A stretch of DNA of 64,000 nucleotides from Hysterangium stoloniferum. Taxonomy: Eukaryota > Basidiomycota > Agaricomycetes > Hysterangiales > Hysterangiaceae. The stretch covers positions 496,001 through 560,000 of the forward strand of contig WHVD01000013.1 of NCBI GenBank assembly GCA_015178975.1. The letters are read 5' to 3'. Position 1 is the first letter of the stretch; every line of letters starts with the position of its first letter. Positions 1 through 64,000 of the stretch are shown here, piece after piece. The position numbers were made by a program, and so were the translations under genes. The notes under the pieces were generated by a model that saw only the letters and a list, made by a program, of their open reading frames with translations, was not told the origin of the DNA and ran no database searches.

Positions 1-406
1 CAGAAAATGTTATTGAGCCCAAAGGTAGCTCAATGTTAAAAATATTATACTCCATTTGCACTGAATTTTCCAAAGGCTTACCAGACGTCGTTGCACACTG
101 GCAGTGCCGTATAAACCAGCCTAGTACGTCTAAATCCTTTGAAGTCCAGTCGTGGGTACATGTTTAAGTATGCTTCATCATTATGACACTTGCGCTCCAT
201 CGAGATCCGACATTGTGGTTATTTCCTACGCCCAGACAAGGTATATTTCCAAAAAAAGTCCAATAGCGATGCCTACTTATGTGATGTGATATATAACGAA
301 CACTCTATATACTTATAAGAATATCCGAATACCCCAAAAAACTAGAATGAGCGGCCTTTGACATCAAATAGTCCAAGAAAAATAATAGTAGTCCATGGGT
401 ATGTTA
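1..406. other. Left-edge stretch without a recognisable gene
   Basis: No coding segment that I can support. It is the 3' flank of the copper radical oxidase gene. A small hairpin can form near position 13 (ATTGAGC, 9-nt spacer, GCTCAAT), with no evident function. Confidence 0.6.
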
Positions 407-3400
407 TTACACGCCGGGATGGGTGAAATCTGGGAACTGAGGCCAGTTACCCAAACCGGCGGGATCTCCACCGATTCTGACCCACTTGGAGAATGATGGT
501 GTTGAGCCGTCCAAAACGAACAGCTGATACCAGCCTGGTGGAGCAATATGGGCGTTTGGTGGCGCTGTAATGGTACAGCTAGTTCCTCCACAAGTGAAAG
601 CCGGGAAAAGAGTACGTTGTCCCTGAATATGCTTGCTTAGAAAATTTGGTCAAGGATATGGGTAGAGGAAAGGCTTACAAAGGAGTTTCCGTGAGTGCTG
701 CTCACAGCTGCGAAATTTGCTGAATCAGTGATACATTTTTTCCTTGAATTCTATTGACATACCTGCTAGGAGTGAGATACGAGTCCCAGCATTCTGATGG
801 GTGACAACGTTGGTAATGGTAACCTGCTGACCATACGACCAATCGGTCACGGTAATCTGGAAAGTAGGCTGTATTTGGCCGCTGGCCAGGTAAGGGGGAA
901 CGTAAACCTCGACACGATACTCTTCGAGGAACGGTCCACCGTCTGGGTTAGGGTCCGATCCGGAGACGAGAACTCGGCCATCTTGCAAGAGAATGGACTC
1001 GGAGTGGTAGAGACGAGCAACGATGGTAGTATTAAGGATAGAGATACGCTGTCCAACGGGTAAGGAAGGGTCATAAAGGAGAGCAGTTAATTCTGGGGAG
1101 TTAGCGAGTCCGAAGCCTGCAACTCCCTGGTTGGCACCGTTCATAATCCTATGGTATGGATATGAATAGTAGTAGCGAGAAGCCGCCTGGAAATACATAC
1201 ATATATGTTCCGTCCGGAAGCGCAGTCATGCAAGTCATGACACGTTTGAAGGGCTGGTACATTATTAACCATCGGTGATTTTCTTTTGGGAAAAAAGAGT
1301 ATGCTCACCATTCGCTCCAAGGTCCAGGTCGGGTTGGCGGCTTCAGGCTGGATAGACACACAGTTATCCAGGGCCAAACCTGCACCCGGCGTCGAACCAC
1401 CACAGATTAGAACCTCGATTTGATCCGTGTATGGGGCGTGCTGAGGGAGAATTACAGAGGTGCCTTCAAGGGGGTATGTGCGGCCGCCGCCGCCACCAGT
1501 TACAGCACCTGGGATTATGGGGAATGTCTTGACAGTCGCGAAAGTATTTTCATTAAGAATTCGGGCTTCGTTATAGTAAATAATGAAGACGCCACCGCTT
1601 GGAAGAACCATCAAAAATGGGTACAGATTGTTGGGATCGGTACGCTGGAGGTCCAATTCGAGTGAGACTGCAAGTTAGGCAAAAGAAAAGGACCTACCAG
1701 GAGGAAATCAAGAAAAACGGTTGTTGAACCACCCGCAGGCGTCGGGAGTGTTTCAAGAGTCGGAATGGGGATACCATTGCTTCCTCCTTCTCCGCCGACG
1801 ACTAAAACGGATCCATTAGCCATAACCATCGATCCCGGATACCTAGAGTTATTTTTCAGCGTCTCTTGAGGACAGCCAGTTAAAAGAAAGCATACCAACG
1901 ACCTTGCTATTTAAAATAAGGGTATCAGATATAAAAACCATGTAACGGTTTGTGAAACGCAACGGACCTGTAATCTCAATTCTTGGTTGTTTTCTTCCCA
2001 GTCGGTTGTACCATTAACACCAGGACTACCGGTTGGGGTATAAAGTCTGACACCGAACGTCGAATCCAATGACCAACCGCCAACGTTGAGAACGCGGCCA
2101 GCCTTGTCAGGAAGAATAACAGAGCCAGAACAGAACACGTCGGATTTTATATGCATTTCACGCCATGCCAAATTGGAATTGTGAGTGAGCGAAAGATCTA
2201 GTTCGTAAGCACCAGTAGAATTGGGCGGACCCGTGCCGAATTTCTCAAGGAATGTGACTTTGTTGTTAATACCCAGTGTTGCGATCAGGGGAACGGTAAG
2301 TCCGCCAATCAAAAACTGTACGTAAATGTAGAATTAACGGAGGAATATGAGGCATAAAAAGCAACTGCACCTCATACCATCCCGTGACAGCGGGTGTATG
2401 CCAAACGCTCAAGGGGGTTCCGACCCACTCGTATAACTGCAAACGTTGCGCACCCCCGCAAAGATGAATCAAATCTCCAGAACAAGGGATGACACAGTCA
2501 GTTTCTGGCGCCATTGTTCCTCCGTTGTCGATAATATTTTGTGGGTCGCCGCACCCTATGTAGAAACAGATAAGAATAAAGTCCAATGTGAAGGATATTC
2601 CCTACATACAGCATTCTTCTCCGAACTCCATTCCGGCTGCTGGATAACCGAACGCCGAGCACTGGCTAAGACAAGTCTCCGCAGAGTTGGTCGTGTGGAA
2701 GATAAGCTGATATGGGAAGACGCGCACAGCGCCAGGTTCACTAGCATACACAAAATTAGCAAGCAACCGCACGTCGGACTTGCCAAAACGTACGCCAGAC
2801 ACCCAATATATTGCCAATTACCAGGTAGATTGGTTTTCTGGACGACAGGAACTGGAAGTAAAATGAGATCTTGAGTACTGGAATAGACGGATAGTCGATT
2901 TCCTGCGCCGCAAGCTTCCCTGAGTTTTCCAACAACTTAGAATATCTCCAAAGCAAAAATAAATAAATAAGAATGACTCACGAGGAATTTCCACCGCATA
3001 GCATGTTACAGTCATTCTGATTGATAGCTAAAACACCACCATTTACAATTTCGTTACCACAGACTAATTATATGGCTGGTCAGTGACGGGCCCAACGAGA
3101 ATTCAAATAATACCGACAGCATTGTACCGAAAATTCCAAGCCAGCTATTGTGAAATTCGAAGCGGCGCAACTATTGACGCACGATTCAACGGTTAGAGCA
3201 TTATTGTCTGGAAGCTGAGTGGTAAGAACGCGCCCAAAGGCGTTGTCACTGAAAGAAGTGAATGAGCATCTAGTGTATGAATAAGGAAATTGAAGACGGA
3301 CACAAAGCAGCCAGCAGATTTGAAAGTTCCCGGAAGGTTGGTGACAGGAGCCGGGGCTGATCCTGTACCACCGCCACCCCCAGGTGGGTTTGGGTTTGGG

Positions 3401-4448
3401 TTTGGGGGATTCGTGATGGTACCGGTGAAATTATACATATTAAGGCCTGAAGGGCCACCACAGAATTCGGTGGAGTTACCGGCGCATATCATATTGCATC
3501 TACCGTCAGTAACAGGTGCGCCGCCGTTCTTAAAGCTGACGTCACAGTCTATGGCACCTTGAGCAAGAGCACAATTTTTTTTGTCGCAAAAAATACATAC
3601 AGCATTCAACGGCGAATTCCACTCCACCTAGATGGTAACCAGCAGTAAAACATGCATCGAGACAAAGCTGAACAGTCATGGGACCGCTAACCCCCATGGG
3701 GACTGACAATGTACGAGCATTCACGTCATCGCTGGAGTGATGTGAGGAAACATTATTAAACCGAGATCAATAAATGGCAATACCTGTAACATCCCAAAGA
3801 TTCCCATTGGCCAAAACTCTGGAGGGTAGTCGGAGGAGGAGGGGGTTGCTTTCCATTCCAGAAAAAGTCCAACCGAGACGGGCCGCCACATGTTTCTGCA
3901 GGATTCCCCACGCAAGGCATGTTGCAGTCACTGAAAGTGACATTTGTGCCACCGTTCAGGGTGACATTACCGCAATCTATAGATTCATCATTAGCCATCG
4001 TATTTATCTTTTTCTCAAGTATCAGTGAACCAACAGCATTCTTGTCCGAATTCGACACCAGCAAAAACCCAATGACCAGCGTCGCAGAATGTCGTGCAAC
4101 TTTCCTGCGTCATGTGAACGGTATCAGCAAACGAACTCCCTTGGAGGGTACGTCCGCCAGGGGGATCGCTGAAACGACATAAGAATGACGGATACAATTC
4201 CTGCATATGCTTACCTGAAACATCCTTGTAGGGTCCAATTTCCTGGCAACGTTGTTGGAATGGTGGTCGCCCGATGAGATAAATGATGGTGATGGTTTAT
4301 CGATGCATGGCCATGTATCGGTTCAGCAAATGAAAGGATCTGAGGGTCGTGAGGCGGAAGGAGGCGAGGAGAGGAGGAAATGAATGCTCACGGGAAACAA
4401 AAGGAATGCAAAGGTCAACAGGCCCGAATACGAGCTAGGGGCCCTCAT
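407..4448 (-). CDS. WSC-domain copper radical oxidase (glyoxal oxidase family)
   Basis: Predicted secreted mononuclear copper oxidase of the glyoxal/galactose oxidase family, which oxidises small aldehydes or alcohols and gives H2O2 in lignocellulose decay. The first exon encodes a hydrophobic signal peptide starting [15 protein letters not shown], then an intron. Four WSC domains follow at about 4240-3790, 3730-3300, 3260-2860 and 2810-2400, each with the spaced Cys pattern and a CGG near its end. Linkers are Pro-rich, one a PNPNPNPP run. The catalytic part (about 2330-407) shows FCSG and SRYPGS, the expected radical Cys and Tyr neighbourhoods, plus GGRTYP, RLYHSES with a probable Tyr-His copper pair, and a C-terminal [13 protein letters not shown]. 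At least ten short introns are implied. The architecture matches WSC-bearing basidiomycete CROs (the cro3-5 type of Phanerochaete). The substrate cannot be read. A TATATTTA lies about 75 bp upstream of the ATG. Confidence 0.9.
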
Positions 4449-6392
4449 GATTATAATAGATGTCTTTGGGCAGAAATGTTGACAATGCCAGCAGTTAAAT
4501 AGGTCTCGAGGTCGTGGCTAAATATACAACGTGATGCTTCATATCGACCAGAAAGAGGCGAATGTGAAGTCAGGGGGGAAAAGTGCGGATAATCAACACT
4601 CGAGACTTAGGTTGATATTTGATGCCAAATCGGGTCTGGAACTGGCCTGGAACTGGCACTTGACACCATCTGTCTATTCGTGAGTACATATTGGCCCGGG
4701 GGTGCCTTGTAGGCCAGGGAAATACAAGAACTCGCTTAGCAGCGCTTTATAGTAAAGTGCAAGTTCTCCCATGCCGCTAAGCAGGCATTCAGCAGAATAA
4801 ATTTAGTCATGAATGCAAGCGTGTAGGAAATAGCCATGATCGGAAGATGTGAGAGCGTGCCTCAAATTGACACTTCTTTGTTGTGGCTTGGCTGTTAATC
4901 TTGCCAGCTGTAGCCAATAAGTAGTAGTGAGAACGGAGTATCTCGAAATATATTCAAATGGCCAGACAGAGGGGCACCCAACATGGTTGAGCGATAGTTG
5001 GCTTGGTCCTTCGAGAATGAGACGGCTGAGAGTATATTATCGGGGCACGAGAGTGCATGGATGCAGCTGTATACCCCTGCCTACAAGCTTAGGCTAACTT
5101 GGTTTCAATAGCCACGGTACCTGGACCTTCCTTGTAACGATAGGTGACGGATTCCGCCTGTAACATATCGGCTTTCCAGCGAACAACTGTGATACATGAT
5201 ATGATATTTCAGGAGGAACTTCTGCTGGCTTGTCAGTGATCGAAAAACCCACGCATGTATCATTGGAATGGGATTAAACACCCAATTTTTTCACGAGGCG
5301 TCTATCTATCCTCCGGCCACAGGACTGGAGGAATCTTGGGGCTCAGACTTGTATATGATTTGACAGGCCCAAACGGTGCTTTAACTGTTTGAACTGAAGA
5401 CCTTGTGTCCCGTAGCCAGGTTCTCACATGGGATTAATTAGGAACTGCATCTATCGGGGACTGTCGTTCATGGGTTGTACCGGGTATTGGTGAGCCTGAG
5501 TCCCTTCTCTCAGAATCCGCGTGCCGCGATGACTTTCGTCGTAGCACAACAGTGTCGCAAAAACGTGTTTGAAAAAATTTGGGTTCAACGGCGAAGACGA
5601 CTTTTCGAAAGCCTTTATTTTACAGCAACCTGCTCAATGTAGAATATTAATTATGGCCATATCACTCCGGGTTCTCTGCATCATCAAGGCCCGACACACT
5701 TCTGTAGTTCTCATGGTCTTGAGGCATTGGAAGAGAGAGATGAGGCAGTGTAGCAGCCGCCAGCTAAAATCAGTACTAGGCACCTATATTAATTTATTAA
5801 AAAACGCATGGACAAGGTTTGAAATCTGCTGTAACTGACTAGCTGTCAGTGCAATGTGGTCGGGAGTTCTGGGGCAAATTTCCCGAGCTTCTTCCTCCAC
5901 TCATCTCTGATTCCCACCTCCCCTGTTATCAGGTGACAGTATTTATTTATTCTTCCCTAAAATACCAGTCTCCCCTCCGCATGGCACTGGCGGGAGGAAC
6001 TTGAAGTCCAAGCCCCCGCCTCGAGTACAAGTCGTGATCCCCGTCTCGCAATAATATTAGTTATAAGGAACAAATGGATAGCTCGCTGTGGGGATAGGTA
6101 CGGTACCACAGTCAAGCGAAGTGGAGATTAATATCTTGGTACCTTTTCCAAAGGTTGACGACCATTGAGGTCGTTCTGGGGGCGGATCACGAGGGATCTA
6201 CTTGATGCCCTATCTACAGAGTTCAGGTATACACTCCTCGGATTTCTATTTTAACTAGTCATTAATCTGCCTCGTGTTAAGAAATCAACATTCATCGCGT
6301 GGTTATTTATGAAGCGATCAAGGATCAAAGCATCATTTATACATCACAGCACCAGTGTCGATCAAGTCTCGATTCACATTTGCTGTCCCTGT
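4449..6392. other. Long intergenic stretch between the oxidase promoter and the 3' end of GET3
   Basis: About 1.9 kb upstream of the copper radical oxidase. No open frame here resembles a protein I know. The 89-codon frame near 5569-5838 lacks an ATG and family features. No tRNA fold, transposon ends or clear repeats were seen. It probably holds the oxidase promoter. Confidence 0.5.
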
Positions 6393-7874
6393 TTACTGTC
6401 CATCTGGAGGCGCATATGGTTCGATTAACATACGTGAGAACTCCTTCAATTTCTCCGGGCCCCTTACTTCCTCCGTTAGTAATGGTAGTCGAATTATATG
6501 GAAGAATTCGTCATAGAGTTCATGGGCTTCCGCGAGATATTTCTGCTGCATTTTGTATCGCACCTGACAGTGTTCGCAATTGGAACCTGGAGACAGTAAT
6601 AAGTTTCGGGACATCCCGCACACATGTCTTATCAGAAGCAGAGTGCAGACGTACTCTTCTTGGGGAACAAAAGCTGATTCACGACAATATTGTGTGTATC
6701 GATTTCGTAGGCGGTGAGTTCCTGCACCAGTCGCTCCGTCTCATATAACGAAAGGAACTCGGATATGCAGACACAGACAAAAGTCGTCTTTTCCTATGAC
6801 AGAAAATGTGAGAGGAGAAAAATGGCGTTTACATCATCCTCACTGGGTCTTTAAATTGCGTGTTAACTTCAGTGATTACCTCCCGCATACTTTCTAATTT
6901 CGCGAACATGTCTTCCTGTGAGGCCGGGGCACCCATCATTGCGGACATCTAGTGGGAAAATTCAGGTTAGGCTAAACGAGCTAAGGGACGCAGGTGTGTG
7001 TGCACTTGATTGATCATAGGCCCAAAGCGGCCGCCCAAAGTGCTCAACTTTCCCAAGGCCTTTTCTAACACAGAAGGAAAAGATAAGAACCGTAGTGTGT
7101 GTCCCGTTGGCGCAGTATCGAAGACGATGACTGAATATTGCATCGACTTGACATGTCTGTAGCCAGCGCCAGGCGACGAGTGTGGTGTGCGCGAATAGGA
7201 AACGAGAGCGGTGCGAACGATGTGAGTTTGACGTTGGATCGGCCGGGGAAAATTACGCACTTCATAATTTCAGCAAAGCCCATCGCTTCGTCAACACCGG
7301 GGATCGCAAAAGCTAGGTCCTGCATCATCCCTCCCATAGGGCCGTTATCCGCTTTACCTCCGTGTCAATCGAACGCACAGACAAATAACGCTGGGAGACA
7401 TACATTGATCCATCATTTCCTGCAACGAGCTACTGGGATCGATTTCCATAGCATAAAGGTTTTCGAATCCATTTACACGTGTGGCATCCTTCGAGAATTT
7501 TTGCCCGAAGGCATCCGACAGATTGTGCGCAGGATCAGTCGACTATTCCGTGCGTAAATATCAGCAAGAGACCAGACGTTCGCATTTCACACACAATAAG
7601 TAAGACTGATTCACGATTGGCCGCAAGCTGGATCGCCAATGAACATGACGTGGTTGTTTTACCTAGTAAAACAAATGTATCAGGTTCTGTACCGTAGACC
7701 GAGTAGCAGGGTTCAACAAACCAACACCACCCTTTCCTCCTGCATGACATGTTTATTTAGCGACAGGAATGAAAGAATAACACATAACGTCACGGCACCA
7801 CAAAAAATCCATTTCAAAGTCTTCTGATCTATGACATTTTGCAAGGTTGGAGGGAGTAAGTCTTCGGAGGACAT
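6393..7874 (-). CDS. GET3: GET3/ArsA-type ATPase, tail-anchored protein targeting factor
   Basis: Cytosolic ATPase that receives tail-anchored membrane proteins and delivers them to the GET1/GET2 receptor on the ER. The start is [19 protein letters not shown]. The deviant P-loop [12 protein letters not shown] is interrupted by an intron after GGVG. It is followed by [12 protein letters not shown] (7545-7510), then [20 protein letters not shown] (about 7125-7065) and the zinc-binding pair NCEHC (about 6580) that holds the dimer together. The C-terminus reads [15 protein letters not shown] and ends PYAPPDGQ. About eight introns. All family landmarks are present and I see no break. The gene is divergent from SRP68, with 280 bp between the start codons. 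Fungal GET3 is about 320-350 residues, which fits the summed exons. Confidence 0.93.
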
Positions 7875-8154
7875 TAGCGTCGAACTGGCACGGTTAGTTA
7901 ACTTCTAGTCAAGCTCTCTAGGCTTTAGTAGTAGCGGTTCAGCGTGAATGATTCAATATGGATTCGAGGACGCGTCGGAGATCTGACCACGTGTAGGCGC
8001 CTCCGGATATCTTTCCCTTTCCACATACTTCCCGGCCTTACTAGAGATATCTCTGAAATACTCACTTATTGGCGGCACGTTTCGCGCCGTTAACAATAAC
8101 TAGTTGTCTTGATTCGATATTTTGTCTATTGATATTGTCTCTAAGTGCTGCGCA
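7875..8154. promoter_or_regulatory. Divergent promoter region of GET3 and SRP68
   Basis: 280 bp separate the GET3 start (minus) from the proposed SRP68 start (plus). The stretch must hold both promoters. I recognise no named transcription-factor site. The exact right border depends on the SRP68 first-exon model. Confidence 0.6.
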
Positions 8155-10357
8155 ATGTTACAGGTAAAGAAAGGCGAAAGTGCCTTCAGACGTAAGGACA
8201 TATTCTAGAGGGGGAACTGTAGAATACTGAGACCGATTCCTTCAGCCCTACAGATTATAAATGAAGAGCGGAGCACACATGGCCTACGGTATGGGGATTA
8301 CACTCGTTATCGGTAGGTTTTAATAGCGTCATCCTCTTAGGCAATTTATGTATTGAATATACATGTAGGACACACTGTGCTCATAAAACTCATCGCCTTC
8401 GTCAATCCTTGAAGATGACGCACGGAAAAGGACGTGACTTCAAGAAATTGGCACCTATTGCACCTGAAAATGCGAACGATGGACAGTACGTAGTATTTGT
8501 AGCTTGAAAAATGATCTTTTTTCTTATTATTATTATTATGTCCCATTGCACTAGCCTCCAGCTACTCCTATTTGAAACAGAAAGAGCCTGGGCACATGCT
8601 CAGGAGCTTTCTGCCCCAGAAGAAGCGCGTCGGTCAACTGCCCGCTACCGCCGTTCGCACAACTATCTGTCTCGCCTTCTAACACTGGCTCGGTCGCCTT
8701 CTCTTGCTGCACCTCTTTCACCTCAGGCAACAGTCGAGCTTCTTGTGTACGCACTGATCCACACTGCTCGTTTTAATTTGCGCCGGTCGTTGTCTTCCAC
8801 TGCGACATACTACGGCCTTCAGCGTGGTGCAGATTCAGAAGTATCAGAAAATGAAGATGACACCACTAGTGCATATCCCCTGATCCACCTGTCTATAGCA
8901 CACGCATTGCTAGAAGAACTCGAAAGCACTGCGGGAACAAGCAAGGAGGTTGCTTTAGCGCGATCATTCAAGGATGAAATTGGCCCCGAGATCCGGTGGT
9001 GCGTCCATGAGTTTAATCGCGGCGGAAACGAGGAAGACGAGGAAGATGTTGAACTCAAGCAATTCGTCCTGAAATGGAAAAAACGTGAATGGGATATCGA
9101 CGGTATTGTTGGCGACATTGCTCCCGCCTATGCGGAAAACGTCATTGCAGACTACAATGCGCTCATTAACGGTTTGAAAGGCAAGGCCCCTGGCGACGGA
9201 CACACAATAGGGAAGAGACACGTTCTCGAAGAACTACTTTGGGACAACAAGCCAGTACCTGTTCGTAACCCCGAGTTGGTGGACGTGTTATTGAAGGTAC
9301 AGGAGGCCACCGGAAGACTTAAGAGTGACGCGTCCAGCGAGGGTACAAGCATTAATGCGAAGGGTGGTAAAGGTAAAAATACGCGTGGACGGATTGCCAA
9401 ATATGACGGAATTCTTCTATCGCTCAGTGATGCGGTTGACGAGGCGCGCAAACTTGTTGAAGCGCAACAGGTACGAAGAAACTGGTTTTTGCGATCGGAA
9501 CATAGCTGAGGTATTACGGATAGGTCAGCGGTTCATCTTCGATAACTTCTCCAGGGTCTGAAAACCGTGACATACATTTCATGCAATCATACCTGACATT
9601 CTTGCATTTGACCTACCGGGTGGAAAGGGATCTTATTCTACTTTTTGCGTTGTCAGATCATGCTTCCGCATCTGGAAGGCACTCTTCCCCTCAAAATACG
9701 GCGTCGATTTTGCATCTGCTGTCGGGAGTGTTACAGTCGCTCTTTCAGGCTTTGGCGCTACCAATTGTGGATGAGTCTCCTGATCTCTCGACAGCGCTTT
9801 CCTTACGTATTTCCCATGTGAAAGCACAACGGGCGCTGTATCTTGCTCAAGCATACGCGCATAATTCACACAAACGATATGGGGAGGCAGTTACACTGAC
9901 GCAACGTGGGCATCTGCACATCCGGGAGGCCCGATCGACACTTGCGATGTTGCCAGAGGCATTTTCATCCCATTTGGAGTTTTATCCCATGCAAGCAGAA
10001 ACGTTAGATGTATTGGAAGCACGGCTTAAGGCGGACGAGGAGCAGTACAAAATAGAGTGGTTCGCATACAATGGCGGGGTAGTTGGGGAGCAGGAACCGG
10101 GATCCAAGCACCAGAAGCCTGTCTTTTTCGACATAGCGTTCAACTACGTGCAGCCTCCGATGGAGCGCTTACGGGTGAGGGCCGGACTGCCTGCGATTGT
10201 GGTCGACGAAGCCGGCGCTACGAAAGTGAACGCAAAGGTCCTAAAAGCTAAAGCTGAAGAAGAGTTGGAGAAAGAGGAGGAGAAGGAAGAGGAGAAGCCG
10301 ATGATGGGACGAGGAGGACTAAGTGGGTTCCTGGGGTCATGGTGGGGACGAAAGTAG
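8155..10357 (+). CDS. SRP68: Signal recognition particle subunit SRP68
   Basis: RNA-binding subunit of the signal recognition particle, partner of SRP72 on the S domain of SRP RNA in co-translational ER targeting. The N-terminal RNA-binding domain is read across short exons: LQIINEERSTHGLRYGDYT, then an intron, then HKTHRLRQSLKMTHGKGRD, then an intron, then the long exon from about 8550. That exon has a helical TPR-like body with LLFETERAWAHAQEL. An intron at 9471-9523 restores the frame into SENRDIHFMQSYLTFLHLTY. The C-terminus is a Lys/Glu-rich helix ending GFLGSWWGRK. Start choice: ATG at 8155, then MLQ and a 45-nt intron. No ATG precedes the conserved segment in the same exon because a stop is in frame, so the first exon is inferred. 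Confidence 0.87.
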
Positions 10358-10505
10358 GCGTCTAAGGGTATGTAACAGGGTCCAAATGTACGTATGTGAT
10401 CAAGGCACGATGAAAAATGACGTGTGAGCCTAGGCATTGTGTGACAAATGTGACATAATATGATGATCGTGACTTGGGACTCTGGGAGTGTGGGCTGGAG
10501 CGACA

Positions 10506-13459
10506 ATGGACTTCTTTTCATCGCACCATGACCCCCCACCGTCCTCCTCGACGTCCACACTTAACACTGACACATTTGCACAGGAGATAGGAAGACGTTT
10601 CTCGTTGCCTATCTTGACTGCTCGTCTCTCACCTGTGATAGCGACAACACCTTCGATCCCATTTTCGAGCACAATGACAGCAACAACTTCACTCAGTTCC
10701 CCAAAGTCCCCACCACCTTCGCTGGCGACTCCCCAAGCCAATATAGGTGGTCTTTCATTGAGGTCGAAGCCGCCTACACCAGCGCCGCTAGACGATCGAA
10801 TTACTATAGTCGACGTTGCCCATCTTCTCCCAATATTAAACACTCCACAAGTCCTTATTCTGGATATCCGACCACATGCGACATACACACGATCGCGTAT
10901 CCCACATGCCCTTTCTCTATCGGTTCCTTCCACCCTTCTCAAGCGACCCGCGTTTTCTCTCGACAAACTCGCAGAAATGCTCCCTTCAAACGCCAGCCGC
11001 CGAAGATTTTCAAGGTGGAAAGATGCCTCTCGCATTATTGTCTACGACGCAGATTCCCATACTATGCCTGAAGGCTCAAATGTGCGCGGCCTCCTCCGTA
11101 AGTTCGACCGAGAGGGATTTACTGGCGACCTTGCTTGGCTCAAGGGTGGCTTTGCAGAAGTGTGGCGTGAACAGCGTACACTTGTGGACGAGAGGCCGCC
11201 GTCTCCAGACTCAGGGGAGGAAGACGAGACAACTGGATATCTGTGTGCAAAGAAGCTGCCGTCTTCCGCATTTCAGCAAGCCTCCACCACTACAGCAAGT
11301 CAACGGCAGGCCTCCACTAAAGGTTTCCATCAAGCTTTGGTTGCCCCTCCACCCACTTCTACCCGCCCACTTGCCGCCAATCCCTTCTATGATAATATCC
11401 GTCAAAATCGCGAACTTGAGCATGGCATTACAGAGCGTATTCCCCTTCGACTTCCGCCTTCAGTGATTGCCCGTCGCAATGAATTGCCATTCGAATGGCT
11501 AAAGGCAATTGTGGACAAGGCGGATAAAGAAGAGGGCACAGAAGATCTTGCCATGCAGTTTTACATGATTGAATTGCGTGAACAACGACGGCTAATGGGA
11601 GTAATGGATCATCATAGTCGCGAGCCTGGGCTTTCGCAGACACTAGCTTTGTCCAACGTTATGTTTCCATACAGCATCACTGCGGGTGTCGAAAAGGGGT
11701 CTAAGAACAGGTGAGTTCATGTGTGGATGCCTCGAAAATATCGCTTAGACATTGCAGATATACTAATATTTGGCCGTTCGAACACGCTCGTGTGAGACTA
11801 AATAGCTCCAATGTCGATGATGGGTCGGATTATATCAACGCATCACATGTGCAACCTCTCGGAACCCGAAGACGATATATTGCGACTCAAGGCCCGTTAC
11901 CCACCACATATACAGATTTCTGGACGTGAGTACGCCTCCTTTTCATTTTTCTCGCCCGATTCCATTCCATGTGCAGGCTTTGTTGGGAGCAAAATATACA
12001 CATCATCGTCATGTTGACGAAGCAAATCGAAGGCGCCACGGAAAAATGTGGTTGCTATTGGCGTCAATCTGTATATGGCCCGCTTCGACTTGAGCCTCTT
12101 TCATCGACCATGGAAGAAGTTGCTGTTCCATCAGGTCTTGATTTTGATTTCGCCGTACCATCAGCGTCGCAGGATGCCGAACCACCCATTGTTCGCCGGA
12201 CATTCCTCCTGAGTCACACCGAATACCCGAATCTCCCTCCTCGCAAAGTGACGCAGTTTCAGTATCTTGGTTGGCCTGATTTTGACGTTCCGGAAGATCC
12301 AAGAGGCCTTCTGTCACTTATGCAACAAGTGAAGACGCTACGTGATGAAACTGAACTTGAAGACTCAAATCCTCTTCTTTTACATTGTTCAGCTGGCATT
12401 GGACGCACTGGTGGGTTCATTGTCGTCGACGCTGCTTTGGACGGAATTAGGCGGGAGATGCTCAAGTCTTCCAAGGCTACTCTCCCTCATCCTGATACGA
12501 TGGATGTGGAGGAAGTCACTACAGATGACATTGAAATTGATGCTAGCACTGCCCGGGAATCCTCCACCTACCTTAAACACACAGTGGAAATCTCGAGACG
12601 ACGGCAACGAGCCGCCAGAAATCTGAGTCAACCTGATAGCAGTGGGGCAGAGAGCAGTCCGGGTGTTACAACTGATGGGTCCAGACAACGCTCTCTGTCC
12701 CCGGGATCGTCCGTCCCAGGGACGGCATCAGGTTCGTCTAGCAGATCTAGTTCGCATCTCCTGGTGGTAAATGCCGAGGTAGACTTACACATGCCTGTAG
12801 CGACTCCACCCCTAGTATCCCTCCAGGCGCTTTTAGGTGATCCTGATTCGGGATCCATGCATAAGTCGCCTGCGGATGCTCTGCACAAGTTCAGAGCCAC
12901 TCTAGCTTGCGGCAGTGGAGGGGCGTCCAACTCCACTTCCACGACCAATCTCCCGTCCGTGTTTGGTTCTACGTTGCGTTCCCGTGATAGATCTACTGGC
13001 GCAACGTCATCATTCCCAGTTTCCGTTGAGTCTTCGCGCTCGACGTCCCCTGCTAAGGATGCTGAATTCTCTCAGGCAAACTCTTCGTTTGATTATACCA
13101 ACCCCAGGCAACTGCATGGCAATGCAAGCCCGGAGTTGTTGTCAAGCTACTCGCAGCCGGTGCGCAGCATCCTTGAGGATATGCGAGAACAGCGCATGAG
13201 TCTCTGTCAAAGCTTGCGGCAGTATGTATTTGTACATCGAGCCATTGTGGAAGGAGCTTTGGACCTTGTGGATGAAACACGCAATGAATTGGATGCGCGG
13301 ACACTTGAAAACCTAAACAAGTGTAAACGAGGTCCAAGTCCGACCGAGTTGCCGATGGAGGATACGAAAGGCGGGACCAAACTTGTGAAACGTCCGAGTT
13401 TCATACGGAAGGAGCGCAGCGATGCTTTGAACGTATCGGAGAGTGTTGCTGCTGTGTAA
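10506..13459 (+). CDS. Rhodanese-PTP dual-domain tyrosine phosphatase (Pyp/Ptp2-3-like)
   Basis: Probable cytosolic phosphatase acting on MAP kinases, as Pyp1/Pyp2 and Ptp2/Ptp3 do. After a Ser/Pro/Thr-rich N-terminus comes a rhodanese domain (about 10800-11180; VLILDIRPHATYTRSRIPHA). Its catalytic loop reads VYDADS, with Asp where an active rhodanese has Cys, so it is likely a non-catalytic kinase-binding module. The PTP domain starts at RYTNIWPFEHARV and has GSDYINASHV, ATQGPLPTTYTDFW, the WPD loop YLGWPDFDVP and the P-loop HCSAGIGRTG (about 12386). A Ser-rich insert of roughly 220 residues separates the P-loop from the Q-loop region MREQRMSLCQSLRQYVF (about 13180-13230). Two introns: 11711-11758 and about 11929-11976. 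Start: first ATG in frame (MDFFSSHHDPP), 148 bp after the SRP68 stop. Confidence 0.9.
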
Positions 13460-13947
13460 CACTTTATTGTTTCTTCTTACATATCAATTTCGCATTCTCC
13501 CTCTCTCCCTTCACACGCATTCTCTACCCTTATTATCATTGCATTCATTTATATATCTGTGACTACTTCCTCCCCTTTGGTTTGTCAGTTATTTACCATC
13601 GTCACCCCTCGTACTTTGTCTTTTATCTCTATGAAGTATTACTAGTTCCGGCAGACAGATCATGTCCGGTGTTTTTGTATTGGGAGTGTATCAAACATCT
13701 CGGAGACATCTCCAAATCTTCTAGTTATCAGATTAAGTTTGAAACCCTCCCTTTATTAATATATAATATTAAAAGTGCCATTTACAGCAAGCCATTTCAA
13801 TAACAAAGGCAAGTCACAAGGATATTATATCCTGGCCTCTTGATAAGATATTAGAGCTTGAGATATATAGACCGTTAATTGTTTGAAAATATTGAGCATT
13901 CTTAACTAAGCTGAGTTTCAACGATAGCGTCTGGGAAACAGGACATT
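13460..13947. other. Intergenic stretch, 3' flank of the phosphatase
   Basis: AT-rich and pyrimidine-rich; presumably phosphatase 3' UTR and promoter of the next gene. No coding signal that I trust. Confidence 0.5.
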
Positions 13948-14732
13948 ATGTCGGATTTCCCTGCCTTGCCTAGTTTTTACCAACTGCTGTTTCTATATCT
14001 CGAACCAAGTAAGAGGTCAATTTAGTATCCTTTCCCTTAACTATAGCTTTCCCGTTCAATAGTTTCCACCATCTCACCCGCCATCCTTGCATGGATATTC
14101 CCAGGAGCGACATGGTTTCATTCTGAGCTTATACCTACCCAATCAACCAGTTCCACCCTACTGGATGCTCGCACTACTATGGCCATATGGCAGCTTGCAA
14201 ACTGTGACGATTTGTCCAGTCCCTACCTCATTGGAACTGACACGTTTAGTGACCAGGCTACTTCCTCCTTGGGCTCATATCATCCCTAGTGTTTAGAGCA
14301 GTAAGAGACGCACTCCCTCACGATCTCGTTGCCCAGGAGAAGATTGTTCGGGCATCTTTGACGGCATTAGCAATTGCTGATGTGTGTTAGCTTCATATTT
14401 TGTCTTGTCTTGTCCGTGGAATACTGAGTTGTGTGAACGTTAACAGGTTTCTCAGTGAGTGAAGTCCTTTACTGCCATAAATTACTGTCCTTTAATCAAT
14501 CATCAGCGTGGGATTATCCTTGATTGGTCTTCCTTCAGAGATAAGAACAAACCCTTCAACATGGAATCCCATGACACATGGTAATGTTACGTTTACGACG
14601 TTTCTGTTCATTGTCCGGTTAGTCAATACATTGTGCAGATGTGGTTCCCACTTACATTATCACAGTGTAGCGTGGCTATTGGGCATTGGTCGCAAGACCT
14701 ACACAGCTCCACCAAAGGGGAAAAAGTCATAA
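13948..14732 (+). CDS. DUF7704-like small fungal membrane protein
   Basis: Small multi-pass membrane protein of a fungal family of unknown function (pattern as in DUF7704). No single long open frame exists, so the gene was assembled from six short exons with good splice signals. Exon 1 is MSDFPALPSFYQLLFLYLEP. Exon 2 begins ISTISPAILAWIFPGATWFH. Exon 3 gives YFLLGLISSLVFRAVRDALP and ends in LTALAIAD. A tiny exon adds VSH. Exon 5 gives VGLSLIGLP and then WNPMTHGNVTFTTFLFIVR. Exon 6 gives VAWLLGIGRKTY and the C-terminus PPKGKKS. Phases agree at every junction. The motifs YxLxFLYLEP, ALAIADVSH and THGNVTF..LF..R are what I associate with the family. About four hydrophobic segments. Function unknown. 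Confidence 0.75.
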
Positions 14733-14957
14733 AAGACAGAGTCCTAGTTGAATATTAATAGTAGTATGCGACTAGCTCTCATATCGAAGGAAGCTCGAAG
14801 ACAAAAAATCTTATCATAATCTAATATCACAAAGCAAGAGGAGAGCACAGTAAGTAAATTGTTGTATCACCGCAGATGTACCACCCTGGAAATTGTCCAT
14901 AAGCTCTTTCGTGATAAACCAAGACAGCCTGATCAAATCCGAAAGGTTCAACTTGTG

Positions 14958-15358
14958 TTATTTGCTGCCGCCTCCAAATGTCGATGTGGTGGAAATCTTC
15001 TCGGTTTCTTTGCGCTGTATTAGGCGTAGTCAAAAATACAAAGAACAAATCGACGGAAGATAAAGATATGACAACAGAAACGACTTAGCAGTTGTATCTA
15101 ACACGCACTTTCTGCTTTTCGCGAAGAGCTTCAGCATCGCTGTAGATGTGATTAGATGCCTTTAGATAAAATGAAAGCGGAATGTTCACATACGCTTCCT
15201 TCCGCTTCTGTAAACTAGCACCACTCTCCTTTTTGCCTTTACCGGCAGCAGCGGCTTTCTTCTGCGCCTTCTGACGATCTTGTTCTCTTTGATTACCACC
15301 TGGATGATAGTGAATAATGACTGTTTTGTCTCTGTAAGCCTTGATACGTACGGGTCAT
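14958..15358 (-). CDS. SERF/4F5-family small basic protein
   Basis: Tiny Lys/Ala-rich protein of the SERF (4F5) family, small disordered proteins known in animals as modifiers of amyloid aggregation. Exon 1 encodes only MT plus one base (donor GTACGT). Exon 2 gives RGNQREQDRQKAQKKAAAAG and then KGKKESGASLQKRKEA. Exon 3 gives DAEALREKQK. A final exon after a 94-nt intron gives RKETEKISTTSTFGGGSK and a stop. The MTRGNQRE start is the family signature. If the last intron is not removed, translation runs KVRVRYNC and stops at 15085. The spliced end looks more like the family. Predicted length is about 67 residues, normal for SERF. It is divergent from NPL4, with only 156 bp between the starts. 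Confidence 0.8.
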
Positions 15359-15514
15359 GATGGTGGAATGGAATGTGACACTGCGTGACGCCTCTCCCAA
15401 GATTACTAAGCCTTATTTGTCATCAACTCTCGCCAGAATGCTGGAAACGCTGACGTCTCTGTTATTTAAACGCGTTTTGGGAAGTGAGGACGCGCGGTCT
15501 CCTACAATCCAGCA
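15359..15514. promoter_or_regulatory. Divergent promoter region of the SERF-like gene and NPL4
   Basis: 156 bp between opposing start codons, so both transcripts must start in or very near this stretch. No named motif recognised. Confidence 0.55.
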
Positions 15515-17801
15515 ATGGTGAGGAAATTTTTGTGAAATTGTCAATGCTGATTTGACGCGTTCTTAGCTTGTTCGAATTAGATCCAAAGATGGTAACTTTC
15601 GGTTTGAACTTGAACCAAACGCGAGTGCCTCAGTACTCGCACAGAAGGTTGGATTATTGTATGTATGGTCGGTGTTACTCAACTTATGTAAAATTCAGAT
15701 CTTAGAAACTACGAGTAATGCAGATCCTTCTTCAATATGTATCTCCGAGAGACCCAGGGGTGGCGAGGTTAATATCCATACCCTCGCTAACCGAACACTC
15801 GAAGATCTTGGCTTGAAGTGCGCATATTCTAACCGTATGGAGTAATTTTAGTCCTAAATATTTTATAGGCATGGGGATCTAGTCTTTGTATCCTATACCG
15901 ATATCCCTGCTGAAGCTCCTTCCGAAAACGGACGTCTTGCACCAACAGACGATCTGACAGTGCCTTTGCAATCTAAGAGGCCTTGGGAACTAGTCGCGGA
16001 AGATGCTGTTGACACTCACTATCGAAAAAAGGAAGGGAAGATTCCCCGCTCACGCGACACTCGATTTTGTAAACACGGTGCCAACGCAATGTGCGATTAC
16101 TGTATGCCCCTAGAGCCATACGACGCTGAGTACCACAGCAAGAACAACATCAAGCATTTATCATTTCATTCATATCTTCGCAAGATTTCGCCTCCCTCTA
16201 CTGCCACTTCTTCAAGTGCCACACTTCCACCTCTAGTTCCTCTATCGTACAAGGTCAAAATACCTTGTCCAAGCGGTGGACACCCCCCCTGGCCCGCTGG
16301 AATATGTACCGGATGCCAACCGTCTGCAATCACCCTACAACCTCAGCCATTCCGCATGGTTGATCATCTGGAGTTTGCGGATCCGACCATAATTGACCGC
16401 TTCTTACATGCTTGGCGCCGCACCGCTACACAACGCTTTGGCTGGCTGCTAGGTAGATATGAGCCATATGACGAAGTGCCGTTGGGGATCAAAGCTGTCG
16501 TCGAGGCTATCCACGAGCCTACCCAGGAAGGTGAACTTGATGGCCTCAGCCTCGGCCTGCCTTGGGAGGATGAAGCGCGTATTCGCAATTTGGCAGAATC
16601 TGCAACGTTTCCACTTATGATTGTTGGACAAATCTTCACCGACCTCACTCCGGACGAAAATGACAAGACTAAGTTGGTATACAAGCGGCACCAAGGCTCC
16701 TACTTCTTATCGTCTTTGGAAGCCATATGGGCAGCCCAGCAACAACTCCGTTATCCGACACCCTCACGATCCTCTCCGACTGGCAGTTTCAGCTCTCGCC
16801 TCGTAACAGCTGTATTATCAGGTACAGAAGAAGGGGGTGTTGACGTCCAAGCATATCAAGTTTCAGAGCAAGCATGCGCCATGGTAGATGCCGATATGAT
16901 AGAGGCCAGTGTAGAACCTGGTGTTATTCGTGTTAAGGATGAGGATCGAGCTGTAGACACAGCTCGGTATGTTCCAGATGTGTTCTTCCGATATAAGAAT
17001 GAATATGGTCTAGAGGTCAAGAAAAGTGCCAAGCCCTGTTTCCCCGTGGAATATTTAATTGTCAATGTATGCTGTGACCGTATCAGTTATGCCCATTCAT
17101 AGTTACTGAATTTTTGCAGGTCACGCACGGATTTCCGAAAGATCCCGCGCCTTTATTCCGTTCAACAACGTTTCCGATTGAAAATCGGCCCGGATTGGAG
17201 GACCAAAATCTCGAGTTTGTTCTTCGAGAACTGCAGCGACTCCGAGCCTTTGAGGTTCTTGACAGCAACCATGGCACCACAGCTAAAGACGCTTCCTCAC
17301 GTCTGCAGCTTGCACAGTGGCTAAGTGATTGGCATTTAGTGTCGTTTCTTGGTACCGTTGATTTTCTTTCACCTGTGGGTTTCTATTTATGAGAAATTAC
17401 TGCTCCAACTAACTTGAACAAGAGTGAGATGAAGGTCCTCGTTCGCACAGCAACAGCGCCGAGTATTGAAGATTCCTCCGTTCTAGATGAGCTCCTTGCT
17501 ACTAATGGCTGGCAAACGCTAGTAACTATTGCCAGGGAAAGTGGTGGTATGGTTGAGAATTTTTTTACAATGGCGCAATTGTCTGATTTATTGGTTAGCT
17601 CCTCAACGGCCGTCGGTTCCTGCACCAAATATATCAAGCAGCAATAACGATGAAATCCCGCCGGAACTATTTGACCAAATGATGGACGACAACGGAAATG
17701 CTGGGGGCGGGGCAGGGACTGAGACAGTGTGTCCGCATTGCACATTCCTAAACTCACATTCCGATGGAGACTGTGATGTCTGTGGTCTTCCGCTTCATTA
17801 A
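15515..17801 (+). CDS. NPL4: NPL4, cofactor of the Cdc48-Ufd1 segregase
   Basis: Ubiquitin-binding adaptor that with Ufd1 recruits Cdc48/p97 to polyubiquitinated substrates, e.g. in ER-associated degradation. The coding part of exon 1 is the ATG alone (15515-15517). After a 49-nt intron the ubiquitin-like domain reads LVRIRSKDGNFRFELEPNAS. A zinc-finger region follows with FCKHGANAMCDYC. Then comes the inactive MPN-like core domain: FADPTIIDRFLHAWRRTATQ, QRFGWLLGRYEPYD, FPLMIVGQIFTDL. The C-terminus carries an NZF finger with Cys spacing as in CPHCTFLN...CDVCGLPL, present in animal NPL4 but missing from budding yeast Npl4. About six introns. A stop at 17799-17801 follows GLPLH. Convergent with the next gene. 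Confidence 0.93.
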
Positions 17802-18121
17802 TACATCTGGAAATACGTGTGTAATATAGCTGGGCCACCTAAATTGTCGAAGAATTAGCACTCAGATAGAAGACAAAGAGTGGCTTTCATGAGCTGCACA
17901 ACATGTAATTATCCGGGGATGATTATCATTATCAAAGCAGGCAAATATACATTTCAAAAAATACAGTATGTGTGTGACTGAAATGCAAACAGCGCATTGA
18001 ATAGCGGGAAGCACTCTCTTCCCCCTAAGCCAATGCAATGTTTGCATTTCGGTCTATGTAAATTTACAAAGCTAACAATTACAATTAAGGCGGAGCATGG
18101 ATACCGAATACACTTGAATAG
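17802..18121. other. Short convergent 3' region
   Basis: 320 bp between two converging genes; presumably both 3' UTRs. Nothing else seen. Confidence 0.5.
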
Positions 18122-20037
18122 TTAATCATAATCCTCGTCGATTATGCGTTTTGGTACAGCTGCAGGTGCGCTCTTCTTAAACCTGGGAGAGCGCCTCACG
18201 GGAACTCCAGAGCAGGCCCTTGGTTTTCTTGCGGCAGCTGCAGGAGCGCTCTTCTTAAACCTGGGAGAGCGCCTCAAGGGAACTCCAGGCTTCGACCCAT
18301 AAGAACTCCTATTTCCGACGCCCTTGCCGTTTCCTTGTATGCGCTAGATGACCAAGGGTCAGCAAGGCTAAAGCATGGATATATCAAATAATGACCTTTT
18401 TCTTAGAGGGGCCATTTTTTAAGCCTGTCGTGTCTGGTTCCGCTCCAGCATCCTCTTCCGCCTCTCTTCCACGTTTGCGGGTCGTCGAGCGGTCGTCCTA
18501 ATTGAAGCTCTCAAAATGACCAAGATAATAACGGTGCACGCGCAACTCACGCGCTCACCCGGAAAGTGGCCACCAACAAGTCGGTCATCACCTTTATAAC
18601 GGGAAGCATTTCCAAGCCTTGAACGTTCTGAGACCGATTCGAAGTTTGATGTCCCGGGGTAGATCATTGGCATATGACCCGAGTAATCCTCCGACTTGAC
18701 CACAACATCTAGTTTTGATGGAACACATTTCATGTTACCGACCCCAGATGGAGGGGCAACCATGCGAGAGTTGAGATAATCGGGGAAAAACCTGTTTGCA
18801 AGCGTTGCCAGTCCGGCCGGGGAATGAGGCGAAGAGGGATGTGCATCGACCAACGGGATCAGAGGGTATACAGGCATTGGGGGAGCCGGAAGTGAGGGGA
18901 ATTCCTTCTTTGGGAGTCCAGCTGCATATGCCTAGGCAACGTCATGAGCGTTTGATGCCCTACGAGTGTGACAATAAATACTAACCAGTGACGCAGAATG
19001 TTCCGAAACCACGTCCAGATGTAGATGATAACAGCTTTGACCTCCATGCACAGGACAATAATTTGTCCGTCGACCATTTTTGTACATCCAAGAGTCCCAC
19101 GCATCGGCCGGGTAGCTCAACTCGTCTGAATCTTCGATAAGACTAGCCCCGGCATCCCGTTGTAGTCTGATCGTGCAATGCGTGCAGAATTTGTCATGAT
19201 GATCAAAATAGCCTTTGTCCTCAAACTCCTGAATTAGCGCTCTTCTGCGCCATTGAAAGAGGTCCCCTTCCTAGAGGGGCAAGATTGTAAATGTAAAATA
19301 AACGACAAAGAATGACGATTAGGACACACAAGCATTTCATCCGGAATCGGTGGAAGCGGGACATCATGGGCATATGCAGGTCCTACATATATCACATTTA
19401 GAAATGTATGGAAAAATGGCGATCGTCACGGGCTTACTTTGGGAAGTGCCTGGATGATAGTAGTAACGTTTTTGGACGTCCCGAGGTTCACACTGAGCCT
19501 GGTTATGTAGCACTCGGCCCGCCTTTTTATCAAGGTCTCGCAAACCTGAATATATACTCCTTTGACTCCGGGAGACCTATAAAAGCATTACAGGTGAAAA
19601 CAATCTCCATAAACATGTAATGAACCATACCCTGATGCTGCTAAATCCGTCCCAGAATTTGAGCACATAGTCCGTGACCTCTTCAGTTGTAGGTTGGCTA
19701 ACTGGTAAACGCGCCGTGAGCTCGCGACCAAGTGCAAACGTGCAAGGAACATACCCCACTCCTGACGGCTCCATGCATCGAAAATTTCCTCGTGTATGCG
19801 TCTTAGCACAGTAGGACTATAGGAAGATGTAAAATTAGTCTGGCAGGAACGATTGGCCGGACGCCAGTAGTAAACTCACGTCGTTATGCCATACTCCTTG
19901 TAAGACTTATATTCTTCAACCTCATCGAATGGTCCGGCGAGTATGAATCTTCTTGACTCTGTCTGTGCGTCCAACAAAATTATTGCGGGGTCCAGTTTTA
20001 TCCGCTTCAGATCTCTTTGACGCAATCGTTTTGACAT
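18122..20037 (-). CDS. Fungal protein of unknown function with a duplicated basic C-terminal motif
   Basis: I do not recognise this protein. It begins MSKRLRQRDLKRIKLDPAII. Further exons read RRIHEEIFDAWSRQEW, then TTEEVTDYVLKFWDGF (an intron restores the frame), then RDVQKRYYYHPGTSQ, GPAYAHDVPLPPIPDEM and FCTHCTIRLQRDAG, the last perhaps metal binding. WMYKNGRRTNYCPVHGG follows. The C-terminal third is Pro/Ser-rich and low in order. The last exon holds the segment GVPLRRSPRFKKSAPAA twice, encoded by two 54-bp repeats, and ends IIDEDYD. About seven introns. The basic clusters suggest nucleic-acid binding or a nuclear protein, but that is a guess. Splice phases agree where I tested them, so the gene looks intact. 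Confidence 0.65.
18157..18288. repeat. Two 54-bp direct repeats (78-bp period) inside the unknown gene
   Basis: 18157-18210 and 18235-18288 match at 52 of 54 positions. The 78-bp offset is 26 codons, so the duplication keeps the frame and repeats GVPxRRSPRFKKSAPAA. Confidence 0.9.
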
Positions 20038-22277
20038 TCTTCAAGTGGTGGAACCGAAATGAGATAGTTGTGAGATGGTGGTATTATGCAGAAGAGAGTG
20101 AGCTTGGAACCATGGTGTAGCATTCTGTCGTTCTTTTGTGGACGACAGAGCACAATAGCGCCACTTGACAAAGGCGTCACACTACGGCGATCGCTTGATG
20201 CCCGGTACACTCTAAAGCTTTTGATCTGCGTCTGGTTATCTGATGAGGTATTGCCGGTCTTTTGTTTTTGAACGGCAAGAACAAAGGACAATAGCCCCTT
20301 GCTCGTTGAAAGAATTCTAGGTTATTTGACGTTGTGGAATTGTGGGGGACTGGTACTTGCTGCTCCTCTCCGACGTTTTACCGGCCATTGTTCTCTCCCT
20401 CCCTCCCTTTCTCGCCTGAAGTGAGAAATATATTAGCTCCTTCTCGTGAACCTAACGCGTCAGCTTTAAATGAATCTTGAACTTTTCAATCTTTCTATTA
20501 TTCGGAGACGCGTGCCCACTTTCACCCACACCCCAATACACGCATGAGCTGCCATTGGATATACTTAATAACAAAAGGACTTTAGATGAGGTTGGAGGTA
20601 ACAGTGACCCTTTGGTTTAATCTAATTGACGATAGATCCTGCCAGTGATCGACTATGTTTTGTCATGTTCAGAGTTTCGAACCAGTCTCACGAGCATCAT
20701 AAACTGAAATGCTGAAGTTAGTAGTTAAAGCCATACTATCCAAAGAGGGGGGAGAGGATCTGTATAGTTGTCAAGATTTTTGTCTCGCTCTATATGTTAG
20801 GTTATGAAGGACGCTCTGTCTATCTGAGTCAACTTCAGTATGTATTCTACAGATATAAGAAAAGCTGACCCTTGATTTACAAAGATATGTTCTCTCATGC
20901 TAGAATATGTGCGTGCAGGTGGGCGCAATATATATAACAATGGGGAATCCAAGCTCGTGCTTAGCGGAAGACATATGGGCGCAAATCTATATGCCATTAT
21001 TTGATGCTTACTTAGAGTTTGCTAGGGATGTAGAAGCATAATTCTATTGAATCACTTTATGAGTATGAAACTATCATCAATCATGACTGCTTGTCACCAG
21101 ATGAACATTCGCCTCCCACATGCATGCAGCATTCCCCCTCGTGTGAGCTGATGGTTAGGCCACTTCGAAGTTAATATTTGAGAAGAATAGATAAATCGAA
21201 GGTGGACTGAGTACATAAACGTACATGTTCGATAACCAAACCCATTGTTAAATTATGACGTTTCGTGGTAACTTGGGATACATAACCATCATAACGAATT
21301 TAAGTGATATACGATATACCCAATTAGATGGCTGCAGGCCCAAGATATTAATGCCAAACGGACGTTGCTACCTGAATTCCCTTGCATACATTAAGCCTTT
21401 ATATGTTCGAATACAGTGCTGATTCGTAGTTGTGGGTTCCTGCCATACTGGCTACTGACGTTTTGGTTTACGTAATATTGACGCATTGATTGCCTAGATA
21501 TTCTTGTATCGGATATGTTCTTCACCTTATCGTTTTCGGTTTTGAGCCAGACGAATAAGGGGGACCGAAACTGGCTACGAAATTACTGACCAAAATATGG
21601 ACACGAGGAACATAAGGGCAGCGGTGGGTTTATACAATCGTATGCCAACAAATTATATCCCAGAGATCTCTCAACCCACCCCGGACATGTCACCTGACTT
21701 GACGTAACTGGAAGACAATCGCGATGTTCTAAGTAAAGTACGCGCACTTGTGTAGTATTACAAGACACAAGTACACAACGGCAAATTGAAAGTTCATGCG
21801 TAAATAAGTAGTCCAAGGGCTCATAAGTCGGTAAGGGAAAACGAGAACTCGGGGTCACGCGTTCCTGTCACGTGAGGCTCTGTTGGTTTCCCGATAATGT
21901 GGGCATTGCTTGAATCCATATTCATACTCTGGGGGGAGGATTTTTTTTTGCATTTGGATTGAGCAGATGCGGACTTCTATGTTGTCCATGGTCTATGTAC
22001 GTTTTTCATTCAACAGCGTTACAATATTTTTTTTGGCAGTCACATGATATTTCATGTGATGTGTCCGGGGGGTTGAGCTGGTGCTGCTTTCAGAAAAATC
22101 TGCCCAGAGAGAGCGTAGAATGTCGACGTCTGGTATTCAAATTTCTACAAGCAGAAACAAATTCTAGTGGCAAAATTGAAGTGTAGTAGCTCTTTGGACA
22201 TTTTAACACTCCATCCCACATAAACATGTTGCCACTTCGGTGTTCTCATGATCTTGTTGCCTATCGTCCACCAATCC
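20038..22277. other. Gene-poor intergenic region
   Basis: 2.2 kb with no coding frame I can assign. Scattered T-runs (e.g. near 21940 and 22028). No tRNA, no terminal inverted repeats and no tandem array seen. It ends at the target-site duplication of the LINE copy. Confidence 0.5.
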
Positions 22278-22291
22278 AACCAACAGTGTCG
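22278..22291. repeat. Upstream target-site duplication of the LINE copy
   Basis: AACCAACAGTGTCG, identical to 22758-22771 on the other side of the insert. The bases outside differ on both sides, so the duplication is exactly 14 bp. Confidence 0.8.
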
Positions 22292-22757
22292 TTGGCTCCG
22301 GGACTCAGCAGGAAATCAGCGAGCATTATAGCTCAACTGCGCATCGGCCACCCCCCATTAAACAAACATCTGTCTTGCTCTCTTCAAGTAGATTTACCCC
22401 TGTGCCCCGCGTGCCGTCGAGAAGAAACTGCTCACCACTATATTTTAACCTGCCTGGCGTTTTCAGCACAGAGAAGAAAAATGTTCAGCAAACTTACTAG
22501 AGAGACTAAGTCTACTCACCGATACCGAAGGAGTCAAGCGCTTTTGATCTACATCTCAGAGACAGAAGGCCTCAAATCGGTCTTTGGAGACCTAGTCGCC
22601 CCCGAACCCATATAATTCTGAACGCATTGCATTACCCTACACCTAATTAATTTGTACTAGAGGCTGCGTTCCTTCGCGAACCCTCATCCCGACTTGTAAA
22701 GGGTGCTTATGAATGTCCCCCTCTAATAGATATAAATGGAATTTAAAACAAAAAAAT
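22292..22757 (+). mobile_element. 5'-truncated non-LTR retrotransposon (LINE, Tad1/I-like) 3' end
   Basis: 466-bp insert whose plus strand encodes the C-terminal tail of a LINE polyprotein: SRKSASIIAQLRIGHPPLNK, then a zinc-knuckle-like CPACRREETAHHYILTC, then a frame that stays open to a stop at about 22615. The LRxGHxPLN and CPxCxxxE..xH..xxC pattern is typical of the region behind reverse transcriptase/RNase H in fungal Tad1-like elements. A 3' UTR of about 140 bp ends in an A-rich tail (AAAACAAAAAAAT). Perfect 14-bp target-site duplications flank it. The residues just upstream in the same frame belong to the target DNA, not to the element. The open frame and clean duplications suggest a fairly young, dead-on-arrival copy. 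Confidence 0.8.
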
Positions 22758-22771
22758 AACCAACAGTGTCG
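22758..22771. repeat. Downstream target-site duplication of the LINE copy
   Basis: Second copy of the 14-bp duplication, directly after the A-rich tail. Confidence 0.8.
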
Positions 22772-23488
22772 AGGGGAGCATCTAACTCATACCATTGCCC
22801 AGATTTGATTCACGGAGTGGGAGCAAGCAAGAAATGCTCCGGGAAGTCGATTTTCTGTCTCACGTGGACTCTGTCCGGCTCTTCAGCTGCCACTTTCTAC
22901 GGAGTTTTGTGAAGGTAATGCACATTTATGTTGTCGTAGACATACGCATTATATATCCACTCAAAACCAGTCAGATGAATAAAAGACGAGATCAAGACTC
23001 CGAGTGTCTTTTGGTGTAGGCAACCACACTGACCTTTCAGTCTGACCATTTTTTTCTCAATAATCAATATTATGCGACATAATGTGCCCATCAGCTAATG
23101 CAATTTTCAGGAGATGTAGCTTATTTTAAATTCGGTATTGTGAAAATCCCGTCAAGGTTCTGTTCAGCTATGTATCGCCAGTAATTCAATCCTGACATGT
23201 TTCTAAATATAAAGAAATGTCTGTTTCCGCTGTCATAAACGAGGCTGGGCAAATGTAACTTACAATAAATGTAGTGTGAATGCGCTATGCACGCCTGTCC
23301 TGGATGGCACCCGGCGAGTACTGCGGGTTATGAGATAGTTGGCAGGGTTGGACACAGCCCAAGTGGAGAATAACCAGACGTCACGACGGAACAGGTAACG
23401 TATTCGCTCTTTCAATTCACATTTTATCCATTGTCACAGGCTTCGACTGAAACTACTGTCTTTCTCTTTCATCTCTATCTTGAATTCC
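22772..23488. other. Intergenic stretch upstream of the tricalbin gene
   Basis: About 0.7 kb, presumably the tricalbin promoter and 5' UTR. No protein-like frame that I trust. Confidence 0.5.
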
Positions 23489-26400
23489 ATGTCTGCCCCA
23501 AGAGACATGGCGGCTGGTCTCACATCTAACGCAGTCACTGCAGTTGCTGCCGATGCGAACAAGGGCGCACCTGTACATATGTTTGATTCAGAAGCATCAC
23601 CTGAAGAGAAAGCCGCCTCAATAGGGAGAACTATCAAGGTTATAGGGAGTACCAATGGGGTAACCAACAAGGGTAGATATCTTCCGGAGCCCTCGCATAA
23701 ATGACGGTGATAAGAATTCAATCTTCTGCCCAGAATTGAGTCTTGATACAAGCCGAGGGTCAATCACCCCTACTATCACCATTTCGGATGTCGACAAATC
23801 ACAAGCCGACGAGGAGGTTGCACCGTCACAGCCTCAATCCACTGTCAGCGAGACCAATAACGAAACTACACCAGGTGCTATTCCAGAGAAGCCAGTCCCT
23901 GACATCCCAGATTGGTATCGTATTGGATGGAGAGCTGTTTCGGGCATTGACAATGTTCCCAACACACAGGAGGAAGTGGACAAGGGCATTCTTGCGGCTT
24001 TCCTCCATGAACAATATTACGGCGACTGGTATCACAATGCAGGTGTTATCTTCTTCGTGAGTCTAGGCAGGTTGCTCCACTGTTTGCTCTTTTGATATGT
24101 TCCTATATTTTAAGGCTGTCATTACGTCGCACTTCCTTACACTCTTTAGGATGGGCTGGGGAGCCCTGATTGTTCTGCTCGCATTCTGTACAACATACTA
24201 TACTACCTCTCTCGCGCGTGTTCGGCGTCGGGCTCGTGATGACATTCAACGCGAGCTTGTCAAAACACGTCTCCTTTCAGAATCAGAATCTGCAGATTGG
24301 ATGAACCACTTCCTGGATCGATTTTGGCTAATCTACGAGCCTGTCCTCAGCAGGACAATCACCGCATCGGTTAACCAGATCCTTAGTGTGAACACGCCCC
24401 CTTTCCTAGACTCCCTTCGTATTGAACATTTCAGCCTTGGCTCTAAAGCACCTCATATCGATTCCGTCCGGACTTTCCCTAAAACACCGGACGATATCGT
24501 TATGATGGACTGGGCCGTTTCCTTTACCCCAAGCGACGAGTCGGAATTGACTGCCACTGAAATCAAAAAGAAGATGAATCCCAAAATTGTTCTTAACATT
24601 CGTTTAGGTAAAGGATTTGCGAGCGCTGAGATGCCTGTACTGTATGTTTGGCCTTTTATGGTACATGTGGATCATTCCTGACACCCTCGTAGTCTTGAAG
24701 ATATCAACTTCCGAGGATTGATGCGCGTCAGATTAAAACTAACTGTTACCTTTCCTCATATCCAGATCGTTGATCTGTGTTTTATGGAGAAACCCCTTAT
24801 CGACTACGTTTTGAAACCCATCGGAGGCGAAACGTTCGGTTTCGACATAGCCAATGTAGTTGAGTTGTACATCTTCATTATTCGATGCTCACACCAGGCT
24901 AGATCCCCGGTCTCTCTCCATTTATTCGGGATATGACACATGGAACGCTTGGCCCAATGATGTATGATCCTAATGGTACTGTATCCGCTATTTATTATCC
25001 ATCCTTCATGAATTAATCCACTTTCAGTCTTTACCCTCAACCTCGAGCAACTTTTATCTGGCGCACCCATCGACGCAGCCATTGGCGTGTTGCAAATCAC
25101 CCTCCATCACGCACGGGGTCTAAAGGTTACGAAGATAGGCGGTGGATCCCCTGATCCGTACGTCAGCCTAAGCATCAATCATCGCGCCGAAGTCGCGCGT
25201 ACTGCCTGGCGGGAGTCGACGTAAGTTCTCTTTTCGAAGGCTAGATACCCTCCTGATGTATATGGGTATGCAGATCCAGTCCGACGTGGCACGAGACTAA
25301 ATTCCTCCTTATCAATTCATTGAATGACGTCTTGACCCTGACTCTCATGGATTATAACGAACATCGCAAAGATTCGGATTTGGGTTTTGCAACATTCGAG
25401 CTCTCGAAGCTTAAGGATGATGCTACACTTGAAGGAATTACTTCGCCAATCGTTAAAGACGGTAAAGACCGGGGTGAACTGCGATTTGACGTGTGAGTCG
25501 TCCGTTTGTCAGTCCGGTTGGTTTCGCTCACACCTTCGAAAAAACCTTGTAAAGGTCATTCTACCCCGTTTTAGTCCCAACTAAAGTTGACGGCAAAGAC
25601 GAACCCGTACCCGAGACCTGTACGTAGAAGCTAAATGAAGTGACCCACACTATGAACTGACGTGTGATTTGCAGCTGCTGGAATCGTACGACTTACAGTT
25701 CATCAAGCTAAAGATCTAGATATTAGCAAGAGTCTCTCGAGTGATCTTAATCCCTTTGCCAAAGTCTTTTTGGGATCATCTAAGGAGCCGCTACATAACA
25801 CTCCCCGCCCGAAGCATACGATCAACCCTGTTTGGGAATCGGCGACAGAATTTTTGTGCTCTGATCGTGCTTCAAGCATTATTAGGGTTGATGTCATCGA
25901 TGATCGTGACTTTTTAAATGACCCTGTAGTAGGACATCTTCGAGTCAAGCTTAATGATCTTCTGGATGCCAAACAGGCTGGCAAGGACTGGTGGCCGCTA
26001 AGCCACTGTAAAACGGGAAGAGTACGTGTGACTGCAGAATGGAAGCCTTTGAACATCGCTGGCAGTCTACAAGGCGCGGACCATTATACCCCGCCTATTG
26101 GGGTTGTTAGACTCTGGTGCGTAGTTATTCTTGTTCAGAAAGTTCCGTGGTCACCTTCCTTCCGATGACAGGATGAAGAAGGCGACTGACCTCAAGTACG
26201 GATTTCGTTATATACTTCATCTATAAATGTTTACATCTTTCACCTAGGAATGTGGAAGCCCTTGGTGGCAAGGTATGCCGCCCAGATCCAGGGTAATCCC
26301 TAGGTTACTAATTTATTGCAGAGTGATCCATATGTGCGCGTGCTGCTGCGTAACATTGTTATGGCAAGAACCGATGTCGTTGACAATAGTGGGTTTAATG

Positions 26401-29007
26401 TTCGGAGGAATAACGGAATGATTTTGAACGATCGACTTGTTTAGATCTGAATCCAGAGTGGGATCAAATTATCTATGTGCCGGTGCACTCTTCAAAGGAG
26501 GTATGAGCTTGCGTGTTTTGCAACTGGCAACACATTGACTATGCATATCAGGTTATAATATTGGGATGTATGGATTGCCAGATTTTGACTAAGGTATGCC
26601 CCAGCTCTTAGTTATCTTGGGCCCAAGTGCCCATAGTTCTGCAGGATCGATCACTCGGGTCAGTCGAGCTTCGCGTTCACGATCTAGTCCAACGCTCTAC
26701 CGAAGACAAGAACTACCCATACGTGTCAACAGGGAGGAAGGAACATACGGAACCTCTGCGACACGACAACAAGGATAACATGTTCAAAGGACAATTGCAC
26801 TTTGCAGCGGAATTCATCCCAGCAATGTTCCTAAAAGATATTCGATTCGATGCCCCTGCCAACGAAATTGAAGAGGCTGTCGCAGCGAGTTGCGTTGCAC
26901 AAACTGACGGTTCCACTTCTCGTTCAGGTAGTGAGGAGTCCTTAGCTTTGAGCCCTAGCCAGAATGATGTTCCTGCCAACAATACCTTCAAGCCCACACA
27001 TACCAAAGCTGCAAAATCCACAGATACAGCAATTACTGTGGACAGTATGGTATCACCAAGCTCACCAACCGGAGCCAATCCTGAATCTATCGCGGAACCC
27101 AAGTACGAGGGTGCTGTGTTAACCAAAGAGGAGTTGCTTAAATCTCGTAAGTACTTCAATGTCGACAATTACTGTACTATGTTGATTTGTATTCTAGAGT
27201 CTGGAATCATTGTATTCAATCTCATCAGTGGTCAGCTGGCGAAGAAGGCTCGATTGGAAGTTCTTCTAGACGAAGGCTACTGGCCTGTGGTTGTGACTCC
27301 AAAGGCTCGTAGCACTAATGCGAAATTCAACATGGCCGGCGAAGGCTTCGTCAAAGAGCTCGACTTCGGGCATGTTTGGCTTAAACTCAATGGAGCTAAC
27401 GATGATGAGAAAGAAGACGTCATTGCAGAATTCAAGATGGACGTCAAACCCTTTTTAGAGCAGTGCTTGGTATGTTGAAGTTGATCTTTGTTACAAGGAT
27501 GGTATTCATTATTATTTTTTCCCTAGGATGGCCCTAAGAAGTTCACATTGTGTGACAAGGATGGTCGGAACGAAAGCACCATTGAAGTGGAAGCCAAATA
27601 TGTTCCCGTCAATATTACTCTTGAGCCTAGAGAGAGTGTTAATAGTAAGTGCATTCGCCCTGAAGGACGGCCTTCTTATGCGGTGCCCTGTTTCAGACCA
27701 AGGCATTCTTCGAATAGACTTGATCGAAGGCAAAGGTATCCTTCCTGCGGATCGCAGTGGAACATCGGACCCATATGCAATCTTCACACTCAACGGTCAA
27801 AAGATATTCCGGTCGCAGACGAAAAAGAAGACACTTTCCCCCGATTGGAATGAGAGCTTTGAAGTCAATATTGTAAGGAAAGGTGTTTGCCATTGTTTAT
27901 ACGAGGGCTTAATTTCTTCCAGCTATCCCGCGTCGGCACGTGCCTCCAAGTCGAAGTATTCGATTGGAACCAAATTGAACAGTCTAAATCGCTGGGACAA
28001 GGCAGCCTTGATTTAGAAAGCCTTGAGCCTTTTCAAGCCGCCCCCACGACAGTGCCCCTCAGCACTCCTAAGCATGGCCCGAAGGGTGAAGTTCACGTCA
28101 ATTTAATGTTCCAACCCTCAATCATTGCCAAAACACGGAAGACCACTTCAACGTTCTCCTCTCCAGGACGCGCTATGACTCAAGTAGGTGGTATTCCATT
28201 TGATACTGGGAAAGGCATCGTCCATGGCGTTGGAAGTGCCGGGAAGACTGTTAAGAGTATTTTCAAACGTGAACATACTCCCTCTCCCTCTGTGGAGGTT
28301 CCGTCAGATAGTTTGTCCGCACCAACGCACGACCCCCCTGCCACCCAAGTCTCCAAACTACCGGATTATACATTTCCTGCCGCTGACATACCTCGCACCG
28401 GAATTGCTACGGCCCCACACGGTATGGATGATGCTAAGACACATTTCGATTGTGGAATGCTCTCTGTGACCGTCTTGGCTGCCAAGGATCTCGTCGGCGC
28501 ATCAGCTGGAGACATGGTCAAGCCATACGTCGTAATCAAGGTTGGGGAGAAAGAGCAAAAAACAAAGCACACATCGAAGACTGTAGCGCCGGAATGGTTG
28601 GTTCATATACATGGTTTATGTCTACATTTTTGATCGTGTATGATTTTAGGGATGAATCCTTCAAATTCCTTATTGGGCCTGATACACAGTCTTTCACTGC
28701 GAATGTCTTTGATCATAAAACGATCGGAAAGGATCGCCTCCTCGGAGAAGCCGAGATTGAAGTACGCTCTTTTTACACTTTCAAGACATATGCCTCTGAC
28801 AACTCCTTATAGATTTGGAGGCACCTTAATCTGACAACCGGAACTACAACAATGGATGTTTGGGTAGAGCTGCGCGAAGGCGACGGTCTCCTTCGGCTCC
28901 GCCTAGAATTCGAAAAAGGCAGACAAGGCTCTATTTTGTCAGCAGCGGCTCCCTCATCTTCAAGATTCACGTCTTTGAGGAGGTCAACCACTCGTGAGCG
29001 TACTTAG
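23489..29007 (+). CDS. TCB: Tricalbin-like SMP and multi-C2 domain ER-plasma membrane tether
   Basis: Large ER membrane protein of the tricalbin/extended-synaptotagmin family, which bridges ER and plasma membrane and moves lipids between them. Order: acidic N-terminus from MSAPRDMAAGL; a hydrophobic anchor LIVLLAFCTTYYTTSLARVR (about 24165); SMP lipid-transfer domain (about 24280-24900, WMNHFLDRFWLIYEPVLS, FDIANIPGLSPFIRDM). About five C2 domains follow, at about 25060, 25680, 26110, 27700 and 28450, with Ca-site loops GSPDPYVSL, SDPYVRVLL and TSDPYAIFTL. In the last C2 the loop reads DMVKPYVVI, so its Ca binding is doubtful. Roughly 18 short introns. The stop at 29005 follows STTRERT. The gene looks intact and is the largest in the window. 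C2 order and count match yeast tricalbins broadly. Confidence 0.92.
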
Positions 29008-29318
29008 GCCCATCTATGACTTGACAGGACCTTCATTTTGAATTTACATTTCTGTAAAATGCTCCTACTACTTTGTATTATAGTCACACTTCTTGGATTC
29101 TTGGATTCTTTAGGCATCACTTTCTGAACCAGAATACGTTACAAGTAAACATAAAAACGTTTTTTTGTTCCAACAGTGTCATGACGAAAATACATAGGTT
29201 GGTTGCAAATTGTTCCTTTATCTGAATTCATAGGCATAATTACAGCATCATCCCGAAAATACATGGATTAATTGCATATTGAGCCTTTATCTGGATTTAT
29301 AGGCAAAGTCGCGGCACC
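29008..29318. other. Convergent 3' region with a diverged tandem repeat
   Basis: 310 bp between two convergent genes. It contains two diverged 69-bp units (listed separately). Confidence 0.6.
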
Positions 29319-29322
29319 TTAT
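29185..29322. repeat. Diverged 69-bp tandem duplication
   Basis: Unit 1 (29185-29253) and unit 2 (29254-29322) both begin CGAAAATACAT and share CCTTTATCTG and ATAGGCA at matching offsets; roughly three quarters of positions agree by eye. The second unit runs into the stop codon of the dioxygenase gene. Confidence 0.7.
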
Positions 29323-30821
29323 AATTCGAGTCCTTCCAGAGCAGGCTGGGGCCTCTCTGCTTGGGGTGTAATGCGAGCGCCGTGGCGACGTTCCTTTGAC
29401 TCGCCGTAATCGACTATGGCAGACTAAAGTGCAATGAGAATTGACAAGAAGAGCATACACCAAGCATAAACGTACGTGCGCTAGAATACGGTTGTCCCAT
29501 ATAACAACGGTATTGGGCTCCCACTATCATAAATCGTCATAAAAGCCCATCCTGGCCATTGATTTGGAAAATGAATTGTAACCGACCTTCACTCTGGCCT
29601 GGGAATCTCCCCCCTTGGCTATATGATCACAAAGGAAGTTCAAGATGTTCTCCGACTCCTGACGCTTCAAGCCAACGATTCTGCGAGTGAACTGTCTGTT
29701 TACAAAGAGAGATTCTTCACCTGTAACTGGGTGTCGCCTGACAACAGGATGACTGGGAGATGTTTAAATACATTTACTTAGCTATGAGGAAGGAAGCGAA
29801 ACATACACATTCTCAACGGGTTCACGACGCACGGTAGCACCTCGCTTGCCGGAGCGTGAATAGTTAGCCTGTTCAATACCTGAATTCAAAACCACCAATC
29901 AACGCCGGCAGAGAAAAGGAGACAGTGTGGCGTTGCTACAGACCAGAGTGAACTGCCTTTAGTGTACGTAAAAACGCAACGAATTGGGGGGATAAGCGTC
30001 GTAACGCCGCAACTTGGGATGAAAACAGCGTGTCCCCTCCAGTTGAAGCTGGGAGAATTATGACATATCAAAACGAAAACGACACGAAAGGCAAAGGGTG
30101 CCTTACGCTGAGCCAGCAAATAGAACGTCGTCAAGCCTGGAGGCTGCAATTCATAACTGACATCGTTGTGCCAATTTAAACTGGTAATGCTATCATCGTT
30201 TTCAAAATTGAATGTGTGATTCGCATCACGGTAGACCAGGTGTAATTCGGGAGCGCCGTCCTGTTGAGCAATGAGCCTGAGAGCCGAGGTATTTGTGAAC
30301 TTGCAAGAAAGTGCTTACAGGATGTCCTGACGTTGGGTGTATGTGCAATCGTCCGAAGTGGCTACCCCAGGCTCTGTGATAGTCGACATCACGGTCGATA
30401 AAGTCTTGTTGGTTTCTAAACACGACGAGACCGCGTTGAGCCACCTGGGGCATTTTGAACGGTCAGTTTTAAAGAGGTGTGGTGAATTTTCTCGTACATA
30501 TAATGCTAGTTGATCTCTCCCGTCGCTGTCAAGGTCGGTGAGCTGGACTCCCTCTATGTCTACCCCCAAGTAAGGCTGTATTTCAGTCACACGTGTTGCA
30601 TTTTTGAGGAGGGAGCGTGGGTCAGGGTGGGTCAGCGCGCGATGACCAGGATCAGCATGTTCAAAAGGTTCGAGGGGAAGATATTTATCGGCAGAGAAGT
30701 ATGGGAGTAAATGCGCATACTTATATTCTGATGCCTGCACCCTGAATCCGTCTGGCTGCTGGGGCCCCTTCAATGTTACTGAGGGAGTAGTTTGGGTAGT
30801 AGTTTTTGATACGGTAGACAT
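29319..30821 (-). CDS. TauD/TfdA-family Fe(II)/2-oxoglutarate dioxygenase (taurine dioxygenase-like)
   Basis: Non-heme iron dioxygenase related to taurine dioxygenase and yeast JLP1, which release sulfite from sulfonates; some fungal members act on other acids. Start MSTVSKTTTQTTPSVTLKG. Then RVTEIQPYLGVDIEGVQLTD, AQRGLVVFRNQQDFID, HFGRLHIHPTSGHP, and the iron-binding HxD motif in SLNWHNDVSYELQPPG. Later come HPVVRRHPVTGEESLFVNRQ and WDNRILAHSAIVDYGE with the distal His, followed by an RRHGARITP stretch with the 2-oxoglutarate Arg. About six introns. Ends ALEGLEL. It is divergent from an OPT peptide transporter, 1.27 kb away. TATATA lies about 65 bp upstream of the start. Substrate not readable. 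Confidence 0.9.
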
Positions 30822-32091
30822 TGTTCAGGGAGTTTGGTAGCGGGGAAGTTGAGAGAGAATTGAACAAACACTTCTAGTCTCGATATATAGTCTCATTATT
30901 AGAACACGTAGTGAGAACGAGTGTAGGGAAAGTCCTAATATTACGAAAAAGCACGCAATCGTTATGTCGACTTTCGCAGTGAGTGATCCTATTCGAGGGA
31001 GCTACGCCCTATTTCAAGAGATGCGGCCAGCTTGCCGAGAGCGATGACGGACAATCCCATCGTTCAACGTCAACGAGAAGCCGTTAGTTATCCCGTCATT
31101 AAAAAGGTTAAGAAAATACCATTATAAACTAGTTTAAAGTTTCTCGTGAGGACAGACACGCCTCACCAAAAAGTGCAAAGTGCAACATTGAACAAGCTGA
31201 GATGATTGAACAGGTAAACTGCCTGTGGGGGTTTAAATTATTATTACGTGAATCATAGAAGAGACGGCACTGATTGTTGGATATTTTTGATGATATTGAG
31301 GGGCGTATAATTAGAGATATAAGTTACATGTTTGTAATCGAGAACAGACTCAACAATAACTCCAAACCACTAAACCGCTCCGCTTTGTGAGTGTACTCTG
31401 GCTGATCCCTTATCGCCACCCTGCAAATAAATTTTGATGTTGTTTCGACCAATTTCGAAATAAGTGGTATCAGTGATGGTTTAGTGAGCTACCCGAATTA
31501 ACCACGGCTAAGTTCTCACAATTATAGCTGCTATATTGGTAAATGATGACCCATCGAAGTATGTCGACTGATTTTGGTCTCCTCAAGCTTGTAAGACGTA
31601 TTGTAGACGTTTCCTTCATGTAAGTTCTTGCGACGTAGCATTGCTCTTAATATATACACATTTTGTTCCAAATACGGATGAATGTGTTCCTGGAAAGAAA
31701 ATAGTAGACATCCCGGGTCAGGCCAAGCCTGTCCGAATTAGGCCATACAACAAGAGCAGCAAGGTCACGTGCTGACCCTTCTCTCGTCGCAATGAGGACC
31801 ACAATAAAGGAAACCATCATGACCTAGCCTAGGCCAGTTGTATACGGCCGCTTGAAAGCATCGCCTCTTATTGTCGCACCAAAAGGAACGATCTCTTGTC
31901 TGTAAATGGCATTTTTTTCAATTATACGCATGCGAGTGTCCTGTGTCGTTGGTTTGTTGTCGCCCATAAATGTGTTCTGTGGCCATTCTAGTACACAATA
32001 GGGCGATACTCTTTTAAGCAGATGGTTTTCTCTGCCAGAACTCACTGCTTCCGCCTTCGCCTCTCTCCCCTGTTGATACCGCTAGGCATTT
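30822..32091. promoter_or_regulatory. Shared upstream region of the dioxygenase and OPT transporter
   Basis: 1.27 kb between divergent starts. No coding frame I support. A TATATA about 65 bp before the dioxygenase ATG is a plausible core promoter; no other named element identified. Confidence 0.5.
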
Positions 32092-35000
32092 ATGGACTCG
32101 GCAACTATTCTTCGACGCCGCAGGGCTCTACCAGATGTGCCGGAGGACATCACCCTCGAGGATCATCTTGTGCATTTGAATGACCCCAACTACACTTTCG
32201 ATTCCCAGGAGTGGTCAGAAACTGACTCCTTCGAGCTTGACGACAAGAATAGTGCAGTCGAATCCCACTTTTCTAGCGGGAAGACCGAAACTTACTATGA
32301 TGTTGAATCTGCGACGCAAAGCGACTATTCTCGTTCGAGCTCACGTATCGCTACTTCGCGTGCACCTGTATTGGTCGACGAGTACGTTTCAATAGTTTTC
32401 ATTTGTTACCGCTTTATCTAAACAACTATACAAAGGGAATACGATGAGTCGCCCTATCCAGAAGTCCGCGCAGCTGTTCCTACCATGGATGACCCCAACA
32501 TGCCAATAAACACTTTTCGTACATGGTTCCTTGGTCTGCTTTTATCAGCCATCATCTCGGGAGTAAACCAATTCTTCAATGCTCGTACCCCCGGCATTTT
32601 CGTGACAGCTCTCATCATTCAGCTCATTGCTTTGCCTATGGGCAAAGGAATGGAGTACATTCTGCCCACGTGGAAGTTTACCCTTAGGATTCCATTTACG
32701 TCACAAAAGTATGTGTGTAGTTTCAATCCGGGTCCATTCAACATCAAGGAACATGTGAGAAATTTCTCCAACTTTCCTATCACCCCTTCCTTATCCGACT
32801 CTTTTCTTTTTAAGGTGCTTATTACCGTCATGGCTAACGTCACTGCTGGAGGTTCCTATGCGACAGACGTTATCATGGTCCAGAGGCTCGACTACAATTA
32901 TCACAACGTGGCGTATGAACTTTTCTTGACTATCTCTACCCAGATTTTGGGCTTCTCGATAGCCGGGTTCACTCGTCGGTATTTGGTTTGGCCTGCGGCG
33001 ATGATTTGGCCAGGCGCACTTGTCAACTGTGCGCTTTTCACTACACTTCACAAAAACTACGGTCGAAAGGAGCGAAAACATATCAGTCGAGAGCGTTTCT
33101 TCCTTATCGCCTTCCTACTAAGCATAGTGTACTACTGGATTCCTGGTTATCTCTTTACTGCTCTGAGCGTCTTCAACTGGGTATGCTGGATCGCCCCCCA
33201 AAATCCCGTTGTCAACACCCTCTTTGGGACCTCCAGCGGTCTAGGCATGGGGATTCTGACCTTCGATTGGAGTATGATCACTTGGATTGGGAGCCCTCTT
33301 GTTACGCCCGTATGTTTGATTGGTTTTCTTGCTCATTCGAAATGGGCTGAAATACTACTTTTTTTTAGTGGTGGACCCAGGCAAACATTCTTGTTTCACT
33401 TGTCCTCTTCTTTTGGATTATTGCGCCTATCCTTTATTGTACGTATTTTTAACCTGCTTATCATTCAATACTTACAGCTCCCCTAGTCAAAAATGTCTTC
33501 TATTCCAAGTTTTTGCCAATGGCCGCACCTGTTGTTTTCGACAACACTGGGTTCCCCTACGATATTTCACGAATCGTGGTCGACGGTGTATTTAGCCCCG
33601 AGCTGTATCAACAATATTCCCCCCTCTATCTTCCGTGAGTAGAGACAGTATTGTTAGGTTTATCCCACAAATATTAAATCAAAATTCTCTCACTTTTAAA
33701 GGTTGGCATTTGCAATATCATATGGACTTCAATTCGCCACCTTTACGGCCACTCTGGTTCATGTATTCCGTGAGTATTGACCTTCTTGGAGTCTTCTCAT
33801 CTGACTTGCCAGTAGTCTGGTACCGCAAGGACATCATTCAGCGTTTCAAACGTTCCCTTCGCGAAGAGCGCGACGTCCACTGCCGCCTTATGTCGGTTTA
33901 TGAAGAAGTTCCAGCTTGGTGGTATACCACCTTAGGTGTTGTCGCATTCACGATTGGATTGATCGTCATCGAGACTTTCCAGACGAAGGTGCGCTTTAAG
34001 CGCTTTAAAAAATACATCATGCCTTATATGCTCTCTTTCAGCTCCCAGTCTGGGCATACGTTTTTGCCATCACTATGTCAACTCTGTATGTCATTCCAGC
34101 AGGCGTTATTCAGGCCGTTACCAACCAAACAATTGGTCTCAAGTGAGTTTCCCAGTTAAGGTATTTAAACATACTCACATCAATTCCAGTGTTATTTCCG
34201 AGGTCATTGGGGGATCCCTTCTTCCCGGAAAGCCCGTTGCTGTTATGCTCTTCAAGACTTACGGTAATGTTACCATGGCTCAAGCAATGGCTTTCACTGC
34301 CGATCTCAGTATGCTCCATTCGTCAACACATTTGTTTCTTCATTCTAACAAAACAATAGAACTCGGTCACTACATGAAAATCCCCCCGAGGACGATGTTC
34401 ATGGCACAAGTTATCGCTACCATTCTCTCGTGTTTCGTAGTTACTGGCGTACAAGATTGGCAATTCGCCAATATCGTCGACTTCTGCTCGCCCGATAACA
34501 CCCGTGCGTATCGCTGCAATTATACGTGTTGACCCAGGTTACTAAAAAATCATATGCGTCTATAGAAGGTTTCACTTGTCCTCCAGTCTCCATCTTCAGC
34601 ACGGCAGCAATCGTCTGGGGTGGCGTTGGGTAAGTTCTACTATCACGGTATTACTTCAGTTTATCGACCTTAGTCTCTAGTGCTGGGCGAATGTTTGGAC
34701 AGGGTGCACTGTGAGTTTCTTCTTTTTTAAACGACTTCTAAAAGCTAGAATCTGACTTTCATTTTAAGGTACTGGCCAAGTGAGCGATCTTTTGAGATAT
34801 AAATTTATAGAACCTGGCACTTATGTGTCGTTTTTCTCCTCTTTTTAGTGACGTACGTGGTTATAAATGCTTCGGTTGCAGTGATACTTACCTATAAACA
34901 ATCAACAGTTGGTTTTTCTTCATTGGCGCAGTCCTCCCCATTCCTTTCTATTACGCGGCGAAACGTTGGCCGACATCGGTATGCCTGACTTTATCCTGTT

Positions 35001-35495
35001 ATCCATATTTGTTTTTTGACAACATGTGCAGATATTCAAATATATCAACATTCCGATTTTCTTCTTTGGCCCCGCCATTATTCCTCCTGCCTCTGGCGTC
35101 AACATTGCATCTTGGGCCTTGGTCGGATTCATTTTCCAATCTTGGATCCGTCGCACACACTTCAGGGTTTGTTTTCAATTCAATGTCTACTGTATACCCT
35201 CTGACCTGGCCGATATAGTGGTGGATGCGCTTCAACTATATTCTTAGTGCCGCCCTTGACGCAGGCGTTGCGGTTGGTGTCCTTCTCGTGTTCTTCAGCC
35301 TTCAATTACCCAAAGGCGGCATCACCTTGAACTGGTGGGGTAATACAGTGTGGCGAGAAACTGCGGATGCGCAAGGTCTGCCCTTCATCATTCTTGATGC
35401 TAATCAGACTTTCGGGCCATCAGTTGTGCGTAGTTTCTGCAATTTGTATTTGGAATTCTTCCTTAACGCACTGCTTTCAGGGTCAATTCTTCTAA
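32092..35495 (+). CDS. OPT-family oligopeptide transporter
   Basis: Proton-coupled oligopeptide transporter of the OPT family (peptides, glutathione or metal chelates), plasma membrane. The acidic cytosolic N-terminus is MDSATILRRRRALPDVPEDI. About 12-16 membrane segments follow, starting FRTWFLGLLLSAIISGVNQF. Family landmarks: FNPGPFNIKEH, GGSYATDVIMVQRLDYN, QILGFSIAGFTRRYLVWPAA, FLIAFLLSIVYYWIPGYLF, SEVIGGSLLPGKPVAVMLFK, GHYMKIPPRTMF and WWGNTVWRETADAQG. About twelve introns, several exons very short (e.g. around 34680-34770). The final intron begins after FGPSV and leaves GQFF before the stop at 35493. Complete. Confidence 0.92.
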
Positions 35496-35772
35496 AAAAC
35501 ATTCATTTATTTTATTTCATAAAATTTCGATCATTATTTTTTCACTCATTTTGGTTCCTTTTGTTACAACAAGACTGTGTCCCTCAATGCCTATTAAAGG
35601 CACATTGTATAATTACGACAAGGATGGGTACTACTACGCATTTTGTTAGAAGCATTCAAATATATTCGCTTACTACAATATCCTGATGTTCAGATTTAAG
35701 GCTTGGGGATCGCAGTCTGAGTCGCAATTAGGAACCAATGTTGGTCTGTGACGTCATTCGCATAGTCTAACC

Positions 35773-37118
35773 ATGGCCACATTGCCCCCCGTTCCCAAAG
35801 CTATCCTCTACTATAATCCTCATAGTGTCTGGTCTTCTGCAGGTATGTATGTATTTTTAATGTAACGTGATACTCTTTGACAAGATTTTGACTTGTAGTG
35901 TTGCTTGGACTGTGAGTGGAGTGGGATAGTTGATATAAATGAGGTTTCACGCAACATCAATACAGAGAAGAAAAAGGATATGGAATTGATGAACTAGAGC
36001 TTAAAACCGTCGATTTAAGTGATTACCAAGGCATTATCTTGAATGTAATGAAGGTTAATAACCAACACCGTTAGAAAGTGGCGAGAATTTTGCACCTGCA
36101 TACCTTAGGATTAATCCACATGGTAGTGCTGAACATTAATCATTAACCGCGCTCGATATCTCACGTTCTTCATCGACAGGCACCGTCCCAACACTTGTTG
36201 TGCCGTTAGAAAAGACTCTCGGCACAGGAATACCTAACAAATACCGAGCGTTGTCAGATACCAAGGTATGTCAACCTCTGAACCCATATCGGGTACTCGG
36301 TCGAAATTCGGAATTGATCATGGTGATTTTGCAGTTGATCCTGGAGTTCCTGGATAAATCTCGCTCAGCGGCGTCTCGCACCCATACAACCTCTCTAGCA
36401 CCAGCCCCAGCGTTGGCCCCCGCTACGATATCTCTCGCTGAGATATACAATAAGATTATATCCTTGCTGCACTCTAGCTCGATCGATTTCATCAATACAG
36501 AGGCCGTCACGCCAGAGGAGCTCGCAGCTAAAGCAAGAGGTCCGCGTGCTGCGTACATCAAGGAGCGTCAGGCTGCTCTGGAGAAGTACAGAATGTCACA
36601 GGAAGGCCAGGATGCACCGGACATTTTCAAGAGAGTGTGGGAGAAGCACCTTGCAGAAAATAGCTTTATAATACGGGTCTACGAGGCCGCCGATAAGCCT
36701 TCTTCCGAGCTAAACGCGCTGCAGCTGGAAGAGCGGGAGGCATTTTTCAGAAGGTCGATTCAGGTATGGACCACCGTCAACGATATTTTGGCACGAGTGG
36801 AAGCGGAAATGGTCGGGCCATATGTCCTTGGTAGGTGTCTGATACCGTGAAACTAGGCTGATGGTTCTCATCGACGCAGGTGACCAGTTGGCACTTGTAG
36901 ATCTGCATCTAGGTGCATGGCTTAGTCGCCTATTCTATGTCTCCGCCGCTGAACCCGAAGCTCTCGGTGATACGATGAAGAGTGCATTTTCCAATCTTGA
37001 AAAGATGCAGGGACACACAGACGACCGGGCTCTTAATCTCGGGCCCAAAATACGTGACTTTTGGCACACCTTGAAACAGCGTGACAGCTGGCATAAGGTG
37101 TACGATGAACTACACTAA
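35773..37118 (+). CDS. Glutathione S-transferase-like protein
   Basis: Soluble GST-fold protein. Exon 1 encodes MATLPPVPKAILYYNPHSVW. A 13-nt microexon (35899-35911) continues VLLGL. The thioredoxin-like domain then reads EEKGYGIDELELKTVDL, GENFAPAYLRINPHGTVPTL with the cis-Pro of GST folds, and VPL. The helical C-terminal domain contains an Ala/Pro-rich insert (about 36375-36425), then PRAAYIKERQAALEKYR and GDQLALVDLHLGAWLSRLF. The pattern is that of fungal GST-like proteins, distantly similar to GDAP1. The catalytic residue is not obvious, so enzymatic activity is uncertain. Six or seven introns. The stop lies 262 bp before the SGT1 start on the same strand. Confidence 0.75.
35899..35911 (+). 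other. 13-nt microexon in the GST-like gene
   Basis: Flanked by TTGTAG and GTGAGT. It joins GCA-G to CT-A in frame, giving A-V-L-L-G-L across the junctions. Confidence 0.7.
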
Positions 37119-37380
37119 AATACCGAAAGGAAAGGACATTCCAAACGTCGCAATTTTTTTTTTTTTTCCATTTGACTGTATCCAGAGAACGCTGAAAAAG
37201 AATATGTTGTGACAAATAAATCGGTTTTTCATGAATCTCGAGTGAACTGTTAGCGGGTGTTTCTGGATTTTTCTATGTTCTTCGAAACTCTTCCAGACAG
37301 GGGCGCTTGTCGATCGCATAAAGCTGTTGTGGCTGTGCAAGCTATGACCTCCTGTTTCCAGCGTGTTTTTTGCTACAACC
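37119..37380. other. Short intergenic region with a poly-T run
   Basis: 262 bp between tandem genes; a T-run near 37152-37168. Probably 3' UTR and SGT1 promoter. Confidence 0.5.
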
Positions 37381-38277
37381 ATGTCCACTAAACCTAGGCA
37401 AGTACATTATTCTACACTATATGCAACATAACGCTGAGGTCCATTATCTAGGCATGAATTTTATGAGACGGATCAAAGGGTATGTCTTAACCTCTATTAA
37501 GAAAGGAGTAATATGAACGCCACATCTCCTTTCAGGTGACAATATCCATCTTTGATAAAGGTGCAGACCCAGAGCAGGTCTCTGTCAAGTTCACAGACAC
37601 CGCTGTACGTATCTTCCTCTCTGAGTTTCCAAACAGACCTTCTGAGCGCTCACCTCTTAGGTAACCTATGAGCACGGCGAGAAGAAACTGGATCTAGACC
37701 CTTTAACTGGTAACATTGATCCTGAAACGAGCAGCTTCACCGTCGGGAAGGTTAAAGTGGAGGTAAGCCGCCTTTCAAAGTGTTCTCTTCTTGACGTGTA
37801 TAACATCTCTTGCACCACCCCCTTTTCCCCCTCACAGATCCGTCTTACGAAAAAGGCGCCAGGTCGATGGGTTAAACTGGTCAGAGACTCAGGAGCGAAC
37901 TGTTAGTATACCATGTCAATCGCGCTGGGAATCCAATTTCAATTTCCACACTAGCCACGATACTCCCGGGTGGTACTGCGCCAGGATCCAACACGCCCAC
38001 CGCACGCAAACCCCAGAAGAAGAACTGGGAGCATGTATCAGACGCCATTCTCGAGTCGGAAAAGGAGAAGACGATGTCCGACGACCCTAACGCTATCGAC
38101 TCAAATCGTGCATTCGCCGAACTTTTCTCGAACGTCGATGATGACGCAAAACGTGCTATAATGAAAAGCTACACTGAGTCGGGAGGAACGACCTTGTCTA
38201 CTGACTGGAGCGACGTCTCTAAAGGGCAAGTGACTGTCAAGCCCCCTGAAGGACAGGAGTGGCGCAAGTGGGGTTGA
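37381..38277 (+). CDS. SGT1: SGT1-like Hsp90 co-chaperone (CS and SGS domains, no TPR)
   Basis: Co-chaperone linking Hsp90 to SCF ubiquitin ligase and kinetochore assembly. Order: MSTKPRHEFYETDQRVTISI starts directly in the CS (p23-like) domain, continuing VSVKFTD, YEHGEKKLDLDPLTGNIDPE and KVKVEIRLTKK. A Ser/Thr/Pro linker follows. The SGS domain then reads KKNWEHVSDAILESEKEK and RAIMKSYTESGGTTLSTDWS, ending EGQEWRKWG. The N-terminal TPR of plant, animal and yeast SGT1 is absent, and the 262 bp upstream cannot hold it. The first intron appears to be of the rare GC-AG class (37398-37451). I recall similar TPR-less SGT1 in other agaricomycetes, so this is likely lineage-typical rather than damage. 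Confidence 0.87.
37398..37451 (+). other. GC-AG intron in SGT1
   Basis: Donor AG/GCAAGT, acceptor CTAG/G. Only this pairing joins KPR to HEFYETD in frame; the neighbouring GTACAT donor leads to an immediate stop. Confidence 0.7.
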
Positions 38278-38522
38278 GTATTGCAGGATCAATGCTTCTG
38301 AATGTTTTTGTAGCTACTCGAATGTTATGTGGACAGTCGAACGAAGAACAAGTTTTATATTATATTCTAATGTGTTATTTTTTAAGTTGTGATATATGAT
38401 TGATCATAAAAATACAGTCCTTTTCTACACAAAAAGTAGGGCATGATTGACGTCGCATCATAAAAATGACAGGGTCCATACAACATTTCCTTTTTAACGT
38501 TGTTCCCAGCTTGCTTGCCTAA

Positions 38523-40907
38523 TTAAAGGTCCCTGTGGACTGACATGAGTGATAATGCACGGGGCGGCGGCTTCGGGACTTCACTTACAGTTCGAGCAGT
38601 GAGCAAGGGGTAACGTCCACCATGAAGACGCAGAGGCGGCGGCATGGCGATGGGCGCAGTGCTCACTTGGTGAATCCAGGGAGGTTCTGCTCGAGGATTC
38701 ATGTTTCTAACAATCTCACTCTCCTGATCCGAACTAAAATAATCCCTGATTGTGGACTCTGAAGAGTTCGAATGTGTGCCCAGGCTCAAGCCCAGTGCCG
38801 ACTTTGGGAGTGCATGTCGTTGTGCTGAAGACATAGCGCGGTCTCTCGCATTGTTCGTCTCGCGAGACTCGACAACCTTTTCAAACCCTCGACGCTGCCA
38901 ATACACTTCTTCATCCTCGTTGTCGGAATCACTGTCGTGGCTATGGTCTGGTAAAGTCGCTTCATAGACGGATGGCGAAGACGGCGCCATAGAGGGTTGA
39001 CTGCGATTGGCCAACGGATTGGATTGAGCATAAAAACCACGGGGGGGTGGCTGCACAGCTGGCTTGGGGTCGGGAGTGGTCCCTAACGGACGAAAAAAGC
39101 TTCTGGTAGGAATGACTGACCCACCGGTTTTAGGTGGCAGCGGTGGAGGTGGAGGTCGATTGAAAGCTGAGTACCTGGGAAGTGATGAGGTCTCGTTCGA
39201 ATTCGTCGTCGAATTGACCATAGAGTCCTGCGCATATGCCATGGAACTTCCGACAGAGGAGGTCGATGCCCTCGCGTCCGCCATCAGGTTTGTATTCAGA
39301 GTACTCGGATATGCACTGCCGTTTCCAACGCCCAAGGAATGTGTACTGGACCTAAGAACTGAATTGACTGCAGCGGGATAAAGGCTGTTTGTGAGCTTTG
39401 GAACGTCGATCAACTCCGGATAAATGTCAGTATTCTGCTTGGGGGGAAGTTCTGGTGGTACAGAGGGATGACTCAGAGAAGTCGTATCGGGATAGTGTAT
39501 AACATTCGAATAACCGTTGGTGAAACCTCCTGAATCCTGTCGGGAAGCCCCTGGAATGGGTCTATTACTAGACACCGTGCTCGAAAAACGCTGATTGGTT
39601 GCATCGATAGATCTATACGTCTCGGCGCCACCAGCACGCGATTCATTTGACCCTGAGCTTGGGAATCCTGTGTTCCATCCTGATAGCGGCCTGTTAGCTG
39701 ACGCGCCTGCGCTGAGGATATCACTGAACGCTTGTCTTTGGCTTGCGCGCCTGTAATGCATGCTATCCTGGTATGGTGGACCGTCAACCATGGTCATGGA
39801 TGGCTCCATCGCTGCATATTTTTTGCAACGACGACGACGGCATTGCGCTAACACCCAAGGCAGGAGAGCAAGGAACGCCAATATTACCAGAGTTACCGTC
39901 ACGAATACACCTGTAACCGCACTGTGTTCTGAGAAGAAACTAAAAAAGACTAGTAAGATAACGAGGGCTGGTGTAACAGTAAAAGCTGACACACCCATGC
40001 TTCGAATGAATCTTAGGAACAACCGTGGAACTAGGCTCAGGGCTTGGTGATACAATCCCTTGTGGTGGCGGAAACAAGGTGGAAGAATTTGAATCAAGCT
40101 GCAGAGCTATACATGAATAAAAGTAAATGAATTGAATTGATAGTAAATCTAACCACTGGCGTTGGTCCCGGTACAAGTGTCAAATTTGTATTAGTGAGAG
40201 TGTCATAAGAAACAGGTGTTATAGATGTCTCGTTTACAATACCCTGTATGACAATGGGGATACTAGCATTCGCAGGTACTGAGCCGTTATTAGCTGCTGT
40301 AGGAGTAATGGCTAATACGGCTGGTGTATTGGACGGCGGAGACGAAGAATACGAAGGAGTGGATGAGGGAGAAGTCGGCTGGTTTGTTGACTCAACTATG
40401 GGCTTGGTACTAGAACTCTGCAGGGAATGGTGGATGCTCGGTTCAGATGGCTTCGGTGGATGTGAAGCTGGCGGCTGGGTCGAATGCGTCGGCTGATTGC
40501 TGCTAGAAGCGGCAACACTTGTTTGATACAATGAGACAAAGTATCACAATAAATCATCACGAATACACATACGAGTGAGATGTCGCTAGCGTTGGTGTTG
40601 CAGCAGGAGACGACTGAGGAGTAGGGATTACATGCGCAGGAGTACTAGTGGCCTTCTCTTTTGTTGGCCTTACTGGCGCCGAAGATACCGTGATCACGCT
40701 CATCTTGGTTTCCGGGAGCGCAGAGACTTTGTCCCCCAGTGGTAGCGGTGATGGGGAATCCGTTGCAGCTGAAGAGGTAGTAACATCTGAGGAATTAAGT
40801 GTTGACGACAATGAAGGCGTCAGGATGGGATCTGCAGCAGAGGGGAACATTGCATCCACAGAATCAGCCATAGGTCCGCAGGGAATTTCCAGTACACGAA
40901 CGACCAT
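38523..40907 (-). CDS. Ser/Thr-rich single-pass membrane protein (mucin-like sensor type)
   Basis: I recognise the architecture but not the protein. The N-terminal 250 or so residues are dominated by Ser, Thr and Pro and look heavily O-glycosylated. One hydrophobic segment, VTVTLVILAFLALLPWVLAQ (about 39900-39840), is followed by the basic stop-transfer CRRRRCKK. The cytosolic tail of about 400 residues is Ser/Pro-rich with proline tracts (RPPPPPLPPK, about 39150) that could bind SH3 domains. It ends ALSLMSVHRDL. Three or four introns. The general plan resembles fungal cell-surface sensors and signalling mucins (Wsc/Mid/Msb2 types) without their conserved domains. No classical signal peptide is visible at MVVRVLEIPCG, so either the first exon is missed or the N-terminus is translocated by the single anchor. 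Confidence 0.65.
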
Positions 40908-41929
40908 CTATCGTTTGTTCATGGAGACATATATTCCCCCGAGGAACAGACTGCCAGCAAAGCCATGAACAGCACGCGGTATACAGAAGAAGTACAGTTG
41001 GTCGACTTTCTTTCCGTTCCGCAATTAATAAATAGACTTTATCCTTGAAGGACTCCGAAAGTGTCAAGTCATCAATAGCCTAAGGACGTCTTCCGCTTTT
41101 TTTGATCCATGACGCAGGCCGAGCACTGCATGTTGAATGCAGACGGCTATTCAGTAGCGGAGCCACATTAAATGTTGGATGTTGATCCTGTACGTTGCGG
41201 CATCCCGAGCGCCGCGAATTTCCGATGAGGTCAACAAATCGCTGTGGCGTGCTCGCCGACGAACCAAAAAGAGAGGATTGACATACATATACTATGTCTT
41301 CAGACGGCCACGATAGTCGCACTCTACCCATGCGTAGGACGCGCAGATTGTGAAGACAGACTCGTTCAAAATTACACAAGGTCCAACGTAAAGTCAACTG
41401 AATCGATTAGCTGGCAACCTCGGGACGGCAAAAGCATGACGGAACAGGCACTCTGTCAACGGACCGTGAGCGGGATTCGGTCACGTGGCAAGGTCCGACG
41501 AGCATCAGAAATAATTTATGTGCAACTAATACTCAGGTTTTCTGAGTATCTACGCCGTCAAGCGTATGGGACATCCTACGGGAAATGAAACGAGTCTAAC
41601 CAATATGCAGAGTGTGCCCACACTACCGAAGTAATAAAATAATACAATTACTATTATACGTATAAAGTCTAACAGTCCAGTCCAGTCAACGATCGTGTTG
41701 CAGGGGCATGGTGCATGGGCATGAACATGTGCGTCAAAGGAATGATGAAATGCGCAGGATGAGTAACAATGCGGAAGAATGTTGGACATGATAATTCAAA
41801 TGCGAAGAAGCGAATGGCCTACAAGGGAGAACGGTGAATGAATAAGATACGACGCCACTAATTGATTGTTAAGACAATTAAGAAAAAACAACCCCGTACT
41901 CACGTTGTATTCATTAGACGTAAACGAGT
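40908..41929. other. Intergenic stretch upstream of the membrane protein gene
   Basis: 1.0 kb between the start of one minus-strand gene and the stop of the next. Several open frames occur on both strands but none resembles a protein I know. Confidence 0.5.
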
Positions 41930-43045
<1,116 letters not shown>

Positions 43046-43293
43046 TACAGAGAAGTGTGGCCTAAAGATCTCTCTGCGGGTGCATGTGGGTGGCTCTCCT
43101 CATGTCAGTCGCTGAGTCAGCAACGGGCTTTCGACAATTTGGACACACAGCCTGTACATGTATGTATGTACACCTAATATTCTAAACAGCCCACTGTAGT
43201 TGGCACCGGTGACGGCGGTTATTGGGCCTGTATCGTAGGCTATCTGATAACAAGGTCTAGACAGTAGAGAACTACTACAGATCATCACTTCCT

Positions 43294-44819
43294 TTACCAT
43301 CCTTTCCAGGCAACCCAAACATCCACAACCTTGTCACCTCCATCTCCAGCTTCGGAATCGACAACATAATACCACGGATGATTGGCTGCAGTCAGGCATA
43401 CGTGCTGGGAAATGAGTTGCACAACACTTCCGATCTTTAGCTTTTCTCCTTTAGGTTCAGATTGCACAAGAACACCGTGCTCCTGGATTGTTAGGTCAGG
43501 AATGGTGCGGTGTCAGTACTTTACAAGATTCTTACCTGTGAAACACGACCGAGTTTCCATTTACATCCTACAACATCACCAAAGCCACCGGATGGTCCCG
43601 TATCTTTACTCATAGCGATCGCTCCAGCATCGCACATCGCTTCGTCTCCCCCGTCTTTGCCTCGTCCCGAATAGTACGACACTACAGTTGCCAGTATTCT
43701 GTGTGATACTCGGTCTTCTCCAACGAGATTTGTATGCATCTGCTGCAAGTCAAGCACGGGATAATTCCCTGCATGCAGCTCTAACTTTCCACACAACTCT
43801 GACTTCAACTGTGCTAGTACCTCTCCTGTCGGTTCCGCAAAGGCATGCGCTGTTGGAGTTGCTCCGACAGAAATGACGAATGGCTGGGTGTGTTTAGATG
43901 TAGAGTTGGATGCAAGCAAAAGTTTTTGAGCAAGTTTGGCGGCATCGTTGACAGTCTTCACCTCTAACGAAAGGAAACTTGAGGCTTGAGGTAAGGATGT
44001 CGATGCATATGACTGGCTGGCATGGCAATAAAATCCATGAACGGAGACTGCCGGTGCGGCGAACAACCCTAACAAAAGTGCTTGGAACTCTGGTGAGTCC
44101 GGAGAAAGGCCAGCGCGTCTTTAATGACGCCATACATTCTTCTTAGTGCATCTGGGTTACTTTGAATGATCCTTACCGTGCTCCAACTTCAACTTTCACG
44201 AACACGGACCATGCCGTCTGTCGATTGTTCTCCAAATTGAACGTCTTGAGTGCCGCCACCTGTTCTGTGTTATCGATCAACAGGCGCACGACGCCACCGT
44301 GGGCTGTTAGTTCATCAGACATCTTGGCTAGGTCGCTTAACTTATTCGTGGCAACTGGAAGACCGTACAGTATCTTTAACGAGGTCAAACGCTAGAACCC
44401 CTTTGTTTAAGGCTCAACGTACATCTTTGACAGTTCCATCGGTCACTAGTCCACCGCGGATAATCTCCCAACCCTCCATTAAAGTTGAGACTACAACAGC
44501 GGATGTTCGATCTGCTGCAGAAACCAACTGCAGTCTAGTTCCCTCCACGGTCTGTCTTTACTGTGAGTGTCGCAACGCATCGCACCGTGAGTTACTTGCG
44601 CACCTTATGCGTCTTGACGTGCGCACGAAAGTCGGCATTCCAAGCCTTCGCGCTTTCATGCATCTTGGCACAGTTATTAGCGAACACTGCCCGATCTATG
44701 ACCATGGCTGGTGTGCGCAGCGCATCTAGTGGTTTGCCCTTGAACTCGCTCAACAACTTGTCCTTGGAGGGTAAGTTGTCATGCAAATAGGTTAATGTTT
44801 GAGTAGGTAGGGCGGTCAT
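43294..44819 (-). CDS. DSD1: D-serine dehydratase (DSD1-type, zinc and PLP dependent)
   Basis: Fold-type III PLP enzyme that converts D-serine to pyruvate and ammonia through 2-aminoacrylate. The start MTALPTQTLTYLHDNLPSK leads to RTPAMVIDRAVFANNCAKMH and the PLP lysine motif RAHVKTHK. Then VVVSTLMEGWEIIRGGL, ILYGLPVATNKLSDLAKMSD, VFVKVEVGAR, VHGFYCHASQSYAS and VISVGATPTAHAF. The C-terminal domain carries ISQHVCLTAANHPWYYVVD, whose H-x-C is the zinc site that marks eukaryotic Dsd1. Ends VDVWVAWKGW. About five introns; no break seen. D-threonine aldolase is related, but the HxC position and N-terminus favour Dsd1. A RidA gene lies 244 bp upstream on the same strand. Confidence 0.88.
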
Positions 44820-45063
44820 GGTACAGAGGAGCGATTCGGAGACCACGTGTTGTGTTATATATGCGTGGCATCCGCCGCTCTGGAGATCACGAGGCCGCGG
44901 TGCAGGGAGAAGACGAACTATCTTCAGATGTTCGTTATCCCTTACGCGTGTACGCTGTTTACAAATTTCACTCAAGCGCAAGCTTGCGACACATGTCCCC
45001 CATATATGTATATACTGTACAGAATTCTTATATCTCAGAAGGTTCAATTTGGCATGGTCTTTT

Positions 45064-45625
45064 TTAAGCAGCCGCAATAGCCTCAATTTCGACATCAACG
45101 TCGTTGGGGAGTTTGGCTGCCTGGATACATGTCCTTGCTGGCTTTGGGGTTGGAAGGAGCTGTGGCGCATCGGGACGTTAGTCTCAGTGCTGAAGATATA
45201 ATGATAAATGCGTTTGATGCCAACCTGCTCGTACACCTCGTTCATTGCACCAAAGTTGTCCATGTCCTTGAGATATACATTCACCTTGACAACTTTCTCC
45301 CATGAGGATCCAGCCGCTTCAAGGACGTTACCCAAGTTGTTGATACACTGCGCCTGCCTCCTCGATTCAGACGCAGCCGCCAAAACTGTTACTGTCACTC
45401 GCAACTTACAGTGTGCTCCTTGATTCCGCCTGGTACAACTTTGCCATCTAGACCAACGGGTGTCTGACCACTAAGAAAAATTAAACCCGGGATCTTCGTG
45501 GCATGTGCTGGGAGGGTCAACTCAGGTGTTTGTTTGTTATGTACAGTACATGAAGGGAAAGGCCACCTACACAGAATGTGGGGGTGTTGACCGTTCTTAG
45601 TGGAATTGATCTTTTCGATAGACAT
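45064..45625 (-). CDS. RidA/YjgF/UK114 reactive imine deaminase
   Basis: Small trimeric enzyme that hydrolyses reactive enamines/imines such as 2-aminoacrylate released by PLP enzymes, protecting other PLP proteins. Exons read MSIEKINSTKNGQ, then HATKIPGLIFLSGQTPVGLD, then GGIKEHTRQCINNLGNVLEA, SSWEKVVKVNVYLKDMDNFG, and finally PTPKPARTCIQAAKLPNDVD with the catalytic Arg of the ARTC motif, ending EIEAIAAA. About 130 residues, the family norm. Splicing of the first intron is uncertain because several donors lie close together. The partner gene downstream encodes D-serine dehydratase, which makes exactly the intermediate RidA removes. Confidence 0.88.
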
Positions 45626-46426
45626 GATGGTCAGTTAATGAAGAAGAATCTCGGATGGCTTGTCAGAAACGGATCGATTGAGCTTAAGGATGCTGACGTC
45701 GTTAGATAATCGGTTCTGTGTGTCATTGATTCCATACGATGCTAACTGCCATCGAAGAATATACGTGACAAAATTATAATTAGTACAACGTGATGCTGAG
45801 TGCTAAGTTTATTTGACATTTGTCCTCATGACTATGAACAAACGCTTCGCACTCGCCCCGTCGCCGTGCAAGTCACGGTCCATCTGTAGCTAGTCATCGT
45901 GGAAATGAACGAGAACGTCAACGTTGACACACCAGTTAGTGCATGTATAATAATAAAATGTGGCACCATTTGTCAGTCTGTCACGACTCACGCTTGCCTG
46001 ATGAGATATAGGCCTTGCTACGCCATCTTCTGGTCAAATGCAATAGACCTAGGCAAGAAATCAGCTTTCAGAACGTCTCTCTCGTCAAGATTTAACATAA
46101 CGCATAGGCTAAACAAATCCTATATATACGCAACATTAGTCCCTCGGGTGTTGATACCGCACGTACAGTAAATAATCGTCATGTTAAGTAGTAACTGGCA
46201 AACTATCAACGTCAAAAGCTTCAAGAGCGATGAAAGAGGTCATGCCTGGCCAATAGCGCATGCTGTACTCATCGGGACCTAGAAAATATAAAAAGAAAAG
46301 AAGCGAGACAGGGATCGAAGACAACACATGGCATTTTCTGTTATAACTTGTCCTTATTTCAGCACGAAGTGAAAGATATGAGATAAGCTTGACCCGGAGG
46401 ATTGATACGAACTGCAGATCATCGGA
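45626..46426. other. Intergenic stretch upstream of RidA
   Basis: 0.8 kb. Minus strand at about 46285-46190 holds a 31-codon protein-like open segment behind a good TTTTCTAG acceptor (see findings). Otherwise nothing recognised. Confidence 0.45.
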
Positions 46427-48725
46427 TTATTGGTGTGCTTGCATGATAGCATCTGAAATGTAATGAGCTGAAACCTGTTTGCCTCCAAACCAACGGCCAT
46501 TAAGACCCTTTATAGCCTTTCCAGCCGCGTCCGTGGAGTCAAACCTGACGTAAATTTCACCCTAATGACGGATATCAATGCAGCCCCTACAAAAATCATG
46601 ACATTTCGGACACACCTGAGATTCTTTTTCTACCTTGATACGTTCCACCTTTCCGTATTGCTGTTCGCATTCGCCCTTGACATCTTCTGCTAAATCTTTG
46701 TCCCAATCACGCTCAGTTTCTCTATAACGTAACATTAGGTCAATCACATCATTCTAAAAAAATCTAAGAAGCCTTACTCTTCGGGGTCAAACATATTCTT
46801 TAACAAAACACATTTGGAAGTTTGCTGTTGAGGGATGTTAGGCTTCACGCTACGAAATGGTTAGTACATCTGACATCCGACGTGATCGTCAAGCTCACAC
46901 TTCTGGGGTTGTGGAGGGAGGGGGATCAATCCTGGCAAGTTTTTGCATTAGTGCCTGACGTGAAGCCGCGTTTAGATTACCACCTATGGAAGGGGTCAAA
47001 TGAATGAAACACAAAGAAATGATGGAAAAATAGACATACCGCCAGCCTCATCCAAGCTATCGTGTTGCTGCAACCTAGCCGTACCCTTCTCGTGTACCGT
47101 CTTGACACGCAACTGTCAAAAATATTAGAAACCATACTTGACGCAACTAGACTTTTAAAACATACGGTTCGACCAGCCAGCTCAAAGCCTTCCATCTGCT
47201 CGAGTGCCATTCGCGCGTCTTCGGGACGCTTGTATCTAGAGGTATCATCGTACTCAGCCATAATGATGGGTGAAGGTAATGTTTGTCACTCACTGTATGA
47301 AGCAGAAACCTTTGCTTCGGCCAGTCATGGGATCTCTGTGAAGATCAACGAAGTCAAGTTCTCCGAAAGGTTCAAACACTTGCTTGATGTCGGACTCCGT
47401 AAGGTTGAAATGAAGAGACCCGACATATATCCTGTTAAGTAGTTAAGTTTGTTTGTCCAGCCTTTGGAAGGATACATGTTCTTATACGCACTGCATACTT
47501 CCATGAGATGACGCACTCCCACCAGAAGGCACGCTGATACTACGAAACGCTTTTGTTAGTGACTAGACCAGTAATGATCAAAAACTACTAACCCATCTCC
47601 TGGATGAAGTTTATTCCTTTCGGATTCAGTAAGTTGCACCATAATCGGAAGACCCATGACGGTCGTTCCAGACAAAGCGATAGCTTTAGGGACGAGCTCA
47701 ATTGAACGGAACTCAACATAACCAATCCTAACAACAAATTAATTAGACTACGTGATATAATAAATATTATGCCTACCCCTTGGAACGCCTGGATAATCTA
47801 TCGGTGACTATGCGGGCATCCTTAACTGTATTTGCACCCAATTTATCTTCAAAGAAAAAGCCCAAGTCGCGTGCAGTAAGACGAGCGGCCAGCTGCGAGA
47901 CAAACACAGACCGAGCTTCCGAATCTTCATCTTCTATCATTGGTTCATCGCCTGAGTCTGGTGGGGGCTCATACTGGGGTGATGGGCGGCGTCTGAAAAA
48001 ATAAATTAGAAGTAAATAAAGGTGGCAAGGTCCTGGACATACACAATAGGCGGTGTGCGAGGTAGGGAACGAACGGGGGTTGGAGCAGGCGGCTCATCGT
48101 CGATTTCCCTTGAGGGACCACGACGATCGCGCGGAACTCTTTCATTACTATCACGACGAGAGCCTTTGTCATCGCGGCGACGAGGTGCCTCGTCAATAGT
48201 ATCCCGGGAAGGGCGGCGCAGCGATCTGTGTCCATGCCTGCGTTCAGAGTCACGAGACATAGAGCGATCCCTTTTCCCATCACCATTCAGATTCGGTGCA
48301 ATAGCAGTGGCAACATCATGGTCGCTTTCATCCCTTTTCCTTTTCGGACGGTCATCGCCTGCGGCATCGGGGTCATCGTCACGCTTACGCCTACGCTCAC
48401 GACGATCTCTATCGTCCCGTTCGACGCCCCTTTCACGGCGGCCATCGCGGTCGTCTCTCTCACGACGCCTTTCTCGATCCCTGTCTCGGTGGTGAGACCT
48501 GTCATCACTACGACTACGACGGTCACTCCTCCCACTCCTATGTCGTTCGCGACTACGACTTGGTCTTCTGCGCTCGTCATGGTCACGCCTTTCCCGTCGT
48601 TTGTCAGTGCGATCCCTGGAATATGATCGCCTTCGGCGGGGTGAATCAGCTCGAGAACTGACATAATGGTCAGTAACTTGTATATGTTTAAACAGTGTGA
48701 AGACTCACGATCTGTGGTCAGACAT
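46427..48725 (-). CDS. RBM39/Rsd1-like (CC1-like) splicing factor with RS domain and RRMs
   Basis: Nuclear U2AF-related pre-mRNA splicing factor of the RBM39/CAPER/Rsd1 family. Exon 1 encodes MSDHRS. A long Arg-rich region of Arg-Asp, Arg-Ser and Arg-Glu dipeptides follows (about 48660-48070). RRM1 starts at ARSVFVSQLAARLTARDLGF and contains RSKGIGYVEF. Around 47640-47580 the text LPIMVQLTESERNKLHPGDG leads into RRM2, which contains FGELDFVDLHRDP and YKRPEDARMALEQMEGFELA. A linker with LQQHDSLDEAG precedes the C-terminal UHM-type RRM3 (VERIKVEKESQGEIYVRFDS, then KAIKGLNGRWFGGKQVSAHY), ending SDAIMQAHQ. Roughly ten introns. The family is well recognised; internal exon edges are less sure. Confidence 0.88.
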
Positions 48726-49472
48726 GGGCTTGCTGTTTGGTGAGGACATGTGAGAGAAAAACAAGTTATCGGAGTTTAAAATTTGGTACCTCAACGTACA
48801 AGCTCAGTCTGTTTGCATGGCCCGAAATCCACCTTTGTTACTCTGTCTGGTGAGTGGAAGAGAAAATTCAATTATAGTTCTGGAAGCCTTATGTATAATG
48901 GTGGTTTTCTTGTGTAGAGAAGGAAGAATTAAAACAGATAAACTCACCCCAATCAAAGGAGCTAGTGGCACTTCTGACCCAAACACAGTAAATGAGGATA
49001 TATAAGAGCCACATTTACCATACCACATAGCAAAGGTATACTTGATATTGCCATCCATATATTTAGAGCATTCCTTTTACTTCTATATACTATAATTTAA
49101 AAATAGTGTCTGAATCTTTTTGTATACTGCAAGACTGCATTGAATTATATTGCTTTAACGGTGCTGAATAGTATGTAGCACTTTCCATGGTTCAAGAGTC
49201 GCTGTACAGGGTTGCATGCTAACAGTGTAGAGTACCAGTATTGTCCACGTGCGGTGGCGTCCTAACAGCTTTCCAAGCTTTTGGAGAACAATGGACCAAG
49301 GGCATCGGGTATTACTGCTTCAATCTTTTAAACGTTCACGGGAAAAATCTGGAGAAATCCATCTCAATCTGCAGCATGATCACAACTAAAATGCGATCTA
49401 AAGACAGACAGTACAAAAATACTCGAGGTAGTAGTCCATAATCCACGACAAGATGTAATAACCACGGAATAA
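48726..49472. other. Intergenic stretch upstream of the splicing factor
   Basis: 0.75 kb, presumably promoter of the RBM39-like gene and 3' flank of the RS-rich gene. No supported coding segment. Confidence 0.5.
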
Positions 49473-50491
49473 TTAGTCGAAAGCAGAGTTCAAAAATTGT
49501 AAAAGATTCTCTCGGTTCGCATCACGCTCATGATCAGCGGCGTTCTTGTGCACTTTCAGCTTGATCTGATAAATTTCGATCGCGATTTTGCCCCAGCATT
49601 CCATGTTGTCAGGGTACGTTGGAGTCATGTACACCAACTGAGACATACCTTTTTACCAGTTAATATACTCCTTCTTTCATCCCTGTCTTTGTTTTTGGAT
49701 TTCTTATGGGAAGACTTGTGCTTATCCTTATACCTGGAAGAAGAGGAGGACGAGGGTTTTGTTTTGTGATGGCTGCGGTCGTGAGAACGACTTCGTTCGT
49801 GGCGATGTTTCTTCGATCGACGGGAGGAACGATCAGACTCCGAAGATGACGAATCCGAATCTGAAGATGAGGAGACACTTGGAGATCTTTCAGTACGGCC
49901 TCTCTGCTTCATAGGTGAGCTGACATCCCACGTTTCAATAGCGACTTGCATACCTTCTCGTGCTTCTCTCGCCGTGCATCGGGAGTTCGGGAACGAGCAC
50001 GTCTAACCTAAATAAGGAATTGTCACTTTCAATGGTAACGCGTGGTAGGTTTACTCACTGAGTCGTTACTCAGGTCTCTCCTTCTTTCTCGTTCTGATCT
50101 TCTCCCCCGTTCCTCTAGTCGTCTATTGTCTCTGTCTCTGTGCCGCCTGTGGTCACGTGAATCTTCATAGTCTCTGTGTCGCCGCGTGTGCTGTTCTTCG
50201 TTCTCGTGGTTTGCATTACGACGTGGGGAACGAGACCGTGAGCGACGGTTATCTGTGGAGCACCCCACAACATATGCCCAAGATGTTCAGTATAATAATT
50301 CCATCATGAACATGGTCATATTTGAGTCCGCCCGGGGTCGTTCGGGAAGTGTGAATGATTATTTTGAGTTCCCTTGCCATAATAGCATAAAAGATACACT
50401 CACCGTGGTCTTTAACACGGTATCTAGATTCAGGATGTTTAGACTTTGAGTGTCGTTGATGATTATGTCGACCTTGAGATACGTCACTCAT
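49473..50491 (-). CDS. Small RS-rich nuclear protein with a conserved C-terminal box
   Basis: Arg/Ser/Asp/His-rich protein starting MSDVSQGRHNHQRHSKSKHP. Further exons read RRSRSRSPRRNANHENEEQH and RRHRDRDNRRLEERGRR, then a Ser-rich acidic stretch SVSSSSDSDSSSSESDRSS and a Lys/His-rich tail. The C-terminal box is RRSILTGKKIKLKVHKN across an intron, then ERDANRENLLQFLNSAFD and the stop. I recall this SILTGKKIKLKV...DANR..LL.FLN box from other fungal proteins of unknown function. The composition points to a nuclear, probably splicing-related role. Five introns. Its start codon lies only 64 bp from that of the divergent BRCT gene. Confidence 0.7.
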
Positions 50492-50555
50492 GGCAATGGT
50501 GCAAAAAGCATTCGCTCCTGAGCTGGGGAGTTGCTTTGACGCTCAGTGCTGACAA
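50492..50555. promoter_or_regulatory. 64-bp divergent start region
   Basis: Only 64 bp separate two opposing ATGs, so transcription start sites, 5' UTRs or promoter elements must overlap the partner gene. Confidence 0.55.
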
Positions 50556-53130
50556 ATGAGCCTTGCAAGTGACGCCAGTCCACTCCAAGTAAACATGTCC
50601 CAACTATTCATGCCCGGCACTCAGCTCCAGAGCAGCTTATTTTTAAAATCGAACGGTACAGGGTTCAAGTTTTTTGTCGAAACCGCTGCCGTCCAGGAAA
50701 GACCCAAATTAGTGAGACGAATACGGGGGTGTGGTGGCTTAATCGTCAGCTCTGCCCGTGAAGCTGATATTCTTCTTGCCGAGAACAATACTAAGGAGGC
50801 ATTGGAGATATTGGATGCATGGAGTGCAGATAAGGTGGTGCTGAGCACTCGCTGGGTTGGGCGATGCATCGAGAGCAATGAGTTTTTGGGCAAGGAGCAG
50901 AACTGGGGCGAATTCTTTCTCAATCGTGATGAGCTTCGAGAATGCTGCATCGACATAGACGAAGAATATCAGGATACCAAAGATTTGGATGATGATGGCT
51001 CGAATGAGACGTGGGTGATTGTTTTGTTCTGCAGCGGCTTGTTTCAACAGATTCACAATTAGATCCAAGCCTATCCGGAGGAAAAGGAAAGCGACAACTA
51101 CAGTGTCCTCAAACGATTCCCATGCTGGCAAGACCCCCATATCGTCGTCTTCTACAGTGAGGTTGGAGACGCCACTAACTAAAAAGCGTAAAGTAGTCTC
51201 GCACCACACGAAGGATTCCAATGAGGTCGAAAACCACACCATCATGCCGTTGTATCAGGCTGGTATGAGTACATCGAGCCCAATTTCTCCAGTGGAAGTT
51301 TCAAGCTCCCCGTTCAGCACGCAGCAAATGCAGGCTGTCCTACAGCAGCAAGCTTCCATTATAAACTACCTCAGCGGATTATTCCAGCAGTCCTCACAGC
51401 AGAATATTTTCGCGTCTTCCGTGGGGTCGGCCATCAATCCTATGAACACTACACCGATCGTCCAACTTCAGGGTCTCTCAAGTGCACCACAGCAGTTTGC
51501 CATCCCTCAACAGATGCAGCTTAACCCCGCCGCGTTCACGCCACAGCATGCAAAGGCTGTGGAGGGGCTTGCGAACATAATTAGTCAAGCGCAATTTGGG
51601 TCGGGGACTATATCTATACCTTACCAACAAAATAGCCAGACGACTTCATCTCGTGTAACTCCTGAAGATGCCGAACTTGCTTCGGAAGATCACAGTACAC
51701 ACTCAGAGGGTGAGGTCGAAGTCACCGTCTTGGACCGAAAGCAGAAGCGTAAGGCCCGCCGAAACAGTACGTCCTCCCTCGATGACGGCGCCATACAAAC
51801 GGCCATTCGATCGAATCCACCCCGTGTGTGGCCGAAGCCAAATGTACCGTCCGTCAAAAATGGCATTTTCACAGATGATAGAGGATTGCCGTCAAAATTC
51901 TTTGTTACGCTTGACTTGCGAATTCGGAAGGAACTACTGAAAATCATAAGAGTATGTTTATATTGTCCTCGATATTAATGTAGACATCTCTGACTGGTCT
52001 ATAGAAGCATGGTGGAGATATAGTCTTGCGTATGGAAGATGCGGACTACATTATATTGAACAATAGTAAATCTGACGTTCTTTCCGTCCATCCCTTTGTG
52101 ACCCATTGACCCCTTTATAGGATCTCCCCAGTTCCAACAGTGTCTTCAACTATTGCCATTAGACAAGATTGCTCTGTCTCCGACTTGGCTGCAGGAATGT
52201 GACAAAACTGGCGCAGTCGCAGGTTTAGCTGGCCATATGATCGATATTGATAGTGGCCATGGTCCTGGTGCGATACGAAAAAAACAAGTGTCTTCTGCGA
52301 GAAAAAGCAAGGCCAAGCTGGTAGATAATGACTGTGAAAGCGAAGAAGGTGCCCCTGATCCGCCAACCACTAGTCAAGCATCGGTGCGGACACCTGAAAC
52401 AAAATCGTTGCCAAAAAAGCTCTTCGAAGATGTCGGGCGGCGATCTCGATCTCCTTTACCTTTCCCTTCCTCTCCCTCTTCCTCTTCCCCTCCCCCTCCT
52501 ACAACAATCATTCCAACAGATGGCCATAGAATTGCCTTTACAGAGAAGGATCGAGAATGGTTCTTTCGATACGCACGGTTCAAACTCCAACGTGAACCTA
52601 AAATGAGCATGATGCAGCTCATGAAATCTGTGGGTCATAAGGTGTGTTGTGATTACCTTTGACGTTCGTAGTTGATCACTGATTATGTTCCATAGGCACC
52701 TTACCACTCTGCCCAAAGCTGGGGTACTACAGCACGGGTAAAATGGCGGGATGAGATGGATGCGTTTGAGAGAGAAATACGTTGCCAGCAACCTCGTGTC
52801 ATATCGCCCACCAATTCTCAGAGACTGATGCAGGGTAGTCAAGAATTGCCCAAGTCACCAAGTGGGCCCGGTGTCGTCTGTGATGGAACACCCTCGAAGG
52901 CCAGTGCAGCAGCAGTTCTTGATATGAATGCACTGGAGCACTTTGATGCCAGACCTCCGGATGGTGGATCGTCAGGTAACAGGGCTGATTCGCTGCCCAT
53001 TCAGGGGAAGGGCTTCGAACCCTTCGCTCCTCAAAGCAATACCAACCCGCTTCTCTTAGGTCAGACAAAAGAGGGTGTTATACCACAATTACAAGGCCAA
53101 GTCATCAATGTTGATGAATTCGACGATTGA
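50556..53130 (+). CDS. BRCT- and Myb-like-domain protein, possible Rap1-type telomere protein
   Basis: Nuclear protein. The N-terminal BRCT-like domain reads MPGTQLQSSLFLKSNGTGFK, VRRIRGCGGLIVSSAREADI and VVLSTRWVGRCIESN. A long Gln/Ser/Thr-rich linker with basic KRRKRK-like clusters follows. A second BRCT reads KFFVTLDLRIRKELLKIIR, KHGGDIVLRMEDADYIILNN and IALSPTWLQECDKTG. A Myb/homeodomain-like segment then reads RIAFTEKDREWFFRYARFK and APYHSAQSWGTTARVKWRD (about 52520-52790). The tail is disordered and ends INVDEFDD. BRCT plus Myb-like is the plan of Rap1 proteins (BRCT, Myb, RCT); I cannot see a clear RCT. The alternative is a basidiomycete-specific BRCT protein. About four introns. Confidence 0.7.
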
Positions 53131-53296
53131 AGCCTCGGTGATTGCGAAAAAAAACCTGTACTATGCTCTGGGCTATACCGATATGTATTGTAGATATCAC
53201 AAAGTTCTGTTGACAGTTGTTTTCTGATTCAGGGATAAATTTGATGTAAAAAAGCCATTGTTTAAAGTCTGTTTAGTAGTTACACGCAATAAATAT

Positions 53297-53927
53297 CTAC
53301 GAATCTCCCGGTAGTGGTGTAACTGACACAGAGGGCTGGTGTTTGAAAAACCGTCGTCGTCTTTCCTCTTTTGTGACAGGTGATACCATATCCAGTCCCT
53401 GTCCCCTAAGGCTACTCCCTGCAGCATCGAAGGTACCAACCAAGGCCGCTATACCTGCACACGAAGCTATCCCTACGGGTATTGATCGTCCTAACATCAT
53501 ATAAGAAATCGGCATATGCAGATACTCTAAAACGTTACCTCGGGCCCCTGCTAGGAGACCAACCGCACAACCAGCGATTGCACCATTCAAAGGATCTTCT
53601 TGTTGTCGAAGATTCGTGACGTATGAATCGGTGAATGCGAAGGTAGCAGCCATGGCTCCTGCGTGAGGCATGAGGAACATTAGCCATAAATATAGGACAT
53701 CTCTGGAATACATCGGATGTACCAAAAAAGCCGATAGTGCCCCCACTGCGTGTGAGAACACCCATTGCACCGCGATTGTGGCTTTGTAGTGCATTTTGTA
53801 CCGACGCGACGAGCACACCCACGCCTGCGCCTTGCAGGCCGATAAGTGCAGCATTCTTCACTGTAGACCGCTCGTTGTAAACAGATTCGGGAGGTGATAC
53901 TGGTGCATCGCCTGTGGAATCAGCCAT
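53297..53927 (-). CDS. Mitochondrial complex I subunit NDUFA11/B14.7-like (21.3 kDa type)
   Basis: Tim17-fold membrane subunit of respiratory complex I. Start MADSTGDAPVSPPESVYNER. The fold reads AALIGLQGAGVGVLVASVQN, MGVLTRSGGTIGFFG, an intron, AMAATFAFTDSYVTNLRQQE and NGAIAGCAVGLLAGARGN, ending SVSVTPLPGDS. Four short hydrophobic helices with GxxxG-like spacing. One intron of about 110 nt is needed to keep the frame between GTIGFFG and AMAATF. The FTRTGGTIGFF...ATFAFTE pattern is what I know from fungal NUO-21.3 proteins. About 170-175 residues. Confidence 0.85.
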
Positions 53928-54190
53928 AGTAGCTGTCTAGGGACCTTATGTCGAGCACGGAACGGAAAGTAGAAGTCGCAAGGTTCGGATTTGGCCGCCC
54001 TCACTGCGAGCGCTTGTCTTTAATGGTGGCTTATAGGGCCAAATAATTTCTTCGGACAATCTCTCTGCAGTCAGCTGATTGGACCAATGAGACTTGGGGG
54101 TTAGTTGTGGACAATATTGCTTGAATACGTGAATGATAAGACATGACCACGCCTGAGCATAGAATTCCATGAACCAAATTACAAAGTCTA

Positions 54191-56504
54191 TTATACTTTT
54201 CGTCTTTTCCCCCCACCATCATCTACCAGGGCACTCTTGCGCTTAACACTTTCCACGAGGCCTTTGAGACTTCGACTAGTATTGTTATCGGGCTGCTGCA
54301 TTCGGTGTTCCTCAGCCTTCCCGGGTCGACGTTGACGTTTGGCACGCTCTTCGAGCAGTGCCGACATACTCTTTGTCTTCTTAAAGCTGAGAATATGTTA
54401 GTATCTTTGTTTTCAAGGTAAGGAAATATATATATATAAAGCTTACTGAGGATTTGTCGGGTCAATCGCGAATGCATGATCTTCATGTAAAGCCTTGAAC
54501 CGATCATCCTTGACATTAATCGTAAAGTCCTGCTGTATCTCACTCTCATCCGCCTCGTGATTTTTCTTGTTGCCCTTCTTACTCCGTTTCTTTGACCCGG
54601 ACTTTTCAGCCTTGATCACAGACCGCATATCGAAGTGCTTTGGCTCGTCGGAAGGAGTTGTTGACGCCAGAAGAAGTTCCAGTTCGGCCGGTGTTGATTC
54701 AACATGCCCGATCGCAACATCCTTGGATTGACTTTTAACACCGCGCTTCACGGATGATTTGGCCGTGTGGCGATCATTGTCTTCCCCTGAATCGTCTCCA
54801 AAGAATTCATCATCAGCTCCAGGAGCTTTTTGAATCGTCTCCACTTCCGCCTTCGCTGCCTTCCTTTGTTTCCTCTTCTCTTTCTGCTTCCTAAGGTATC
54901 GTTCCAATGTAGTCTCTTCCTCTCCACCACCACTGGCCGTCATATCTCTGAGCCCGGGAGTAAACGTTATCTCCATTTCTCCAGCTTTATCCACATTCTG
55001 ACCCCAGCCTTCAGGGAGCAACTCATTGTCTTCGCCTGCACCTCCCAACAATAATGCACGTAATCGGTCTCCTTTGCCACCTTCTGCATCCGATTCCTCC
55101 CCTGAACTTCCGGAGGAGGCTATGTATGCCTTAAAGTCTGATTCGTCGATCTCCTTTCTAGAAAGAGTCCGTCGAGTAACTTTAGTACGCTCAGGATCAT
55201 CATCGTCCCAGGTTAGTTTCACTTTGGAATGCCGAAGAGCCTGAGGAATGATCAGAGTAAAAATCAATGAGATGAAGACAAAACTCACATCGGTGACAAA
55301 TTCCACAGCTTTAAATGATCCAGCTACATCTTGAGTAGCTTCGTCACTTGGAAATAACAATTAGCTTTAGCATATACTAGATAGTAGTTCTAGACAGACT
55401 CACGTAAAGTCATCCGTAAATTCCATATCATTTGGTACAAAACTCAAATCAAACACATTGGCAGATCGTTCTAATTCGGTGCCGTCCAGCTCCGAATAGA
55501 CGTGGGCCGCTGCACTTACAGTATCGCATGATACGATGGCATAATAATAGCTAAAACGAAAATTATTGGCATGACTGGAATGAATGGGAAGTAGCCACAC
55601 CGAAGTCGTTCTAATTGATAGTTCCGTAAGGCCGCTTCATCATACTCATTACCATCGTCCTCTTCAATGAGAGGCCCATCCACATCATTTACATCCCGTT
55701 TTTTGAAAATTTCCTTAGGAGGACCTTCTTTCTTTTCCTTTTCCAATCTTGTTTTTCCGAATTCACTGGGATAAATCCGGACATTGAGAACTTTGCCCTT
55801 ATGGACCACAGGACGTGTCTTGTCGCTTTCCCGTGTGTTGGGCGGTGAAACGACAGAAGAGAATATTTTAAATAGATGTTGCGCCCGAACATGGTCCCAA
55901 TCCAGGTTAACGATCGCAATACGGTTGGTTTGTTCTCCGTTAGGTGATGGGGATGTTTCGTTGGCTTTAGCTGCATTTACTTCGGCTATTGCGTCTAGCT
56001 CTGCAAATTGTGACTCGTCCAGGTCAATCTCGGGCTCATCTGGGAGGACTTGGATCGGTCTGTGTATATTTCTCCCGAGGATGACTTCGCCGTCATCGGA
56101 TTCATCAGAAATCTCAGCCTCTTCATCGGAGCTCTCTAAAAGGACCTCGCCTCGAGCCAAGTCGGGTATGGACGGTTCAGCTGCTGCATTATCGCCTTCT
56201 TCATCTTCTTCAAGACGATAGAACCGCTTGAGATTATCACTATCATGAGCGACAGAAATTTTCCTGCCATATTTGTCAATTTTTGTTTCTAGTTAATAAA
56301 GAAAGCGAATTCATTAGTCGAAAACCACGATACAAATATTTTTGCAATACCTTTTGCTCTCCTCTTCCCATTCCCACCTTTAGTCTTTTCACCTTCATCA
56401 AAAATCGACTTAAAACGATCATCTATCACGACTTTTTTATTCTTTTTCCGAGGCTTCCGAAAACGAGGGTCAGTTTTCAAACGAGCGAAACGAGGATCTG
56501 ACAT
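54191..56504 (-). CDS. ESF1: ESF1, nucleolar pre-rRNA processing factor
   Basis: Nucleolar protein needed for 18S rRNA maturation in the small-subunit processome. Start MSDPRFARLKTDPRFRKP, then KKVVIDDRFKSIFDEGE and KIDKYGRKIS. Acidic stretches follow. An RRM-like core begins NRIAIVNLDWDHVRAQHLFK, with VLNVRIYPSEFGKTRLEKEK, YYYAIVSCDTVSAAAHVYSE and FVPNDMEFTDDFTDEATQDV. Acidic and lysine-rich regions lead to the C-terminal NUC153 box KDDRFKALHEDHAFAIDPTN, then PQFKKTKSM. The last exon is basic and ends GGGKRRKV. Six introns. All ESF1 landmarks are in order and the gene looks intact. Confidence 0.92.
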
Positions 56505-57403
56505 TTTGTCGAATGTCTAACGTTTGTGAGCTTTTGTGACCAGTCACAGACTCAAAAATAATTTGTTTTCACCAAATATTTCATGCTATGAACTTCTAAA
56601 TAATCGTTAATGGGTAAGATAAGACTGCGGAATTTTGTTGTATGGTCACTGGCTCTCCCTTCTCACACCAAGGACGTACCTACAGTGTTTGCTTGAACTG
56701 GAAGCTTTTATGTTTCCAACTCGGGCCATAACAACATTAGTACTCTTTAAGGCCTCGTATGAAAAAAAGAAAGAACTTGTGCTAATATTATGTTTCAATG
56801 TCTGGTACCGTCATGGTAAACCACGATGTGACCTCTCAACGCCTATATATATGGGGGCATCTCAGGCAGCGTGTTAGCGATGTCAACTAGGAACATTTCA
56901 CATCAGGCTGTGAAAATAGCGATGGCCAGAGAGAGCGGGCCGTTCGAGGGTCTCGATACAGTACAGCGGTAGTAATTAGAGAGGTAGTATGATTTCGCCA
57001 TCTACCGTAAAAGCTCTGTTGCATCAAGTGGTACTTGTAAAAGGCCTCAGACAATATGTTAATATACTTGGAGGTACCTCAAATGTCGATCATTTCTTGT
57101 GTCTAATTTGAGTCATTTACTCAACGATTGATGTGATGGTGATACAAGCTATTTTGGCTCACAGATGGAGACCACGATCAAAGGCAGGCGCTGTGTTACC
57201 AACAATAAAGCGCGCGCATTCGTTTCTTCTCTTACCGCCATCTCCCTTCACCTTTCTTTCGTAGGTGCCACCATCTCTCACATTTCACCGTTCTTTAATA
57301 GTTCCTTTTCTCCCCATAGATTCTACGACACCACAGGCCGCAGGCGACCATCCTTCGAATACCGTTCAATTGTCCCATTTCTAAAGAACATTTTACTCAC
57401 AAC
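56505..57403. promoter_or_regulatory. Upstream region shared by ESF1 and the repeat-peptide gene
   Basis: 0.9 kb between divergent starts. TATATATA at about 56850. A pyrimidine-rich stretch (about 57225-57310) precedes the peptide gene. No coding frame supported. Confidence 0.45.
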
Positions 57404-58720
57404 ATGTTGTCCAACTCCGTTCTTTTGCTTGTCATGGCTGGTTTTTTCTCCAAGTCCATGGGTGCGCCTATGCTTGCCCAGGTGAGCAGTCTAAGAACAT
57501 CCTGCGAACGTACGCACAACTCACAATAATATCGGAACAAGAACTCGGTGTCTCAGCAGACCCGTGATTTACCTGTCGATGTCATTCAAGCGTTTGTTCG
57601 AGACTTCATTCCTGACACTATCGCAACATCCGCTCCTAAGTATATACCATATTTTATATATGATTCCTCTACAGCGACTTACCTGTACTTTGAATTTGGT
57701 AGTGGGGGAACTCCGCAACCATACAAGCGTGCTGTAATCCCCGACACCATTCCAACGGTCGCGAAAAAGTAAGAACTCGATTTGTTTCTTACCAGCTACA
57801 TGCTTAAATATCTTTACAGTGGTCAAGATCCCGTGCCATACAAGCGTGCTGTAATCCCCGACACCATTCCAACGGTCGCAAAAAAGTAAGAACTCGATTC
57901 ATTTCTCACCAGCCACATGCTTAAATATTTTTACAGTGGTCAAGATCCCGTGCCATACAAGCGTGCTATAATCCCCGACACCATTCCAACGGTCGCGAAA
58001 AAGTAAGAACTCAATTCTTTTCTCACCAGCTACATGCTTAAATATTTTTATAGTGGCCAAGATCCCGTGCCGTATAAGCGCGCTGTAATCCCTGACACCA
58101 TTCCGACAGTTTCGAGAAAGTACGAACTTGACTCGTTTCTCACCAGCTGCATACTTAAAAATCTTTATAGTGGCCAAGATCCCGTGCCGTACAAGCGTGC
58201 TGTAATTCCTGACATCATTCCGACAGTTTCAAAGAAGTAAGAACTTGACTCGTTTTTCATCAGCTACATGCTTAAATAACTTTACAGTGGCCAGGATCCC
58301 GTTCCATACAAGCGTGATGTAATCCCCGACACCATTCCAACGGTCGCGAAAAAGTAAGAACTCGATTCATTTCTCACCAGCTACATGCTTAAATATGTTT
58401 ACAGTGGTCAAGATCCTGTGCCATACAAACGTGCTTCAATCCCGGACACCATCCCAACAGTTGCGAAGAAGTAAGCGTCCATGCGGTCTTATAGGGTGCA
58501 TATTTAAATTGTCTCTACAGTGGTCAAGACCCTGTGCCATACAAACGCGGATTTTCATTCACTGAGGCAGTTATGGCACCGTGAGGGCTAATCTAGTGTC
58601 TTAAATTTTCAACCTGCTCACATGTTTACTTTGCAGACGAGGCATAGTCGTTCCATATGACAACGTATGTGTGTTTTGTTTATCCTTTGCATGTCACTAA
58701 TTATTCTGCATATGCAGTAA
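57404..58720 (+). CDS. Secreted kexin-type repeat peptide precursor (KEP/RiPP-like)
   Basis: Predicted secreted precursor of about 237 residues cut into many copies of one peptide. Exon 1 (57404-57481) encodes a signal peptide, MLSNSVLLLVMAGFFSKSMG and APMLAQ. Exon 2 gives the leader QTRDLPVDVIQAFVR. Eight cores of 20 residues follow, each ending in Lys-Arg, the Kex2 site. The consensus core is AVIPDTIPTVAK plus NGQDPVPY. Core 1 is divergent (DFIPDTIATSAP plus NGGTPQPY); later ones differ at one to three positions. Exons 57703-58470 are seven 66-nt units, then 60 nt and 28 nt exons. The last encode a degenerate ninth unit (GFSFTEAVMAPR, GIVVPYDN) without KR, and TAA opens the next exon (58718). 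If the intron at 58581 is kept, a stop follows at 58582. There is no Cys and no CaaX box, so it is not a basidiomycete lipopeptide pheromone. Known relatives in plan are Ustilago Rep1, yeast alpha-factor precursors and dikaritin RiPP precursors. Product role unknown. Confidence 0.82.
57703..58580 (+). repeat. 117-bp exon-plus-intron tandem array, eight units
   Basis: Unit exons start at 57703, 57820, 57937, 58054, 58171, 58288, 58405 and 58521. Spacing is 117 bp six times and then 116. Each unit is a 66-nt exon (the last is 60) and a 51-nt intron beginning GTAAGAACTC (or close) and ending TTTACAG or TTTATAG. Intron sequence is about as conserved as the exons. Confidence 0.95.
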
Positions 58721-59129
58721 ATTTTGCGGGATTTCACGTGTTTTTGACGTTGGTGCTTCTTTTTAACGGTTTTCTTAATTTTGCGCCGTGGCGTCGATGT
58801 GCAGGCATATTTTTTTCTTATACATTCATAGTCGATTGTATCGATGATGTTTGTAGCATTCGTTACTTCTTTCAATATAACAGTGGAGATGGAAAAAATA
58901 CACAGCGAAATTTAGAATATCTCGCGGAACAGATGGACAAGTTGAGCGCCGTCGGTATGCCGAATTTTGAAGTTCCGGAAGGATCCGATGTCGGATGTAG
59001 ACGCCCAACGCGGGCCGTGGATGAAAAGAGAAAAATTTTGAGTCCCGCCTTCATAGCTTTCTCCTTCTTTCAAACCACCGCTCAAACCACTCCTCCTCTC
59101 CTCCCGGTCCCCCGTCTTCGCCCTAAAAA
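58721..59129. promoter_or_regulatory. Promoter and 5' UTR of the ADP/ATP carrier
   Basis: 409 bp. A strong C/T tract (about 59058-59122) lies just upstream of the ATG, with context AAAAAATGGCC, both common in highly expressed fungal genes. Confidence 0.55.
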
Positions 59130-60624
59130 ATGGCCGACGTCAAAAAGGTTAAGTCTCCGAAAGATTTCGCCAGTGAGTTTGTACTTTCCGTATCACCATC
59201 GAGCTCCATGGTTGACACGTCAAAATAGTCGATTTCATGATGGGCGGTGTGTCTGCGGTATATTCAACGGTTTTTTTGGTTTTCGTATACAGTACTGAAT
59301 GTTGCGATCTCGTTAGGCTGTTGCGAAGACCAGTGCTGCTCCCATCGAGCGTATCAAGGTTAGTTGTCTCTTTAAACGGCGATGGATACGAACAAGAACT
59401 CACTTCTTTTCCCTAGCTCCTTGTACAAAACCAGGTATTGTTACTCTAAGGCTTATTACGCTTGCCCTCCTGATCTGTGTTTGCCGAAAAACCTGTAGGA
59501 TGAAATGGTACGAAGAGAATTTAGCTCCATCAGGACATTCCCATCATCTTTTGTTATAGATCAAACAAGGTCGTCTGGCTGCTCCTTACAAGGGTATCGG
59601 TGACTGCTTTGCCCGTACTTACCGGGAAGAAGGTCTTGTCTCTCTTTGGAGAGGTAACACTGCCAACGTCATTCGATACTTCCCTACACAAGCTTTGAAC
59701 TTTGCCTTCAGTAAGTGCATTACTCTTTGTAGAAAATGAAGTTTCTCATTATGTTATGCAGAGGATTACTTCAAGTCCTTGTTCGGTTTCAAGAAGAGCG
59801 AGGGTTACTGGACGTGGTTCGCTGGTAACGTCGCATCCGGTGGTGCTGCTGGTGCCTCGTCACTTCTCTTCGTTTACTCGCTTGACTTTGCCCGTACACG
59901 TTTGGCCAATGACGCCAAGTCGGCCAAGGGTGGAGGAGCTAGGCAGTTCAACGGTCTCGTCGATGTTTACAAGAAGACTCTCGCTTCCGATGGTATCGCT
60001 GGACTTTACCGTGGTTTCGTCCCGTCCGTCGTCGGTATCATTGTCTACCGTGGTCTCTAGTCAGTATCACGCTTTTTGCATTATGCCATACCCATTCTGA
60101 TTAACTATCCTTCCTAAGCTTTGGTGTCTACGACTCATTGAGTGTGTTTTATTATATCAATTTTCCACGTTCCTTCTGACATTGTCGCAGAGCCCGTTGT
60201 TCTTACTGGTGCTCTCGAAGGAAGCTTCTTCGCCTCTTTCTTGCTGGGCTGGAGTGTTACCATTGGTGCTGGTCTTGCTTCATACCCTCTGGATACTATC
60301 AGGCGTCGGATGATGATGACGTCCGGTGGAACCGTCCACTACAAGTCTATGTTCGATGCCGGCTCGCAGGTCTGTCACTTAATGTCATGAGGTGTGTTTA
60401 TTGACTAATGCCTTGCTCGCAATAGATCATCGCAAAGGAGGGAACCAAATCACTGTTCAAGGGTGCAGGTGCCAACATTCTCCGTGGTGTTGCTGGCGCC
60501 GGTGTGCTCTCGCTTTACGACAAGCTACAGGAGGTCATGTTCGGCAAGGTCTACTCTGGAGGTAAAACGAACATATCTTTGTTCTTTATTTGGTACTAAA
60601 CTAATATCTTTAGGATCCGGCTAA
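59130..60624 (+). CDS. AAC: Mitochondrial ADP/ATP carrier
   Basis: Inner-membrane antiporter exchanging cytosolic ADP for matrix ATP. Start [14 protein letters not shown]. First repeat: [20 protein letters not shown], then ERIKLLVQNQDEM spread over tiny exons, [19 protein letters not shown] and [20 protein letters not shown]. Second repeat: [35 protein letters not shown] and [20 protein letters not shown]. Third repeat: [20 protein letters not shown], with the nucleotide-carrier signature RRRMMM, then [20 protein letters not shown]. It ends YSGGSG. Px[DE]xx[RK] motifs are seen in all three repeats (PIERIK, SLDFAR, PLDTIR; the second lacks Pro, as usual for AAC). Nine introns, most near the 5' end. 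Complete. Confidence 0.95.
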
Positions 60625-60979
60625 ATTGTTTGCTACCTATTTCCTTTATACAATTAAAGCAATTTATAGAACCTTTTCTTTTCCATACACTCTCTCTTCC
60701 TTATGTGCTACCGAGTGCTGCTGTGGGCTGGGTGGCAGGGGAGGATTTACGTTCCATCTTGTCTATATACTCGGGATTTTGCAAAAATATAGCTCCACGA
60801 GTTATCGAACGAAAATAAAGTGTGGAGTAAGTTTAAGACAAGAGTTTACCCGACGATCAACTAACCAAAGGAAGGCAGATTACGCCATGTACTTCTATTT
60901 TTAATCTTCATTCAATGGGCCATATTTAATACAAAGAAAGAAATGCAGGGTTACGGTTACATTGTATGTTGGCTTTTCC
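60625..60979. other. Intergenic stretch before the P450 gene
   Basis: 355 bp, presumably AAC 3' UTR and P450 promoter. No supported coding segment. Confidence 0.5.
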
Positions 60980-63177
60980 ATGGCTGTCGTAGTATATATC
61001 TTGACCATAGGCATTTCTCTTGTGCCACTCCTCCTGCTTTATGTAGCATACATTGTTTTGATCGAACCGCGTCTCTCTCCGATCCATTATCTTCCCGGTC
61101 CTCCAGTTTCGAGATGGCTTACCTCCCATCTAAGTCTAATCCTAGACCCAAGCAAATCTGCTCGTGAAGTCGAGGAATTGGTGCAAAAGTATGGGCGTAC
61201 ATTCCGGATAGTAGGCATGGGACCTGTAAGTTCGCGTCGTAGACTTGCCCATACCATGCTCTAATACGCTGTTCACTACATAGCACGATGAGCGACTAAT
61301 GACTATCGATCCTACCGCGATATCGCACGTGCTGGGTAGATCCATATATGAAAAACCGTGGCAATCGAGGAGGTTGATTAGTCGACTTATCGGCGAGGGG
61401 CTGCTTTCGTCGGAAGGGAACATGCACAAACGACAGGCAGGTTTTTCTGAACCGGGAATATTGTTAGACGTAAAAGCTTACCGCACTTTTTGTCAGCGCA
61501 AAGTATCAAACCCGGCATTCTCACAGCAGAATCTGCGTGAGCTACTGCCCATATTTTTTCAGAAGGCTGAGGAGGTCCGACATTTTGTGCCACTTCCGTC
61601 GTTTCACCGTTTACTTCTCTGTCTCTTCAGCTGCGATGTACTTGGTTGAAACTTGCGGACCCGAAAGGCACAAAAATCGACGTATGTCACTGGTTGGGAC
61701 GCGCCACTTTCGACATCATCGGACTCGCTGGTGTGCAATGCAACACTTCAGGACCATTTATTTGTTGAATACTAATAAGGCGGAACAGGATTTGATTACG
61801 CGTTCGATGCCATCCAAGACGAAACAAATGAGATTTACTTGGCCTATCGGGACATGTTCGATGCAGCTCTTAATCGAGGACAAGACTGGACTACGGTCGC
61901 TGGCGTCTACTTCCCTATTTTCAACAAGTATTGGGTTCGTGTTCTTTGTCCACCAAAGGTTGTTGTCTTGAAGTAGATAAACCAGCGTAGCGAGAAAAAC
62001 TGCGTCATTGAGAACAGCCTGGCGGTCATTCAACGTGCTGGCACCCGGTTGGTACAGGAGAAAAAAAAGGCTCTCGCGGAAGGTGCTAAGACGAAGGATC
62101 TTCTCGGTCTCATGCGTAGGTTCTTCATATATTTACATATTCAAGTGCTCAATTTCCACTAGTGATGTCCAATCTTTCCACCGAGATTCCGATTGACCAA
62201 CGAATATCAGATGAAGATATATTTAACCAGATATCCACGTTCTTGTTCGCTGGTTCAGATACCTCGTCCTTGTCACTGACCTGGACACTCTATCTTTTGG
62301 CAAAGCATCCTGAGGTACAGTCCAAGGTTAGAGAAGAGCTAAAATCCGTCCGGGCTAAGCTTTCCGAGTCGTGGATCGTGGTGGATGATGATCGCTGCGG
62401 GCCAGACAATCATTTGAAGCTTTACAGAGCTTTAGATGCGCTGCCAGTGCTTGATGGCGTCGTACGAGAATCTCTGCGCTTTATTCCACCTATCCATTCA
62501 TCTCTTCGGGTGGCGACACGGGATGACGAAATTCCACTCTCAGAGCCTGTTACTATGAGGGATGGGTCGAAGAAATGGAGTATCGGCATTAGGAAGGGGC
62601 AGTTTGTTCATGTGGCCATGAGAGATTTTAATCTTGATAGAGGCGCATGGGGAGAAACGGGATGGGAATTTGAGTGAGTTGTGACTGCCTTTTCTGGTAT
62701 TTATACGGTTATTAATATAGGAGGATAGCCCGAATCGATGGTCGAGTTTGTCAGAGAAAGCCAAGCAGCAGCCTGGCTTATATCCGAATATCATGACATT
62801 TTCCGCTGGTCCCAGGGTATGTAGAACACCACTGTGTTTTGCGTTTTGCATTTCATGGCTTCAAGTGTTTACTAACTTGTTTTTAGGGATGCATTGGAAT
62901 GACGTTCGCTCTTATGGAGTATATCTCGCTCTTCGTTCACATGGTCATTATGCAGCGCTTACCTGTTTGCAGGATAAAAATTATTCTCTACACATTAATT
63001 ACTTCGTTCGTATTCTCGGATCCAGAAAATATTATTCAAGTGAATGCGTACGCACTTTTATTAAATGCTTGCTTTGCGTGCTTCCTGACCATTGACGTTA
63101 GGGTGCTCATTAGGCCATTTGTACGTGGAAAGTCGAACAAGGGTAGCCAATGTCCTATCACCGTTACACCCTGCTAA
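60980..63177 (+). CDS. Cytochrome P450 monooxygenase
   Basis: ER-anchored heme monooxygenase, about 500 residues. Start ATG at 60980: MAVVVYILTIGISLVPLLLL is the membrane anchor, then HYLPGPPVSRWLTSHLSL. Further: EELVQKYGRTFRIVGMGP, HVLGRSIYEKPWQSRRLISR, RKVSNPAFSQQNLREL with the C-helix, WLKLADPKGTKIDVCHWLGR and FDYAFDAIQDETNEIYLAYR. The I-helix FLFAGSDTSSLSLTW carries the oxygen-activation AGSDT. The ExxR motif is in VVRESLRFIPP. The heme loop FSAGPRGCIGM, split by an intron at 62818-62886, holds the Cys ligand. A C-terminal exon has FVRGKSNKGSQCPITVTPC. About ten introns, all conserved motifs present. The family number cannot be set by eye; it resembles agaricomycete clans near CYP5144/CYP5150. 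Substrate unknown. Confidence 0.9.
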
Positions 63178-63524
63178 AAAAAGTTTACTTTATGAATACC
63201 CATAATAATCTACTGTAATCTATTGTACAAATACATTCGATATCCCATCTAATTATAGTGCTTGCTTGCATTGCATGTGGGTGTGACCTGAATGTGACCT
63301 ATTTGGCGTTCAATGGACTGCTGCTGGCTCATTGTCCTCTGAACAATCTCGACAGCTCACAGTGAAGAAGTACCCAGCCTTTTAGAGGCCGTAGATCGTG
63401 CCTCGTCCTCTCTTTACTTCAAAATCACAATCACATTGACTTATTCGCCGTTCACACTCCTATATTAGGGCATATTTAACGTGGATTACATTTCGCATTC
63501 TAAGACACCTTTCCTCAAACATTA
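63178..63524. other. Intergenic stretch
   Basis: 347 bp between the P450 stop and the next start; nothing recognised. Confidence 0.5.
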
Positions 63525-64000
63525 ATGCCTAAACCACCGCCACGCCCACTCTGCCTACCAGAATTGGTAGCTAATCCTCAAACCCGTTTAAATTTCATCC
63601 AAGCCAACCCACCAAAGCACGGACCATTGAGCTCACGGCCGTCATCGTTTTACGACTGTGCTTCTAATTCATCTGTACCACCATCTCCGACTTCAACCAA
63701 CGACGCCAATTCCCATCGGACGTCGGCCGCTACATCGACTAGTCTGATGTCGCCCGGCCTGACCGCGAGCACGCGTACGAGCCTCAGCGTGCACAATCTA
63801 CCCTGGAACGGTGATGCTTCCAAGAGGAGTTCGGGGATCTCTGGATTACTCTCAAGAGCAAGCAATGGGGAAGGCAAAGGATGGAACTTGGGGAATCTCA
63901 CCAAGCGCGACGTAGAGGATAAGAAGCCGAGGGCATCTTGGTCGAGTGCTTTCAGCGGCACCAAGTCATGGTTTGGTCATCCAGCTGCTGCGGAAAGTCG
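63525..64000 (+). CDS. Partial Ser/Pro-rich protein, cut by the window edge
   Basis: Open from ATG at 63525 to the end of the window without a stop (158 codons). It begins MPKPPPRPLCLPELVANPQT and is rich in Ser, Thr and Pro (FYDCASNSSVPPSPTSTND), with NLPWNGDASKRSSGISGLLS further on. Codon pattern and lack of stops over 476 bp support coding. N-terminal low-complexity region only, so no function can be given; the informative part is probably to the right. Confidence 0.6.
   Translation, partial: MPKPPPRPLCLPELVANPQTRLNFIQANPPKHGPLSSRPSSFYDCASNSSVPPSPTSTNDANSHRTSAATSTSLMSPGLTASTRTSLSVHNLPWNGDASKRSSGISGLLSRASNGEGKGWNLGNLTKRDVEDKKPRASWSSAFSGTKSWFGHPAAAES

Follow-up and report, generated by a model that had tools for sequence, protein, structure and literature searches.

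A predicted KR-bounded multi-copy peptide precursor gene of Hysterangium stoloniferum and its probable relationship to the mushroom KEP 497993

Introduction

KEX2-processed repeat proteins (KEPs) constitute a class that has already been surveyed across fungi, as described in PMC9769878 and PMC7329392. According to the description in the former, its screen selected proteins of less than 800 aa with at least three similar fragments between dibasic sites. Among the members described there, KEP 497993 of Coprinopsis cinerea yields pyro-QIPAELPTKSINGNIEPY and its -K form, which were detected by mass spectrometry in young caps (Vogt et al., 2022; PMC9769878), and also pyro-QVPVDEPA, which was detected in the medium and mycelium. 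The detected peptides end in ...PY and ...PYK and are linear except for the pyroglutamate, at least 13 homologs have been reported, and C. cinerea was described to have three KEX2 genes (PMC9769878). Six C. cinerea kep knockouts, including that of 497993, showed no visible phenotype under the conditions tested, and synthetic peptides showed no antibacterial activity (PMC9769878). cDNA served to obtain the intron-less KEP 497993 sequence (PMC9769878), suggesting that introns are present in that gene as well.

In the survey of Umemura (2020), the most widespread KEP type was G-1/P-2 (#7), with 64 KEPs spread over 62 strains of 49 genera, among them Coprinopsis, Pleurotus, Hypsizygus, and Panaeolus (PMC7329392). 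This Tyr-rich type was present at approximately one KEP per strain, and DUF3328 was recorded nearby in 0 of the 64 cases (PMC7329392).

Here we analyzed a window of 64,000 nucleotides (the whole stretch of DNA under study), in which a sequence-only reading had pointed to a gene for a multi-copy, KR-bounded precursor at 57404-58720. The observation as a whole was confirmed, and the gene was compared with these and other described systems.

Results and Discussion

Predicted structure of the precursor gene

As summarized in Table 1, the precursor gene (57404-58720, forward strand) was modeled with 12 exons encoding a protein of 236 residues (long spliced model), in which a hydrophobic N-terminus and a short leader are followed by one diverged core, seven near-identical 20-residue cores, and a 20-residue tail. 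The ATG start codon lies at window position 57404, and the spliced frame is open throughout. In the splicing pattern predicted from the sequence, all 11 introns have GT-AG borders, nine being in phase 2 and two in phase 0. Each of the seven core exons is exactly 66 nt long, the introns behind them measure 51 nt in six cases and 50 nt in one, and both the splice sites and the exon length are conserved in all seven core units. At its default score, TRF reported one array in the 64 kb window, with a period of 117, 6.5 copies, and 87% matches.

The 3' end depends on two introns. Position 58720, the final base of the TAA codon, is reached only with introns 58581-58636 and 58665-58717 spliced. With both unspliced, the frame stops at 58584 and the product has 227 aa (the 227-aa form); with only intron 58581-58636 spliced, the precursor tail would end in ...PYDNVCVFCLSFACH. 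The exon structure and end point claimed in the sequence-only reading were reproduced by the 12-exon model, whose TAA ends at 58720.

Table 1. Predicted exons of the precursor gene and the tandem array (window positions)
Feature	Positions	Strand	Content
Exon 1	57404..57481	+	Start codon and hydrophobic, signal-like N-terminus (MLSNSVLLLVMAGFFSKSMGAPMLAQ), judged by hydropathy only
Exon 2	57560..57639	+	Leader, then the first half of core 1 (diverged); intron 2 (phase 2) falls at the codon where the other units have theirs
Exon 3 (66 nt)	57703..57768	+	End of core 1, KR, start of core 2
Exon 4 (66 nt)	57820..57885	+	End of core 2, KR, start of core 3
Exon 5 (66 nt)	57937..58002	+	End of core 3, KR, start of core 4
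Exon 6 (66 nt)	58054..58119	+	End of core 4, KR, start of core 5
Exon 7 (66 nt)	58171..58236	+	End of core 5, KR, start of core 6
Exon 8 (66 nt)	58288..58353	+	End of core 6, KR, start of core 7
Exon 9 (66 nt)	58405..58470	+	End of core 7, KR, start of core 8
Exon 10	58521..58580	+	End of core 8, last KR, start of tail; with the next intron unspliced, TGA at 58582-58584
Exon 11	58637..58664	+	Remainder of tail (RGIVVPYDN); predicted from canonical splice signals and a phase-2 position matching the core introns
Exon 12	58718..58720	+	TAA stop directly behind intron 11; the exon predicted with the least certainty
Tandem array of 117-nt exon + intron modules	57719..58475	+	TRF

Cores, putative cleavage sites, and tail

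The precursor contains eight KR sites; RR, KK, and RK do not occur (counted in the 227-aa form). The commonest core, AVIPDTIPTVAKNGQDPVPY, with a computed mass of 2094.0997 Da, occurs in two identical copies, accompanied by five close variants and one diverged copy, so that the seven consensus cores comprise six distinct peptides. Further computed peptide masses were 2108.1154, 2138.1008, 2122.131, 2138.0895, and 2082.0633 Da. All seven are bounded by KR on both sides. Of the eight KR-followed cores claimed previously, the KR sites and the seven consensus cores stand, while the first core, DFIPDTIATSAPNGGTPQPY, is diverged and has a single Arg in front of it in place of KR. The N-terminus shows a 9-residue hydropathy peak with a mean of 2.88 at residues 6-14.

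In the long model, the tail reads GFSFTEAVMAPRGIVVPYDN (20 residues). Its intron (within 58581-58664) is in phase 2 and lies seven residues from the Tyr, as in the cores, and DN stands where the cores have KR. By sequence, the similarity of the tail to three cores was not significant, the scores being reached by 3993, 1102, and 2552 of 20,000 shuffles. The intron phase and spacing, rather than the sequence score, thus suggest that the tail may be a vestigial ninth unit.

Similarity to the C. cinerea peptide

The window core scored 34 against the C. cinerea peptide QIPAELPTKSINGNIEPYK (BLOSUM62, local), and 130 of 100,000 shuffles reached that score; for the diverged core 1, the score was 33 (122 of 100,000). 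As a background, 13,817 21-mers were taken from open frames in the window and at three other loci; three of them reached 34, the best scoring 36. In the alignment, I-P, P-T, N-G, and P-Y-K coincide in order with one gap, and 8 of the 22 columns are identical in all eight aligned rows. The motif I-P...P-T...N-G...P-Y-K, which was defined after looking, is present in the cores, core 1 being without the Pro of P-T. Twelve other peptides described in PMC9769878 scored 14 or less, but each of these is just 6-12 residues long. Three joined copies of the C. cinerea peptide, used as a genome query, gave no match; since this query missed the precursor gene itself, its null result shows nothing.

The score match is thus modest (about 1e-3 by shuffle), was found after looking, and is suggestive; the shared architecture and the shared peptide end give it added weight. 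On these grounds, the precursor is likely to be a member of the agaricomycete KEP 497993 family. The sequence-only reading had not recognized the core and had considered a new signalling, surface-active, or RiPP family possible. A core lacking known relatives, or a new RiPP family, is not supported, as the KEP class is described and the core resembles an agaricomycete peptide detected by mass spectrometry. Fragments of the core sequence did not occur in the main texts of the papers searched, so the exact peptide may be unreported even though the class is known and the family is probably known.

Proposed processing and role

All these features are very probably explained by a KEP that yields linear secreted peptides and is a probable relative of KEP 497993. 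Set against the KEP screen, the precursor has eight KR sites delimiting seven near-identical cores and one diverged core in 236 aa. As for the processing enzyme, the genome holds one match to the kexin-type P_proprotein domain, on contig C29, which covers positions 1-56 of 86 and scores 63.2 bits (cut-off, 21).

In the proposed pathway, the precursor would enter the ER via the predicted N-terminal signal peptide, a Golgi kexin would cut after each Lys-Arg, and a Kex1-type carboxypeptidase would trim the basic residues from the released peptides. The products would be linear, acidic 20-residue peptides ending in Tyr. Release of core 1 would require a cut at the single Arg, which was reported as possible for KEPs expressed in yeast (PMC9769878); C. 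cinerea KEPs have been expressed in Pichia pastoris. The secreted, Kex2-type multi-copy precursor proposed in the sequence-only reading is supported, and its suggestion of Kex1-like trimming to a C-terminal Tyr agrees with the KEP 497993 peptides described as ending in ...PY and ...PYK (PMC9769878). An extracellular role is most likely for the peptides, either as a signal or as a factor in dealings with other organisms, rather than one as a cyclised toxin or a mating pheromone.

A bolder reading takes the core I-P-x(2)-(I/L)-P-T-x(3)-N-G-x(3,4)-P-Y for a peptide hormone, deeply conserved among mushrooms and served by a dedicated receptor, which is made here from a dose-adjustable exon-intron array. 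Because the repeat unit is a whole exon plus intron, exon skipping or a change in copy number would alter the dose and leave the frame intact. We regard this extension as doubtful.

Genome-wide searches and alternative products

The genome assembly searched comprised 554 contigs with a total of 111,116,353 bases. When the gene and its 3' flank were used as DNA queries, they matched solely the locus itself, and a leader plus core 1 query likewise matched solely the precursor gene. A DNA pattern for G-x-x-P-x-P-Y-K-R gave eight forward matches in the 111 Mb genome, all eight in the precursor gene, and no reverse match; the backwards pattern, as a control, gave zero forward and two reverse matches. 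The precursor gene is thus single-copy in the genome.

A three-core query returned nine matches, seven of them in the precursor gene and two weak ones elsewhere, on C194 (E 0.84) and C535 (E 3.66). As these two are antisense readings of WD40-type repeats, both paralog candidates were rejected as chance; the C535 motif was recognized by eye, its match being antisense to a long frame, and C194 likewise. Both loci were seen to be highly regular WD40-type arrays that are open on the antisense strand too, and their basic antisense reading 'RRIPE(T/P)DG...' mimics KR-repeat proteins in searches. No Pfam family reached the cut-off with the precursor protein (best E 0.39), and the PDB sequence search with the precursor gave a single meaningless match (E 2). 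The prokaryote contig scan, for which a negative was expected, confirmed none of the 37 stretches matched by its pattern.

The same precursor plan and the one Tyr per core would also suit a dikaritin-type RiPP, in which Kex2-excised cores are cyclised at Tyr by UstYa-type oxidases encoded nearby, and 17 UstYa/DUF3328 matches do exist in the genome. However, none of the 17 lies on the contig of the precursor (C35, 1.27 Mb), and neither UstYa nor tyrosinase was found by Pfam among the 20 scanned window frames (of 87 open frames of at least 90 aa) and one further piece. The similar C. cinerea peptides, moreover, were described as linear apart from the pyroglutamate (PMC9769878). With no UstYa match on the contig, the ustiloxin-type comparison made in the sequence-only reading fails, and the precursor is probably not a dikaritin-type RiPP; cyclisation by a UstYa enzyme acting in trans from elsewhere in the genome is conceivable, and the dikaritin reading as a whole is improbable. 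The UstYa/DUF3328 matches themselves, on C536, C549, C279, C110, C476, and C246, are in several cases clustered and in some near-duplicate by score (C549, C476). Being close together, they suggest that dikaritin-type clusters may exist elsewhere in the genome.

A Rep1-like role was also considered, in which the peptides would assemble on the hyphal wall as a surface-active or structural secreted protein. Rep1, too, is a Kex2-cut repeat precursor in a basidiomycete (PMC6339444, as described there), but the comparison, which had likewise been drawn previously, fails on length, the cores having 20 residues here against 37 for the Rep1 peptides (PMC6339444). In addition, the core is acidic and mildly hydrophilic (GRAVY -0.11, pI 4.2), with four Pro, and is no obvious amyloid former. 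A Rep1-like product is thus distinctly improbable.

Some basidiomycete KEPs give alpha-pheromone-like signals that are further trimmed by a Ste13-type dipeptidyl aminopeptidase, and agaricomycetes were described to have such KEPs (PMC9769878, PMC6339444). The seven consensus cores, however, start after KR with A-V, A-I, D-V, or A-S, not with X-A or X-P, and have neither spacer dipeptides nor Trp, which makes such a signal highly improbable here. A basidiomycete lipopeptide mating pheromone was rejected, since the three possible 3' ends read ...VMAP, ...PYDN, and ...FACH and none of them is a CaaX, bearing out what the sequence-only reading had said of the C-terminus. The mating pheromone profile PF08015 gave no match in the genome, and its controls were likewise silent, so that this search carries no weight.

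As for the neighborhood, an ESF1-type gene lies upstream on the opposite strand (Pfam RRM_ESF1 at 55519-56292 and NUC153 at 54446-55360), and a mitochondrial carrier lies downstream. Past the carrier gene, approximately 3.4 kb downstream, a cytochrome P450 frame was observed at 62120-62674, and an oligopeptide transporter (OPT) frame at 32422-33483, approximately 24 kb from the peptide gene; no link of either to the peptide was shown. Separately, the fungal-type protein kinase PF17667 gave 116 matches in the genome (107 of 218 candidates scored). Several copies are identical by score (e.g., C196, C235, C442, and C527), pointing to a recent expansion. Expansion of PF17667 is typical of mushroom-forming fungi.

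Selection on the coding frame and probable amplification of the module

The seven cores differ by 25 distinct minor states. In the coding frame, 18 of these are synonymous and 7 non-synonymous; in each of the two other frames, the same states split into 3 synonymous and 22 non-synonymous. The synonymous excess in the coding frame was significant (binomial p 1.2e-6, with states common to related copies not fully independent), and the pN/pS of the cores was 0.096, indicating purifying selection. Since the variation is mostly synonymous in this one frame, selection on the peptide has maintained the spliced frame. The alternative that the locus is no gene, just a minisatellite whose frame is open by chance, is practically negligible, given that the DNA tandem array of period 117 and 87% matches does exist but the synonymous bias is confined to one frame and the 66-nt length and splice sites are kept in all seven core units.

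Core 1 is interrupted by an intron at a codon and phase homologous to those of the other units. The ancestral unit therefore probably already had this intron, and exon and intron were probably amplified together as one module. The one-core-per-exon layout clearly illustrates such joint amplification. Literature searches on kexin precursors with one exon per repeat yielded, as judged from the hit lists, nothing pertinent beyond two KEP papers. In the 227-aa form, if any single 66-nt exon of the seven is skipped, the frame stays open and seven KR sites are left, and thus the array tolerates exon skipping; its use by the fungus is a possibility. Retention of introns 3-5 or 7-9 would stop translation directly behind the donor, and the frame stays open with intron 2 or intron 6 retained (227-aa form).

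The 51-nt introns (within 57731-58432) were variable in 16 of 51 columns, with a mean pairwise difference of 0.13, as compared with 14 of 22 columns and 0.30 for the third codon positions in exons of the same modules. This lower variation of the introns (Fisher p 0.019, with columns not independent) could stem from splicing constraint or unequal gene conversion.

Comparison with known systems

The dikaritins (ustiloxin, phomopsin) share with the window gene the KR-bounded repeats and, as predicted here from the hydrophobic N-terminus, a signal peptide, whereas the cores are longer here and the contig holds no UstYa match. Rep1 of Ustilago maydis was described to give 37-residue wall peptides (PMC6339444), in contrast to the 20-residue acidic peptides predicted here. 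With the G-1/P-2 type as described in PMC7329392, the window gene has in common that it is single-copy, has no UstYa match on its contig, and contains Tyr. We infer that this type could be the same family as KEP 497993 or the window gene.

KEP 497993 is among the closest of the described systems. Both it and the window gene encode KR-type repeat precursors whose peptides, of 18-19 residues as detected in C. cinerea and of 20 as predicted here, carry I-P, (L/I)-P-T, N-G, and P-Y-K in order; the C. cinerea peptide ends in Tyr or Tyr-Lys, as would that of the window gene. They differ in that the KEP 497993 core is two residues shorter and starts with Gln (pyroglutamate), whereas the window cores start with Ala (consensus Ala-Val) or Asp; the genome searched here, moreover, has one kexin P-domain match against three KEX2 genes in C. 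cinerea. As the window cores have no N-terminal Gln, the pyroglutamate cap cannot be essential if the two peptides are homologous. If the link to KEP 497993 holds, it would provide a defined 20-mer for peptidomics and receptor searches of a widespread, unexplained mushroom peptide, and the two sequences would show which residues are kept (I-P, N-G, P-Y) and which are free.
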